DNA from: Mesorhizobium sp. YM1C-6-2
Lineage (GTDB): Bacteria > Pseudomonadota > Alphaproteobacteria > Rhizobiales > Rhizobiaceae
Assembly (NCBI RefSeq): GCF_003666685.1
Contig: NZ_RCIZ01000012.1
Location: 1 to 64,000 of the forward strand
DNA: 64,000 bases
Direction of reading: 5' to 3'
The stretch's first letter is position 1; each line of letters opens with the position of its first letter. Both the position numbers and the translations under genes were made by a program. Under the pieces are notes generated by a model. The model was not told where the DNA came from. It saw only the letters and a list, made by a program, of their open reading frames with translations, and made no database searches. Below, piece by piece: positions 1-64,000 of the stretch.

Positions 1-15
1 TAAGTTCCTGATCAG

Positions 16-40
16 AGGCCGGGCAATTGCTCGGCCTTTT
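16..40 (+). terminator. Rho-independent terminator of an upstream gene
   Basis: Six-base arms AGGCCG and CGGCCT enclose a short loop containing GCAATTGC and are followed by TTTT. The window opens with TAA, which may be the stop codon of the gene being terminated, but that gene lies outside the window. The stem-plus-T-run is visible directly; the assignment to an upstream plus-strand gene is inferred. Confidence 0.6.
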
Positions 41-153
41 CATTTTCGATGCTCGCGTGCGCGCCGTGCCTGGCCCATCTCAGTGTGACTCTCGAACCGC
101 CGCGTACCACGGTGACGCGACTCACAGGTCCAGCAAACGGAAAGGGAAGCGAA

Positions 154-552
154 GTGACTGATACCATCGACCAAACAGCGTCCGCCGTCCAAGTAGGGAA
201 GAGGCCACTGCGTCGCGCGTCAAAGCAGCGCGCTTCGGCCTTGGAGAAACTTACCTCCGATGAGTTGCAGACGCTTCGGCTTGATGAGGGCGCTCGCGCG
301 GAGTTCGATTCTTGCGTGCAGCGGTTCAATCGCAGCGCAGCAGAATTCAAGGCCTTCGAAGGCGATGATGTCGCGTCGATGGACGACGCTCGCTATGAAC
401 AGCGCTCGGCTGCTGAAGCTGACGTGCGTAGTAGCGGAATGGCCGTCGTTCACTTCATGGCGCCCCGCATCCTCAAAATGCGAGACGGTGCCGCCAAGCG
501 GAAGTGGCGCTCCTTCCTGACCAAGTTCAGGAAGGACGAGAATCTGGTCTGA
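154..552 (+). CDS. Hypothetical protein, 132 residues
   Basis: I do not recognise this protein. I place the start at the GTG at 154 because a purine-rich Shine-Dalgarno stretch (AAAGGGAAG) ends a few bases before it; an in-frame ATG at 49 would add 35 residues with no such site. The product has a basic, alanine-rich N terminus, an acidic central segment around residues 50-100 and a basic C-terminal tail (KRKWRSFLTKFRK). It has no signal peptide, membrane span or cysteine motif. It sits alone on the plus strand at the edge of phage-like genes, so it is probably accessory. It is called coding because of its length, codon use and ribosome site. Confidence 0.5.
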   Translation: MTDTIDQTASAVQVGKRPLRRASKQRASALEKLTSDELQTLRLDEGARAEFDSCVQRFNRSAAEFKAFEGDDVASMDDARYEQRSAAEADVRSSGMAVVHFMAPRILKMRDGAAKRKWRSFLTKFRKDENLV

Positions 553-680
553 CCTATCTCACGCTGCCCTGGCAACTGCAGCGTTCGGCTTGTCTGGCGC
601 GTCCCCCGTGACCGCGCGGCTGCATTCGCGGAAAGGCCGTCAACTGGCCTGCCCAGAGGATCGGCGATTAGGAGAAGTTC

Positions 681-911
681 ATGAACGAAGTTGAAGAGAG
701 CCTTGAAATGCAGGGCCAGATCGATGGCCTCAAGATCATCGTGAGCTCGCTCTTGCATGCGCTGCCCGATCAGAGGCCGTTTGCATTGCGGTTCATGGAG
801 CTGGAGGTCTTGGCACGAAAGCAGAATGCGCTACCCTCGACGCTCGAGACGCTGCGATGGTTCAGGGCGCAAATGGAAATCGCCGCAACTGCCGCTCCTA
901 CGTCTGCCTGA
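681..911 (+). CDS. Small hypothetical protein, 76 residues
   Basis: The ATG at 681 follows a good Shine-Dalgarno site (AGGAGAAG, 670-677). The 76-residue product is helical and leucine-rich, with no motif I recognise. Its 3' part (831-911) overlaps, on the opposite strand, the non-homologous tail of the truncated terminase reading frame. This suggests the truncation joined unrelated DNA just downstream of this gene. There is no signal peptide or membrane segment. It is about 130 bases downstream of the previous gene on the same strand and could share its transcript. Confidence 0.5.
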   Translation: MNEVEESLEMQGQIDGLKIIVSSLLHALPDQRPFALRFMELEVLARKQNALPSTLETLRWFRAQMEIAATAAPTSA

Positions 912-1193
912 CAAAGAAGCTGAGACAGGCACGATCGAAGTGGCGGTGTTGAGTCTGTCCTTGTAGGCCTGGCAATAGGCGGCGAGCGCCGCGCGATCGA
1001 GTTCACTGATAACGCCGAGGTCATGAAGGTAGCGGGCAACTCGCTTCCACTCCGCCTTGGCGGTCGGCATCAGGTGCGCGGGGCAGGTGGGGATTGAGGT
1101 GACCGGCTTCGGCTCACGAGCATTGATGGGCCGCTTGCCCGGATTGCCGGTGGCGAGCCTGATCGCGGAGGGCAGGGGCTTTCTGCCGCGCAT
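831..1193 (-). pseudogene. Truncated phage terminase small subunit, P27 family
   Basis: The first ~77 residues carry the P27-family small terminase start (MRGRKPLPSA, GNPGKRP, then EWKR...LD...AYCQAYKD). In that family the protein normally runs to about 150-160 residues and helps the large terminase recognise phage DNA for packaging. After about position 955 the frame continues into low-complexity sequence (SGRRRSG) with no family resemblance, so the C-terminal half is missing. No large terminase, portal or capsid gene follows, so the packaging module is a relic. It lies on the minus strand, downstream of the HTH-like pair at 1470-2242, matching the order of a prophage late operon. Confidence 0.65.
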
Positions 1194-1426
1194 CAGGAGC
1201 GTCCTGCATGTGGAAGATGGGAGACGTCAGCCGCCGAAGCCGATCCGACTCCGGACTTGGTCGACCGTTCTGGGGCGATCTGCAGATGCGAAGCGGGGCA
1301 GGAACCCCGCTGTTCAGCCATTTGTGCCATTCTCATATCCGCTGAGACCCCCCTGCCAATTTCGCGGTTGTGTAAAGAAACCGATGCCACCGGTCCGTGT
1401 CCGAAACGCTGCAGAGATGTGACCGT

Positions 1427-1440
1427 CCCCCCCCCCCCCC
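1427..1440. repeat. Run of 14 cytosines
   Basis: Fourteen consecutive C residues are followed by GGG. The tract lies between the truncated terminase and the small HTH-like gene at 1470, outside any coding region I can support. Such runs slip during replication and are error-prone to sequence, so its true length is uncertain. Confidence 0.9.
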
Positions 1441-1469
1441 GGGCCGTCGGCTAGGCAAGCTTCCTGTGC

Positions 1470-1805
1470 TCATAGGTGTGATGAAGGTACAAAGGGGTCG
1501 ACCTTTCCGTCCACCTCATGGATCGTGGTTTCCTTCCAGCGGGCGCGCGTTTTCAGCCAGAAGATCGCCGCCGTTACACCCTCGCGGCCATCGCCGAGCG
1601 CCTTGCGGTAGAGACTCTCCGCCACACGAGCGCTCGCCTTGATGCCGCCGCTGTCCAGTTCGTCGGCATAGACGGCAATGAGTTCATCCTCGCCGACCGC
1701 AAGCACGCAGGCGATGTCGGCGGCAGGCAGACCGTAGCCCGCAAGAGCCTCGACCCTGGAAGCCAGCGGCTTCTCATATCCGACGGCATCGGCGGTGTCG
1801 CTCAT
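1470..1805 (-). CDS. Phage-associated HTH-like protein, paralogue B
   Basis: This 111-residue protein starts at the ATG at 1805, whose first base overlaps the TGA of the previous gene (ATGA), so translation is probably coupled. A TTG 21 bases upstream is less likely. It shares a block pattern with its upstream neighbour: EALAGYG near the N terminus, a helix-turn-helix-like stretch, then KA.ARVAE.L.RKA.GDGREGVTAAIFWLK.RARWKE. It is therefore a diverged tandem duplicate. The family recurs near small terminase and methylase genes in alphaproteobacterial prophages, but I know no demonstrated function; DNA binding is inferred from the HTH-like segment. It is the last intact gene of the minus-strand operon that begins with the methylase. 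Confidence 0.7.
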   Translation of the reverse strand: MSDTADAVGYEKPLASRVEALAGYGLPAADIACVLAVGEDELIAVYADELDSGGIKASARVAESLYRKALGDGREGVTAAIFWLKTRARWKETTIHEVDGKVDPFVPSSHL

Positions 1806-2242
1806 CGGCTTGGGTTTGCCTCCCAAAGGGTGATCGGCGCCACGTCCGTGGTAACGTGGTCCGATGGCAACGTAGTGCTCGCCCGGTCAGCTGGGGCCAA
1901 GATGATCCGCTCGATCTTCGTCACCTGCTCGATCGGACCGCCGTCGAGACCGGAATGCTCGTTGACCGAAACCTCCTTCCACCGGGCTCTGGCCTTCAGC
2001 CAGAAGATGGCTGCGGTGACAGCCTCGCGGCCTTCGCCCGTCGCCTTGCGGAACAGGTTCTCGGCGACCTTGGCGTTGGCCTTGACGTGGCCAAAGTCGA
2101 GTTCGTGGCGATAGTGCTTCCTGAGCGTCTTCGGATCTATCCCGACCATGCCGGCGATCTCGGCTTCGGGAACGCCATAGCCGGCCAGTGCCTCGACCTG
2201 ACGGCGATGGAAGGCGTCGGGCTGGTGACGAGGCCGGGCCAT
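1802..2242 (-). CDS. Phage-associated HTH-like protein, paralogue A
   Basis: The 146-residue product starts MARPRHQPDAF at the ATG at 2242, which overlaps the TGA of the 29-residue gene before it (TGATG). A predicted helix-turn-helix spans roughly residues 20-45 (EIAGMVGIDPKTLRKHY). The conserved block with paralogue B follows at about residues 55-90 (KVAENLFRKATGEGRE, then FWLKARARWKE). The C-terminal ~55 residues are not shared with the paralogue. Its position between a DNA methylase and a terminase fragment supports a phage or phage-satellite origin. A regulatory or terminase-accessory role is only a guess. Confidence 0.75.
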   Translation of the reverse strand: MARPRHQPDAFHRRQVEALAGYGVPEAEIAGMVGIDPKTLRKHYRHELDFGHVKANAKVAENLFRKATGEGREAVTAAIFWLKARARWKEVSVNEHSGLDGGPIEQVTKIERIILAPADRASTTLPSDHVTTDVAPITLWEANPSR

Positions 2243-2331
2243 CAGACCGCTTCGCCAGAGGAGGCCGCAATGAGGACGTTGGCCGTGGCGCCATTTGGCA
2301 ACCACACCCCTGCTAGCTCGATGCGGTTCAT
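2242..2331 (-). CDS. 29-residue coupled small protein
   Basis: A short reading frame starts at the ATG at 2331 inside the stop of the methylase (ATGA overlap) and ends with a TGA that shares a base with the start of the next HTH-like gene (TGATG). The peptide begins MNRIELAGVWLPNG and ends SSGEAV. Perfect stop-start coupling on both sides in a four-gene chain is strong evidence that it is translated, although its length alone would be unconvincing. It has no membrane segment or recognisable domain. It may instead serve only to hand ribosomes from the methylase to the next gene. Confidence 0.6.
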   Translation of the reverse strand: MNRIELAGVWLPNGATANVLIAASSGEAV

Positions 2332-3662
2332 GGGGCCGCCCCGCCTCTTGCCACAGCTACATCCGCAAAGGTGCATCCGTCGCCCTCCAGCACTGCCGCC
2401 TGTCCGGTGAAGTCCTGCCAACGCTTCACGGCCACATCGACATAGGCCGGGTTGAGTTCCACGGCATGGCAGGAGCGGCCGGTCATCTCGGCGGCGATGA
2501 TGGTGGTGCCGGAGCCGCAGAACGGCTCGTAGACGGCCTGGCCGGGCGAGGAATTGTTCTCGATCGGCCGGCGCATGCATTCGACCGGCTTTTCGGTGCC
2601 GTGCCCGGTGGGCGACTTCCTGTGCGGGATGGCCCACACGGTGGTCTGCTTGCGATCTCCCGCCCAGTGGCCCTTCTTGCCTTTGCGGACACAATACCAG
2701 GCCGGCTCGTGCTGCCAGTGGTAGTCGCCGCGGCCGATCACCAGCCGCGTCTTGTCCCAGATAATCTGCGACCGTACGGCAAAGCCGCTGGCTTCGAGAC
2801 TGGCGGCAACTGTGGCGGCGTGAAGCGCGCCATGCCAGACATAGGCGACATCGCCGGGAAACAACGCCCATGCGTCCCGCCAGTCGGCACGGTCGTCATT
2901 CAGCACCTTACCTTTGGCGAGGCCATGACCATCGCCGAACCGCTCACGCCATGCCGGGTCATAGCTGACGCCATAGGGAGGATCCGACACAAGCAGGTGT
3001 GGCTTGACGCCGGCGAGCACCCGCTCGACATCACCGGCGTCGGTGCTGTCGCCGCAGATCAGCCGGTGCTTGCCCATGATCCAGAGGTCGCCGGGGAGGG
3101 TGATCGCCCGCGCCGGCGCTTCGGGAATGTCGTCGGGATCGGTCAGGCCGGGATTGCCGGCCCCGGTCAGGGCCGCGATCTCCAGATCATCGAAGCCGGT
3201 GAGCGACAGGTCGAAGCCGAGCTTGCCCAGATCGGCCAGTTCGAGCCCGAGCAGTTCGTTGTCCCAGCCGGCGTTGAGCGCCAACCTGTTGTCCGCGATG
3301 ATGTAGGCCCGCTTCTGTGCCTCGCTCAAACCCGCCAGCTCAATCACCGGCACTTCGCTCATTCCGAGCTTTCTTGCCGCCTGCAGCCGCCCGTGACCGG
3401 CAATGACGCCATTGTCGCCGTCGACCAGGACCGGGTTCGTCCAGCCGAATTCGCGGATCGAGGCAGCGATCTGCGCCACCTGCGCTTCGCTGTGTGTCCT
3501 GGCGTTCTTGGCGAAGGGGATCAGAGCCGCGGCAGGACGATACTCCACTGCGAGGCGGCGGCTGCCCAAGCTGTCAGCCACGTTACTAGCCGACCGGCGC
3601 GTTCGCAGTTGACCCGCTGTGGGAATAGAGATGATCTCATCGGAAGCAGCCTCGGTGTCCAT
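2328..3662 (-). CDS. ParB-domain site-specific DNA methyltransferase
   Basis: The 444-residue protein has an N-terminal ParB/sulfiredoxin-like domain (about residues 38-125, with GHGRLQAARKLG at 89-100). A DNA N4/N6-methyltransferase domain follows. The catalytic DPPY lies at 227-230 and the SAM-binding FCGSGTT at 381-387, so the catalytic motif precedes the SAM motif, the beta-class order. Length and architecture match the ParB-methylase fusions common in alphaproteobacterial prophages and integrative elements. There they methylate element or host DNA to evade restriction or tune gene expression. No partner restriction enzyme is nearby, so this is an orphan methylase. The ATG at 3662 has AGGGACC upstream. 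It heads a coupled series with the next three genes. Confidence 0.93.
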   Translation of the reverse strand: MDTEAASDEIISIPTAGQLRTRRSASNVADSLGSRRLAVEYRPAAALIPFAKNARTHSEAQVAQIAASIREFGWTNPVLVDGDNGVIAGHGRLQAARKLGMSEVPVIELAGLSEAQKRAYIIADNRLALNAGWDNELLGLELADLGKLGFDLSLTGFDDLEIAALTGAGNPGLTDPDDIPEAPARAITLPGDLWIMGKHRLICGDSTDAGDVERVLAGVKPHLLVSDPPYGVSYDPAWRERFGDGHGLAKGKVLNDDRADWRDAWALFPGDVAYVWHGALHAATVAASLEASGFAVRSQIIWDKTRLVIGRGDYHWQHEPAWYCVRKGKKGHWAGDRKQTTVWAIPHRKSPTGHGTEKPVECMRRPIENNSSPGQAVYEPFCGSGTTIIAAEMTGRSCHAVELNPAYVDVAVKRWQDFTGQAAVLEGDGCTFADVAVARGGAAP

Positions 3663-3799
3663 GCAATCACGGTCCCTGGAATGTCATGAACGATGAGAAC
3701 GATGATCGGCAGGAAACGCAAACAGGCTGCGTGCGGTAGCGCAGGCCTTCGTAGAGTAGCGGAGGGAAAGCAGTTCCTTCAGCTCACCAGGCTGCTGCG

Positions 3800-4516
3800 T
3801 CAGCAGGAAACGGCTGGCACGCTCTCTTGTCCCTGTGCCTGCACATCAAGGCGCGCCAGCATGTTGCGGACGTTCGAGACCTGCCATGTGCCGCCGCGCG
3901 CCGTACGCACGCCGCGGGCATTCAGCTCCGCCGCAAGCCCGCGCAGGCTTGTGATCCCCGCCTGCTGCAGGGCACGAACGAACGGAAGGGTCGACCGGGC
4001 GAACTCCTCGGCCGCCTGTATGGCTGCGCCTCGACCCCGGGCTGCAGCCTGCGCCGCGTTCGTCCTGTTGCCGAGCGTGGCGCCCAAGGCCTTGCGGGCC
4101 GCCAAGGCTGCCCGGGTTCGCTCCGATATCAGCCGGCGTTCCTTCTCTGCCAGCGCCGCATAGAGGTGCAGCATGAACGGGTCGGCATCCGCGCCAAGCT
4201 CGGTGACGATGAACGGCACGCGCCGCGTCATCAGCCCGGCAATGAAGGCCACGTCTCGCGAGAGCCGGTCTAGCTTTGCGACGATCACCGGACAGTGGGC
4301 TCGATGAGCGGTGGCGAGTGCCGCAGCCAATACGGGTCGCCGATCCAGAGCGTCGGAGCCCTTGCCGGTTTCCACCTCGGTGAACGCCTCCAGGATGTCG
4401 TACCCTTGCGCTCTGGCAAAGTCCTCGACAGCGGCACGCTGGGCGTCGAGGCCGAGGCGGGACCGGCCCTGCCGCTGGGTCGACACACGGTAGTAGGCGA
4501 TTGCGCGCTGCAACAT
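3800..4516 (-). CDS. Serine recombinase (resolvase/invertase type)
   Basis: This 238-residue site-specific recombinase has an N-terminal resolvase domain starting AIAYYRVST, with the nucleophilic serine at about residue 12. Further motifs are LDRLSRD and [12 protein letters not shown]. The C-terminal ~60 residues ([15 protein letters not shown], then [11 protein letters not shown]) form a DNA-binding helix-turn-helix. I chose the ATG at 4516 because it directly precedes the conserved beta-strand and has GAGG upstream; an extra N-terminal extension to 4639 lacks homology. It lies 137 bases upstream of the methylase. A perfect palindrome 20 bases before the start may be its binding or recombination site. 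It probably resolves or moves the element. Confidence 0.92.
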
Positions 4517-4535
4517 GAATGAGCCTCGGGTGTTC

Positions 4536-4561
4536 AGACTGCAAACCAGCGTTTGCAGTCT
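4536..4561. promoter_or_regulatory. Perfect palindrome before the recombinase gene
   Basis: Eleven-base arms (AGACTGCAAAC and GTTTGCAGTCT) are separated by CAGC. The repeat lies in the leader of the minus-strand recombinase, 20 bases before its start codon. Resolvases commonly bind palindromic sites overlapping their own promoters, so this could be an autoregulatory operator or part of a res site. The sequence symmetry is directly visible; the function is inferred. Confidence 0.6.
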
Positions 4562-4938
4562 GCTCACAAGGCGCTGAAACGCAAGTAAGCTATTGATTTC
4601 GATTGCTATCGGCCCACGAGGACTTCGTGCACTGCGCATCGCCTTCCCCGTGGCGCCGCGATCGGTGGCGAAGGCAGCCTGGCCGGCAGTTCGGAATTGC
4701 GTGCACCGTGTAGCGATAGCCGCCCTTTTTTAGACGGGACATTCCCCCGTGGGCACTCTGACGTGCTGTGCGGCCCACAAGAGCTCGGCACCTGCTGTTA
4801 GGCTGCCAGCAGCGCGATCATCGCAGCAGCGCCCAACAGTGACACCCCGTTTCGGCTTGTCCTCAAGTCTGGGTGAGCACAGGAACGTTTGATCGGCCGG
4901 ACAGTTGTTCAGGCACGTCATCGGCAGAGGAGAACGAG
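4562..4938. other. Gene-free interval between recombinase and EF-hand gene
   Basis: About 380 bases hold no reading frame with a credible ribosome site or recognisable product. It must contain divergent promoters for the recombinase (minus) and the EF-hand gene (plus), but I see no strong sigma-70 pair. Confidence 0.5.
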
Positions 4939-5451
4939 ATGACCATGTTCAAGACCGCTTCAATCACCACGATGGCATTGATGCTGGCGGCCGCACCAGC
5001 TTTGGCCCAGACAGAAACCACCTCGCCCGCGCCAGCTTCGCCCACGGAAAGCACCACGACACGCTCGCAGCCGGGCGGAATGGAATCGGACGCCATGCGG
5101 CAGACCGTCCGCGACATGATGCTCGAGATGATGAGCGACGGATCCATGCGCGAGGCGCGCCGTGATGGCAGCCGGAACTGGAAGAAGGAATGGCACCACC
5201 ATCATGCCAGCAGCGATAGAGACGGCGACGGAATGCGCTCGGCGATGATGCATGGCGCGGGCATGCGCTTGATGTTCGCGATCGTCGATGCTGACGGCGA
5301 CGGTGCCTTGTCGCTAGCAGAGATCCAGGACTTCCATGGCCGCATCTTCAAGGCTGTGGACGAGAATGGCGACGGCAAGGTGGAAATGACCGAAATCGAG
5401 ACGTTTTTCCATGGCGTTCCGGTGCAACCGGATGACGACGACGCCAACTAA
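4939..5451 (+). CDS. Exported EF-hand calcium-binding protein
   Basis: The 170-residue protein begins at the ATG at 4939 after a good AGGAG site. Residues 1-24 form a cleavable signal peptide (MTMFK...ALAQ), so it should be periplasmic. After a Ser/Thr/Pro-rich linker and a methionine-rich segment, a HHHH run occurs at 86-89. Two canonical 12-residue EF-hand loops follow: D117-A-D-G-D-G to E128, and D141-E-N-G-D-G to E152. A third, incomplete DRDGDG lies at 93-98. The acidic tail DDDDAN ends the protein. Small periplasmic EF-hand proteins of this type are common in rhizobia but have no assigned role; calcium sensing or buffering is inferred from the loops. It stands alone in the island. Confidence 0.9.
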   Translation: MTMFKTASITTMALMLAAAPALAQTETTSPAPASPTESTTTRSQPGGMESDAMRQTVRDMMLEMMSDGSMREARRDGSRNWKKEWHHHHASSDRDGDGMRSAMMHGAGMRLMFAIVDADGDGALSLAEIQDFHGRIFKAVDENGDGKVEMTEIETFFHGVPVQPDDDDAN

Positions 5452-5462
5452 GTCGACCGCTA

Positions 5463-5494
5463 TCCCACTTCCCACTTAGATGTGGGAAGTGGGA
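5463..5494 (+). terminator. 13-bp perfect hairpin after the EF-hand gene
   Basis: The arms TCCCACTTCCCAC and GTGGGAAGTGGGA are exact reverse complements separated by TTAGAT. The hairpin starts 12 bases after the EF-hand stop codon. There is no T run, so it may be a bidirectional or Rho-assisted terminator, an mRNA-stabilising stem, or a palindromic repeat unit. Confidence 0.55.
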
Positions 5495-5519
5495 CAGCAT
5501 CCCCGCGGACAATAGCGAC

Positions 5520-5825
5520 ATGTATCTGGTCGAAGTATTTGTCCCGCTGGATCGGGGAGATGGAAGCCCCGTACACCACCACGAAATACGAGCGCTGGTG
5601 CGGCGACTTGCGGATCGTTTCGGCGGTGCCACCGCGTTCTCGCGCGCGCCTGCGCAGGGCCTTTGGAAAGAGAGCGACGGCATTTCGCAGGACCGAATAG
5701 TCATCGCCGAAGTGATGGTGGATACACTCGATCGAAGCTGGTGGACGGCGTTCAAGGAAGAGCTTGAGCGAGATTTGCAGCAGGAACAGATTGTCGTTCG
5801 TTGTGCCACTTGTGAGGTGTTGTAG
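5520..5825 (+). CDS. Conserved small protein of unknown function, 101 residues
   Basis: The product reads MYLVEVFVPLDRGDG at the start, followed by RFGGATAFSRAPAQGLWKE, then a beta-strand/helix segment with SWWTAFKEELERDLQQEQIVVR. I recognise the general pattern from roughly 100-residue conserved hypothetical proteins of rhizobia, often near stress genes, which look like compact alpha/beta (ferredoxin-like) folds. No catalytic motif or export signal is visible. The ATG at 5520 lacks a strong ribosome site. No function can be assigned. Confidence 0.75.
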   Translation: MYLVEVFVPLDRGDGSPVHHHEIRALVRRLADRFGGATAFSRAPAQGLWKESDGISQDRIVIAEVMVDTLDRSWWTAFKEELERDLQQEQIVVRCATCEVL

Positions 5826-6021
5826 ACTACACGCAAGGGAGTGCAGGCTTCTGGGATCAGAATGGCCGCGGATCGTACCAGCTGCAGTTTTTGCCATTGC
5901 GGCTATTGCGAATGCATCCGAGAGGCTGGTCTTTCAAACTTTCAGGGATAACCTGGAACCATGTTGATCGCGGCTCATTCCCGGTGATAATGGCGTCTCT
6001 CCCTCTACGGACAACTTTGGA

Positions 6022-6639
6022 ATGGGCAGGTATCGAGATCACCGTCAGCCGAGGAGCCAAGGCTTCGAGAGCGACAACCACATTGAGACCTCGGAACCAA
6101 GCTACTTTGACCGCAGGCCAGCACGCCAGGCGGCTTCGTCAGCCAGCAAGTCTCCCGCATGTGATGCAGAGGTACTCTGGTTCAACGCGGAGAAGGGTTT
6201 CGGCTTCTTGAAGCTGAGCGATGGCTCTGATGCCTTCATTCACCTGTCGAAGTTGCAAGCTGCGGGACATGACAGCCTTCCCGAGGGTGCACGCCTCCAG
6301 GTACTAACTGAACCGGGCCAGAAAGGGCCTCAGGTTGTCGAGGTTGTCTCTGTACTCGGAGACGGTGCGTTCTCCCCGTCGGTTGCCAAGCAATCCGCCG
6401 AAGCACCAGACCCTGCGCCCGATCTTGATGAGCAGGAAACCACCGGCGTCGTAAAGCGATACGACCTTACCAAGGGGTTCGGCTTTATAGCGTTGGATGG
6501 CGGCGGGAAGGACGTGTTTGTTCATGCGACCACTCTGGCCCGCAGCGGCGTTTCCAACCTCGAAGTCGGACAGAACGTGATCATCACGTACAGCAGGAGC
6601 CACAAAGGGCTCGAGGCGCGAACAATACGACTTCGCTAA
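6022..6639 (+). CDS. Double cold-shock-domain protein
   Basis: The 205-residue protein has a basic, disordered N terminus (MGRYRDHRQPRSQG) typical of rhizobial two-domain cold-shock proteins. Cold-shock domain 1 covers about residues 48-110 with WFNAEKGFGFL. An acidic linker (about 115-138) leads to domain 2 at 140-203 with KGFGFIALDGGGKDVFVH. Such proteins bind single-stranded RNA or DNA and act as RNA chaperones or transcription antiterminators. The ~200-base upstream region without genes could hold a structured cold-shock leader, but I cannot show one. It is not obviously linked to its neighbours and may be original chromosome rather than element cargo. Confidence 0.92.
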   Translation: MGRYRDHRQPRSQGFESDNHIETSEPSYFDRRPARQAASSASKSPACDAEVLWFNAEKGFGFLKLSDGSDAFIHLSKLQAAGHDSLPEGARLQVLTEPGQKGPQVVEVVSVLGDGAFSPSVAKQSAEAPDPAPDLDEQETTGVVKRYDLTKGFGFIALDGGGKDVFVHATTLARSGVSNLEVGQNVIITYSRSHKGLEARTIRLR

Positions 6640-6767
6640 CTGCGCGAACACTGGAATTCCGGATGCTGCGTTTTCCCGCCAGACGACTTCGACGGCGTAA
6701 ATCCTGTAGGATGGTAACGTGGTTGAGACCGAACAGATTCGGTTGATCGCTGATCGGGGGGTGGCCG

Positions 6768-7013
6768 ATGACCAACGTGGTAACACTGCACGGCGACAAG
6801 CGGTGGAAAGCTGTGCTTGAATATCAGCACGAGAATGGCCCGATCAGCATCGAATACTTCTTGGAAGAGATTTCCGAGTTGCACCTGATCATCGAGCATG
6901 GACCCGACTGGAACACGCTAATCCGTTGCACGGTCACGCTAAGCCGGCCCGACGGTGGTGAAGAACAGAACAGTGTCGAAAAAGCCAGGCGGAACGAACA
7001 CGGTTCAGGGTGA
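6768..7013 (+). CDS. Small conserved hypothetical protein, 81 residues
   Basis: A short acidic protein (MTNVVTLHGDKRWKAVLEYQ) contains a mixed alpha/beta core up to about residue 63 (GPDWNTLIRCTVTLSR), then a hydrophilic tail. I recall similar small proteins in rhizobial genomes but no function. The start is supported by a GGGGGG-rich site 5-10 bases upstream. It may be cotranscribed with the cold-shock gene 128 bases upstream. The last ~18 residues look random and may reflect a junction: the next ~190 bases, up to the minus-strand ATPase gene, are gene-free. Confidence 0.6.
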   Translation: MTNVVTLHGDKRWKAVLEYQHENGPISIEYFLEEISELHLIIEHGPDWNTLIRCTVTLSRPDGGEEQNSVEKARRNEHGSG

Positions 7014-7204
7014 GACCCATCTTAAGATCGCAGGGGGATGGGACGGTTCTCCTGTACTTCAAGTCGCCTGTACTTCAAGGTCTACGGCATCGAACCGCAC
7101 TTTGCCTATGTCGTTTTCAGCAGGGCCTTTCAGTTGGGCGTGATGGCGGGGCAGGAAGCCTTGGGCAGTCCATGATAAGAACGATAAGAAAGTAAGAAAG
7201 CGCC

Positions 7205-8254
7205 TCAGCCGGTCGCCTCTGCAGTGCTCGTCCTTATCTTCTTATCGATCTTATCGTCAGCCTTGATCAGGTCGGTGCGATCCGGGTGGACGTAGCCGCC
7301 GCGGCCGGCTTTCCGAACCTCTCCGGCCTTTCCCATCTTGAACAGCAGCTGATCGACGTTGTTCCGTGGCATGGCGGTTGCTATCGCGATCTCGCGTGGG
7401 CTTATCGGAGCATCGGCAGCAAGAAGTGCCGATAAGATTCGGGAGCGTTCATCCGTCCTTCTTATTTCGGCGGCTTCACCGATAAGATTCCACATACCGG
7501 ATAAGAAACTCATCGCGCTTTCCTTCTCCTCCACATCCCGGCCGCGAACGTAGAGCGTGGTGCCGTTACCGTCGCGATCGAGCAGGAGCGTCGTGTCGGC
7601 GCAGGCGGACAGGCCGTTGGAGCCGCTGAGCGCCTCCAGGGGATCGTCGGCGCCACCCTTTCGGGTATGATGGAGACAGAGCACTGCAACGCGGCGCTCT
7701 GTCGCCCAGCGCTGCAAGGCAGACATCGCGTCATAGTCGCTCTCATACGAATTCTGGCCAGCCTTGCCGGCAGGCTTGATCCGCTGCAGCACGTCGATGA
7801 CGACCAGCCTGGGTTCGATGACGGATGACCGCCAGTCATCTAGAGCGGGTAGAAATCCTTTGTTGAGATCAGGGGCGTCGTTGACCCAGCCCAGCCGTCC
7901 GAGATCCGGTCGGTTGCGTTCGCCCGGGAACAGCATGTTGATGCGGCCCTGTATCCGGCGGTGGCCATTCTCCAGATCGATGTACAGCACATCGCCGACC
8001 TCGCAGAAGACCGAGCCCATGGCCGCGCCTCCTGTGGCGACGGCGATGGCCCAATCCAGCGCCAGCCAGGTTTTGCCCAGCTTCTGGCGGCCGGCAAGGA
8101 TGGATAGTCCCTCGGGCAGATAGTCAGGCACCACCCAGCGGATCGGGGCGAACTGGGTCGCCATGATCGTGTTGGTGTTCGTAACCACGAAGCGGGCGCT
8201 CCCGGCTTTGTCTCTTTCGTAGTGGGACACGGGTATCGGTGCGAGGTTGTTCAT
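7205..8254 (-). CDS. RepA/DnaB-like AAA ATPase of phage replication type
   Basis: The 349-residue protein has a RecA-fold ATPase domain. Walker A is AGRQKLGKT at 54-62, Walker B RLVVIDVLQ at 149-157, and LCLHHTRKGG at 192-201 is the sensor-like motif typical of AAA_25/RepA helicases. A winged helix follows at about 270-325 (SPREIAIATAMPRNNVDQLL), and the tail is lysine-rich. This family unwinds or primes replication origins of phages and integrative elements. Its start overlaps the preceding stop (ATGA), and it is the last gene of a minus-strand operon headed by an AlpA-like protein. That is the usual replication or excision cassette of alphaproteobacterial integrated elements. Confidence 0.9.
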   Translation of the reverse strand: MNNLAPIPVSHYERDKAGSARFVVTNTNTIMATQFAPIRWVVPDYLPEGLSILAGRQKLGKTWLALDWAIAVATGGAAMGSVFCEVGDVLYIDLENGHRRIQGRINMLFPGERNRPDLGRLGWVNDAPDLNKGFLPALDDWRSSVIEPRLVVIDVLQRIKPAGKAGQNSYESDYDAMSALQRWATERRVAVLCLHHTRKGGADDPLEALSGSNGLSACADTTLLLDRDGNGTTLYVRGRDVEEKESAMSFLSGMWNLIGEAAEIRRTDERSRILSALLAADAPISPREIAIATAMPRNNVDQLLFKMGKAGEVRKAGRGGYVHPDRTDLIKADDKIDKKIRTSTAEATG

Positions 8255-8772
8255 GCCGCAGCCCTCCGCCGTTCAGGGATCACGAGGAGTTCGGGCATGC
8301 GGCCGGGTCTCATAGCCTGCCGGTATGTCGGCAAGAGAGCCTCCGCAATGGCGACACGAGGGACATCGCGGAGCCGGTCGAATGCCCTTCGCCAGTCGAT
8401 GATCACGATCCCGTCGCGGTTGGCGCGAAGCCATTCCAGCGGATCGGCAAAGATGTTCAGATTGCAGTCGAAGGCATAGGTGCCAGGGTTGTCGACGATG
8501 TCCTCCCCAAGGGCAAAGGCGCGGCGGCATTCAGAGACGAGCAGCCTCCTTCTCGGCTGCCAGAGGACGAGATCGCGTTCCTGCTCGAAGGCGAGCCAAC
8601 GCGCACCGGTATCGGCGCCTTCAAAGTGTCCGTCCTGCCCCAAATCGCCGACGGCAACCATGATGGCCATCGGTCGCACCAGGGCAAATGTCGAAACTTC
8701 CCGGGAAAGCAGCCAGTCGATCTCGTTCTGCGTGGGAAGCAGAAGCTTTGGGGCGGGGAGGGCGGCCATCAT
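8251..8772 (-). CDS. Element-associated hypothetical protein, 173 residues
   Basis: The product starts MMAALPAPKLLLPTQNEIDWLL. It has an alternating helix/strand pattern with FALVRPMAIMVAVGDLGQ and EWLRANRDGIVIIDW, suggesting a small alpha/beta domain. I recognise it only as a companion of RepA-like ATPases in integrated elements, without a known function. It overlaps both neighbours by four bases (ATGA at 8772 and at 8254), so the three proteins are made in coupled fashion. The C terminus is arginine-rich (PERRRAAA). No signal or membrane segment is present. Confidence 0.8.
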   Translation of the reverse strand: MMAALPAPKLLLPTQNEIDWLLSREVSTFALVRPMAIMVAVGDLGQDGHFEGADTGARWLAFEQERDLVLWQPRRRLLVSECRRAFALGEDIVDNPGTYAFDCNLNIFADPLEWLRANRDGIVIIDWRRAFDRLRDVPRVAIAEALLPTYRQAMRPGRMPELLVIPERRRAAA

Positions 8773-8975
8773 GTGCGCCTCCCGCTGTCATAGACATGCT
8801 CCGCGACGACGAGCGCGACGGCAAGCGAAAGCTCGTAAAACTTCAGAATATATCTGGCTTGTTGTTGCCGCGTGCACTCGCTAGAACTGACCGCGTCTCC
8901 AGTGCTGACAGGCGTTGAGACATCTGCCCGGCTGGCGGTTGCACCCGCCACCGGGTTTCCTGTTTCGGCTCGCAT
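8769..8975 (-). CDS. Small element protein, 68 residues
   Basis: The ATG at 8975 is preceded by an almost ideal Shine-Dalgarno sequence (GGAGGTGA). Its stop overlaps the start of the 173-residue gene (ATGA). The N-terminal half is low-complexity Ala/Ser/Thr. The C-terminal half (RYILKFYELSLAVALVVAEHVYDSG) is a hydrophobic helix that could be a membrane segment or an interaction surface. The gene is unrecognised. The ribosome site and coupling are the evidence that it is real. Confidence 0.7.
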   Translation of the reverse strand: MRAETGNPVAGATASRADVSTPVSTGDAVSSSECTRQQQARYILKFYELSLAVALVVAEHVYDSGRRT

Positions 8976-8978
8976 GGG

Positions 8979-9194
8979 TCACCTCCACGAACCGAGGATG
9001 GAGGAGTGCGTCTCCGCACGGCGTCGGCGCTCGTAGGCCTCTATGTCGGCTAGCGCGTAGCCGACCTTGCCGCCAAGCTTTGTATAGGTTGGCCCGGTCT
9101 TCAACCACCGCCACCGCTCGAGAGTTCTGGGGCTTATGCGCCAGCGGCGCGCAAGTTCGGCCTGATTTAGGAAGATGCGATTGCCTTCCTGCAT
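8979..9194 (-). CDS. AlpA/excisionase-like helix-turn-helix protein
   Basis: This 71-residue protein has the MerR/AlpA-like arrangement LNQAELARRWRISPRTLERWRW, then GGKVGYALADIEAYERRRR. These match a DNA-binding helix-turn-helix followed by the wing and terminal helix typical of excisionases and AlpA regulators. It starts at the ATG at 9194 with AGGAG upstream and ends three bases before the next gene. As first gene of the replication operon it probably controls excision or transcription of the element. The TTTGTGAC repeats at 9309-9391 lie upstream of it and are candidate binding sites. Confidence 0.88.
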   Translation of the reverse strand: MQEGNRIFLNQAELARRWRISPRTLERWRWLKTGPTYTKLGGKVGYALADIEAYERRRRAETHSSILGSWR

Positions 9195-9308
9195 GTCTTG
9201 GTGCTCCTGGCGAGGCGCCGCCCTTGCTCAGGCAGAGAGCGTGCGCTGTTAGCGATGCCAGGTATTGTCAAGATTTCGCCGCACCGCGACATGGCTAGAC
9301 GTAACCCG

Positions 9309-9392
9309 ATTTGTGACGCATCGGCGGACAGGACGAAGCGATTCCAATGCCGTCACATTCCGTTTGTGACATCGCCCGTCTGGTTTGTGACA
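9309..9392. repeat. Cluster of TTTGTGAC repeats
   Basis: TTTGTGAC (the first copy as ATTTGTGAC) occurs on the plus strand at 9309-9317, 9363-9370 and 9384-9391. GTCACA occurs in the opposite orientation at 9352-9357. Two of the copies also encode the repeated VTN motif at the C terminus of the QueC-like protein. The cluster lies 115-200 bases upstream of the AlpA-like gene, as expected for an operator or iteron array. The function is inferred only. Confidence 0.55.
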
Positions 9393-11236
9393 TGGGCTGG
9401 TAAATCGGCCAAAGATACCTCACGGAGCTCGGGGGAAAGCCGGTACCCTTTGGACTTTTGATTCTCGATAAAACCATTCGGAAACATCACGCCGTGGTCG
9501 ACGGCTAGCCGGGCTTCTGCATCTTCGCGCAGCCGCACCACTTGCCGGCGAAGCGTCGATTCCTCAATACCCAGCGCCGCCGCGAGGTCGTCGGTCCAAT
9601 AGAATGGAACCTCCTCGGCGCGGCTTTTGGCGTCGCGGTGCCGGCCCAGAAGTTCCCGCATCAGCCTGTAAAGAGCTCCTTCGATGACAAAACCGCCTTT
9701 GAAGCAAATCCTCCTTCCAGCTTCGTCGATAGCGAACTCGCAGCTGGCAGCGGACAAGTCATCCAAGAATGCGGCCGTCTTCGATGTCGTATCGGGACCC
9801 ACCAGTTGCACATTGCCTCGCGTGAAGCAGAGATTGAGCAGGGACGTCGACGCGAGCCTGCCCCGGACCAGGTCACCGACATGGCGTTCCGTAGCATCAG
9901 CAATTACGGCGAGGACGCCCTGCGCGTGATGCCGGTGCAGGTCCCAGACGCGTTCCAGCACCTCGTCTGCTGACAGACCGGGCACATTGTGCAACGCTGA
10001 GCAGACCTGCGGAAACTCTTCCTGAAACTGGTCGCGGTGCAGTCTTTCGATTGTGCGCGCGAACGTCACATAGGCGACGGACGGGTCGATGTCCTCGTAC
10101 CGTCGATCGCCCGTCAGCAGATCGACTCGGTAACCGTCGCGGACATCATGGTGCTCGACACCCGCCGCCAGAACCGCAAACCGCCGATCGATGCATTGAG
10201 AGCATGCACCACAATGCCGGACCTCTGCGGTCCAGCCGATCGGATGAACGCAACTGACGCTCTTTGCCAGCAGGCTGCCGTGACCTGTCGATTCGAGCCG
10301 CTCGACGACCTCCTTGCGGGTCAGCCAGAGGAAGGGCGTCTCGATCGAGATGTCTCTGTCCACGAGTGCTGAGAAGAATTGTTCGAAACCGCGGATTACC
10401 TTTGGGTGAGTGGTCCGCGTGGCGCGCGCGCCAAGCACATCGGCAGCGATCGGCAGGTTGAGGCTGACGACGCCGTTCTCGTAGAAGGTGAAGCCGTCGC
10501 GGCCAAACATGCGGGCGAGCACGAACGCGAGGCTCGCGAATAGGAAAGAACGGGTACGTTGCGTGGGCTCGACGGGTCGGACGCCCGTGTTGGTGACGTT
10601 GACCGTCACGTGGAACAGTTGGCTGCCAAAGCCTTTTTGCCGAAGCTCCTCGGCCAGTTCGGTCTGCACATTCACAACCTTGGGCGCCGAATGGTGGCCG
10701 ACCAGGACAAGTCGCCTGCCACCGACGAGGCTCTCAACGGCGCCCGTGAGCGAATCCATGCCTCCCGAGAACAGCACGACGTCATCCGCCTGGAACCCGT
10801 CGCCACTCTCGGAGAATTCGAAATAGGTCTGCGCCTGCTCGGCAGGTGCGTGGCTGTCGACGAATTCCATCACGTAGACGTCATCGGACAGATAACCGAG
10901 CATTGCTTCTAACCGTTCGCGAACAGCCGCGCTCTCCCATATGTCACGACATCGAACCGGCACAACGAAGTAAAGCTTGCGCCTCCATGCCTCTCCGGCC
11001 ATCGACAGCTTCTCGGTTCCGCGTCTTGCCCGCTGATCGGCGCAGTAGACGTAGGCGGCCAGTTCCAGCAAATCGATCAGGAGATCAGGCAGATCGCTGA
11101 CGAGGGCGCGGTTGGCGTCTGCCAGCCGCAGATTGACGTTTCGATCCGGTCCCGCGACATTCATCCGGAAAACTTGATCGACGGAGGCGAGGTCCGGGGC
11201 AATCGCCCCTCCGCAGATGAAGGCGTATTCCTTCAT
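9353..11236 (-). CDS. QueC-like PP-loop protein with winged-helix C terminus
   Basis: This 627-residue protein contains a QueC-like domain in its middle. The PP-loop nucleotide-binding motif SGGMDS is at 157-162, and the zinc ligands Cys329, Cys342, Cys345 and Cys348 are arranged as C-x12-C-G-A-C-x2-C. Housekeeping QueC, which makes preQ0, is only ~230-240 residues. Here ~150 residues precede the motif and ~275 follow, ending in a winged helix (about 545-600, ending KGYRLSPEL). Enlarged QueC-like proteins are known in defence loci (QatC of Qat; type IV CBASS), so a role in antiviral nucleobase or protein modification is plausible. Its start overlaps the stop of the 264-residue partner (ATGA), so the two form one unit. 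There is no QueD, QueE or QueF gene nearby, arguing against a queuosine operon. Confidence 0.85.
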   Translation of the reverse strand: MKEYAFICGGAIAPDLASVDQVFRMNVAGPDRNVNLRLADANRALVSDLPDLLIDLLELAAYVYCADQRARRGTEKLSMAGEAWRRKLYFVVPVRCRDIWESAAVRERLEAMLGYLSDDVYVMEFVDSHAPAEQAQTYFEFSESGDGFQADDVVLFSGGMDSLTGAVESLVGGRRLVLVGHHSAPKVVNVQTELAEELRQKGFGSQLFHVTVNVTNTGVRPVEPTQRTRSFLFASLAFVLARMFGRDGFTFYENGVVSLNLPIAADVLGARATRTTHPKVIRGFEQFFSALVDRDISIETPFLWLTRKEVVERLESTGHGSLLAKSVSCVHPIGWTAEVRHCGACSQCIDRRFAVLAAGVEHHDVRDGYRVDLLTGDRRYEDIDPSVAYVTFARTIERLHRDQFQEEFPQVCSALHNVPGLSADEVLERVWDLHRHHAQGVLAVIADATERHVGDLVRGRLASTSLLNLCFTRGNVQLVGPDTTSKTAAFLDDLSAASCEFAIDEAGRRICFKGGFVIEGALYRLMRELLGRHRDAKSRAEEVPFYWTDDLAAALGIEESTLRRQVVRLREDAEARLAVDHGVMFPNGFIENQKSKGYRLSPELREVSLADLPAHVTNQTGDVTNGM

Positions 11237-12027
11237 GCCGCGAGACGTCCGCTGCGGCGGTTCAGTTCAAGCCTGATCTTAGTGAAGGCATAGGCGGCGA
11301 GGGCGGCTGCGTCCTCCCGCGTGAGTTCCTTGTCGAGATGAAATCGATACTTGCCCAGCCAGTCTCTGGCGAACGCCCGCATGATGATCGTCGTCTCCCG
11401 GCAATGCCGCCGAACCGCCTCATCGAAATATTCCGCGTCGGCCACCGAAGCCAGCGCATGTCCAACACCGAGCTGGCGCGGCACCTCGCGATCAAGAAAA
11501 TATCGGATATGCCCCCGCAGGACATTGGTGAAGAAGGCCTGGGCCAGCTCGCCGAAACGCGTAGTCGACGCGAAACTGGCGATCGTCGCGCGCTCGTCCT
11601 CCGCTCCTGACACCCACAGGCTTGGTCCCCGGTCGCGCACAAGCCCGGCAAGGGCAGAGATCGCAGCGTCCCGCGCGATAAAGGCGAAGTCGGAAAAGCC
11701 GACAACACTGCGCTGCCGGAAACGTTCGAAGGCTGCCTCGAAACCGGCAATGAGATCGGCGAGGCCGGCATCGGCCGGTACATGAATTCCTAGCGCCTGG
11801 ACGGCGGCTTCGCGGTCTTCCGCTGCAACGGCCTGTGGAAGCTTCAGCAGCAACCAGAAGGACTCGACGAAGCCAGGATCCTGCACCGCGGTCGAAAGCG
11901 ACCGATCGGCGCTTCGCTCCACAGCGGCGGCGATGTCGGCGATCACCAGCCGGCGAGCCCCAAGGAGCTCAACCACCTCGCGCCAGTTCCGTGTTGCGGG
12001 TGGTTTGCCCAGCCTGATGTGACCCAT
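11233..12027 (-). CDS. Partner of the QueC-like protein, unknown function
   Basis: The 264-residue protein begins MGHIRLGKPPATRNWREVVELL. I know no named family; I have an impression of similar MGHIRLG starts beside QueC-like genes but cannot verify it. It is mostly helical and lacks signal or transmembrane segments. Charged motifs include RRHCRETTIIMRAFARDWLGKY at about 205-225 and a basic C terminus (RLELNRRSGRLAA). Removal of Met1 would leave an N-terminal glycine, as in QatB proteins. That may matter if the QueC-like enzyme modifies protein N termini; this is a hypothesis. The ATG at 12027 has GGGGGAG upstream. Stop-start overlap with the QueC-like gene implies fixed stoichiometry. Confidence 0.8.
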   Translation of the reverse strand: MGHIRLGKPPATRNWREVVELLGARRLVIADIAAAVERSADRSLSTAVQDPGFVESFWLLLKLPQAVAAEDREAAVQALGIHVPADAGLADLIAGFEAAFERFRQRSVVGFSDFAFIARDAAISALAGLVRDRGPSLWVSGAEDERATIASFASTTRFGELAQAFFTNVLRGHIRYFLDREVPRQLGVGHALASVADAEYFDEAVRRHCRETTIIMRAFARDWLGKYRFHLDKELTREDAAALAAYAFTKIRLELNRRSGRLAA

Positions 12028-12140
12028 GGCTCCCCCCTGGATGTCACCTCGGTACGCCAGAGCTTCCCGGAGCAGAGTTTACGTCATCGTTGACCGGACC
12101 CGGCGCATATGAAGACATTTTTGTGGAGTTGCTTTCGTTT

Positions 12141-12158
12141 GCGAACATACGCGTTCGC
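12141..12158. promoter_or_regulatory. GCGAAC-N6-GTTCGC palindrome
   Basis: An inverted repeat with six-base arms lies in the 180-base divergent interval between the QueC-like pair (minus) and the recombinase module (plus). It could be an operator for either side. It resembles LexA half-sites (GAAC/GTTC), but the spacing and orientation differ from the alphaproteobacterial direct-repeat SOS box, so I do not call it LexA. Confidence 0.4.
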
Positions 12159-12207
12159 CTACTTGACCGGGTAGGTATCGTTTGGAACCGGGTCTACGCC
12201 GGTTCTT

Positions 12208-12438
12208 ATGGGAAATGATTCTCGAACTTTCTCCAGGACTGGACCTAACGCTCTGCGACCAGCCCTGATGTCGCCCGCGGAACGCCGTGCCGAACTCTGC
12301 GCGCTTCTGGCGCTCGGCCTGGTTCGGCTTCGGGCGCGACAGTCAAGTGAAACATCTGCAGATCCGGAGAATGGTTTGCTGGACTGTGCGGCCGACCAGA
12401 GCGGTCATGCAACCGCAATCGAGCGGAGAAGCGCATGA
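12208..12438 (+). CDS. Small protein of the recombinase module, 76 residues
   Basis: The core MSPAERRAELCALLALGLVRLRAR is a pattern I have seen in short proteins directly upstream of DUF2924/serine-recombinase genes in alphaproteobacteria. It is a single amphipathic helix-turn-helix-sized unit followed by a variable tail ending ERRSA. The start could be the ATG at 12208 or the internal ATG at 12268; I keep the longer form because family members carry a short leader before the core. Its TGA overlaps the ATG of the DUF2924 gene (ATGA). A regulatory or accessory recombination role is inferred from constant linkage. Confidence 0.75.
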   Translation: MGNDSRTFSRTGPNALRPALMSPAERRAELCALLALGLVRLRARQSSETSADPENGLLDCAADQSGHATAIERRSA

Positions 12439-12893
12439 CCATTTCCGACCCCATTCCCGCGCGCCTGGCTGCGTTGAAGACCGGCCCCATGACCGACCTC
12501 AAACAGCAGTGGCGGGACCTTTTCGACAGCGAGCCGCCCCCCTTCAATCGCCGCTACCTCGAAAGCCGGCTGGCCTATCGCATCCAGGAACTCGCCTATG
12601 GCGGGCTGCATCCCGAGACCATCCGGCGGCTGGAGCGGCTCGGCGAGCAACTGGACGGCGGCAATGGAACGACCCGCCGCATCCGCGCGGACCGCGACAA
12701 ACCGATCACCGGCACACGGCTCCTGCGTGAATGGCTGGGCGTCGAGCATGTCGTGACCGTCACCGCTGACGGCTTCGAATGGCAGGGGCGGCCCTACAAG
12801 TCGCTGTCGGCCATCGCCCGCACCATTACCGGCACGCGCTGGAACGGCTGGACCTTCTTCGGCCTCAGGAACCATCGCAGGGGAGGGGCATGA
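12435..12893 (+). CDS. DUF2924 protein
   Basis: The 152-residue protein matches the DUF2924 pattern. An N-terminal helical region (MTDLKQQWRDLFDSEPP, then RRYLESRLAYRIQELAYGGL) is followed by a C-terminal beta-rich half with TRLLREWLGVEHVVTV, GFEWQGRPYKSLSAIARTITG and WNGWTFFGL. The C-terminal part resembles a small DNA-binding or HARE-like clamp, but no function is established. It overlaps the recombinase gene by ATGA. Constant pairing with a large serine recombinase suggests a helper in integration or excision. Confidence 0.88.
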   Translation: MTISDPIPARLAALKTGPMTDLKQQWRDLFDSEPPPFNRRYLESRLAYRIQELAYGGLHPETIRRLERLGEQLDGGNGTTRRIRADRDKPITGTRLLREWLGVEHVVTVTADGFEWQGRPYKSLSAIARTITGTRWNGWTFFGLRNHRRGGA

Positions 12894-14215
12894 CCATACC
12901 CTCGGAGAAATCGAAGGTCGTGCGCAAGCTGCGCTGTGCGGTCTATACTCGCAAATCCTCGGAGGAGGGGCTGGAGCAGGAATTCAATTCTCTCCACGCA
13001 CAGCGCGAGGCCTGCGAGGCCTACATTGCCAGCCAACGCTCCGAAGGCTGGGTGCTGGTCCGCGACCGATATGACGACGGCGGCATCTCCGGCGCCACGC
13101 TGGAGCGACCCGCCCTCAAACGGCTGCTGGCCGACATCGATGACGGGCTGGTCGATGTGGTGGTGGTCTACAAGATCGATCGCCTGTCGCGCTCGCTGAT
13201 GGACTTCGCCAGGCTGGTCGACGTCTTCGACCGCAATGGCGTCACGTTCGTCTCCGTCACCCAGTCCTTCAACACCACCACATCGATGGGCCGGCTGACG
13301 CTGAACATCCTGCTCTCGTTCGCCCAGTTCGAGCGCGAGGTGACGGCCGAGCGCATCCGCGACAAGTTCCGCGCGTCTCGTATGAAGGGAATGTGGATGG
13401 GCGGCGTGCCGCCGCTTGGCTACCGGGTCGAAAACCGGAAGCTGGTGGTCGACGAGGAAGCCGCCGCGCATGTCCGCTGGGTTTTCGACCGCTTCCTCGA
13501 GGTCGGTTCCGGCACGGTGCTGGCGCGCGAGGCATCCAACAGAGGCATGCAAACCCGGCAGGGAAAACCGATCGACAAGAAGTATCTCTACCGGACGCTG
13601 AACAACCGCGCCTATATCGGCGAGGCGGTCCATAAGGGTGCCAGCTATCCGGGCGAGCACGAGGCCATCATCGATCGGGACACGTGGGACCGGGTTCACG
13701 CCATCCTGCAGGAGAGCCCGCGCAAACGCGCCGCCCACACACGGGCCGACACGCCGGCGCTGCTGAAGGGGCTGCTCTATGGTCCTGACGGCGCAGCGTT
13801 CTCTCCAACCCATACGCGCAAGGGCGGGCGACTGTACCGATACTATGTAAGCCAGACAGTGCTTAAGCATGGGGCCGGGTTGTGCTCGGTTGGCCGCGTG
13901 CCGGCAGGGGAAATAGAAGCCGCCGTCATCGATCAACTTCGCGCCGTGTTCCGCCAGCCCGAGATCGTGGCGGGGACATGGAAGGCGGTCTGCGCGGCAG
14001 ATAGCGACATCACCGGGGAATACGCCCGCGACGCGCTGAACCGCCTCGATCCAATGTGGGGTGAGCTCTTTCCTGCCGAGCAGGCGCGCATCGTGGCGCT
14101 GCTGGTCGAGCGCGTCGACGTCGGCACCGACGGGCTCAACGTCCGGCTCCGGGTCGACGGCCTTGGTGGGCTTGCGCGCGAGATGCTTGCGGGTAACCTG
14201 GAGCAAGCCGCATGA
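12890..14215 (+). CDS. Large serine recombinase
   Basis: The 441-residue enzyme starts at the ATG at 12890, coupled to DUF2924. The resolvase catalytic domain covers about residues 13-160: CAVYTRKSS with the nucleophile near Ser23, then YDDGGISG, YKIDRLSRS and FEREVTAERIRDK. A recombinase domain (about 175-275, LGYRV, then LNNRAYIGEAVHKG) follows, with a ribbon region at about 300-360 (YGPDGAAFSPTHTRKG). That region lacks the usual zinc-binding cysteine pairs. Large serine recombinases integrate and excise phages and elements between short att sites without high-energy cofactors. This is the intact integrase of the module and is probably responsible for one of the insertions in this region. 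Confidence 0.93.
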   Translation: MTIPSEKSKVVRKLRCAVYTRKSSEEGLEQEFNSLHAQREACEAYIASQRSEGWVLVRDRYDDGGISGATLERPALKRLLADIDDGLVDVVVVYKIDRLSRSLMDFARLVDVFDRNGVTFVSVTQSFNTTTSMGRLTLNILLSFAQFEREVTAERIRDKFRASRMKGMWMGGVPPLGYRVENRKLVVDEEAAAHVRWVFDRFLEVGSGTVLAREASNRGMQTRQGKPIDKKYLYRTLNNRAYIGEAVHKGASYPGEHEAIIDRDTWDRVHAILQESPRKRAAHTRADTPALLKGLLYGPDGAAFSPTHTRKGGRLYRYYVSQTVLKHGAGLCSVGRVPAGEIEAAVIDQLRAVFRQPEIVAGTWKAVCAADSDITGEYARDALNRLDPMWGELFPAEQARIVALLVERVDVGTDGLNVRLRVDGLGGLAREMLAGNLEQAA

Positions 14216-14607
14216 GCCGCACCACGCCAATACCCGACACAGTGACGCTCCATGTCCCGTTCCGCATAGTAAGGCGGGGCGGGCGCAAGGAGATGCAACT
14301 GCCGGACGGCACGCCTCAACAGCGAAAGATCGACAACACGCTGGTCAAGGCGCTGGCGCGGGCATTCCGCTGGAAGCGGATGCTCGAGTCAGAGGAATTC
14401 ACCACCATCGCCGAGTTGGCACAGCATGAGAAGATTGCACCGTCTTATCTGACGCGCATTCTGCGGCTAACGTTCCTCGCGCCCGACATTGTCGAGGCCA
14501 TTCTCGACGGGCGCCCGGCGATGGCTATGTCTGCGGAGACGTTGCGCACCGGGCTCGAGGGCGACTGGACGGTCCAGAGGCGCACTTGCGGCATTGACCG
14601 GCGTTAG
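14212..14607 (+). CDS. HTH-like protein downstream of the recombinase
   Basis: The 131-residue protein overlaps the recombinase stop by ATGA. The segment FTTIAELAQHEKIAPSYLTRILRLTFLAPDIV is a helix-turn-helix-like motif, followed by EAILDGRPAMAMSAETL. This arrangement is typical of short proteins that close DUF2924-recombinase modules. It may act as a recombination directionality factor or regulator; that is inferred. The last ~20 residues (VQRRTCGIDRR) differ from the usual ending, so the gene may be truncated at the element boundary near 14.6 kb. Confidence 0.8.
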   Translation: MSRTTPIPDTVTLHVPFRIVRRGGRKEMQLPDGTPQQRKIDNTLVKALARAFRWKRMLESEEFTTIAELAQHEKIAPSYLTRILRLTFLAPDIVEAILDGRPAMAMSAETLRTGLEGDWTVQRRTCGIDRR

Positions 14608-14849
14608 GTGCGTTCCGGCAGCTTCGCGCCTGATGTCGGCCGTAGAGCTAAGCTTTGCTGTTGTCCGAAAGCAGACATCGCTGGTGGTCATGCTGGAGGT
14701 CGTGGCCGCGCCATTGGCCTGCCCGCACACAAAATCGTGTTCGCTATCTGGAACCGCCAAGCCACCGATCTTTCATGAATTGTCAATTATGGCTTGATTA
14801 TGTCCGCCAAAGATGAATAACAGAATCATCGGCATAAAAGGCGGGAATT

Positions 14850-17729
14850 ATGGGAATTAATTTTATTAGCTGTCCTGAATATACTAAATACTCGGGATTA
14901 GGGAAACCTTCATCAAGTATTGTTGGATTGAAACTAAGCACATCATGTATTGCGCTGGGCATTTCCTGCCTCATGCAGCAACCCGCGTCGGCGGCCGAGT
15001 ATCTCGTGTCCAGCGAAGCCCAGCTGCGCGACACGCTCGCCGACCTCTCCGACGGCACAAATCCCGACCCCAGTGCGGTAATCATCCTTCAGAACGATAT
15101 CGCGGTTTCGGCGACGCCCCTTCCCACAATCACCAAGTCGCTGACGATCGACACCGGCAGCTTCACCCTGTCCGCCAGCGGGGATACCGTTCTCGACGTT
15201 GAAGCCGGTCAAACGCTCACCGTGAACGGCAATATCGCCGGCTCCAATCTGTTTACAAAGGCGGGTGACGGGATCGCCGTATTTACCGGGTCATCAGTCT
15301 ATAGCGGCATTTATACTGTAAACGAGGGAGTCGTCGAATATCGGGATGGCGCTCAGCTCAATACGGAAACTAGTTCTCCCACTATAAATGTGGCGCGCGG
15401 CGCCGGATCGAGCGGAAGCCTTCTGGTGACCGGCCCGGGGACGGTATTATATGGTCCACTTGATCTGGCGAGCGGAGCCAACTCGCAGGCGCTTGTCGAA
15501 ATCACCAACGGCGGAGCAATCATATATAACGGTACCGATGGCCTGAGAGCCAGCACGGGGGCAGGCAGCACATCCTCGGTGATTGTCAGCGGCGCAGGGT
15601 CCTTGCTTGAAGCCACAAGCCGTATAGAATCCGGGTATTCCTCTGAAGCCTTCTTCACGGTTCTGGATGGAGGGCGCATCAACTCAGGGCGTGTAGACTT
15701 CGGCGGTCATTCTTTTCTGAATGGCGTATCCACCATCGGCGTGGTTTCCGGCGCGGGTTCGACCTGGGAAAGCAGTGGAACATTCGGCGTCTTCAACGGC
15801 TCCCTTTCCGTTCTCGACCAGGGCCAGGTAACGGCCACGGCCCTCGATATAGCGGCGGGTTCGGGGCGTGCCGCCGAGGTTTTTGTCTCCGGCGCAGGAT
15901 CAAGCATCACTACGACCACGGGCAACGTCCGGATATCGACTTCGTCCGGCCAGGGCGAACTTACCGTCGCTCAGGGTGGCAGGGTGACGGTGAACGATGG
16001 CGCCGGGACCATTGCCATCACGAGTAGTGCGAGCGGTCGTGGCGTCCTCAATATCGGCGGCGGCGAGGGAGAGGCCGCGCAGGGCGCAGGCTTCATCGAA
16101 GCCGCAAGCATCAATTTCGGCGCGGGTGAGGGCGCCATCATTTTCAACCATACCGAGACCGGCTACAATTTCGACATCCCGATCATCAGCAACGCCGATG
16201 GCAACGGCGCGATATACCAAGCCGCCGGGCGGACGATCTTCAACATCGACCAACTGGGGTTCACCGGCTTTACCAGCGTCTATGGCGGCACTCTCGAGGT
16301 GAACGGCGCGCTGGGCGGGGTGATGAACGTTTTTGGCGGCACGCTGGCCGGCATCGGCGCGGTCGGCCCGACCAGCCATACCGGCGGCAACATCGCGCCC
16401 GGCATCGCCGGCGTGAACAATGGCCTCGGCGACCTGACGATCGCCGGCGATTACAACGGCCAAGGCGGCGGGGCGCTGCTGATCGATACGGTGCTCGGCG
16501 GCGATGATTCGCTCACCGATCATCTCATCATCACGGGTAATACGCAGTTCGGCAGCAACAATTCCGACGGCAATCCGACGCAGGTCTTCGTCACCAATCT
16601 GGGCGGCGTTGGCGGACAGACGGTCAACGGCATCAGGATCATCCAGGTAGACGGCGCCTCACAAGCGGGCCTGTTTACCCTGGGCGCGCCGGCGATCGGC
16701 GGCGCCTATCTCTACGGTCTCTTCCAGGGCACGCCCACTGTCGTCGACGGCGACTGGTACCTGCGCACGACCGATATCCTCGCCCCGACGGTGCCGGTCT
16801 ACGAGAACTACCCGATCGTGATGCTCGGCCTGACCGAACTGCCGACCCTCCAGCAGCGCGTCGGCGACCGCTATTGGCCGGGCGACGAGGTCGCCGACGC
16901 GGCGGCGGGCTATGCCGGCCCGCGCAATTTGTGGACCCGGATCGAAGGCGCCCACGGCCATGTCGAGGGGGAGTCGACCACCGGCGCTTCCTATGACAGC
17001 GACCGCTTCCTGCTGCAGGTCGGCATCGACGGGCTGCTCGCCGAGAACGGCTCGGGCAGGCTGATCGGCGGCTTCAACGCGCAGTATGGCCGGGTCGACG
17101 CCGACATCTCGTCGGACACCGGCAGCGGCGACAGTTCGACCGACAGCTACGGCGTCGGCGCGACGCTGACCTGGTACGGCAATGACGGCATCTATGTCGA
17201 CGGCCAAGCCTCGGTTAATCGACTGTCGAGCGATCTTTCCGCCGACGCCGTCGGCGATCTCGCCGACGGCAATGACGGCGTCGGTTACGCCTTCAGCATC
17301 GAGGCCGGCCGCAAGATCGGCGTCGGCGGCAGTTGGTCGCTCACCCCGCAGGCGCAGCTCGCCTACACCTCGGTCGATTTCGACGACTTCACCGATCCGT
17401 TCGGCGCCACCGTCTCGCTCGACAGTGGCGACAGCCTGAAGGGCCGGATCGGCGTGGCGCTGAACCATGACGCGGCCGACGCGGACCGCCGCAGCCATGT
17501 CTACGGCATCGCCAATTTGACCTACGAGTTCCTCAACGGAACGGCGGTCGACGTGGCCGGCGTCAACGTCGCCTTCGAGCCGGACTCCTTCGGCGCGGAG
17601 CTCGGCGTCGGCGGTACCTATCGCTGGGCCGGCGGAAAATACGCGCTTTACGGCGAGGCGCTCGCCTCGACCAGCTTCGAGGGCAGCCATGGCGTCAAGG
17701 GGACGCTCGGCTTCAGCACAAGATTCTAG
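14850..17729 (+). CDS. Autotransporter outer-membrane protein
   Basis: The 959-residue protein has an extended signal peptide ending near residue 49 (QQPASAAE). The passenger (about 50-680) is a Ser/Thr/Gly-rich beta-helix with repeated SGAGS and GGxI motifs, and GTLAGIGAVGPTSHTGG, IAPGIAG and LTIAGDYNGQGGG blocks typical of autotransporter-associated strands. A C-terminal beta-barrel spans about 690-959, with alternating strands and a terminal phenylalanine (FSTRF). It would be secreted by the type V route to the cell surface, perhaps as an adhesin. The first ~1.3 kb is AT-richer with rare codons, while the end from about 16.2 kb is GC-rich, suggesting a mosaic gene. The ATG at 14850 has GGCGGG upstream. 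Confidence 0.93.
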   Translation: MGINFISCPEYTKYSGLGKPSSSIVGLKLSTSCIALGISCLMQQPASAAEYLVSSEAQLRDTLADLSDGTNPDPSAVIILQNDIAVSATPLPTITKSLTIDTGSFTLSASGDTVLDVEAGQTLTVNGNIAGSNLFTKAGDGIAVFTGSSVYSGIYTVNEGVVEYRDGAQLNTETSSPTINVARGAGSSGSLLVTGPGTVLYGPLDLASGANSQALVEITNGGAIIYNGTDGLRASTGAGSTSSVIVSGAGSLLEATSRIESGYSSEAFFTVLDGGRINSGRVDFGGHSFLNGVSTIGVVSGAGSTWESSGTFGVFNGSLSVLDQGQVTATALDIAAGSGRAAEVFVSGAGSSITTTTGNVRISTSSGQGELTVAQGGRVTVNDGAGTIAITSSASGRGVLNIGGGEGEAAQGAGFIEAASINFGAGEGAIIFNHTETGYNFDIPIISNADGNGAIYQAAGRTIFNIDQLGFTGFTSVYGGTLEVNGALGGVMNVFGGTLAGIGAVGPTSHTGGNIAPGIAGVNNGLGDLTIAGDYNGQGGGALLIDTVLGGDDSLTDHLIITGNTQFGSNNSDGNPTQVFVTNLGGVGGQTVNGIRIIQVDGASQAGLFTLGAPAIGGAYLYGLFQGTPTVVDGDWYLRTTDILAPTVPVYENYPIVMLGLTELPTLQQRVGDRYWPGDEVADAAAGYAGPRNLWTRIEGAHGHVEGESTTGASYDSDRFLLQVGIDGLLAENGSGRLIGGFNAQYGRVDADISSDTGSGDSSTDSYGVGATLTWYGNDGIYVDGQASVNRLSSDLSADAVGDLADGNDGVGYAFSIEAGRKIGVGGSWSLTPQAQLAYTSVDFDDFTDPFGATVSLDSGDSLKGRIGVALNHDAADADRRSHVYGIANLTYEFLNGTAVDVAGVNVAFEPDSFGAELGVGGTYRWAGGKYALYGEALASTSFEGSHGVKGTLGFSTRF

Positions 17730-18113
17730 GTGTAAGCTTTCGGGAGATTTATGCATTCGGACCGGACCGGGGAACTGGAGTTACCAAGCTTCGGCATCTA
17801 TCGGCGGGTCCGAATGAACATCCACCAGTCGCTCCGCTCTAGTCTTGGACAACCTGTCTAGGCGGCCCGCTATGCGCCTGTGGGCCGGGTGTAGTGCTGG
17901 AATGTCTGCTGTCGTGCGAGGCCTGCCCAGAAGCCGACCGTCATCTAACGGCCCCCAGTCTGCCGAGCGCAGTATGTTCATTCCGGCTGCTCGCTCGCGC
18001 CCAACTAGCCTCGACACCGCCGGCGCTTCGACTTACTGGTGCGGGTGGCGAGCGTTATGGTTGACACCGGTCGAATCGTCCCTTGCGAGCAATCCCCCAC
18101 TTCATGGATGAGG
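17730..18113. other. Gene-free interval after the autotransporter
   Basis: About 380 bases hold short frames on both strands but none with a ribosome site or recognisable product. A minus-strand frame of 78 codons (17781-18017) is unsupported. I see no insertion sequence ends or repeats here. Confidence 0.5.
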
Positions 18114-18890
18114 ATGATGCAATTCTTTTCCTGCCCCAGTGGCGCGACACTGTCATACGGAAAGGCCGGCAAGGGCCCTCCGCTGGTGCTCGTCCACGGC
18201 AGCTTCAGCGATCATGAGACAAACTGGGCGATGGTGCGCCCCGCCCTGGAGGAGCATTTTACAGTATATGCGATCGCACGCCGCGGTCGCGGGAAGACGA
18301 CATCTGGTCCGAGCCTGGCTGAGGAGGCTGAAGACCTCGCGGCGTTCCTGGCATCGCTGGCAGAACCCGGTTATCTCTTGGGGCACTCGTACGGCGCGCA
18401 GGTCGCTCTGCGAGCGGCCGCCGACAGCCCCCGGCACATTCGCAAGCTCGTGCTCTACGAACCGCCCTGGCCGGATACGGCCGCTCCGGAGGTACTGGTC
18501 CGCCTCAAACAGAGGGCGGAGGGTTCGGACTGGAACGGGCTGGCGGAGGATTTCTTCTCTGAAGTTCTGGGGCTGACGGCGGATGACATCGACGACCTCC
18601 GAATTGCGGACGCATGGCCGTCCATCGTCTCCGATGCCGAAGCATCGCTGAACGACATTTTGGCCCTGTGCAGCTACCGGTTCGATCCGGCCACTTTCCG
18701 GGACCTGCAGGTTCCGGTTCTGCTGCAGGTCGGGACCGAAAGCCCGCGACATGCCTTCGCAACCGATGCGCTTGCCAACAACCTGCCGCATGTCGAAATC
18801 CAGGAGTTGGAAGGACAGGCCCACGAGGCCATGAACACCGCGCCTCGCCTCTATGCCGAGACAACTACGCGACTGCTGCTGGGGAACTAA
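18114..18890 (+). CDS. Alpha/beta-hydrolase fold protein
   Basis: The 258-residue protein shows the full fold pattern: PLVLVHGSFSD at 23-33 (oxyanion region), RGRGKT at 57-62, the nucleophile elbow GHSYGA with Ser92, and a C-terminal histidine in EGQAHEAM near residue 236. It resembles small hydrolases of the esterase or haloperoxidase type; the substrate cannot be read from sequence. I start at the tandem ATGATG (18114/18117), which follows GATGAGG; upstream in-frame ATGs at 18039 and 18108 are possible. It is solitary within the accessory region. Confidence 0.85.
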   Translation: MMQFFSCPSGATLSYGKAGKGPPLVLVHGSFSDHETNWAMVRPALEEHFTVYAIARRGRGKTTSGPSLAEEAEDLAAFLASLAEPGYLLGHSYGAQVALRAAADSPRHIRKLVLYEPPWPDTAAPEVLVRLKQRAEGSDWNGLAEDFFSEVLGLTADDIDDLRIADAWPSIVSDAEASLNDILALCSYRFDPATFRDLQVPVLLQVGTESPRHAFATDALANNLPHVEIQELEGQAHEAMNTAPRLYAETTTRLLLGN

Positions 18891-19293
18891 CGCGTCGACG
18901 GGATCCACGGCTACTCGAATTGGGGTGAGCAGGGCGACGTTGACACGATGCTCGCCGACAGGGTTGTCCGTGTGTCCAAGTTTTGACGGAAGAAGCCGCA
19001 TTCTGGTCTCGGCCAACAACGCCCGTCGGCACTTCGATTTCGGTTCCCGTCTCCATCCGACTGGTCTTGTCAACCAAGCCTGCGGGCAAGTTGGCTTTTT
19101 AAGCGAAACCAGTTAGTTGCAAGCTGTTCACCGAAAGGCGCCGGTTAATAGGTTTGGAGAGCATAGGGCCCGAGAGAACGCTTCCGCTTCCCCAGAGGCC
19201 GGAGCCGGTTAATGGCTCATCCGGTATAACCCTCGAAAACAACAAGAAAATCTAGCTGGAGCCAGATTGAGAGAACGCTTTCGCGAGGGCAAC
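18891..19293. other. Gene-free interval before tRNA-Ser
   Basis: About 400 bases between the hydrolase and the tRNA gene show no convincing reading frame. Short imperfect direct repeats are visible (GAGAACGCTT at about 19172 and 19270; CCGGTTAAT at about 19141 and 19205). They may be relics of duplication near an integration site. Confidence 0.5.
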
Positions 19294-19383
19294 TGGCGGA
19301 AGAGGTGGGATTCGAACCCACGGTACGGTTCCCCGTACGCCAGTTTTCAAGACTGGTGCCTTAAACCACTCGGCCACTCTTCC
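19294..19383 (-). tRNA. tRNA-Ser (anticodon UGA)
   Basis: The minus strand reads GGAAGAGTGGCCGAGTGG at the 5' end. The anticodon stem-loop is CCAGTCTTGAAAACTGG with anticodon TGA. A long serine-type variable arm (GTACGGGGAACCGTAC) follows, then GGGTTCGAATCCC and a pairing acceptor end CTCTTCC. CCA is encoded. At 90 bases all arms pair, so the gene appears functional. It marks the edge of the accessory region and is a classical integration target. Confidence 0.97.
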
Positions 19384-19487
19384 ATCGTTTGCGGTATATT
19401 TGGTAGTGGCTGCTGCATTTATGCTGCATTCTTCCACAAATATTGCAGTTAAACCACTGAAATAGCACGCCTTTCATACTATACAAT

Positions 19488-19532
19488 GCCGGTTTTCAAG
19501 ACCGGTTCCTTAAACCGCTCGGCCACCCATCC
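19488..19532 (-). pseudogene. 5' fragment of a second tRNA-Ser
   Basis: Read on the minus strand, 45 bases match the 5' half of tRNA-Ser(UGA): GGATGGGTGGCCGAGCGG, then the complete anticodon stem-loop with TTGAAAA. The sequence then diverges; variable arm, T arm and acceptor 3' strand are absent. It differs from the intact gene 105 bases away at several stem positions that still pair, so it is not a simple duplicate. It looks like the scar of an integration into the anticodon region of a tRNA-Ser gene. Confidence 0.85.
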
Positions 19533-20919
19533 AGTCCTTGAAATCGTTGGGTTGTCCTGCTTCCCGGTGCCTCGTCAAAGATCTTGCTGCCGGATTTGCT
19601 ACCGAACCATTTCAGGGGCCCGCCTTTAGCGCCTTCTGGATCGCAGCGTCAACCTGCTCGGCCGCGTCTGCCTGCATGCCCGCACGACGTGCGAGCAGGG
19701 CGCATCTCGACCGGCAGGGCGCCGGTCCGCGCGGCGTCATAGGCCAGCATCTTCTTCCGCTCGATTTTCGGGCCGTAAAGGTAGCTCGTCCTTCGCTCCA
19801 CGCTACGGCTCGTGGTTTCGTCACTGATCCGCAAGAAGGGCGCGCAGCCGCTGGACGGACCGAGCATCGGTGCCGTGGCTGGCTTCAAAAGCGCGCATGT
19901 CCCGACTGTGCGCATGGCCGGCAAGACGCTCGGCTTTGCGACGAGCCAGTCTGGCGTTCCCCGAAGCGCTCGAATGGGAGTGCCAGGCGGCATGTCATCA
20001 GCTCAGATATCACCACCACCCTTTGGGCCATGTATGGTGCTGCACTACCACGCATACTGAGGGCTCTACCCACGCCCTCTGCTTCTCCGAAATTCAATGT
20101 TCGGCTGGCAATAACGGCGCGGTCTATCGATCCGAACCAAACTCGTCCTCGTCATCATCCCGTCGCCTGCCGTCCTTTCTGACATCCCAGAGAGCACGCA
20201 GGAAGCCGAGTATTCCGCGAAGATGATAAAGCATCAAATATTCCCCCTACCCACCGAAATACTAACACATCTTTCGCCAAACCCACAATCGAAGGGACCT
20301 GACATGCGTGCGGTCTCGGTCAATTTGATCTCGACTGGCTGCGGGAATGACCGGCTGCCGAGGAAGTGGCGGCGCGGTAGGGCAGGGCGGAGGCTGGCTT
20401 GACGCTGCTCGACCTCAGACCGACTGCCGTAAGCAGGAGCCGCTTGCCGTCCTTGCCATGGGCATGGCGGTGCGCGTGGCGGTCAGCTGAGCGGAGGGCG
20501 CTCGACTGGCAGAACGCGCGCACGGACCGCTGCGCCAGCTTCTACGACGTCACCAAGGCCGGGATGACGCCGACATGTTCATCGTCCCCTTTGACGATCG
20601 GCATGTGGAGCCGGGCCGCGGCACCGGCGAGGATCTGGACACGCTCCGAACACGTGTCACGGTCCTGGAAAACAACTCGGCCCGCGGCCGCGAGGATAAG
20701 GTGCTATTCCAGGAGCAGACAACAACTGCGCCTGCCGAGGTGCTGAAGACGGTGTCAATGCAACCAACGAGCGAATAGCGAAACTGGAGCCGAAGATCGG
20801 GGCGCAACAGCGGAGTTGGTCCGGCGCCCTCCAGAGCCATGGGCGCCGCGGTCGGGGACCATATTGACAGGCTCCCGGCTATCGATGCAACTGGAGGTTC
20901 AGGCATATCGGGATATATT
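19533..20919. other. Gene-poor, decayed interval at the island edge
   Basis: Nearly 1.4 kb contains only short overlapping frames on both strands without ribosome sites or recognisable products. Examples are the frames at 19538-20182 and 20399-20746 on plus and 19649-19993 on minus. Fragments such as DTLRTRVTVLENNSAR (around 20640) look like pieces of coiled-coil proteins broken by stops. The interval is consistent with decayed mobile DNA between the tRNA scar and the first core gene. Confidence 0.55.
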
Positions 20920-21663
20920 ATGTTTCGCTCAATTAAAGAGAAGCTCACGATTGCGTTCGGATCGGAGCAGGAAAAACGGCAGGCGAGGAGAGGGCGGGTA
21001 AAGAGGCATGTGAAGCGTGCCGGGCTTCACCTCTATCAGGATCACATGCTCTGGAGTTCGCAGCCCTACTACGTCAAGGCGAAGGGGCGCGTAAAAGGCG
21101 TTCAGGGCATCCCCGATCCGCGCTGCTTCGTGCTTCAGAGCTGCCTGCGGTCGATCAGCGAAGTGCAAGGGGACGTTGCAGAATGCGGAGTGCGGCAAGG
21201 CCGGTCCACGCTTTTCATGCTGACGGCCGACCTCGGCAAGCGCCACTATCATCTGTTCGATTCCTTTGAGGGTCTTTCGAAGCCGAGCGAGGAGGACCGC
21301 GACGGAAAAGGGAACGTTCATTGGGCGGCTGGGGACCTCGGCACCGACGAAGCTGTTGCGCGAAAGAACCTCTCGGGCTTTGACCACATCACCTTCCATG
21401 TTGGCTGGATCCCCGACACTTTGCCGGCGGTCGCTGACAAAAAGTTCGCCTTCGTCCACATTGACGTCGATCTGTACGAGCCGACCCGCGACGCATTGGC
21501 GTTTTTCTACGAGCGGACGGTAAAGGGCGGGATGATCGTCTGCGACGATTACGGCTCCGCAAAATGCCCTGGAGCCCGCAAGGCATTCGACGAATTTTTC
21601 TCCGGCCGCAAAGAGACGATTATCGAGTTGCCCACCGGGCAGGCTCTGGTTTCTAAACGGTAG
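20920..21663 (+). CDS. TylF/MycF-family SAM-dependent methyltransferase
   Basis: The 247-residue protein belongs to the macrocin O-methyltransferase (TylF) family of class I methyltransferases. DVAECGVRQGRSTLFM at about 87-102 is the SAM-binding first strand and loop, HLFDSFEGL at about 115 follows, FVHIDVDLYEPT carries the metal/catalytic aspartates, and GGMIVCDDYG lies near residue 205. Family members methylate sugar hydroxyls of antibiotics or polysaccharides. With no biosynthetic cluster here, the target is probably a cell-surface glycan. The start is the ATG at 20920, just before the conserved basic N terminus. A strong terminator follows. Confidence 0.88.
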   Translation: MFRSIKEKLTIAFGSEQEKRQARRGRVKRHVKRAGLHLYQDHMLWSSQPYYVKAKGRVKGVQGIPDPRCFVLQSCLRSISEVQGDVAECGVRQGRSTLFMLTADLGKRHYHLFDSFEGLSKPSEEDRDGKGNVHWAAGDLGTDEAVARKNLSGFDHITFHVGWIPDTLPAVADKKFAFVHIDVDLYEPTRDALAFFYERTVKGGMIVCDDYGSAKCPGARKAFDEFFSGRKETIIELPTGQALVSKR

Positions 21664-21718
21664 AGACCCGTCTCCCCGTCCACCGTCGTGACCTCGTTCA
21701 GGCCGAGGTCATCAATCG

Positions 21719-21751
21719 GTCCCGCTGGTCCCCACGGCGGGAATTTTTTTT
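21719..21751 (+). terminator. Rho-independent terminator of the methyltransferase gene
   Basis: Stem TCCCGC/GCGGGA with an 11-base loop is followed after one A by eight T residues. A second small hairpin (TGACCTCG/CGAGGTCA, 21689-21711) lies between it and the stop codon. It separates this gene from rlpA. Confidence 0.9.
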
Positions 21752-21983
21752 GCGTTTGAGGGTTGTCAGGACTTCACCACGCCACCGTTCGAACGGCCCC
21801 GCTGCTGCGGAAGAGCGAATGTTCGTAGGGCCCCGCAACGACGGGCCACCGGCGAAAGCCGGCCTTGCCACATTCCTGCCCGCTTCCCGACATAATCGCT
21901 TAACAAGCTGCTAAGCCTTCCCGTGCATATTGAGGGGCTAGGGGACAGGTTACGGCGCATTCGCGAGTCGTCAGGGGACAATT

Positions 21984-23171
21984 TTGACCATCGATTCTTC
22001 GGCGCGCTCGCGCCTCCTCAACGCTACAGCCGTCCTTGCAGTCACCGTCGCGGCAGGCTTTCTTGCCGCCTGCACCTCCTCGCAGCCCACGGCGATGGCG
22101 AACGTCAAAAAGCCTTCGAAGGAATATTTCTCGGAAGCCGAATACGGAGTGAAGGCAAGCCCGCGTGTCACCACGAAGATGGCGAATCTGACACGTGGCG
22201 GTGGCCGCGACATGGTCGGCAAGCCCTACAAGGTGCGCGGCAAGGTCTACTATCCGAAGGAAGACACCGACTATAGGAAGACGGGTCTCGCCTCCTGGTA
22301 CGGTGACGCCTTCCATGGCCGACTCACGGCCAACGGCGAAGTCTATGACATGACGCATCTGACCGCGGCGCACCCGACCATGCCGCTGCCGAGCTATGCG
22401 CGCGTCACCAATCTCGACAACGGCAGTTCGGTCATCGTGCGCGTCAACGACCGCGGGCCTTATTCGCACAACCGGCTGATCGATCTGTCGAAGCGCGCCG
22501 CCGAGATGCTCGACTACACCCATGCCGGCACCGCCAAGGTGCAGGTCGAATATGTCGGCCGGGCGCCGCTCGACGGCCAGGACGACCAATATCTGATGGC
22601 GTCCTATCGCCCCGGCAACCGTGCACCGGATCCGTCCGACGGGATGCCCACCGGCGTGATGATCGCCATGAACGGGCCGACGCCGACGGCCAATGTCGGG
22701 CCGGCCGGCTTCCCCGGACAACTGGTCGACACGATGTCCACGGGATCGAGCGGGCTGGCCCTGCCGGCCCTCGGTCCGATCGCGCCCGAGCGGCCGGGCG
22801 GCGTCGGCGAGATGCAGGTCGCCATGGCGTCGCTCTCCTATGCCGCCGACGGAAAGTCAGGCGCGGCTTCCGCCTTCGCCTCGTTCGACGAACTCGATGC
22901 CGCCGCGGTCGTGCGTTCCTGGAAGCGCATGAACGGCGACGTGGCTGCCCGCGGCCCCTACATTGCGGCTGGTTCGTTCACCAGCGAAGGCGAGGCCCGG
23001 AAACTCGCTAGCACGCTCGCGGCGTTCGGCAAGACCGAGATCGAAGCCACCGAGATCGACGGCGTCATGTGGTACGGCGTCAACCTAATCGGCAACGGCC
23101 GGTCGATCGACGACCTGCTGCAGGCCGCCTGGTCGCACGGAGCGCCGGACGCCATAACCGTTCGCGACTGA
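21984..23171 (+). CDS. rlpA: RlpA-like lipoprotein
   Basis: The 395-residue protein starts at a TTG preceded by AGGGGAC. It has a lipoprotein signal with lipobox LAAC (Cys30), so it is anchored in a membrane facing the periplasm. A double-psi beta-barrel domain (about 98-190) contains LASWYGDAFHGRLTANGE and the catalytic-type VRVNDRGPY. The C-terminal ~75 residues (GPYIAAGSFTSEGEARKLA to the end) form a SPOR-like peptidoglycan-binding domain. RlpA proteins cleave denuded glycan at the septum in some bacteria. Length is typical of rhizobial members, which carry a long low-complexity linker. The D,D-carboxypeptidase immediately downstream fits a cell-wall unit. Confidence 0.93.
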   Translation: MTIDSSARSRLLNATAVLAVTVAAGFLAACTSSQPTAMANVKKPSKEYFSEAEYGVKASPRVTTKMANLTRGGGRDMVGKPYKVRGKVYYPKEDTDYRKTGLASWYGDAFHGRLTANGEVYDMTHLTAAHPTMPLPSYARVTNLDNGSSVIVRVNDRGPYSHNRLIDLSKRAAEMLDYTHAGTAKVQVEYVGRAPLDGQDDQYLMASYRPGNRAPDPSDGMPTGVMIAMNGPTPTANVGPAGFPGQLVDTMSTGSSGLALPALGPIAPERPGGVGEMQVAMASLSYAADGKSGAASAFASFDELDAAAVVRSWKRMNGDVAARGPYIAAGSFTSEGEARKLASTLAAFGKTEIEATEIDGVMWYGVNLIGNGRSIDDLLQAAWSHGAPDAITVRD

Positions 23172-23295
23172 GCCCGGCGTCGCTTCTCACATATTCGCGA
23201 TTTTTGCAGCTTCCGGTTGATCGATCGTTGATCGGGCGATGCGAAGCCTGATAGGCTTTCGCATCTCAGCCGCAACACTGCAGGACTTCGCGCTC

Positions 23296-24471
23296 ATGGC
23301 AACACGCGCATTCTCCTTCGTCATCGCGCTCGCGATGATCTTCGGCCCGTTGGGCATCGGACCGGCGCAGTCGCAGCCGCAGTCCCAACTTTTCGAGACA
23401 CGCGCCAAGCAGGCGGTGATGATCGACGCCGAAACCGGCACGATCCTCTACTCGAAGGATGCGGACAAGCTGATCCCGCCGGCCTCGCTGGCCAAGCTGA
23501 TGACGATGGAAGTGGTCTTCCATGCGTTGAAGGTCGGGCGGCTTTCGATGGACGACAAGTTCGCCGTCAGCAAGAACGCGTGGACGAAGGGCGGCGCCAA
23601 GTCGGGCGGCTCGACCATGTTCGCAAAGGTGAATTCGGAGATTCGGGTCGAGGACCTGATCAAGGGCGTCATCGTGCAGTCGGCAAACGATGCCTGCATC
23701 ACGATCGCGGAAGGCATGGCCGGGACGGAAGAGAATTTCGCCGCTCTCATGACCGAGCGTGCCCGCATGATCGGAATGCCGAAATCGGTCTTCAAGAATT
23801 CCAACGGACTGCCCGCCGAAGGGCAGGTGGTCACCATGCGCGAACTCGTCACGCTGGCTCGCTACATGTGGCAGACCTATCCGGAATATTACCGCTTCTA
23901 CGGGATACGCGAGTTCACCTGGAACAAGATCTCGCAGCCGAACCGCAACCCGCTGCTCGCCATGGAGATCGGCGCCGACGGCATGAAGACTGGCTATACC
24001 GAGGCCTCCGGCTACGCGATCGTCGGCTCGGTCGCGCGCGGCGAGAACCGCGTCTTCGCCGCGATGAGCGGCATGGCGAGCGAGCAGGATCGCGCCGAGG
24101 AGTCGCGCAAGCTGCTCGAATGGGGCCTGCGCGCCTTCGAGAAGACCGAGCTTTTCGCCGCTGATGAAGTCATCGGCGAAGCCCAGGTGTTCGGCGGCGA
24201 GAAGTCGGGCGTGGCGCTCAAGGCCAAGGGCCCGATCAGCATCTTCATCCCGCTCACCAACACCGACCGCCTCGTCGCCCGCATAGTCTACCAGGGGCCG
24301 CTGACGGCGCCGGTGAAGGCGGGTACCCCCGTCGGCGTGCTGAGGGTCTGGATCGGCGACAATATGAGCCAGGAAACGCCGCTCTATGCGGCGGAGAATG
24401 TCGGCCTCGGCACGCTGCAGCAGCGTGCGCTCGATGCCGTCGGCGAGCTGATGGTCGGCTGGCTGCGATAA
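23296..24471 (+). CDS. D-alanyl-D-alanine carboxypeptidase (PBP5/6 family)
   Basis: The 391-residue enzyme trims the terminal D-Ala of peptidoglycan stem peptides. From the ATG at 23296, a signal peptide ends near residue 26 (GPAQSQ). The active-site motifs are complete: S64-L-A-K67, S129-A-N131 and K231-T-G233. The C-terminal domain (about 285-391) has the beta-sandwich and a final amphipathic helix (QRALDAVGELMVGWLR) that tethers the protein to the inner membrane. A longer start at 23239 lacks a good ribosome site. It follows rlpA by ~125 bases and precedes tmk, an order common in Mesorhizobium-type genomes. Confidence 0.95.
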   Translation: MATRAFSFVIALAMIFGPLGIGPAQSQPQSQLFETRAKQAVMIDAETGTILYSKDADKLIPPASLAKLMTMEVVFHALKVGRLSMDDKFAVSKNAWTKGGAKSGGSTMFAKVNSEIRVEDLIKGVIVQSANDACITIAEGMAGTEENFAALMTERARMIGMPKSVFKNSNGLPAEGQVVTMRELVTLARYMWQTYPEYYRFYGIREFTWNKISQPNRNPLLAMEIGADGMKTGYTEASGYAIVGSVARGENRVFAAMSGMASEQDRAEESRKLLEWGLRAFEKTELFAADEVIGEAQVFGGEKSGVALKAKGPISIFIPLTNTDRLVARIVYQGPLTAPVKAGTPVGVLRVWIGDNMSQETPLYAAENVGLGTLQQRALDAVGELMVGWLR

Positions 24472-24605
24472 TTTGCTGGCGGCGGCGCCAAAATTTGGGC
24501 CGGCAAATGTTCCCGGCGCGTGCCGAAGTGATTTCAACCGGCCGTTCGATGCTCTAGATACGGTGTCGGCGGCGTGAGGCGTCGCCGGGACATGGATTTC
24601 AGGAT

Positions 24606-25280
24606 TTGGCGCGCGGGTTTTTCATCACATTCGAAGGCGGCGAGGGCGCCGGCAAGTCGACGCAGATAGCGCGGCTGGCGCAGAAGCTGCGCGACAAGCG
24701 CTACCCCACGGTGGTGACGCGGGAGCCCGGCGGCTCGCCCGGGGCCGAGGCTGTGCGGCACGTCATCCTGTCGGGTGCGGCCGAGCCCTTCGGACAGGAG
24801 ATGGAGGCGCTGCTTTTCGCTGCCGCTCGCTCCGATCACATCGAGCAGTTGATCCGTCCTGCGCTGCGGCGCGGCAAGGTCGTGCTCTGCGACCGCTTCG
24901 TCGATTCCTGGCGCGTCTACCAGGGGGCTACCGGCACCATCGATCCAGCATTGCTGGAGGAGATCGAGCGGGTTTCGGTCAACGGCGTCATGCCCGACCT
25001 GACGCTGATCTTCGACATCGACCCGGAGGAGGGGCTGAAGCGCGCCTCCGCGCGCCGCGGCGACGATCAGGCCGCCGACCGTTTCGAGAAGGAGACGCTC
25101 GCCATCCACAAGCGGCGCCGGCAGGCTTTTCTCGACATTGCGCGCAAGGAGCCGAAGCGCTGCGTGGTGATCGATGCGTCGGCGGATACGGAGACCGTCG
25201 AGAACGCCGTGACGGAGGCCGTTTTCGCGGCACTCGATTCGCGGTCGCCTGCCGAGCAGGAAGCGACGCAGGGAGCCTAG
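24606..25280 (+). CDS. tmk: Thymidylate kinase
   Basis: The 224-residue kinase converts dTMP to dTDP in DNA precursor synthesis. It starts at a TTG (24606) and immediately shows the P-loop [11 protein letters not shown] (about residues 9-19). The DR[FYH] motif is present as [14 protein letters not shown], and the lid carries [12 protein letters not shown]. The length is normal for the family. It lies five bases before holB, with which it forms the conserved tmk-holB pair linking nucleotide supply to replication. Confidence 0.96.
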
Positions 25281-25284
25281 GCGC

Positions 25285-26337
25285 ATGTTCGAACGCATCG
25301 CACCCGAGCAGCACGACACGCTGGACGGCATCCCCGAGCCCGCCGAGAACGCCCGCTTCTACGGCCATGGCGAGGCGGCCGGGATGCTGGCCGCCGCCTA
25401 TCGTTCCGGCAAGCTGCCGCATGCGCTGCTCTTCGTGGGGCCGCTCGGCGTCGGCAAGGCCACGCTCGCCTTTCATCTCGCCTATCATTTGCTGAAGTTT
25501 CCCCGACACGAACTCGCGCCGGTCGAACTGGCGACGCCCGACCCGGACTCGGCCCTGTTCCGCCAGATCGCCATCGGCGCGCATCCTTCGGTGTTGCACC
25601 TGACACGGCCCCAGAACGAGAAGACCAAGGGTTTCAAGACGGTCGTCACGGTGGACGAGATAAGGCGGGTCAGCCGCTTCCTCTCCATGACCTCGCACGA
25701 CGGCGGCTATCGCGTCGTGATCGTCGACCCGGCCGACGACATGAATGTCAGCGCCGCCAATGCGCTGCTCAAGAACCTCGAGGAACCGCCGTCACGCACC
25801 GTGTTCATCCTGATCTCGCATTCGCCAGGCGCGCTCCTGCCGACGATCCGCTCGCGCTGCCAGACAGTCCGGCTTTCGCCGCTCAGCCAGGGCGACCTCA
25901 TCGCCGCGCTCTCCACCTTCGACGTGCAGCCGCCTGCCGACGAGCCTTCGCGCCAGGCACTGGCGGAGCGCGCGGGCGGCAGCGTGCGCATGGCCGTCCT
26001 GCTCACCCAGTATGGCGGGCTGGAGATTGCCGAGGCGACGGACGCGATCGTGCGCGCCTCGAAACTGGATATCCCGGGTGCGCACCGGCTGGCCGACGCG
26101 GTCTCCGGGCGCGATCGCGCCATCCAGTTCGACATCTTCAACCGCCATCTGCTCGACCTTCTCGCAGACGCCGCGAGCACGGCTGCCCTCAAGGGCGATG
26201 CGGCCAGCGCGGATCGCTACTCCCAGGACTGGCAGGAAATACGGGTTGCGGTGGAAGAGACCGAGACATATAACCTCGATCGCAAACAACACGCGCTGAA
26301 CATGATCGTCCGCCTGCAAGACACGTTCCGAATGTGA
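25285..26337 (+). CDS. holB: DNA polymerase III delta' subunit
   Basis: The 350-residue clamp-loader subunit has an AAA+ ATPase-like domain. [15 protein letters not shown] is at about 48-62, the strand [25 protein letters not shown] carries the sensor-region signature of delta', and [11 protein letters not shown] follows. The typical zinc-binding cysteine cluster is absent, as in many alphaproteobacterial delta' proteins. It loads the beta clamp with gamma/tau and delta subunits. It sits tightly between tmk and metG. Confidence 0.95.
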
Positions 26338-26428
26338 AGCCCGGCCTTTGCGGCCCGGGATGGTTTCTGCCGTCCCGATGCGCTATCTGCCCCACAACAT
26401 TCCGTCTTGCTTTTTGAACGGCTGTCCC

Positions 26429-27976
26429 ATGTCCCGCGAAAAATTCTACATCACCACGCCCATCTTCTATCCCAACGGCAAGCCGCATATCGGGCATGCC
26501 TATACGGTCATCGCCACCGATGCGCTGGCGCGCTTCCAGAGGCTCGACGGTAAGGACGTCTTCTTCCTTTCGGGCACCGACGAGCACGGGCTCAAGATGC
26601 AGCAGACGGCCGAGAAGGAAGGCATCGCGCCCAAGGAGCTCGCCGACCGTAACTCGGCGATCTTCCGCGACATGGAAGCCGCGCTCGGCGCGTCCAACGA
26701 CGACTTCATCCGCACCACCGAGGAGCGCCACTACAAGGCCTGCCAGGCGATCTGGGAGCGCATGGCCGCCAATGGCGACATCTACCTCGACCGCTACAGC
26801 GGCTGGTACTCGGTCCGCCAGGAAGCCTATTTCGACGAGAGCGAAACCACCGTCGGCGACGACGGCGTGCGCCGCGAGCCGCTGGGGTCGCCGGTGGAAT
26901 GGAACGAGGAGGAGAGCTATTTCTTCCGGCTTTCCGCCTACCAGGACAAGCTGCTGGCCCTGTATGAGGGGACACCGGGCTTCGTCGGTCCGCAGGAGCG
27001 GCGCAACGAGGTCGTCAGCTTCGTGAAGTCCGGGCTGAAGGACCTGTCCGTCTCGCGCTCGACGTTCAACTGGGGCGTGCCGGTCCCGGGCGACGAGAAG
27101 CATGTGATGTATGTCTGGGTCGACGCGCTGACCAACTACATAACGGCGGCGGGATATCCGGACACCTCGAACGAGAAGTGGAGCTACTGGCCGGCGACCC
27201 ACATCATCGGCAAGGACATCGTACGCTTCCACGCGATCTACTGGCCGGCCTTCCTGATGTCGGCGGGGATCGAGCTGCCGAAGCGCGTTTATGCGCACGG
27301 CTTCTTGTTCAACCGCGGCGAGAAGATGTCGAAATCGGTCGGCAACGTGGTCGACCCGTTCGCGCTGATCGAGCATTACGGGCTCGACCAGGTGCGTTAC
27401 TTCTTCCTGCGCGAGGTGCCTTTCGGTCAGGACGGCAGCTATAGCCACGAGTCGATCGTCAACCGCACCAATGCCGACCTCGCCAACGATCTCGGCAATC
27501 TGGCGCAGCGCTCGCTGTCGATGATCGCCAAGAACTGCGGCGGCCTGGTGCCGGCAAAGGGCAGTCTCGCCGAGGCCGACAAGACGATCCTTGGCCAGGC
27601 GGCGGACGCGTTGGTCACGGCGCGCAAGGCAATGGCCGAGCAGGCGATCCACCAGGCGTTGGCTGCCATCTTCGGCGTCGTCGCCGAGGCGAACCGCTAC
27701 TTCGCCGGGCAGGAGCCGTGGGCGCTGAAGAAGACGGATCCGGCGCGCATGGAGACCGTTCTCTGGACCACGGCCGAGATCATCAGGCGGGTCGGCATCC
27801 TGTGCCAGCCATTCGTGCCCGGATCGGCAGCCAAGCTGCTCGACCTGCTGGCGGTGCCGGAGGATGAGCGCAGCTTCGCGCATGTCGCCGACGCGCATGC
27901 GCTGGTGTCGGGCACGTCGCTGCCTGCGCCCACGCCCGTCTTCCCGCGTTATGTCGAGCAGGCCGAGGAAGCCTGA
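26429..27976 (+). CDS. metG: Methionyl-tRNA synthetase
   Basis: The 515-residue class I synthetase charges tRNA-Met. The start at ATG 26429 gives the family N terminus [20 protein letters not shown]. The ATP-binding HIGH motif is at 20-23 and KMSKS at 299-303. The tail is an anticodon-binding helical domain without the C-terminal tRNA-binding extension, which matches the ~510-residue class found in rhizobia. The gene is followed after five bases by the TatD-like gene. A longer frame to 26348 lacks homology. Confidence 0.97.
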
Positions 27977-27981
27977 CGTCC

Positions 27982-28788
27982 ATGCCCGAGATGACGCTCG
28001 TCGACAGCCACTGCCACCTCGATTTCCCCGACTTTGCCGAGGAGCGGGCGGCGGTGGTCGCGCGGGCGAAAGCCGCCGGCGTCGGCCATATGGTGACCAT
28101 ATCGACGCGCGTCCGGCGCTTCGCGCAGGTGCTTTCGATCGCCGAGGAGTTCGACAACGTCTTCTGCTCGGTCGGCACGCATCCGCACAATGCGGCGGAA
28201 GAACTCGATGTCACCGCCGAGGAACTGGTGCGGCTATCGGCGCATCCGAAGGTGGTGGCGATCGGCGAGGCCGGGTTGGACTACCACTACGACAAGTCGC
28301 CGCGCGACGCGCAGATGAAGGGTTTCCGCACCCATATCGATGCTGCTCGGCGGACAGGGCTGCCGCTGGTCATCCACGCGCGGTCTGCCGACGAGGAAAT
28401 CGCCTCGACGCTCGAAGAGGAGACGGCGAAGGGTGCATTCCCGTTCGTGCTGCACTGTTTCTCGTCGGGACGCGAGCTTGCCCGCACCGGCGTGAAGCTC
28501 GGTGGCTACGTTTCCTTCTCCGGCATCCTCACCTTCAAGAATTCCGAGGAACTGCGCTCGATCGCAGCCGAGGTCCCGCCCGACCGGCTGCTGGTCGAGA
28601 CGGATGCGCCTTACCTTGCCCCGGTGCCGCTGCGCGGCAAGCGCAACGAACCGTCCTATGTCGTCAACACGGCCAAAGTCCTTGCTGAGACAATCGGCGT
28701 AAGTGACGAAAAAATATCGGAAATAACGACTACGAACTTCTTTCGGCTGTTCTCCAAGGCAGCCAAGGCCGTACGGCAGGACGGCTGA
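27982..28788 (+). CDS. TatD-family metal-dependent hydrolase
   Basis: The 268-residue protein is a TIM-barrel nuclease of the TatD/YcfH family. The metal ligands are recognisable in VDSHCHLDF at the N terminus, GEAGLDYHYD, HCFSSG and ETDAPYLAP. Family members act as 3'-5' exonucleases in DNA repair or RNA turnover. Its position directly behind metG and before the metallo-beta-lactamase-fold gene (three-base gap) is the common metG-tatD-MBL arrangement of proteobacteria, so it is housekeeping and not part of a Qat system. Confidence 0.94.
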   Translation: MPEMTLVDSHCHLDFPDFAEERAAVVARAKAAGVGHMVTISTRVRRFAQVLSIAEEFDNVFCSVGTHPHNAAEELDVTAEELVRLSAHPKVVAIGEAGLDYHYDKSPRDAQMKGFRTHIDAARRTGLPLVIHARSADEEIASTLEEETAKGAFPFVLHCFSSGRELARTGVKLGGYVSFSGILTFKNSEELRSIAAEVPPDRLLVETDAPYLAPVPLRGKRNEPSYVVNTAKVLAETIGVSDEKISEITTTNFFRLFSKAAKAVRQDG

Positions 28789-28791
28789 ACG

Positions 28792-29601
28792 GTGGCGAGC
28801 CGGCTGCGCTTCACGGTGCTCGGCTGCGGCTCCTCGCCGGGCGTGCCGCGCATCATCGGCGACTGGGGCGATTGCGATCCCGCCAATCCCAGGAACCGCC
28901 GCACCAGGACCGCGGCCATGGTCGAGCGCGTGGCGGAGGACGGCGGCGTCACCCGCGTCGTCATCGATACCGGGCCTGATTTCCGCGCGCAGATGCTGGC
29001 GGCGAAAGTCGATCGCATCGACGCCGTTGCCTACACCCATCCGCATGCCGACCACATCCACGGGATAGACGACCTGCGCGGCTACTGGCTGGAGCAGCGC
29101 AGGCTGATAGACATCCACGCCGACGCGCAGACGTTGACGCGGCTGAAGCAGGCCTTCGGCTACTGCTTCGAGACGCCGCCCGGCGGCTCCTACCCGCCGA
29201 TCGTCAGGGCGCATCTGATCGATCCGCCAGCGCCGTTCACCATCGAAGGCGAGGGCGGCGACCTCACCCTCGAACCGCTGCCGCAGATCCATGGCGATAT
29301 CCATTCGCTCGGGTTCCGCGTCGGCCGGCTGGCCTATTGTCCCGATGTCAGCGGCTTTCCGCCGGCGACGGCGGAGCGGCTGCGCGGGCTGGACGTGCTG
29401 GTCGTCGATGCCCTGCAATACAGGGGGCATCCCAGCCATTTCTCGCTCGGCGAGGCGCTCGAATGGATCGAACGGCTGAAACCCGGGCGAGCCGTGCTGA
29501 CCCATATGCACACGCCGCTGGATTATGCGACGGTTGCCGCCGAAACGCCGGATTATGTCGAGCCGGCCTATGACGGCATGGTTCTGGAAATCCCCTTTTA
29601 G
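28792..29601 (+). CDS. MBL-fold metallohydrolase, PhnP-like
   Basis: The 269-residue protein starts at GTG 28792. It has the metallo-beta-lactamase signature THPHADHIHGIDDL with further metal ligands in DTGPDF and LTHMHTPLD. It is close to the PhnP group of cyclic phosphodiesterases, but no phosphonate genes are near. Its fixed place behind metG and tatD suggests a nucleic-acid or nucleotide phosphodiesterase role; the substrate is unknown. Confidence 0.9.
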   Translation: MASRLRFTVLGCGSSPGVPRIIGDWGDCDPANPRNRRTRTAAMVERVAEDGGVTRVVIDTGPDFRAQMLAAKVDRIDAVAYTHPHADHIHGIDDLRGYWLEQRRLIDIHADAQTLTRLKQAFGYCFETPPGGSYPPIVRAHLIDPPAPFTIEGEGGDLTLEPLPQIHGDIHSLGFRVGRLAYCPDVSGFPPATAERLRGLDVLVVDALQYRGHPSHFSLGEALEWIERLKPGRAVLTHMHTPLDYATVAAETPDYVEPAYDGMVLEIPF

Positions 29602-29624
29602 GCCGAAATCGAATAGGAAATTCC

Positions 29625-30095
29625 ATGGCAGGCAGCATCGAACGCGTGACGGAAGCGGCCAGGCAAGCGGGCATGGAGATCGAGGTCAGGCGCATGGGCG
29701 CTTCGACCCGCACTTCGGAAGAAGCTGCTGAGCAGTGCGGCTGCGGCGTCGACCAGATCGTCAAATCCTTGATTTTCCAGGGCGAAGCGACCGACGGGCT
29801 CTATCTTTTCCTGTTGCAGGGGTCGAGCCGGCTGAGCCTTGCCAAGGCCCAGGTGCTTGCCGGCGAAAAGCTGAAGCGCGCCGACCCGCGCCTGATCCGC
29901 GACCGCACCGGTTTTGCGATCGGCGGCGTGTCGCCCATCGGGCATACGGCGCCGGTGCCGGCCTTCGCCGAGGATGCCTTGCTGAAGCACGACGCCGTTT
30001 GGGCAGCCGCCGGCGCGCACGACGCCGTCTTCAGGGCGGAGCCGGGCAAGCTTCTTGCCGCGGCGAAGGCGACGGTCGCCGACATCGCCGAATAA
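29625..30095 (+). CDS. YbaK/EbsC-type aminoacyl-tRNA deacylase
   Basis: The 156-residue protein belongs to the YbaK/ProX trans-editing family that hydrolyses mischarged tRNAs such as Cys- or Ala-tRNA-Pro. It shows the substrate-pocket lysine region DQIVKSLIF, the strand FLLQGSSRLSLAKAQVL and the GGVSPIGH loop typical of the fold. The ATG at 29625 lies 23 bases after the MBL gene, so it is probably in the same operon. The substrate within the family is not resolvable here. Confidence 0.92.
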   Translation: MAGSIERVTEAARQAGMEIEVRRMGASTRTSEEAAEQCGCGVDQIVKSLIFQGEATDGLYLFLLQGSSRLSLAKAQVLAGEKLKRADPRLIRDRTGFAIGGVSPIGHTAPVPAFAEDALLKHDAVWAAAGAHDAVFRAEPGKLLAAAKATVADIAE

Positions 30096-30305
30096 CCGCC
30101 GGCGAAGGCTGGGCGGTGGCGATCGGCCGCCTTTGGAAACCGACTTTCCGCGGCTTTTTGACACCCTCGTCCAACTGCTTGAAATAGCTCGCTGATTAAG
30201 CGTTGGAAAAAGATCCCCGCCGCAGCTTAAATCGCTGCGGCGATTGGAGAAATCGGGCGCGCTCCTATATAAGGAATCAATGATTCTCTTTGCGCGTGAA
30301 CCGAT

Positions 30306-33077
<2,772 letters not shown>

Positions 33078-33083
33078 GCTGAT

Positions 33084-33108
33084 GCGAGGCGGCCCAAAGC
33101 CGCTTCGC
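33084..33108. terminator. Hairpin between convergent gyrA and small membrane gene
   Basis: Ten-base arms GCGAGGCGGC and GCCGCTTCGC pair with a single G-T wobble around a CCAAA loop. The hairpin lies seven bases after the gyrA stop and next to the stop of the convergent 43-residue gene, so it could end both transcripts. There is no T run. Confidence 0.5.
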
Positions 33109-33117
33109 AGGCGGTAA

Positions 33118-33249
33118 TCAGTGGCCGAAGCCGCGCAGGTTGGTCCTCTTTTCCTTCAGCCTCATGCGCTCGCTTTCCTGGTGAAGGCCGAAAGCGGTGG
33201 CGATCAGCATGGCGATGGTCATTGCGGCGGCTAGCATGTAGATCATCAT
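33118..33249 (-). CDS. 43-residue single-pass membrane peptide
   Basis: A short minus-strand frame begins at ATG 33249 after a strong AGGAG site six bases upstream. The peptide has one membrane-spanning helix (MMIYMLAAAMTIAMLIATAF) and a hydrophilic, basic cytoplasmic tail (SERMRLKEKRTNLRGFGH). The clear ribosome site, membrane topology and isolated position convergent to gyrA support a real gene. I believe similar peptides occur in related rhizobia but cannot confirm it. Its function is unknown. Confidence 0.65.
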   Translation of the reverse strand: MMIYMLAAAMTIAMLIATAFGLHQESERMRLKEKRTNLRGFGH

Positions 33250-33430
33250 GGCGAAACTCCTGCGCCACAACGTATTGCGGGCGATTTGGTTTCAATAAGC
33301 TCGCCTCACATCTAGTCGGGCCGCCTTTAATCGAGCGTGAGCGGGCCGTTCATCTGCCGTTCATGCGATTTGCATCTGTAGTCGGGCGTACAGCTTCCAT
33401 CCGGAACTGAAAGGCTCTAGAAGCACGCCA

Positions 33431-33934
33431 ATGACAGACCGCCATGCCATCTATGCCGGCTCCTTCGATCCGCTGACCAACGGGCATCTCGACGTGCTCA
33501 AAGCGTCGCTCGCGGTCGCCGACACGATCTATGCCGCGATCGGCATCCATCCGGGCAAGACGCCGCTGTTCTCCTTCGAGGAGCGGTTGAAGCTGATCGA
33601 GACGGTGGCGAAACAGGAGCTCGGCAAGGATGCGAAGCGCATCAAGGTCGTCTCCTTCGACGGACTGGTCATCGATGCCGCCAGGAAACTCGGCGCATCC
33701 ATCATGATCCGCGGCCTGCGCGACGGTACCGACCTCGACTACGAGATGCAGATGGCCGGCATGAACGAGACCATGGCGCCGGACCTGCAGACCGTCTTCC
33801 TGCCGGCGAGCCCGTCGGTCCGCACGATTACCGCCACACTCGTACGCCAGATTGCATCGATGGGTGGCGACATCCGCCCCTTCGTGCCGAAGGCGGTGGT
33901 CGCTCCGCTCAAGGCGAAATTCAAATCCAGATAA
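33431..33934 (+). CDS. coaD: Phosphopantetheine adenylyltransferase
   Basis: The 167-residue enzyme makes dephospho-CoA from 4'-phosphopantetheine and ATP in coenzyme A synthesis. The nucleotidyltransferase motif [14 protein letters not shown] is at 9-22, and the second motif [16 protein letters not shown] is near 126-141. Length and motifs are standard. It is followed 18 bases later by an exported cyclophilin, an arrangement shared with other Rhizobiales. Confidence 0.97.
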
Positions 33935-33952
33935 GGTTCAGGAGAATATCCC

Positions 33953-34534
33953 ATGCTGAAAAGGCTCGCTTCGGCGTGCGTCGTAGCCGCGACATTGGCC
34001 GCCTCCCAGCTCGCCTATGCCGCGGATCCCGAGAATACGCTGATCATCACGCTCAAGGACGGCGACGTGACGATCGCCCTGCGGCCTGACCTCGCGCCGA
34101 AGCATGTCGAGCAGATCAAGGCGCTGGCGCGCGAAGGCGCTTACGACAACGTGGCCTTCCACCGCGTCATCGACGGCTTCATGGCGCAGACCGGCGACGT
34201 GCAGTACGGTGACCTGAACGACGGCTACGATGCGATGGCCGCCGGCATGGGCAGCTCCGACAAGCCGGACCTGCCGGCGGAATTCTCCGACACGCCCTTC
34301 GTACGCGGCACGGTCGGCATGGCCCGCGCCCAGGATCCGAACTCCGCCAATTCGCAGTTCTTCATCACCTTCGGCGACGCTGGCTTCCTCAACGGCCAAT
34401 ATACGGTGGTCGGAGAGGTCGAGGGCGGCATGGAACTGGTCGACAACATCAAGAAGGGCGACCAGGCAGACAACGGCACCGTCACCGACCCCGACCGCAT
34501 GGTCAAGGTGCGGATCGCCGCCGACAACAACTGA
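33953..34534 (+). CDS. Exported cyclophilin-type peptidyl-prolyl isomerase
   Basis: The 193-residue protein has an N-terminal signal peptide (about 1-23, ending QLAYAA) and a complete cyclophilin domain: FHRVIDGFMAQTGD, MARAQDPNSANSQFFI and FLNGQYTVVGEV. It would speed proline isomerisation of proteins folding in the periplasm. Its downstream neighbour is a cytoplasmic paralogue, so the pair arose by tandem duplication. AGGAG lies about ten bases before the ATG. Confidence 0.95.
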   Translation: MLKRLASACVVAATLAASQLAYAADPENTLIITLKDGDVTIALRPDLAPKHVEQIKALAREGAYDNVAFHRVIDGFMAQTGDVQYGDLNDGYDAMAAGMGSSDKPDLPAEFSDTPFVRGTVGMARAQDPNSANSQFFITFGDAGFLNGQYTVVGEVEGGMELVDNIKKGDQADNGTVTDPDRMVKVRIAADNN

Positions 34535-34556
34535 CACATACGAAAGGATTTTCAGA

Positions 34557-35069
34557 ATGGCCGAGATCAAGGATCGCGAGAACGCGCTGATCGTGGAGAC
34601 GACCAAAGGCAATGTCGTCATCGAGATGTTTCCCGACCTGGCGCCCGGCCATGTCGCCCGCATCAAGGAACTGGCGCGCGAAGGCGCCTATGACGGCGTG
34701 GTGTTCCATCGCGTCATCGACGGCTTCATGGCGCAGACCGGCGACGTGAAGTTCGGCAAGTCCGGCGGCAAGGACTTCAACCCTGGCCGCGCCGGTATGG
34801 GCGGGTCGGACAGGCCGGACCTCAAGGCCGAGTTCTCCAACATGAACCATGGCCGCGGCACCTGCTCGATGGCGCGCGCGCAGAACCCGAATTCGGCGAA
34901 CTCGCAGTTCTTCATCTGCTTCGACGACGCCGGCTTCCTCAACCGCCAGTACACGGTCTGGGGCCAGGTCATCGAAGGCATGGAGAATGTCGACAAGATC
35001 AAGCGCGGCGAGCCGGTGCAGGATCCCGACAAGATCGTCTCGATGAAGGTCGCGGCTGACGTAAAGTAA
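34557..35069 (+). CDS. Cytoplasmic cyclophilin-type peptidyl-prolyl isomerase
   Basis: The 170-residue cyclophilin lacks a signal peptide, and the domain begins directly (ENALIVETTKGNVVIEMF). The active-site segments FHRVIDGFMAQTGD and MARAQNPNSANSQFFI match its exported neighbour closely. It corresponds to PpiB-type cytosolic isomerases. The start at ATG 34557 follows AAAGGATT, 22 bases after the upstream stop, so the two are likely cotranscribed. Confidence 0.95.
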   Translation: MAEIKDRENALIVETTKGNVVIEMFPDLAPGHVARIKELAREGAYDGVVFHRVIDGFMAQTGDVKFGKSGGKDFNPGRAGMGGSDRPDLKAEFSNMNHGRGTCSMARAQNPNSANSQFFICFDDAGFLNRQYTVWGQVIEGMENVDKIKRGEPVQDPDKIVSMKVAADVK

Positions 35070-35094
35070 ACCTGAACGCGCGGGCGGTACGGCG

Positions 35095-35544
35095 ATGATG
35101 GGACTGTTCTGGTCGGTGCTCGGCATAGCGTCGGGCGCCTTCATCGCCGTCCAGGCGCCGATCAACTCGCAGCTCGCGCGCGGCCTCGGGCTTCCCGTCG
35201 CGGCCGCCGCCTTCTCCTTTCTGTCGGGCGCCATCGTGCTTGGCCTCGCCACCATGCTGGTGACGCGCGGCCAAGGCATCTCGCTCGACTGGAAGGCGCC
35301 GGCGCCCTGGCTCTTTGTCGCCGGCGGTATCCTCGGCGGCGCCTATGTCACCATCTCCACCATACTCATCCCGCGCATCGGCGCTGCCGCGCTGATGGCG
35401 TTCCTGGTTGCCGGGCAGCTGGTCGCCGGCATGCTGCTCGATCGCATTGGCTTCCTCGGCATGGCGGTCCGCGAGATCTCGCTCGGCCGCCTGGTCGGCG
35501 CAGTGCTGCTCATGACGGGCGCCGTGCTTGTCCGGCTTACCTGA
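35095..35544 (+). CDS. DMT-superfamily inner-membrane protein (YdcZ/DUF606)
   Basis: The 149-residue protein has five predicted hydrophobic helices starting [21 protein letters not shown], the signature opening of the YdcZ/DUF606 group. Members are half-size drug/metabolite transporters, often with unknown substrate. The stop overlaps the queA start (TGATG), so queA translation is likely coupled to it. A transport role for queuosine precursors is conceivable from the context but unsupported by the family. Confidence 0.88.
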
Positions 35545-36620
35545 TGCGCGTCGACCTCTTCGATTTCGACCTGCCGGAGGAGCGCATCGCGTTGCGCCCG
35601 GCGACCCCGCGCGATGCGGCCAGGCTGCTCGTGGTCCGTCCGCAGGAGGCGTTCGAGGATCGCGTCGTGCAGGACTTGCCGTCGCTGCTCGATGCCGGCG
35701 ACGTGCTCGTCTTCAACGACACCAAGGTCATTCCGGCGCAGCTCACTGGCATCCGCAGGCGTGGCGACGCCTCGGCCGAGATCGATGCGACGCTGCACAT
35801 GCGCGTCGCGCCTGACCGCTGGCTCGCCTTCGTCCGACCGGGCAAGCGCGTCGCAGCCGGCGACCGCATCCATTTCGGCCATGACGGCAATTCCTGCTTC
35901 CTCGGGCAACTCGACGCGACCGTGATCGAGAAGCGCGAGGGCGGTGAGGTGCTGCTCGGCTTCGATCTCTCCGGGCCGTTCCTCGACGAGGCTCTGCATG
36001 CGGTCGGCCACATTCCGCTGCCGCCCTATATCGCCTCCAAGCGCGATGACGACGAACGCGACCGCACCGACTACCAGACGATCTACGCCCGCGACGAGGG
36101 CGCCGTCGCAGCCCCCACCGCCGGGCTTCATTTCACGCCGCAGCTGTTCGCGGCGCTCGACGCACGCGGCGTCGAGCGGCGTTTCGTCACGCTGCATGTC
36201 GGGGCAGGGACCTTTCTGCCGGTCAAGGCGGACGACACGGCCGACCACAAGATGCATGCCGAGACCGGCCATGTCTCGCAGGCGACCGCGGATGCGATCA
36301 ACGCCGCCAGGGCGCGCGGCAATCGCGTCGTCTCAGTCGGCACCACGTCGCTTCGGCTGCTCGAAAGCGCCGCTGCGGAGGACGGACGCCTCGCCGCATG
36401 GTCGGGTGCGACCAACATCTTCATCACGCCAGGCTACCGCTTCCGCGTCGTCGATGCGCTGATGACCAATTTCCACCTGCCGCGCTCGACGCTGTTCATG
36501 CTCGTCTCGGCCTTCTCCGGCCTGGAGCGCATGCGCGCGGCCTATTCCCACGCTATCGAAACGCACTACAGATTCTACTCCTACGGCGACGCAAGCCTGC
36601 TTTTTCGCACGGAGGAATGA
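35544..36620 (+). CDS. queA: S-adenosylmethionine:tRNA ribosyltransferase-isomerase
   Basis: The 358-residue enzyme transfers the ribosyl part of SAM to preQ1 in tRNA, forming epoxyqueuosine. Family landmarks are [14 protein letters not shown] at the N terminus, [42 protein letters not shown] and [16 protein letters not shown]. Length and motifs are normal. It begins inside the stop of the YdcZ gene, and the next small gene starts three bases after its stop. It acts after Tgt, which is encoded just downstream. Confidence 0.97.
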
Positions 36621-36622
36621 TC

Positions 36623-36892
36623 ATGGACGAAGATATCGCCACCATGAGCCGCGATGGACTGGTCGCGGAAGTGAAGAAATTGCGGAACGGCATCCGCAAG
36701 CACCGGGACTCCACGGGCCACGATCTTTGCTGGCATCATCCCGACCTCTGGGAGCTGCTGCCGGAGCGAACGGAGCCCGAGATCGCGGTGCCGCCCTGGC
36801 CGAAATTCATGCGCGGCTGCATCCGCTACCGCCAGTCTCTCGATGCGCAGGCGCCGGACGCGCCGGTGCACGACAAGGAGTTCAATGGGTAG
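36623..36892 (+). CDS. Small conserved protein between queA and tgt, 89 residues
   Basis: The ATG at 36623 lies seven bases from GGAGG (36611-36615), a better spacing than the ATG at 36617 that overlaps the queA stop. The product contains [41 protein letters not shown] and ends NG, overlapping tgt by eight bases. The conserved-looking D-L-C-W-H-H-P core, rich in His, Cys and Trp, suggests metal or nucleic-acid binding. Its place between two queuosine genes hints at a role in tRNA modification, but similar small proteins occur elsewhere and no function is established. Confidence 0.8.
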
Positions 36893-38015
36893 CAAATTTT
36901 CCTTCCGCCTGATCGCGACCGACGGCAAGGCCAGGCGCGGCGAAGTGTCGATGCCGCGCGGCAACGTGCGCACGCCGGCCTTCATGCCGGTCGGCACCGG
37001 CGGCACCGTCAAGGCCATGTACATGGACCAGGTCCGCGACCTCGGCTCAGACATCATCCTCGGCAACACCTACCACCTGATGCTCAGGCCCGGCGCGGAG
37101 CGCGTCGCCCGGCTCGGCGGCCTGCATGAATTCGCTCGCTGGCCCTATCCCATCCTCACCGATAGCGGCGGCTTCCAGGTCATGTCGCTGTCCCAGCTTC
37201 GCAAGCTGACCGAGAGCGGCGTCACCTTCCGTTCGCACATAGACGGCGCGCCCTACGAGATGACGCCGGAGCGCTCGATCGAGATCCAGGGACTGCTCGA
37301 TTCCGACATCCAGATGCAACTCGACGAATGCGTGGCGCTCCCGGCCAAGCCAAAGGAGATTGAGCGGGCCATGGAACTGTCGCTGCGCTGGGCCGAGCGC
37401 TGCAAGACGGCCTTCGGCGAGCAATCGGGCAAGGCGATGTTCGGCATCGTGCAGGGCGGCGACGTGGCCGGACTGCGCATACGCTCGGCCCAGGCGCTGA
37501 AGGCGATGGACCTCAAGGGCTATTCGATCGGCGGGCTGGCGGTCGGCGAGCCGCAGGCCGTCATGCTCGACATGCTCGACGTCACCTGTCCGGAGCTGCC
37601 GGAGGAAAAACCGCGCTATCTGATGGGCGTCGGCACGCCCGACGACATACTGAAATCGGTGGCGCGCGGCGTCGACATGTTCGACTGCGTGATGCCGACC
37701 AGGGCAGGGCGCCATGGCCTCGCCTACACCCGCCGCGGCAAGATCAACCTGAAGAACGCCCGCCATGCCGACGATCCCCGTCCGCTCGACGAGGAGAGCA
37801 ACTGCCCGGCCGCGCGCGACTATTCCCGCGCCTATCTCCACCACCTCGTGAAGTCCGGCGAGGCGCTTGGCGCCATGCTGCTCACCTGGAACAATCTCTC
37901 CTATTACCAGCAGCTGATGCAGGACATCCGCGACGCCATCGAGGCGCGACGCTTCGCCGATCGCGCCGCGGAGATCACCGAAGGCTGGGCGCGGGGCGAT
38001 TTGCCGGCACTCTAG
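36885..38015 (+). CDS. tgt: tRNA-guanine transglycosylase
   Basis: The 376-residue enzyme exchanges guanine-34 of GUN-anticodon tRNAs for preQ1. Present are [22 protein letters not shown] with the catalytic aspartate, FGIVQGG, and [22 protein letters not shown] with the second aspartate in FDCVMPTR. The normal zinc site CxCx2C-H is altered: the segment before YSRAYLHHL reads S-N-C-P-A-A-R-D, leaving only one of three cysteines plus the histidine. This may be a lineage feature. The gene starts inside the end of the 89-residue gene. Confidence 0.96.
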
Positions 38016-38022
38016 CGGCGCA

Positions 38023-38442
38023 TCATGTGCTTAGTGCGTTGGATGCCTTCAGGCTGACGCCGGTGATGCGGTAGACGCCGTCGGGCTGAAGTTCGAGCGT
38101 GTAGAGCGCTTCGTATTCCTTGCCGTCCGGGCCGGTTAGCAGAACCTGCTGCACGATCGCGTTACCTCCCACCTCCTCGGCCTTGCCGAAGGCAAAGTTG
38201 CGCGGGTTGCGGACCGGCTGGTAGCCGCTCTCGACCATGCCCATGAAGATATCGACGGTCGGGAAGATGCGCTTGATGCCTGGCGCTGCGTATGAATAGG
38301 CGAGAGCGCCGTCATCCGCCTGGAACGCTCTCAGTTGCGCTTCGATCGTGCCTCGCGCCGCCCTGACCTCCGCATCCCCGGCAAAAGCCGCGGACGGCAG
38401 CAGCAGAGTCATCCCCAGAATGAACGAACCGATCGGGCGCAT
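38023..38442 (-). CDS. Exported DUF4864 protein
   Basis: The 139-residue protein has a signal peptide (MRPIGSFILGMTLLLPSAAFA) and a single NTF2-like alpha/beta domain: AQLRAFQADDGALAYSYAAPGIKRIFPTVDIFMGMVESGYQPV, then YTLELQPDGVYRITGVSL. This matches DUF4864, a periplasmic family of unknown function. It is convergent with tgt, with seven bases between the stops. A cleft typical of the NTF2 fold could bind a small ligand, but this is not shown. Confidence 0.88.
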   Translation of the reverse strand: MRPIGSFILGMTLLLPSAAFAGDAEVRAARGTIEAQLRAFQADDGALAYSYAAPGIKRIFPTVDIFMGMVESGYQPVRNPRNFAFGKAEEVGGNAIVQQVLLTGPDGKEYEALYTLELQPDGVYRITGVSLKASNALST

Positions 38443-38709
38443 GCTCGTCTCCTCGCCGGGCGATGCAGTCGCTTGCCCTGCACCATATCATACGCAGGAA
38501 GGTGCTTCGAGGTTTCAGCAAGCCATATAGATCGCATCCGTTCTTTCTGTGGCGATGATCCGCACTGGAACTAGTCTTGCACGCTCCCTGGGCGCAACGT
38601 GACCCGCGCCGCTGCGGTCTGCCCGCATTTTATGCAATTCAAGCCGGCTGACCGAAGTCGAGGCCGAAACCACCGATTGCGCTTGCTTTTCCCGGAAACG
38701 CGATTTGAA

Positions 38710-40146
38710 ATGGCGTCACAGGGGAGTATGCGCTTGGCAGCGTTCGACGAGATGCAGCCGGAGCAATCCGGCCTCCGACATTCTTATGCGGCTTATGACC
38801 GCTGGCTGAAACAGCAGGATCCTGCCAGGCTGACTGAGAAGATGCGCGACGCCGAACGCGTCTTCCGCAAGACGGGCATCACCTTCGCCGTCTATGGCGA
38901 GGCGGAGGCGGCCGAGCGGCTGATCCCCTTCGACATCGTGCCGCGCATCCTTTCGGGCTCCGAATGGCGTCGGCTGACGCAGGGCATAGAGCAGCGCGTC
39001 CAGGCGCTGAACGCGTTCCTGGACGACATCTACCACCGGCAGGAAATCCTCCGCGCAGGCCGCGTGCCGAAAAGACTCGTTGCCGAGAACGTCGCCTTCC
39101 TCCCTGAGATGATCGGTGTGCGGCCGCCGGCCGGCGTCTATACGCACATCATCGGCGTCGACATCGTACGCACAGGCGAGAACGAGTTCTTCGTGCTCGA
39201 GGACAATGCGCGAACGCCCTCCGGCGTTTCCTACATGCTGGAGAACCGCGAGACGATGATGCAGCTCTTCCCCGAGCTGTTCCAGCAGGTCAGGGTGCGT
39301 CCGGTCGAGAACTATCCACAACTGCTGCGCCAGTCGCTAGCCGCGGTCCGGCCGGAATCCGTGCGCACGACCCCGACCATCGCGGTGCTGACCCCCGGCA
39401 GCTACAATTCCGCCTATTTCGAGCACGCCTTCCTGGCGGATCAGATGGGCGTCGAGCTTGTCGAGGGCCATGATCTGCGTGTCGTAGACGGGCATGTCGC
39501 GATGCGCACCACGGAAGGCTACAAGCAAATCGACGTGCTTTACCGCCGCGTCGACGACGCCTTCCTCGACCCGTTGACCTTCAATCCGGATTCCGCGCTC
39601 GGCGTGCCCGGCATCATGGACGTCTACCGGGCCGGCAACATCACCATCGCCAACGCGCCGGGCACCGGCATCTCCGACGACAAGGCGATCTATTCCTACA
39701 TGCCGGAGATCATCGAGTTCTACACCGGCCGCAAGGCGATCCTCGGGAATATCCGCACCTGGCGCTGCTCGGAGCCGGACAGCCTGAAATATGTGCAGGA
39801 GAACCTGCATGATCTCGTGGTCAAGGAAGTCCACGGGTCGGGCGGCTACGGCATGCTGGTCGGCCCCGCCGCCACCAAGGCCGAGCGCGAGACATTCTCC
39901 AAAAAGATCGCAGCCAATCCGAGCAACTACATCGCCCAGCCGACGCTCTCGCTGTCTACCTGCCCGATCATGACCGAGGCCGGGCTCGCCCCCCGCCACG
40001 TCGATCTCCGGCCCTTCGTGCTGGTCTCCGACCGCATCCAGATCGTGCCGGGCGGTCTCACCAGGGTAGCGCTCAAGGAAGGGTCGCTTGTAGTCAACTC
40101 GTCGCAAGGCGGCGGCACCAAGGACACTTGGGTGCTAGACGACTGA
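38710..40146 (+). CDS. Circularly permuted ATP-grasp protein (Anbu locus)
   Basis: The ~478-residue protein belongs to the DUF404/DUF407 circularly permuted ATP-grasp family. Landmarks are RHSYAAYDRWL, FRKTGITFAVYG, ENVAFLPEMIGVRPPAGVY, VLEDNARTPSGVSYMLENR, and the nucleotide-binding end VKEVHGSGGYGMLVGP with SSQGGGTKDTWVL. Such enzymes are predicted peptide ligases (ATP-dependent carboxylate-amine bond formation). It is the first gene of a four-gene set with alpha-E, transglutaminase-like and proteasome-type proteins. The start is uncertain between ATGs at 38710 and 38728. Confidence 0.92.
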   Translation: MASQGSMRLAAFDEMQPEQSGLRHSYAAYDRWLKQQDPARLTEKMRDAERVFRKTGITFAVYGEAEAAERLIPFDIVPRILSGSEWRRLTQGIEQRVQALNAFLDDIYHRQEILRAGRVPKRLVAENVAFLPEMIGVRPPAGVYTHIIGVDIVRTGENEFFVLEDNARTPSGVSYMLENRETMMQLFPELFQQVRVRPVENYPQLLRQSLAAVRPESVRTTPTIAVLTPGSYNSAYFEHAFLADQMGVELVEGHDLRVVDGHVAMRTTEGYKQIDVLYRRVDDAFLDPLTFNPDSALGVPGIMDVYRAGNITIANAPGTGISDDKAIYSYMPEIIEFYTGRKAILGNIRTWRCSEPDSLKYVQENLHDLVVKEVHGSGGYGMLVGPAATKAERETFSKKIAANPSNYIAQPTLSLSTCPIMTEAGLAPRHVDLRPFVLVSDRIQIVPGGLTRVALKEGSLVVNSSQGGGTKDTWVLDD

Positions 40147-40164
40147 GGGGGAAGAAGATTTCGA

Positions 40165-41106
40165 ATGCTGCTCGGACGCGTCGCCAATGGCCTCTACTGG
40201 ATGAACCGCTACATCGAGCGGGCTGAGAACATGGCGCGTCTGGTCGACGCTGGGCTGCGCATGGCGCTCACCCGCACGCAGGGCGCCGAGGACGAGTGGA
40301 AATCGGTGCTTCTGTCGGCCGGCGCCGATGTCGGGTTCAGCGCGAAATACGCTGAATATACAGTGGGCGCCGTCTCGGATTTCCTGATCCGCGATACCTC
40401 CAACCCGTCGAGTTCGATGTCTTCGATGGAGACGGCGCGTTTCAACGCGCGCATGGTGCGCACCGCGCTGACGCGCGAGACATGGGAGGCCATCAACGAG
40501 GCCTGGATGGCGCTGAAGCGCATGCTCGCCAAGCCGATCGACGAGCGCGACCTGCCGCAGGTTCTCGACGCCATCAAGCGCGAGACGGCGCTGATCCGCG
40601 GCTGCTTCTACGGCACCATGCTGAGGAACGAGATCTTCGACTTTGCCCAGATCGGCACCTATGTCGAACGGGCCGACAACACCGCGCGCATCCTCGACGT
40701 CAAATACTACGTGCTGCTGCCGTCGGTGTCCTGGGTCGGCTCCACGCTCGACAACTACCAGTGGGAATCGATCCTGCGTTCGGTTTCGGCGCACCGCTCC
40801 TATCGCTGGGTCTACGATGCCGAATATCGTCCGACCAACATCGCCGACTACCTCATCCTCAACGGCCGCATGCCGCGCTCGCTGACATTCTGCTACCGTT
40901 TCCTTGCCGAGCACCTGCATTTCCGCGAGCAGGACTACGGTCTCAGGCTTCCCTGCCACGACACGGTGGAGTGCACGCTGGCGAAGCTCAAGGTCGGCTC
41001 GATCAAGCAGATATTCGATGCAGGCCTGCACGAATTCCTGACCGACTTCATCCGCGACAACTACCGTCTCGGCGACGAGGTCGCCAAAGATTACCGCTTC
41101 CACTGA
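40165..41106 (+). CDS. Alpha-E domain protein (DUF403)
   Basis: The 313-residue, all-helical protein begins MLLGRVANGLYWMNRYIERAENMARLVDAGLRMAL, the hallmark of the alpha-E family. Other conserved segments are FYGTMLRNEIFDFAQIGTYVERADNTARILDVKYYVLLP, with internal ERA.N repetition, and RSLTFCYRF. Alpha-E proteins nearly always accompany permuted ATP-grasp ligases, sometimes fused, and are thought to help synthesise or tag peptides. It starts 18 bases after the ATP-grasp gene, within the operon. Confidence 0.95.
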   Translation: MLLGRVANGLYWMNRYIERAENMARLVDAGLRMALTRTQGAEDEWKSVLLSAGADVGFSAKYAEYTVGAVSDFLIRDTSNPSSSMSSMETARFNARMVRTALTRETWEAINEAWMALKRMLAKPIDERDLPQVLDAIKRETALIRGCFYGTMLRNEIFDFAQIGTYVERADNTARILDVKYYVLLPSVSWVGSTLDNYQWESILRSVSAHRSYRWVYDAEYRPTNIADYLILNGRMPRSLTFCYRFLAEHLHFREQDYGLRLPCHDTVECTLAKLKVGSIKQIFDAGLHEFLTDFIRDNYRLGDEVAKDYRFH

Positions 41107-41119
41107 ATCGCGAGGCACG

Positions 41120-41914
41120 ATGCGGCTGAAAATCTCGCACCGGACCGAATATCGCTACGACATCCCGGTTCCCTATGCGTTGCAGCGGCTCCGGCTTGTG
41201 CCGCGCACCGGCAGGACGCAGACCGTGCATAGCTGGTCGCTGAAGGTGGACGGTGCCAACGAGGAGGCGCGTTTCGTCGATCATTTCGAGAACGAGACGC
41301 GGCTGGTCAGCATCGCCGGCGACGCGACCATGATCGGCATCGATGCCTGGGGCGAGGTCGAGACGTTCGATACAGCCGGCGTGTTCGGCGAGCACAAGGG
41401 TTTCGCGCCGCTGTGGCTTTTCCAGTACCAGACCGCGCTTACGGCGCCCGGCGACGGGATACGCGAACTCGCCGCCTCGATCGGCGAAGGCTCGGAACTC
41501 GACCGCCTGCACCGGCTGATGAACACCATCCAAAACGACGTCGTCTACACGATCGGCGCCACGCATGCCGGCACCACCGCCGAGGAGGCGCTGGGGCAGG
41601 GCACCGGCGTCTGCCAGGACCATGCGCATATCTTCGCCGCCGCGGCGCGCCTGCTCGGCTTCCCGGCGCGCTACGTCAGCGGCTATCTCATGATGAACGA
41701 CACGGTCGACCAGGCAGCCAGCCACGCCTGGGCCGAGGCGCATGTTCTCGGCCTCGGCTGGGTAGCGTTCGACGCCTCGAATGGCATTTCACCCGATGAG
41801 CGCTATGTACGCATGGCTGTGGGGCGCGACTACCGCGACGCCATGCCGGCGTCGGGGATTCGCCTCGGGCCGGCCGAAGAACAGCTTGCCGTCGCGATCA
41901 CGGTAGAGCAGTAA
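41120..41914 (+). CDS. Transglutaminase-like protein (Anbu locus)
   Basis: The 264-residue protein has the N-terminal beta domain RLKISHRTEYRYDIPVPYALQ. The papain-like transglutaminase core follows, with the catalytic triad Cys165 (GTGVCQDHAH), His202 (ASHAWAEAHV) and Asp218 (FDASNG). In this gene neighbourhood the enzyme is predicted to cleave or form amide bonds on a peptide product of the ATP-grasp enzyme. It starts 13 bases after the alpha-E gene and precedes the protease gene by 29 bases. Confidence 0.94.
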   Translation: MRLKISHRTEYRYDIPVPYALQRLRLVPRTGRTQTVHSWSLKVDGANEEARFVDHFENETRLVSIAGDATMIGIDAWGEVETFDTAGVFGEHKGFAPLWLFQYQTALTAPGDGIRELAASIGEGSELDRLHRLMNTIQNDVVYTIGATHAGTTAEEALGQGTGVCQDHAHIFAAAARLLGFPARYVSGYLMMNDTVDQAASHAWAEAHVLGLGWVAFDASNGISPDERYVRMAVGRDYRDAMPASGIRLGPAEEQLAVAITVEQ

Positions 41915-41943
41915 TCGGCGTTGCGGCTGCCAGAAACGATTCG

Positions 41944-42678
41944 ATGACGTATTGCGTAGGACTGAAGATCGACCGGGGGCTCGTGTTCATGTCGGACACG
42001 CGCACCAATGCGGGTATCGATTCGATCTCCACTTTCCGCAAGATGCATGTCTGGGAGGTGCCCGGCGAACGCGTCATCGTGTTGATGTCGGCCGGCAACC
42101 TCGCCACCACGCAATCCGTGGTCAGCATGCTCGACGAGCGCACCAAGGCTCCCAACGAGCGCGCGCCGACCCTTCTGGAGATGCCGTCCATGTTCCAGAC
42201 GGCCAAGCTGGTCGGCAATGTGGTCAAGGAGGTCATCGCCCACTCGTCTCCGGAAGGCGAAAAGGCCGATTCCTATTTCAACGCCTCGTTCATCCTGGGC
42301 GGGCAGATCCGCGGCACCGAGCCCCGGCTGTTCATGATCTATCCGGAAGGCAACTTCATCGAGTCCAGCGACGACACGCCGTTCTTCCAGGTCGGCGAGA
42401 CCAAATACGGCAAGCCCATCATCGTGCGCGCCTACGACCGGACGATGAGCCTTGCCGAGACGGTGAAGCTGCTGCTCGTCTCCTTCGATTCCACGCTGAA
42501 GTCCAACCTGTCGGTCGGCCTGCCGCTCGACCTGCTCTTCTACGAGAAGGACAGTTTCAGGATCGGGCTGAAGAAACGCATCGCGCAGGACGACCCGTAT
42601 TACCGCACCATCTCGGACGGCTGGTCCAACGCGCTCAGGCAGGCGTTCCGGAGCCTGCCCGATTTCCCTGACACCTGA
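41944..42678 (+). CDS. Anbu, proteasome-type self-compartmentalising protease
   Basis: The 244-residue protein is a bacterial proteasome homologue of the Anbu (ancestral beta-subunit) family. Met1 is followed by Thr2, the expected N-terminal nucleophile. The proteasome strand pattern GLVFMSDTRTNAG places Asp18, and the lysine in FRKMHVW is Lys33, matching the catalytic triad. There is no propeptide or HslV-type start. Anbu assembles into oligomers in some bacteria, but substrates are unknown. It ends the four-gene locus; no ATPase partner is encoded nearby. Confidence 0.94.
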   Translation: MTYCVGLKIDRGLVFMSDTRTNAGIDSISTFRKMHVWEVPGERVIVLMSAGNLATTQSVVSMLDERTKAPNERAPTLLEMPSMFQTAKLVGNVVKEVIAHSSPEGEKADSYFNASFILGGQIRGTEPRLFMIYPEGNFIESSDDTPFFQVGETKYGKPIIVRAYDRTMSLAETVKLLLVSFDSTLKSNLSVGLPLDLLFYEKDSFRIGLKKRIAQDDPYYRTISDGWSNALRQAFRSLPDFPDT

Positions 42679-42745
42679 GCACCTTTCCCGGCGCCGTCGT
42701 CTTCCGGTACTGTCGGGGAAAATCGCGTCGCCGGGGAGGCATCTC

Positions 42746-44170
42746 TTGGATCACGAAGAGTTCCGGAAATGGTCGCATCGCGCCGCCGACTGGGGCGCCG
42801 ATTATCGCGGTACGCTGCGCCAGCGGCCGGTGCGGGCGCAGGCGCAGCCGGGCGACATCGCTGCGCTGATCGCGCCGTCCGCGCCGGAAACGCCCGAGCC
42901 GATGGAGAAGATTTTCTCCGAGTTCGAGCGCGACATCATGCCTGGCATGACGCATTGGCAGCACCCGCGTTTCTTCGCCTATTTCCCGGCCAACGCCGCG
43001 CCGGTCTCCGTCGTCGCGGAATACCTTGTCAGTGCGATCGCTGCCCAGTGCATGCTCTGGCAGACATCGCCCGCCGCGACCGAACTCGAGACGAAGGTGA
43101 TCGACTGGCTACGCCAGGCGCTCGGCCTGCCGGAAGGTTTTTCGGGCGTCATCCAGGATTCGGCATCGTCGGCGACGCTTTCTGCGGTGCTCGTCATGCG
43201 CGAGCGCGCGCTCGGATGGTCCGGCAACCGTTCCGGCCTGTCGGGTCAGCCGCGCCTGCGCGTCTATTCCTCCGACCAGGTCCACACTTCCATAGACCGC
43301 GCCATATGGGTCTCGGGCATCGGCGAGGAGAATCTCGTGCGCGTGCCGACCGGCGGCCGCTGGCGCTCGATGACGCCGGATGCCCTCGAAGCTGCGATCA
43401 AGGCCGATGTGGCGGCCGGCCATCTTCCGGCCGGCGTGATCGCCTGCGTCGGCGGCACCAGCGTCGGTGCGACCGACGACATCGCGGCGATCGGGGCCAT
43501 CGCGCGTCGGTACGGCCTCTACCTTCACGTCGACGCCGCCTGGGCCGGGTCGGCCATGATCTGTCCGGAGTTCCGGCATTTCTGGACGGGCATCGAGGAG
43601 GCCGACTCGATCGTCTTCAACCCCCACAAATGGCTCGGCGCGCAGTTTGACTGTTCGATCCATTTCGTGCGCGATCCCGAAAGCCTGGTGCGCACGCTGG
43701 CGATCAAGCCGGAATATCTGAAGACCCATGGCAAGGATGGCGTCGTCAACTATTCGGAATGGACTGTTCCGCTCGGCCGCCGCTTCCGCGCATTGAAGCT
43801 GTGGTTTCTGCTCCGGGCGCACGGGCTTGAAGGCCTGCGCGAGATGATCCGCAATCACGTCCGCTGGAGCGAGAAGCTTGCCTCGCGGCTCGCCGAGGTG
43901 CCGGGCTTCGAGATCGTCACCGAGCCGATGCTGTCGCTGTTCAGCTTCCGCCATCAGGCCCGCGACGAGCACATGACCGACGAGCACAATCTCGCGCTCG
44001 TCACGGCTATCAACGACGACGGCCGCATCTATCTCACCCAGACGCGCATCGACGGCCGCGTCGCCATCCGCTTCCAGGCGGGGCAGTTCGACGCGACCGA
44101 GGCCGACGTCGATGCTGCCTTTCACGCCATCACCGAGATCGCCTCCGGTCTGAACGGCGGAAAGGCGTGA
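42746..44170 (+). CDS. Pyridoxal-phosphate-dependent decarboxylase, aromatic-L-amino-acid type
   Basis: The 474-residue protein belongs to group II PLP decarboxylases (DOPA/tryptophan decarboxylase family). It starts at TTG 42746 behind an ideal GGGGAGG site. Family segments are HPRFFAYFPANAAPVSVVAE, LHVDAAWAGSA with the cofactor-binding aspartate, and NPHKWLGAQFD with the Schiff-base lysine Lys295. Substrates could be aromatic amino acids giving biogenic amines. Its link with the Anbu locus 68 bases upstream may be coincidental; it has its own strong ribosome site. Confidence 0.92.
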   Translation: MDHEEFRKWSHRAADWGADYRGTLRQRPVRAQAQPGDIAALIAPSAPETPEPMEKIFSEFERDIMPGMTHWQHPRFFAYFPANAAPVSVVAEYLVSAIAAQCMLWQTSPAATELETKVIDWLRQALGLPEGFSGVIQDSASSATLSAVLVMRERALGWSGNRSGLSGQPRLRVYSSDQVHTSIDRAIWVSGIGEENLVRVPTGGRWRSMTPDALEAAIKADVAAGHLPAGVIACVGGTSVGATDDIAAIGAIARRYGLYLHVDAAWAGSAMICPEFRHFWTGIEEADSIVFNPHKWLGAQFDCSIHFVRDPESLVRTLAIKPEYLKTHGKDGVVNYSEWTVPLGRRFRALKLWFLLRAHGLEGLREMIRNHVRWSEKLASRLAEVPGFEIVTEPMLSLFSFRHQARDEHMTDEHNLALVTAINDDGRIYLTQTRIDGRVAIRFQAGQFDATEADVDAAFHAITEIASGLNGGKA

Positions 44171-44226
44171 CCATGGACGCGTTTCGTTAGCGATAAGGTC
44201 GTTCGGCCGTCGTGAGTCTCTGATAT

Positions 44227-44267
44227 CCGCTTTCGTTTTTACGTGATTCTGCTAAAAACGAAAGCGG
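44227..44267. promoter_or_regulatory. 15-bp perfect inverted repeat in the glpR leader (candidate GlpR operator)
   Basis: The arms CCGCTTTCGTTTTTA and TAAAAACGAAAGCGG are exact complements separated by 11 bases. The repeat ends against the GGAGG ribosome site of glpR (44266-44270). TTTCG/CGAAA half-sites are characteristic of DeoR-family operators, so autoregulation by GlpR is likely. As RNA it would form a hairpin partly covering the ribosome site. Confidence 0.75.
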
Positions 44268-44276
44268 AGGTTCCCC

Positions 44277-45041
44277 ATGTTCCTGTCCGAGCGTCACAAC
44301 GAAATCATCCAGATGGCCAAGGACAACGGCCGCGTCCTGGTCGATGATCTTGCCCAGCATTTTGCGGTCACGCCGCAGACGATCCGCAAGGATCTCAACG
44401 ATTTGTGCGATCAGCGCCTGCTGACGCGCATCCATGGCGGGGCGCTATTCCCCTCCGGCATCGAGAACATGGAATATGAGGCGCGGCGCAAGATCGCTGC
44501 CGACGAGAAGGAGGCGATCGGCCTCGCCGCGGCGCGGCTGATCCCCGACCACGCCTCGCTCTTCATCAATATCGGCACCACCACGGAGGCCGTCAGCAAG
44601 GCGCTCCTCGACCATGACGGGCTCATGGTCATTACCAATAACATCAATGTTGCCAATAGGATGCGGGTCTATCCCTCGATCGAGGTGGTGATCGCGGGCG
44701 GCGTCGTGCGCGGCTCGGACGGCGGCGTCGTGGGCGAGGCGGCTGTCGATTTCATCAAGCAGTTCAAGGTCGACTACGCGGTGATCGGCGCCTCCGCGAT
44801 CGACGACGATGGGGCGCTGCTCGATTTTGACTTTCGCGAGGTCAAGGTCGCGCAAGCGATCATCGCCAATGCGCGGCATGTCATCCTCGTTGCCGACGCG
44901 ACGAAATTCGAGCGAACAGCACCGGTGCGCATCGGCCATCTCAGCCAGGTCGACACCTTCATCACCGACCGCTGCGACCTGCCTGCCATCCGCAATATCT
45001 GCCGGGACTCCGAGGTAGAACTGATCGAGACGACGAGCTGA
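44277..45041 (+). CDS. glpR: DeoR-family regulator of glycerol metabolism
   Basis: The 254-residue repressor has an N-terminal helix-turn-helix (about 18-45, VDDLAQHFAVTPQTIRKDL, then RIHGGA). The DeoR sugar-phosphate sensor domain follows: SLFINIGTTTEAV, VITNNINVA, VIAGGVVRGSDGGVVG, DYAVIGASAIDDDGALLDFD and ILVADATKFER. GlpR usually binds glycerol-3-phosphate and releases its operators. It is encoded directly upstream of glpD and the glycerol transporter, and candidate operators occur before both glpR and glpD. Confidence 0.94.
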   Translation: MFLSERHNEIIQMAKDNGRVLVDDLAQHFAVTPQTIRKDLNDLCDQRLLTRIHGGALFPSGIENMEYEARRKIAADEKEAIGLAAARLIPDHASLFINIGTTTEAVSKALLDHDGLMVITNNINVANRMRVYPSIEVVIAGGVVRGSDGGVVGEAAVDFIKQFKVDYAVIGASAIDDDGALLDFDFREVKVAQAIIANARHVILVADATKFERTAPVRIGHLSQVDTFITDRCDLPAIRNICRDSEVELIETTS

Positions 45042-45056
45042 CCCTGCGTCTCCGCT

Positions 45057-45092
45057 ATTTCGTTTGACATTCGTTACATTTTCGAAATAATC
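45057..45092 (+). promoter_or_regulatory. glpD promoter with GlpR-like half-sites
   Basis: TTGACA at 45064-45069 and AATAAT at 45086-45091, 16 bases apart, form a good sigma-70 promoter. It is flanked by ATTTCG (45057-45062) and TTCGAAAT (45081-45088), half-sites like those in the glpR operator. A further GCTTTCG lies at about 45099. Repressor binding here would cover both promoter boxes. The boxes are visible; regulation is inferred. Confidence 0.7.
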
Positions 45093-45147
45093 CAAAACGC
45101 TTTCGCTAAAAGCAAGAATGCTGCGGTGCGAAAGCGTGGAGGACAGA

Positions 45148-46680
45148 TTGAACGCATCCCCGATCCACGACGTCTTTGTCATAGGCGGCGGCATCAACGG
45201 ATGCGGCATCGCCCGCGACGCGGCCGGTCGGGGCTATTCCGTCTTCCTCGCCGAAATGAACGATCTTGCCAGCGGCACCTCGTCGTTTTCCACCAAGCTG
45301 ATCCACGGCGGACTGCGCTACCTGGAACATTACGAATTCCGGCTGGTGCGTGAATCGCTGATGGAGCGCGAGGTGCTGTGGCGCAACGCGCCACACATCA
45401 TCTGGCCGATGCGTTTCGTGCTGCCGTATCACAGGGGCGGTCCGCGCCCCGCCTGGCTCGTCCGGCTGGGCCTCTTCCTGTACGACCATATCGGCGGCCG
45501 CAAGCTCCTGCCGGCGACGCGCACGATCGACATGCGCAGCGACCCCGCCGGCAAGCCGCTGAAGCCTATCTTCACCAAGGCTTTCGAATATTCCGACGGC
45601 TGGGTGAACGATGCCCGCCTCGTCGTGCTCAACGCCCGCGACGCTGCCGACAGGGGCGCCACGATCCGCACCCGCGCGAAGGTGGCGAGCGCGCGCCGCG
45701 AAGGCGACCATTGGGTCGTCGCCGTCGAAGACCTCCGCAGCCAGCAGGTCGAGGAGGTGAGGGCGCGCCTCATCGTCAACGCGGCCGGCCCGTGGGTCGA
45801 CCATGTGCTCGCCGCCGCGCTCGGCCAGAACGACGTGCACAATGTCCGCCTCGTCCAGGGCAGCCACATCGTCGTGCGCAAGAAGTACGACGATCCCCGC
45901 GCCTATTTCTTCCAGAACAATGACGGCCGCATCATCTTCGCCATCCCTTATGAGGAAGATTTCACGCTGATCGGCACCACCGACCGGGACTATTCCGGCG
46001 ATCCCCACGAAGCGAAGATCAGCGATGCCGAAACGAAATACCTCTGCGATGCCGCGAGCGAATATTTCGCAGCGCCGGTGATGCCGGAGGACATCGTCTG
46101 GACCTATTCGGGCGTGCGCCCGCTCTATGACGACGGCGCGTCGAAGGCGCAGGAAGCGACGCGCGACTACGTGCTGAAGGCCGATCACCCGCAGGACGGC
46201 CCGCCTGTCATCAACATCTTCGGCGGCAAGATCACCACCTATCGCCGCCTCGCCGAACACATGCTGGAGAAGATCGAGCATTTCCTCGGCCCGAAGGGAA
46301 AGTCCTGGACCGCGAATGCGCCGCTGCCCGGCGGCGATTTCCCTGCGACCGGTTTCGACGCCCAGGTCGCGCGGCTGAAGGCCGACTACCCCTTCCTCGA
46401 TCGCCATCTCGCGCGCCGTCTCAGCCGTCTCTACGGCACGCGCGCGAAAACCTTGCTCGGCCTTGCGAGGTCGGAAGCCGATCTAGGCCGCAAATTCGGG
46501 CCGGACCTCTACGAGGCGGAGGTCCGCCATCTGATCGACCAGGAATGGGCGGTAACGGCCGAGGACGTGCTGTGGCGCAGGACGAAGCGCGGGCTGACGT
46601 TCTCCCGCGAGGAGGCAGCCGCGCTCGACGAATACATGAAGGGACTGAAGCCCGGCTTGCACACTGCAGCCGCGGAGTAG
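45148..46680 (+). CDS. glpD: Aerobic glycerol-3-phosphate dehydrogenase
   Basis: The 510-residue flavoprotein oxidises glycerol-3-phosphate to dihydroxyacetone phosphate at the inner membrane, passing electrons to quinone. The FAD-binding motif DVFVIGGGINGCGIARDA lies at the N terminus, followed by SSFSTKLIHGGLRYLE and, near the middle, FAIPYEEDFTLIGTTD. I prefer TTG 45148 as start because GGAGG lies five bases upstream and the product then starts at the family position; ATG 45118 would add ten residues. It leads the glycerol uptake operon. Confidence 0.95.
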   Translation: MNASPIHDVFVIGGGINGCGIARDAAGRGYSVFLAEMNDLASGTSSFSTKLIHGGLRYLEHYEFRLVRESLMEREVLWRNAPHIIWPMRFVLPYHRGGPRPAWLVRLGLFLYDHIGGRKLLPATRTIDMRSDPAGKPLKPIFTKAFEYSDGWVNDARLVVLNARDAADRGATIRTRAKVASARREGDHWVVAVEDLRSQQVEEVRARLIVNAAGPWVDHVLAAALGQNDVHNVRLVQGSHIVVRKKYDDPRAYFFQNNDGRIIFAIPYEEDFTLIGTTDRDYSGDPHEAKISDAETKYLCDAASEYFAAPVMPEDIVWTYSGVRPLYDDGASKAQEATRDYVLKADHPQDGPPVINIFGGKITTYRRLAEHMLEKIEHFLGPKGKSWTANAPLPGGDFPATGFDAQVARLKADYPFLDRHLARRLSRLYGTRAKTLLGLARSEADLGRKFGPDLYEAEVRHLIDQEWAVTAEDVLWRRTKRGLTFSREEAAALDEYMKGLKPGLHTAAAE

Positions 46681-46719
46681 AAGCTGAACTCGAGAGTATC
46701 GGCCAAGGGAGGCGGCGGA

Positions 46720-47802
46720 ATGCTCGAACTGCGAAATGTCACGAAGACCGTGTCCGGCGCGGACCATATCCGCGACGTGTCGCTGACGCTTCGCCACGGC
46801 TCGCTGAACGTGCTGCTCGGACCGACCCTCTCCGGCAAGACCAGCCTGATGCGCCTGATGGCCGGGCTCGATGCGCCGACGTCGGGCTCTGTCTGGTTCG
46901 ACGGTGCCGACGTCACCGGCATGCCGGTGCAGAAGCGCAATATTGCCATGGTCTACCAGCAGTTCATCAACTATCCGGCGATGACGGTCTACGAGAACAT
47001 CGCATCGCCGCTCAGGGTCGCCGGCGCCGACAAGGCGACGATTGAGCGCGAGGTGCAGCGCGCCGCCTCGCTCCTGAAGCTCACACCCTATCTCGACCGC
47101 ACGCCGCTCAACCTGTCGGGCGGCCAGCAGCAGCGCACCGCGCTTGCCCGCGCCATCGTCAAGAATGCGTCGCTGGTCCTGCTCGACGAGCCGCTGGCGA
47201 ACCTCGATTACAAGCTGCGCGAGGAACTGCGCGAGGAATTGCCGAAGATCTTCGCCGAAGCCGGCACCATCTTCGTCTACGCTACCACCGAACCGCACGA
47301 GGCGCTGCTCCTCGGCGGCAACACCGCGACGCTGTCCGAAGGCCGCGTCACGCAGTTCGGCCCGACCATCGATGTGTTCCGCCGGCCGGTGGACCTCGTC
47401 ACCGCGAAAACCTTCGCCGATCCGCCGCTCAACACGATCGTCCTGAGGAAGAGCGGATCGAGCTTCCTGCTTGATGGTGGGGTGAACCTCCCTGTGCCGG
47501 AGGACCTCGCCGGCATCGCCGACGCGAGCTATACGGTCGGCTTTCAACCCCACCATCTTTCTTTGTCGCGACCGAGCGCTTCTGCCGTGCCGGTGAAGGC
47601 CAAGGTCTCGGTCACCGAGATCACCGGCTCGGAAAGCTTCGTGCATCTCGATTTCGCCGACGTCCGCTGGGTCATGCTCGAGCACAGCGTGCTCTCGTTC
47701 GAGCCGGATCAGGAGGTCGAGGTGTTCATCGATCCACGCCACATCATGGTCTTCGACGCTGAGGGCCGGTCGGCCGCGGCGCGCGAAAAGCTGGCGGCTT
47801 AG
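46720..47802 (+). CDS. glpS: Glycerol ABC transporter ATPase 1
   Basis: The 360-residue ATPase of the MalK-like subgroup has Walker A GPTLSGKTS near residue 36, the Q-loop YQQFINYPAMTVYEN, the signature LSGGQQQRTALARA and Walker B LVLLDEPLANLD. A C-terminal OB-type regulatory domain (about 240-360) follows. With GlpT it forms an ATPase heterodimer of the GlpSTPQV glycerol importer described in Rhizobium leguminosarum. The start has GGGAGGCGGCGG upstream, 39 bases after glpD. Confidence 0.95.
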   Translation: MLELRNVTKTVSGADHIRDVSLTLRHGSLNVLLGPTLSGKTSLMRLMAGLDAPTSGSVWFDGADVTGMPVQKRNIAMVYQQFINYPAMTVYENIASPLRVAGADKATIEREVQRAASLLKLTPYLDRTPLNLSGGQQQRTALARAIVKNASLVLLDEPLANLDYKLREELREELPKIFAEAGTIFVYATTEPHEALLLGGNTATLSEGRVTQFGPTIDVFRRPVDLVTAKTFADPPLNTIVLRKSGSSFLLDGGVNLPVPEDLAGIADASYTVGFQPHHLSLSRPSASAVPVKAKVSVTEITGSESFVHLDFADVRWVMLEHSVLSFEPDQEVEVFIDPRHIMVFDAEGRSAAAREKLAA

Positions 47803-47812
47803 GGAGGCGAGG

Positions 47813-48883
<1,071 letters not shown>

Positions 48884-48889
48884 AGCGCC

Positions 48890-49756
48890 ATGGACAAGCC
48901 CTGGAACAACAAGGCCTGGTTCATGGTGCTGCCGGTGCTGCTGCTGGTCGCCTTCTCGGCGATCATCCCGCTGATGACGGTCGTGAACTATTCGGTGCAG
49001 GACACGTTCGGCAACAACGAGTTCTTCTGGGCCGGCACTGACTGGTACCAGGAAGTGCTGGCGTCTGACCGCTTCTGGAATTCGATGGGGCGCAACCTCG
49101 TCTTTTCGGCCATCATCCTGGCGATCCAGATACCGCTCGGCATCTTCATCGCGCTCAACATGCCGCGCTCCGGCTGGGGCGTTTCGGTCTGCCTGGTGCT
49201 GATGGCGCTGCCGCTGCTCATTCCGTGGAACGTGGTCGGCACGATCTGGCAGGTTTTCGGCCGTATCGACATCGGGCTGCTCGGCTATTCGCTTGCCGCG
49301 CTCGGCATCGACTACAACTACGTCAACGATCCCTTCGACGCCTGGATCACGGTCATCCTGATGGATGTGTGGCACTGGACGAGCCTCGTCGTCCTCCTGT
49401 GCTATGCCGGCCTCGTTTCCATCCCTGACGCCTACTACCAGGCCGCCAAGATCGACGGCGCGTCGCGCTGGGCGATCTTCCGCTACATCCAGCTGCCGAA
49501 GATGAACCGCGTGCTTTTGATCGCGGTGCTCCTGCGCTTCATGGACAGTTTCATGATCTACACCGAGCCCTTCGTCGTCACCGGCGGCGGCCCCGGCAAC
49601 ACCACGACCTTCCTGTCGATCGACCTCGTCAAGCTCGCCATCGGCGAGTTCAATCTCGGCGAGGCGGCGGCGATGTCGATCGTCTACTTCCTCATCGTCC
49701 TCCTGCTGTCATGGGTGTTCTACACCGTCATGACCAATTACGGGCAGGAGCGCTGA
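48890..49756 (+). CDS. glpP: Glycerol ABC transporter permease 1
   Basis: The 288-residue inner-membrane protein has six predicted transmembrane helices (first at about 12-35). The MalF-type EAA loop is AAKIDGASRWAIFRYIQLPKMN, which docks the ATPases. ETFVVTGGGPGNTTTF-like sequence (EPFVVTGGGPGNTT) is typical of sugar permeases. It starts seven bases after glpT and pairs with GlpQ. Confidence 0.95.
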   Translation: MDKPWNNKAWFMVLPVLLLVAFSAIIPLMTVVNYSVQDTFGNNEFFWAGTDWYQEVLASDRFWNSMGRNLVFSAIILAIQIPLGIFIALNMPRSGWGVSVCLVLMALPLLIPWNVVGTIWQVFGRIDIGLLGYSLAALGIDYNYVNDPFDAWITVILMDVWHWTSLVVLLCYAGLVSIPDAYYQAAKIDGASRWAIFRYIQLPKMNRVLLIAVLLRFMDSFMIYTEPFVVTGGGPGNTTTFLSIDLVKLAIGEFNLGEAAAMSIVYFLIVLLLSWVFYTVMTNYGQER

Positions 49757-49757
49757 G

Positions 49758-50677
<920 letters not shown>

Positions 50678-50678
<1 letters not shown>

Positions 50679-51085
50679 TGACGACCGCCCGCCGCTGGCC
50701 CATCCCGCTGATTGCCGTGCTCGCCGCCTACCTTGTGCTCGCCGCCGCGCTTGCCTCCTTCGTGCCACTGCGCGACGAAGCCCGCGACTGGGGCGCGCCC
50801 CTGATCCCCGGCGGCTGGATGGCCTGGACCTTCCCGACCGCGCTGTTCTTCCTGACGATATTCCTGCTGCTCGCGCTGATGGCGGTGTGGGAATACGCCT
50901 CGCCGGGCGGCAATCCGCGCGTCGGCCTGTTGCGCTTCGAGACGACCCGCGGCGACCGTCTGTTCCTATCGCTGCTCGGCAGCGCATTCATCCACCTCGC
51001 ATGGCTTGGGCTTGTGGGCTCCAACCTGTGGTGGGCTCTCGCTCTCTCCGTGGTCTACGCGATTGGCGTGTTCCGCTACGTATAG
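50678..51085 (+). CDS. glpU: Small membrane protein of the glycerol transporter operon (DUF2160)
   Basis: The 135-residue protein has three to four hydrophobic helices (IPLIAVLAAYLVLAAALASF; FPTALFFLTIFLLLALMAVW; two near the C terminus) and a conserved WEYASPGGNPRVGLLRFETTRGDRLF loop of the DUF2160 family. GlpU is the constant but uncharacterised member of rhizobial glp operons. The tandem ATGATG at 50675/50678 overlaps the glpQ stop; 50678 has the better spacing from GGAGG. Confidence 0.9.
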
Positions 51086-51158
51086 AGGGGGAAATAGTTG
51101 GAGCGGCCGCGTGCCGGCGACCGCTCCGATCGCACTGTAACCTTGTGGAGGAAACGAA

Positions 51159-52880
<1,722 letters not shown>

Positions 52881-52969
52881 GCATATCGGTCGGGCGTTCG
52901 CGCCCGGACGGAACGAAGAACGGGGAGGCGGCGTGATGCCGCCTCCCTGTTCGGCTGATCGGAGGGATC

Positions 52970-54460
52970 ATGACAGGCTACATTCTCGCCATCGACCAGG
53001 GCACGACATCGTCGCGCGCCATCGTCTTCGACGGGAAGATGAAGATCGCCGGTGTCGGCCAGAAGGAGTTCACGCAGTTCTATCCGGCCTCGGGCTGGGT
53101 CGAGCATAACCCGGAGGAGATCTGGCAGAGCGTGCTCTGGGCAGCGAAGGAAGCGCTGCGCAAGGCCAAGGTGAAGGCGGTCGGGATCGCAGCCATCGGC
53201 ATCACCAACCAGCGCGAGACCGTGGTCATCTGGGACAAGGCGACCGGAAAGCCGATCCACAATGCGATCGTCTGGCAAGACAGGCGCACCGCGCCGCTCT
53301 GCGCAAAGCTTAGGAAGGCGGGACTGGAGAAGAAGTTCTCGCGCAAGACCGGCCTGCTGCTCGATCCCTATTTCTCGGGCACCAAGATCGCTTGGCTGCT
53401 CGACCGCGTGAAAGGCGCCAGGAAGCGCGCCGAAAAAGGCGAATTGCTCGCCGGCACGATTGACAGTTTCCTCATCTGGCGGCTGACCGGCGGCAGGGTC
53501 CACGCCACCGACGCCACCAATGCCTCGCGCACGCTCGTCTACAACATCGAGAAGAACGAGTGGGACGCGGAACTGCTGAAGATACTGGATATCCCGGCGA
53601 CGCTCCTGCCTGTCGTGAAGGACTGCGCCGATGATTTCGGCGTTACCGAGAAAGCCATCTTCGGCGCTGCGATCCCGATCCTCGGCGTCGCCGGCGACCA
53701 GCATGCCGCCACCATCGGCCAGGCCTGCTTCAAGCCGGGCATGATGAAATCGACCTACGGCACCGGCTGCTTTGCGGTGCTCAACACCGGCGCCGACATC
53801 GTGCGTTCGAAGAACCGGCTGCTGACCACCATTGCCTACCGCCTCGACGGCAGGACGACCTATGCGCTGGAAGGCTCGATCTTCATCGCGGGCGCGGCCG
53901 TACAATGGCTGCGCGACGGCGCCAGGATGATCTCGAAAGCCGCCCATAGCGGGGAGCTGGCGGCCAAGGCGGACGACACGCAGAACGTGTATCTCGTGCC
54001 GGCCTTCGTCGGCCTCGGCGCGCCGCACTGGGACGCCGACGCGCGCGGCGCGATCTTCGGCCTGACGCGCAATTCCGGGCCGGCCGAATTCGCGCGGGCA
54101 GCGCTCGAGGCCGTCGCCTACCAGACGCGCGATCTGCTCGATGCGATGAAGAAGGACTGGAAGGGCGCTTCCAATTCCACCGTGCTCAGGGTCGACGGCG
54201 GCATGGTGGCGTCGGACTGGACGATGCAGCGGCTGGCCGACATACTGGACGCGCCGGTCGACCGGCCTGAGATCCTTGAGACCACAGCCTTGGGTGCCGC
54301 ATGGCTTGCCGGCTCCAGGGCAGGGGTGTGGCCGAAAGGCCAGGACTTTGCCAGGAGCTGGGCGCTCGAGCGCCGCTTCAAGCCGAAGATGGATGCGAAG
54401 ACCCGCGACGCTAAGCTGAACGGCTGGCGCGACGCCGTCCGCCGCACGCTCACCGTCTGA
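52970..54460 (+). CDS. glpK: Glycerol kinase
   Basis: The 496-residue kinase phosphorylates glycerol to glycerol-3-phosphate, trapping it and producing the GlpR inducer. The FGGY-family motifs are [18 protein letters not shown] at the N terminus, [24 protein letters not shown], and [14 protein letters not shown] near residue 407. Length is standard. It is 89 bases after glpV and followed by a strong terminator, so it closes the glp operon. Confidence 0.97.
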
Positions 54461-54476
54461 TCCGGCCGCTCATGAA

Positions 54477-54510
54477 AAGGCCCGCGCCGTTTCCGACGCG
54501 GGCCTTCTTT
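54477..54510 (+). terminator. Rho-independent terminator of the glp operon
   Basis: Ten-base arms AAGGCCCGCG and CGCGGGCCTT enclose a ten-base loop and continue into TTCTTT. The hairpin lies 16 bases after the glpK stop and also precedes the convergent BA14K gene end, so it may serve both. Confidence 0.88.
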
Positions 54511-54527
54511 CGATATGCGTTCAGCGA

Positions 54528-55052
54528 TCAGCTATAGGGCGAATAGCACTGGCGGCGCGGCCCGTTATAGGGCTGGAACGTATTGTCGGAGGCACGATAG
54601 GACCGATAGCGGTCGTAGCACCATTCGACATGCGCGCTGCCGCCACCGCCGCGGTAGTAGCCGCCATTGTTGCTGTTGGCGATCGCACCGCCGACGATGG
54701 CGCCGGCAATGAAGGCGCCGGCCGGGAACCAGAACCCGTTGTAGTAGCGGTCGTCCCAATGCCTCTTGTAGCGATAGCCGCGATGACCGTTGTGCCAGTT
54801 GCCCCTGCGGTCCACATATCTCCGATTGTCCCAATGCCTGTTGCCGCGGCGGATGTTGCGGTTCACCCGTTCGTTGCCGAAACTCGGGCGGTTCCGCTTC
54901 CAGCGCCAGTCCTGCACGTTTACGACATCGGAGTGCTCCGCCGCCGGAGCCTTCGGCATATGGATCGGCGCCGCATTCGCCGGGAGGGCGCCGCCCAGGG
55001 CGAACGACGCCGTCATCGCAGTGGCGCATAAAGCTGACAGGAATTTTTTCAT
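54528..55052 (-). CDS. BA14K-family exported protein
   Basis: The 174-residue protein has a signal peptide (MKKFLSALCATAMTASFALGGALPANAA). A strongly basic central part rich in Arg, Trp and His (RWKRNRPSFG to HRGYRYKRHWDDRYY) follows, then a hydrophobic Gly/Ala helix (about 113-130). The C-terminal BA14K domain contains HVEWCYDRYRSY, then DNTF and CYSPYS. BA14K proteins were first known as Brucella antigens with lectin-like activity. It is probably envelope-associated and is transcribed away from the tRNA-Lys region. Confidence 0.92.
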   Translation of the reverse strand: MKKFLSALCATAMTASFALGGALPANAAPIHMPKAPAAEHSDVVNVQDWRWKRNRPSFGNERVNRNIRRGNRHWDNRRYVDRRGNWHNGHRGYRYKRHWDDRYYNGFWFPAGAFIAGAIVGGAIANSNNGGYYRGGGGSAHVEWCYDRYRSYRASDNTFQPYNGPRRQCYSPYS

Positions 55053-55244
55053 AACGAATCCTCATTCTGGACCAGACGTACGGTCCCTTCAGGCGGCAAA
55101 CGGCAGATAGGCGCGAATAGTTCCTCGTTACACCCCAGATTGCAAAATTTTAATGTTCGATTTCTTACGCTGCGTAACCGCCTGAGGAGGAGGATACGAC
55201 GGTCGCGGATCGGAAGCGAACAGGTGATTGAGGCCAGGCTGTGT

Positions 55245-55320
55245 TGGTGAGCGCGCTGGGGCTCGAACCCAGGACCTACTGATTAAAAGTCAGTTGCTCT
55301 ACCGGCTGAGCTACGCGCTC
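55245..55320 (-). tRNA. tRNA-Lys (anticodon UUU)
   Basis: The minus strand reads GAGCGCGTAGCTCAGCCGG, the anticodon stem-loop CTGACTTTTAATCAG with TTT, then GGTCC, CTGGGTTCGAGCCCCAG and CGCGCTC, with encoded ACCA. All four stems pair and the length is 76 bases. No integration scar is visible next to it. Confidence 0.97.
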
Positions 55321-55504
55321 CCGCAGGGCGCGAAGCACCCTCGAAATTGCGGCGGAACATAGGGAGAGTGCCCGAACGGGTCAACCGGAAAAAGGCGGGT
55401 TTTAAACCGGATCGACATCCGCCCACACTGTTCCGCTTGCAAGCGCTGCAAGGCAGGTATTTGATCCCCGTTCCGGTCGCTGGGAGCAATCGAAAGAGGT
55501 CGTT

Positions 55505-55660
55505 ATGCTTCGGAGCCATCGCACCACGTTCGCATTTCTCCTGATCACCGCAGCCTTCGCACTGACGGCCTGTCAGGCGACATCGACGGCGAAACCCTAC
55601 AGCCCGTCGAATTGCGCGATGGTCGGCTCCTCCTGCGGACGCACGCACCACTTCTTCTAG
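55505..55660 (+). CDS. 51-residue lipoprotein
   Basis: A short frame begins at ATG 55505 after an AAGAGG site. Residues 1-22 form a lipoprotein signal (MLRSHRTTFAFLLITAAFAL) with lipobox LTAC and acylated Cys23. The mature peptide (QATSTAKPYSPSN, then CAMVGSSCGRTHHFF) has two further cysteines that could form a disulfide and a His-rich end. Tiny lipoproteins of this kind are common in Rhizobiales and usually unannotated. It is followed 15 bases later by the convergent LysR-type gene. Function unknown. Confidence 0.72.
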   Translation: MLRSHRTTFAFLLITAAFALTACQATSTAKPYSPSNCAMVGSSCGRTHHFF

Positions 55661-55675
55661 GGAAGCGGCGGCCGT

Positions 55676-56650
55676 CTATCGTATCTCTTCCAGTATGTGG
55701 TCGTAGAGCAGCTTGGCCGCCGGCGAGAGCGCCCGGTTGCGCGCCATGATCAGGCTGTAGGGCTGCACGTCGATATCGAAGGAGATCGGCAGGATCTCGA
55801 TGGCGCCGTCGAGCCCGTCTTCGGCATTGATGAACTTCGCCATGTCGAGCGCCACCGGCGCGATGGCGTCCGACTGCGCCACCATCACCATCGTCAGCAG
55901 CAGCGACGTCGTGTTCAGGATTCGATCGGGCAGCGGCACGTTGCGGCTCATGAAGATCGTCTCGATGGTGCGCCTGAGCAGCGACCCTCCCGGCTGGAAC
56001 ACCCAGTCGTAATTGGTCAGTTGCTCGAGTTCCGCAGCTCGTCCGTCGGCCAGCGGATGGCCGCGCCGGACGATCAGGCAGGCCTTTTCTATGCCGATGA
56101 CGCGCGCCTCGAAGAGCCGTGGATTGAGGTCGTCGGGAATGCGCGCGATAATGAAGTCGTGGCGCGACGCGAGCAGTTCGCGCGCCAGCACTCCGCTGGT
56201 GTCGACCTGGACGCTGATCTCGATGCGCGGATATTTTTTCCGGATTCGCCGAATCGCCGGCACGGCCAAGCCGATCGCCGGCGCGGTGACAGCGCCGAGA
56301 AACACCGCGCCGCCCTTGCCGGATCTCAGATCGGAAATCTCGCGATCCACCTCGCGCAGTTCCAGCAGCATGGTCCGCGCCCGCCGCGCCAATGCCGCCC
56401 CGAACGGCGTCAGTTCCACGCCGCGCGGCAGCCGCCGGCAGAGCGGCACCCCCAATATGTCCTCCATCTCGGCGATCATGCGCGAGGCGGCCGGTTGCGA
56501 GATGTTCAGCATGTGGGCCGCCGCGCTGATCTGGCCGCTGTCCTCGACCGCCACGATCATGCGCATATGCGAGACTTTCAGGCCGCTGCGCAGCAGGCCT
56601 TCGGTGTCTTCGCCAGGCAGTTCCCGATTCTGGCTGTATGACCCTTCCAA
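55676..56650 (-). CDS. gbpR: LysR-type regulator of the chvE-ggu locus
   Basis: The 324-residue regulator has an N-terminal winged helix at about 25-85 (LKVSHMRMIVAVEDSGQISAAAHMLNISQPAASRMIAEME) and a LysR co-inducer domain. It starts at TTG 56650 with GGCGGAG about six bases upstream; the next methionine would cut into the first helix. It is transcribed divergently from chvE, exactly as gbpR in Agrobacterium, where GbpR with arabinose or galactose activates chvE. The name is assigned by this context and overall similarity. Confidence 0.9.
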   Translation of the reverse strand: MEGSYSQNRELPGEDTEGLLRSGLKVSHMRMIVAVEDSGQISAAAHMLNISQPAASRMIAEMEDILGVPLCRRLPRGVELTPFGAALARRARTMLLELREVDREISDLRSGKGGAVFLGAVTAPAIGLAVPAIRRIRKKYPRIEISVQVDTSGVLARELLASRHDFIIARIPDDLNPRLFEARVIGIEKACLIVRRGHPLADGRAAELEQLTNYDWVFQPGGSLLRRTIETIFMSRNVPLPDRILNTTSLLLTMVMVAQSDAIAPVALDMAKFINAEDGLDGAIEILPISFDIDVQPYSLIMARNRALSPAAKLLYDHILEEIR

Positions 56651-56917
56651 TGCGTTCTCCGCCGGTTGAAACGTTGCATGTCGCCTCTAGCATACCAATA
56701 GGTTATGCCGCGCATCATAAATTGCATTTGACAGTTATATCGATTGAAGCCAGTTTCCGGCTGTCCTTCGACGGCCGCGCAAGCCGAGAGCTGGCGGCCG
56801 GTTCGAGCGACGCTCTGGGAGGATAATCAGACCAATAAGGCCTGCGCCGAGGCGACAGGCACGGAAGGGCGACCGGCAAGTCCGGCTGCGACACGTCATC
56901 ACCAAGGGAGATTCACA
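56651..56917. promoter_or_regulatory. Divergent gbpR-chvE control region
   Basis: The 267-base interval holds an interrupted dyad TTATG-N8-CATAA at 56703-56720, a plausible LysR-type binding site. TTGACA at 56728-56733 directs transcription to chvE but has no good -10, as expected of an activator-dependent promoter. On the minus strand TGGTATGCT (ending near 56690) is a possible extended -10 for gbpR. All of these are inspection-based. Confidence 0.5.
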
Positions 56918-57988
56918 GTGAAAATCATCAAGGCAATGGTCGGCGCGCTGGCGCTCGGCCTGGCGACCATGAGCTTCGGCGCCCATGCGCAGGACAAGGG
57001 CCTCGTCGGCATCGCCATGCCGACCAAGTCCTCGCTGCGCTGGATCAGCGACGGCAACGAGCTGAAGGCGGCGCTGGAGGCCAAGGGCTACACCGTCGAC
57101 CTGCAGTATGCCGAGGACGACATCCCTAACCAGCTCGCGCAGATCGAAGGCATGGTGACCAAGGGCGCCAAGGCGCTGGTCGTTGCCTCCATCGATGGCA
57201 CCACCCTGTCGCAGGTGCTCCAGCAGGCCAAGGACGGCGGCGCGATCACGGTCGCCTACGACCGCCTGATCCGCGAGAGCCCGAACGTCGACTATTACAC
57301 CACCTTCGACAACTTCAAGGTGGGCGTGCTGCAGGCGGAATCGCTGGTTGCCGGCCTCAAGGAGCGCTTCGGCGACCAGAAGCCGTGGAACGTCGAGCTG
57401 TTCGGCGGCTCACCGGACGACAACAACGCCTTCTTTTTCTACGACGGTGCCATGTCCGTGCTGCAGCCGATGATCGACAGCGGCGAGATCGTCATCAAGT
57501 CGGGCCAGACCGGCATGGAGAAGGTCGGCACGCTGCGCTGGGATGCGGCCGTGGCGCAGGCGCGCATGGACAACATCCTGTCGGCCAACTACTCCGACGG
57601 TAGCCGCGTGCACGGCGTGCTCGCCCCGTATGACGGCCTCTCGCGCGGCATCATCTCGTCGCTGCGCGGCGTTGGTTACGGCAGTGCCGACCAGGCCTGG
57701 CCGATCATCACCGGCCAGGACGCCGAGACCCCTTCGGTGAAGGCGATCATCGCCGGCGAGCAGTACTCGACGGTCTTCAAGGACACCCGCGAGCTCGCCA
57801 AGGTGACCGCTGCCCTCGTCGACACCGCGCTCTCCGGCGGCCAGCCCGAGATCAACGACACCAAGACCTATGAGAACGGCGTCAAGGTGGTTCCGTCCTA
57901 CCTGCTCGTCCCGGTGTCGGTCGACAAGTCGAACTACGAGAAGATCGTGGTCGAGTCCGGCTACATCAAGGCCGAAGAGCTCAAGTAA
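56918..57988 (+). CDS. chvE: Multiple-sugar-binding periplasmic protein
   Basis: The 356-residue protein starts at GTG 56918 behind AAGGGAG and has a signal peptide to about residue 25 (FGAHAQ). The type-1 periplasmic binding fold shows [53 protein letters not shown] and [12 protein letters not shown], typical of ChvE/XylF-type aldose-binding proteins. ChvE binds arabinose, galactose, glucose and xylose; in Agrobacterium it also signals through VirA. Here it supplies the GguAB transporter. A terminator after the gene should keep its expression above that of gguAB. Confidence 0.95.
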
Positions 57989-58008
57989 GAACGGTCGAAA
58001 ATTACGGG

Positions 58009-58036
58009 ACCCCGCGCTCCGGCGCGGGGTTCTTTC
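58009..58036 (+). terminator. Terminator/attenuator between chvE and gguA
   Basis: Nine-base arms ACCCCGCGC and GCGCGGGGT with a TCCG loop are followed by TTCTTTC. The hairpin is 20 bases after the chvE stop. Because gguA follows on the same strand, it probably acts as a partial terminator, so the binding protein is made in excess. Confidence 0.85.
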
Positions 58037-58143
58037 GTTCCCTTCGAAGCTGACTTAATTTGGCCGAAGGCATTCCAGGAAGCGGAAAACGGCTTTTCGT
58101 CCGGGATTGCGGCAGGGACAATGGATCGGTGACAGGATTGGCC

Positions 58144-59682
58144 ATGGCCGACACCATTCTGGAGATGCGCGACATCACCAAGACGTTCCCGGGCGTGAAG
58201 GCGCTTTCGAACGTCAATCTCGATGTCCGCAAGGGCGAGATTCACGCCGTCGTCGGCGAGAACGGCGCCGGCAAGTCGACGCTGATGAAGGTTCTTTCCG
58301 GCGTCTATCCCTTCGGCGACTATTCCGGCGAGATTTTTTACGAAGGCCAAGAGTGCCGTTTCACCGGCATCCATGACAGCGAGAAGCGCGGCATCGTCAT
58401 CATCCATCAGGAGCTGGCGCTGGTTCCGCTGCTGTCGATCGCCGAGAACATCTTCCTCGGCAACGAGCAGACGCGTTTCGGCGTCATCGACTGGAACCTC
58501 GCGAGACGCCGGGCGGCCGCGCTGCTGAAGAAGGTCGGGCTGAACGAGGACCCCGACACGCTGATCACCAACATAGGCACCGGCAAGCAGCAGCTCGTGG
58601 AGATCGCCAAGGCGCTTTCCAAGGAAGTGAAGCTTCTGATTCTCGACGAGCCGACCGCCAGCCTGTCCGAAAAGGACAGCCAGCACCTGCTCGACCTGCT
58701 CCTCGAGTTCAAGCGGCAGGGCATGACCGCGATCCTCATCTCGCACAAGCTGAACGAGGTGAAGAAGGTCGCCGACCGCGTCACCGTCATCCGCGACGGC
58801 CAGACCATCGAGACGATGGACAAGGCCGACCTCACCGAAGACCGCATCATCACCTCGATGGTCGGCCGCACCATGGAAGACCGCTATCCGACGCGCACGC
58901 CGAATGTCGGCGAGACGATCTTTGAGGTGAAGGACTGGTCGGTCTATCATCCGCTGCATCCCGACCGGCAGATCATCAAGGGCATCAACCTTCACGTGAA
59001 GAAGGGCGAGGTCGTCGGCATCGCCGGCCTGATGGGGGCAGGGCGCACCGAATTTGCCATGAGCGTTTTCGGCAGGACCTATGGCGCCAACATCACCGGC
59101 GAGGTTTTCCTGCACGGCAAGAAGGCCGACACCTCGACCGTCGGCAAGGCGGTCGCGCACGGCCTCGCCTACGCGACCGAGGACCGCAAGGTCTACGGCC
59201 TCAACCTCATTGACCATATCAAGCACAACGTCACGGTCGCCAACCTGCCGGGCGTCTCTTCCGGATCAGGCATCATTGACGATTTGCGCGAACTCAAGGT
59301 CGCCAACGAGTACCGCAAGAAGACCAACATCCGCTCCTCCAGCGTCTACCAGATCACCGGCAACCTTTCCGGCGGCAACCAGCAGAAGGTTGTGCTGTCG
59401 AAATGGCTCTTCGCCAACCCGGACGTGCTGATCCTCGACGAGCCGACGCGCGGCATCGACGTCGGCGCCAAATACGAGATCTACACCATCATCAACAAGC
59501 TCGCCGAGGAAGGCAAAGGCATCGTCGTCATCTCGTCGGAGATGCCCGAGCTGCTCGGCATCTGCGACCGCATCTACGTGCTGAACGAGGGCCGCATCGT
59601 CGGCGAGATGGCCGGCCACGAGGCGTCGCAGGAGAAGATCATGCGGGCCATCGTCCGCGGAGAGGAAAAGGCAGCGTCATGA
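58144..59682 (+). CDS. gguA: Sugar ABC transporter ATPase, tandem-domain
   Basis: The 512-residue ATPase has two ABC domains. The first has Walker [10 protein letters not shown] (about 37-45) and [16 protein letters not shown]. In the second, the P-loop is degenerate (GLMGAGRTE), with signature [15 protein letters not shown] and [12 protein letters not shown]. This architecture is typical of RbsA/XylG/MglA-type importers. It serves ChvE with the permease GguB. The stop overlaps the gguB start (ATGA). Confidence 0.95.
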
Positions 59683-60935
59683 GCACCGAGACCGCCGCAC
59701 CGACAGCCAACGCCGCGAAGGCTTCCACCCAGGCCGCGATCAAGGAGAATTTTCGCCAGTACGGCCTGGTGGTGGCGCTCATCGTCATCATGCTGTTCTT
59801 CCAGTACATGACGAACGGCATCCTGTTCCTGCCGGTCAATCTCACCAACCTGGTGCTGCAGAACTCCTACATCGTGGTGATGGCGCTCGGCATGCTGCTG
59901 GTCATCGTCGCCGGGCACATCGACCTTTCGGTCGGCTCGGTCGCCGGCTTCATCGGCGCGGTCGCGGCCGTGCTGATGGTCGACTACGGCTTCAACCCGC
60001 TCGTCGCTGGCATCGTCTGCATCGCGGTCGGCGGCGTCATCGGCGGCGCCCAGGGGTACTTCATCGCCTATATGAAGATCCCGTCCTTCATCGTCACCCT
60101 GTCGGGCATGCTGGTCTTCAAGGGCCTGCTCCTGTGGCTGCTCGGCGGCCGCTCGGTCGGTCCGTTCCCGACCGAATTCCAGATGCTGTCGGCAGGCTTC
60201 ATCCCCGATTTCATCGGTCCCCTGGTGCTCGTCGCGCCGAAGCTCAACGACGCCGGCAACCCTATGCCCAACACCGGCCTGGTGCTCCATTCCACCACCA
60301 TGGTGATCGCTGTGCTGATCGTCGCGGCCATGCTCTATTTCGCGCTGAAGAGCCGCCGCGACCGCGAGAGCCACGGCTATGACGCCGAGCCGTTCTCGCT
60401 CTTCGTCATCAAGAACCTGGTGCTCGCCGGCATCATCCTTTTCCTGATGTACAAGTTCGCCTCCTACAGGGGACTGCCCAACGTGCTGATCGTGATGGGC
60501 ATCCTCATCGTCATCTTCGTCTTCGTCACCAAGCGCATGACGTTCGGCCGGCGCATCTTCGCCATGGGCGGCAACATCAAGGCCGCGGCGCTCTCCGGCA
60601 TCCGGACCGAGCGGCTGACCTTCTACGTCTTCGTCATCATGGGCATGCTCGCCGCGCTCGCAGGCCTGATCTACGCCGCGCGCCTCAACCAGGCGACGCC
60701 GAAGGCGGGCGCCGGCATGGAGCTCGACGTGATCGCGGCCGTCTTCGTCGGCGGCGCGTCGGCCATGGGCGGCGTCGGCGAGGTGGCCGGAGCCGTCATC
60801 GGCGCCTTCATCATGGGCGTCATGAACAACGGCATGGGCATCATGGGCATCAACATCGACTGGCAGCAGGTCATCAAGGGGCTGGTGCTGCTCGGCGCCG
60901 TCGCCTTCGACCTCTACAACAAGAAGAAGGCTTGA
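59679..60935 (+). CDS. gguB: Sugar ABC transporter permease
   Basis: The 418-residue permease belongs to the BPD_transp_2 (XylH/MmsB) family, with about ten hydrophobic segments. Conserved features are [26 protein letters not shown] and [16 protein letters not shown]. The final [29 protein letters not shown] contains the usual ASxMGG element. A large periplasmic or cytoplasmic loop near residues 160-200 is normal for XylH-like members. It is coupled to gguA by ATGA. Confidence 0.95.
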
Positions 60936-61091
60936 GCGGGCACCGAGAAAAGCCGCGGCGGTCGATTACCTGGGGCTCGAGCGGCATCGAACATGGATAC
61001 TGAGGAAGGCGGCCGCATTCGACCGGGTCGGGCGGCGACAGAAATTTTGCGCTGGAAGGCACATGGCGCGCCGCAGCGAGGAGGATAGAAA

Positions 61092-62084
61092 ATGCTGATT
61101 TCACAGATCGTCGACGGGTCCGACATGATCCAGGTGGTGGCGCGCGCCAACGGCGCCACGCGGGTCGTGAACGGCGCGAAAAGCGTCTATGCGCTCGCTC
61201 TCGAAGCCGCCCGCGGCGGCACCGGCCTTGCCGCGCTGATCGAGCGCAAGGGGTTCGGCAAGACCGTCGATCTCGACGCCGCCTACCGCCAGGGTCGGCT
61301 GATCGCGCCGATCAACCATCCCGACGCCGCGCATCTTCATCTCACCGGCACCGGCCTTACCCATCTCGGCTCCGCCGCCACCCGCGATTCCATGCACAAG
61401 AAGCTTCACGCCGACGGCGAGGAAACACTGACCGATTCCATGAAGATGTTCCGCATGGGTCTTGAGGCCGGCAAGCCGAAGGCCGGCGAGGTCGGCGTGC
61501 AGCCGGAATGGTTCTACAAGGGCAACGGCACGATGGCCGTCGCGCCGGGCGCGCCGCTCCTGTCGCCGGCTTTTGCCAAAGATGGCGGCGAAGAGCCCGA
61601 GATCGCCGGCATCTACGTGATCGGCGACGACGGCACGCCCTTCCGCGTCGGCTTTGCGCTGTCCAACGAGTTCTCCGACCACGTCACCGAGCGCATGAAC
61701 TATCTCTATCTCGCGCATTCCAAGCTCCGGAACGCCTCCTACGGCCCGGAGATCCTGGTCGGCGACCTGCCGGAAGACATCCGCGGTGCCTCGAAGATCC
61801 TGCGCAGCGGCAAGACGCTGTGGGAGAAGCCGTTCCTCTCCGGCGAGGCGAACATGTCGCACACCATCGCCAATCTCGAGCACCACCACTTCAAATACAC
61901 GGTCTTCCGCCAGCCGGGCGACGTGCACATCCACATGTTCGGCACCGCGACGCTTTCCTTCGCCGACGGCGTCAAGCCTGAGGCCGGCGACGTCTTCGAG
62001 ATCTCCGCGCCCGATTTCGGCCTGCCGCTGCGCAACCCGCTGAAGATCGAGAAGGCGCAAGAGGTAACGGTCAGGGCTCTCTAG
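61092..62084 (+). CDS. gguC: GguC / AraD1-type fumarylacetoacetate hydrolase-family protein
   Basis: The 330-residue protein has a FAH-type fold in the middle and C terminus: EWFYKGNGTMAVAPGAPL, then PEIAGIYVIGDDGTPFRVGFALSNEFSDH, and HIHMFGTATLSF. Metal-binding acidic residues sit in PEIAG and NEFSDH. In related bacteria AraD1 members dehydrate L-arabinonate derivatives in the non-phosphorylative pentose pathway. This matches its link with an arabinose-type transporter. It is 156 bases after gguB, with GAGGATAG upstream. Confidence 0.93.
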   Translation: MLISQIVDGSDMIQVVARANGATRVVNGAKSVYALALEAARGGTGLAALIERKGFGKTVDLDAAYRQGRLIAPINHPDAAHLHLTGTGLTHLGSAATRDSMHKKLHADGEETLTDSMKMFRMGLEAGKPKAGEVGVQPEWFYKGNGTMAVAPGAPLLSPAFAKDGGEEPEIAGIYVIGDDGTPFRVGFALSNEFSDHVTERMNYLYLAHSKLRNASYGPEILVGDLPEDIRGASKILRSGKTLWEKPFLSGEANMSHTIANLEHHHFKYTVFRQPGDVHIHMFGTATLSFADGVKPEAGDVFEISAPDFGLPLRNPLKIEKAQEVTVRAL

Positions 62085-62199
62085 GACTGCCTGGATAGCT
62101 TTCTGTTGCTGGAAGCGACCTCATGCCACGTGTTCGTGACTGGAGCGCATCCGCCTGCACCTCTATATGCTGCCGGCCGGTAACGCTGGAGCAGCAGAA

Positions 62200-62946
62200 A
62201 TGGCGCTGGATGTCGGCTATGTGAGCGCAATAGGGGCGGGGGCCTTGTCCTTCCTGTCGCCCTGCGTGCTGCCCCTGGTTCCGCCCTACCTCTGCTACAT
62301 GGCCGGCGTCTCGGTTGACGACTTCCGCGCCAATGCCGCGGAGACCGCCAAGTCCGGCGCCCGCGCGGCGCTCATCGTCTCCTCGCTCGCCTTCGTGCTC
62401 GGCTTCACCACCGTCTTCGTCGCGCTCGGCGCCGGCGCCTCGACGATCGGCCGCCTGCTGCGCGTCTGGCAGGAGCCGCTGGCGATGGCCGCCGGCGTCC
62501 TCATCATCCTGATGGGCCTCAATTTCCTTGGCGTCATCCGCATCCCGCTTCTGTCGCGCGAAGCCCGCTTCCAGTCGCAGGGCAAGCCGGCCAGCGCGCT
62601 CGCCGCCTATTTGATGGGCCTTGCCTTCGCCTTCGGCTGGACGCCCTGCATCGGCCCGGTGCTCGGCCCGATCCTGACGCTCGCAGGCGGCCGCGAAACG
62701 GTCGGCGAAGGCGCGCTGCTCCTCTTCGCCTACTCGATCGGCCTCGGCATCCCGTTCCTGATCGCGGCGCTCTTCTCCGGCGCCTTCATGCGTTTCCTGC
62801 AGAAATTCCGCGTCCATCTCGGCCGTGTCGAGAAGGTGATCGGCGCGCTGCTCGTTGTCGCCGGCGTGCTCTTCCTCACCGGCGGCATCCAGACAGCCGC
62901 CTACTGGCTGCTGGAAACGTTCCCGGGCCTGGCGAAGCTGGGATAA
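62200..62946 (+). CDS. ccdA: CcdA-family cytochrome c biogenesis protein
   Basis: The 248-residue protein has six hydrophobic helices and the duplicated CcdA/DsbD core. Its two reactive cysteines lie in LSPCVLPLVPPY and GWTPCIGPVLGPIL, so it can carry reducing equivalents from thioredoxin across the inner membrane for cytochrome c maturation. I start at ATG 62200 (GGAGCAG upstream); an in-frame ATG at 62167 would add eleven residues. It is not linked functionally to the sugar genes around it. Confidence 0.93.
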   Translation: MALDVGYVSAIGAGALSFLSPCVLPLVPPYLCYMAGVSVDDFRANAAETAKSGARAALIVSSLAFVLGFTTVFVALGAGASTIGRLLRVWQEPLAMAAGVLIILMGLNFLGVIRIPLLSREARFQSQGKPASALAAYLMGLAFAFGWTPCIGPVLGPILTLAGGRETVGEGALLLFAYSIGLGIPFLIAALFSGAFMRFLQKFRVHLGRVEKVIGALLVVAGVLFLTGGIQTAAYWLLETFPGLAKLG

Positions 62947-63145
62947 AGCGCAGGACTACAGCCGAGAGCGCTGAATGACGTCGCGTCAACAAATGTCGTT
63001 GACTCCTGAAATATCTTTGCCATTCTTCAAAAAATAGAAAGAAATTTCTAATGGCGGGAACGCGGTAGGCCGCGCGCCCGGGAGGCCGCGTCCGGGATAC
63101 ATGGTCCCGGTGTTTGATTTTGCTTGAGCTACAGGGGAGGAAACC

Positions 63146-64000
63146 ATGCTCATGAACAACAACCATTCACCTGCGAAGGCAGGCCGCAGGACGCTGGCGG
63201 CTTTTTTGATCGCCGGATCGGCACTCTGCGCATCCAGCGCCTACGCGCAGGACGCCAAGCTGACTGTCTGCGCGATCGTGCCGACGACGGAGATCGAATA
63301 TTTCGCCACCCTGCTCAACGAATACCAGGCTTCTGGCGCCAAGCGGAACATCGAGGTCACCACGATCGATTCCCAGAACAATCCTGCACGTGAATCGAGC
63401 GCGATCGAGGATTGCGTTTCGAAGAAGGTGAACGCGATCGTCGCATCGGTGATCGATCCGGCGACGTCGAAGGCTTCCGCCGAAGCTGCGATGAAGGCAG
63501 GCATTCCCTTCATCCTGCAGGGCCAGGAGCCGGAGGACGTCGACTGGGCGACGGGCAATGTCGGCTACAGCGAGGCCGATATGGGCAGGCTGGCCGGCGA
63601 GGAAGTCGCCGCATGCCTGAAGGAGAAGCAGCCGTCGGCCGAGACGATCAAGGTGGGTGCTTGCGGTTGGCCGCAGTGGCCGTCGACCGTGCGCCGCATC
63701 GAGGCATCCAAGGTGGCGGTCGAAAAGGAAACCGGCAAGAAGATCGAGTGGGTCTTCGAGCAGGAGTGCGGCACCCGTGAAAAGGGCGATGCGGCGGTAT
63801 CGGCCGCTCTTCAGGCCAATCCAGATCTTCGCGCGGTGGTCAGCATCAATGACGGATCGAGCATGGGCGCTCTGGCGGCCTTCGAATCGGCCGGCATCAA
63901 CGCCGACGAGCTCTGCATCGCTGCGCCCAACAATGATCTCGAAGTTCGGCAGTATATCGCCGGCGGCAAGATCTACGGCACCGTCGACCTGAACCACAGC
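63146..64000 (+). CDS. Periplasmic sugar-binding protein of an ABC importer, cut at window end
   Basis: The frame starts at ATG 63146 behind GGGGAGG and runs open to the last base (285 codons). The signal peptide ends near residue 35 (SSAYAQ). The type-1 binding fold is evident in LTVCAIVPTTEIEYFATLLNEYQ, VNAIVASVIDPATS, FILQGQEPEDVDW and VVSINDGSSMGALAAFESAG. It is probably the first gene of a ribose/xylose-type ABC operon continuing beyond the window. It is only distantly like ChvE, so the ligand is probably different. Confidence 0.92.
   Translation, partial: MLMNNNHSPAKAGRRTLAAFLIAGSALCASSAYAQDAKLTVCAIVPTTEIEYFATLLNEYQASGAKRNIEVTTIDSQNNPARESSAIEDCVSKKVNAIVASVIDPATSKASAEAAMKAGIPFILQGQEPEDVDWATGNVGYSEADMGRLAGEEVAACLKEKQPSAETIKVGACGWPQWPSTVRRIEASKVAVEKETGKKIEWVFEQECGTREKGDAAVSAALQANPDLRAVVSINDGSSMGALAAFESAGINADELCIAAPNNDLEVRQYIAGGKIYGTVDLNHS

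Follow-up and report, generated by a model that had tools for sequence, protein, structure and literature searches.

The two adjacent genes analysed here, which come from Mesorhizobium sp. YM1C-6-2 and encode a 627-residue protein (QC) and a 264-residue partner (PB), quite probably represent a naturally minimal, diverged form of QatB-QatC that serine-integrase prophages carry as cargo and that most likely protects the lysogen from other phages. Within the Qat kind, the pair makes up a two-gene variant that is described in none of the papers searched, preprints and most subscription journals being outside the scope of that search. The defence role is likely, given the kinship of the two proteins and their genomic setting.

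Both genes lie on the minus strand of the window, that is, the whole 64,000-nt stretch of contig NZ_RCIZ01000012.1 that was analysed, within a phage-derived neighbourhood.

9353..11236, minus strand: ORF of QC, 627 aa, QatC-like
11233..12027, minus strand: ORF of PB, 264 aa, QatB-like partner
12030..12038, minus strand: Shine-Dalgarno-like sequence AGGGGGGAG upstream of PB
12779..14215, plus strand: the prophage's integrase, a large serine recombinase oriented divergently to PB (PHROG 95 integrase, 5.6e-111)
7205..8254, minus strand: downstream phage replication ATPase, DnaB-like (PHROGs 6357 and 19)

The ORF list and the junction sequence confirm the first-pass annotation of two translationally coupled ORFs: the stop codon of PB and the start codon of QC overlap in ATGA, with the junction reading GGC ATGA AGG, and the ribosome site before PB was graded strong. 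A second, small resolvase/invertase is encoded inside the element (3800-4639, minus strand), which suggests nested mobile DNA, and a 959-aa autotransporter-like protein (14850-17729, plus strand) adjoins the integrase end of the element.

The identity of QC as a QatC homologue is well supported. It matches QatC in PADLOC (4.9e-52) and QueC in Pfam (PF06508, 2.2e-10), and the solved structures nearest to it by sequence are those of QatC (5e-28, or 3.3e-58 using a 61-member profile). A Foldseek search with the AF2 model of QC (mean pLDDT 87) returned the QatC chain 9y01_B at an E value of 2e-21 and a TM score of 0.77 over 467 columns, QueC and Cap9 being ranked far below. The QatC fold thereby extends over core and extensions, the whole architecture consisting of a QatC core, a shared helical extension up to about residue 470 and a C-terminal winged helix. 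The following sites are found within QC.

10751..10768, minus strand: PP-loop SGGMDS, residues 157-162 (SGGxDS invariant in 61 aligned members)
10403..10420, minus strand: TRTTHP, residues 273-278, aligned with the substrate-site loop of QatC (T278/T280/H282)
10193..10252, minus strand: zinc-site cysteines 329, 342, 345 and 348, invariant in 61 members
9404..9748, minus strand: OmpR/PhoB-type winged helix with KGYRL, residues about 497-611, from AF2 secondary structure

The PP-loop and the four cysteines are where they had been placed from the sequence, but profiles, structure search and motif alignment all relate the protein specifically to QatC and not to QueC-like proteins in general. In the profile alignment to QatC 9vlk and 9zee, and in the alignment with QatC from other genomes of the order, TRTTHP aligns without gaps with STRTTHP of QatC, placing Thr-x-Thr where QueC and Cap9 have the Tyr/Asp clamp for deazaguanine. 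The residues taken as QatC signatures from PMC13279940 and PMC13329287 are present as D67-R72-W84-R86, RTRSFLF, ENG, TRTTHP and CGxCxxCxxRR, corresponding to the QatC motifs D..R..WxR, RxRSxxF, ENG, TRTTHP, TK and CGxCxxCxxRR, with the T-K pair reading T-R in the window's copy. QueC has the PP-loop and zinc site in common with QC, but QC bears N- and C-terminal extensions and scores only 31.1 bits against TIGR00364 (QueC), under the cut-off of 150.3. Among the recurrent neighbour families of PB-QC loci there is no queuosine gene. Score, active site and gene context together rule out a canonical QueC.

QC also differs from ordinary QatC. It is about 200 aa longer and bears a C-terminal module, reaches 200 bits against NCBIfam QatC (NF041925), under the equivalog cut-off of 280, and falls into a separate clade: in a FastTree phylogeny rooted on one divergent QatC-like protein, the QC (76) and ordinary QatC (15) sequences form separate groups with support of 0.64 and 0.98, respectively. 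A divergent QatC-like protein at L047:9458-10846 (plus strand) has SDGLDS and NHP instead of SGGxDS and THP, and adjoins a 191-aa ORF and a 396-aa ORF resembling a putative HTH protein.

The partner had been annotated as belonging to no known family. By sequence this is what is seen, as Pfam, PADLOC, NCBIfam, PHROGs, PDB sequences and hhalign gave no family for PB, QatB sequence profiles did not match it, and profile-profile comparison with QatB yielded a probability of 4%. The predicted fold tells otherwise. The AF2 model is all-helical with a pLDDT of 90.5, and in a Foldseek search of 350,542 PDB chains the QatB chains 9y02_A and 9y01_A were, among the matches listed, the sole ones at a probability of 1.00, the next best listed chain standing at 0.35; nothing in a viral structure library exceeded 0.41. 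The alignment to QatB covers 258-262 columns with TM scores of 0.47/0.57 and an E value of 0.08. Because this E value is weak, the assignment is founded on the probability, the full-length coverage and the fact that a QatC would be expected to have precisely a QatB as its partner. A remote, diverged QatB is well supported for PB as modelled, the likeness being structural only, and a wholly new family is ruled out by the fold search. It follows that the PB-QC pair would be a relative of Qat rather than an unrelated system.

11998..12027, minus strand: N-terminal motif MGHxRLGxLP of PB, conserved in partners, with Gly2 exposed once Met is removed

The N-terminus of PB, MGHIRLGKPPATR, is short, conserved and predicted to be disordered, residues 1-5 having a pLDDT under 50. 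Essentially all full-length PB proteins begin with MGHxRLGxLP, and the Met-Gly start noted at the outset proved to be general: among the 137 partners whose MG start could be read, Gly2 is found in 137, His3 in 133 and Leu6 in 136, consistent with modification of the N-terminus. At least two of the remaining proteins appear to use GTG or TTG before GH. Conservation of MGH in a segment predicted to be disordered favours the defence model. As in Qat, the QatB-fold protein is encoded adjacently upstream of the ligase and has an N-terminal Gly, although MGH..LG.LP and a short tail (about 12 residues before the first helix) stand in place of the MGTS motif and the long disordered tail of 30-90 residues found in QatB.

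The pairing is conserved well beyond the window. Scans of GTDB contigs and of IMG/VR yielded 171 and 90 relatives of QC, respectively, from each of which 80 were retained. Of these 160 loci, 154 are usable and every one has PB immediately upstream of QC; in the other six the contig begins at QC. Random sampling shows the pair to be rare, with 4 carriers among 151 relatives and 2 among 398 genomes of the phylum, the window's genome being included in both counts. Bauldia litoralis has two PB-QC cassettes on separate contigs (L102 and L103). As had been surmised, the pair occurs without qatA and qatD: two profiles, derived from ordinary Qat loci found in the same order and each recovering nine control loci (five used in building the profile and four not), matched QatA (KAP NTPase) in one of the 160 loci and QatD (TatD) in none, at least 4 kb of flank being available on both sides in 78 of them. 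Within the window there is no match to the QatA or QatB profile. The claim that no Qat ATPase or TatD is present is accurate for the cassette but not for the whole window, where the sole TatD match (27868-28785), 16 kb from the pair, is probably a housekeeping protein. The absence of A and D rules out a full qatABCD system. The idea of a minimal, separate system accordingly stands in that this is a two-gene unit of its own without QatA and QatD, but not in the sense of separateness from Qat, since the partner is QatB-like.

The cassette likewise resembles type IV CBASS in placing a PP-loop ligase of QueC fold beside a protein whose N-terminal Gly is invariant, but has no CD-NTase, and the partner fold is unrelated. 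The first-pass statement that a CD-NTase is missing applies to the cassette; the genome's sole SMODS match (G000:C1:2988-3473, 2.3e-39) lies on another contig, C1, on which there is no QueC-family match. Type IV CBASS is ruled out by this separation.

The neighbours of the pair are phage genes, and the earlier placing of the two genes in mobile DNA, as a unit of their own, is supported. The pair occupies a slot between the serine integrase and the replication genes of prophages, with a divergent large serine recombinase in 78 loci and, downstream, an AAA ATPase, helicase, primase, ParB-methylase and small terminase subunit. When prophages were instead sampled by their AAA gene, the slot was mostly filled by other modules; among 68 complete slots, PB-QC is present in 38 and other modules in 30. 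These alternatives include two uncharacterised pairs, one of 395+312 aa (or its fusion) and one of 413+316 aa, as well as XRE/ImmA pairs matching CapH/CapP, the regulators that PADLOC lists with CBASS, and none of the recurrent ones occurs in the 38 PB-QC slots. The 395+312-aa pair (L227:6741-8832, plus strand; fused as 724-749 aa at L266:2539-4788, plus strand) often lies behind CapH/CapP-like regulators, matches nothing in Pfam or PADLOC and is a candidate new defence module. The 413+316-aa pair (L267:5173-7324, plus strand) fills this slot at five loci in related prophages and has no family match.

This position could also suit a regulatory role, and it speaks against the defence model that the pair adjoins the integrase and that no CI-type repressor was noted in PB-QC slots. 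The pair might then be the prophage's own lysogeny/immunity switch, in which QC, as a winged-helix repressor or activator, depends on modification of PB. Consistent with such a switch are the location of the cassette, which points away from the integrase and lies between it and the early replication operon, the winged helix that ends most QC proteins, and the fact that PB-QC and XRE+ImmA modules are never in one slot. Against it, the trees of PB and QC match each other rather than those of the integrase and the replication ATPase. Distances of PB and QC correlate with r of 0.85-0.92, whereas those of PB reach 0.44 with the recombinase and 0.24 with the AAA ATPase, and those of QC 0.49 and 0.41; the unit therefore travels jointly between prophages, apart from the phage backbone, as cargo would. 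This mirror-tree test and the slot survey also weaken the view of PB-QC as a core phage gene. In addition, the characterised relatives are defence proteins, and the copy on a Leptospira plasmid has a nuclease domain instead of a winged helix, so that we regard a lysogeny switch as quite unlikely.

The C-terminal module is variable. In the window's QC, the AF2 order of strands, three helices and a hairpin is that of an OmpR-type winged helix, and the profile of the L200 group matches it weakly but colinearly; no direct family match for this domain was above the cut-off. The winged-helix ending proposed earlier is thus backed by the topology of the model and by 4 of 61 members that match Trans_reg_C (best 1e-9), but not by a match of QC itself. 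Past residue about 470, the tails divide into a set of 113 that resemble the window's, another of 33 drawn chiefly from beta-proteobacteria and other phyla, and some minor sets. The Leptospira noguchii plasmid, which also bears the PB-QC pair, encodes a QC (L049:7815-9680, plus strand) whose C-terminal module is a DpnII/MboI-type nuclease domain (1.2e-9) and not a winged helix; a scan with this QC as query gave no matches. Such variation, and the nuclease domain in particular, would accord with a toxin-antitoxin or abortive unit in which infection leads to death of the host and the C-terminal module acts as effector, yet the commonest module is the winged helix, which has no known catalytic site, making host killing rather improbable.

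In Qat itself, QatB and QatC alone suffice against lambda, and Gly2 of QatB and the Ser/Thr active-site residues of QatC are essential (PMC13279940). For the preferred defence reading, PB would bind QC, and removal of Met would let the Gly2 amine enter the QC active site, where QC would use ATP to activate a carboxylate and couple it to Gly2. Once modified, either PB or the complex as a whole may then block the infecting phage, and the winged helix may contact DNA or another partner. The model for this chemistry is Cap9, which attaches CDG in an ATP-driven reaction (PMC11996544). CDG attachment has been proposed for Qat (PMC13279940, PMC13329287). The 2026 structure paper states as an open question what QatC attaches and to what effect, the reaction not having been reconstituted (PMC13279940).

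The suggestion of an N-terminal deazaguanine on PB gains from the invariant Gly2, but is weakened by the Thr-x-Thr motif and by the gene content of the genome. CDG synthesis requires QueD and QueE. In the window's genome, which is 100% complete, QueC, QueD (PTPS) and QueE have no match over the cut-off. Eight of 35 PB-QC genomes (the window's genome, Bauldia, Antarctobacter, Roseisalinus, Aquamicrobium, Seohaeicola, Rubellimicrobium and Defluviimonas) lack both PTPS-family QueD and QueC over the cut-off, and both are likewise missing from 5 of the 18 genomes that carry ordinary QatC, at least two of these five (L041 and L043) having full qatABCD; completeness figures exist for some but not all of the genomes. 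The two QueE models applied fail as well in the eight, QueE being so diverse that two models may miss some forms; in two of the five, a QueE model finds a weak match below threshold. All 13 retain the tRNA transglycosylase, which shows that the searches work and makes salvage of queuine-type bases likely. From the missing QueD and QueC, a host-made CDG donor appears unlikely as a general rule on sequence grounds, and a host-made deazaguanine as the group joined to PB would probably not hold across all hosts.

It is therefore unlikely that QC deazaguanylates Gly2 of PB with CDG exactly as Cap9 does on its CD-NTase. The shared PP-loop and zinc site, the invariant N-terminal Gly and the same proposal for Qat would agree with it, and CDG could come from another source, the infecting phage included; the replacement of the CDG-recognising Tyr/Asp pair by Thr-x-Thr and the genomes without QueD and QueC oppose it. 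Somewhat short of an even chance, in our estimate, is the broader proposal that QatC-family ligases, with this prophage-borne pair as a natural minimal form, attach to Gly2 of the partner a group other than a host-made 7-deazaguanine, either another carboxylate or a deazaguanine that only an infecting phage supplies. In the phage-supplied variant, if true, modification of Gly2 would itself be the report of infection.

PB-QC offers a small test object that is independent of qatA and qatD and occurs in genomes showing no queuosine synthesis genes, and it argues, on phylogenomic grounds, against host-made CDG as the universal donor. Its swappable C-terminal modules may reveal which step stops the phage.
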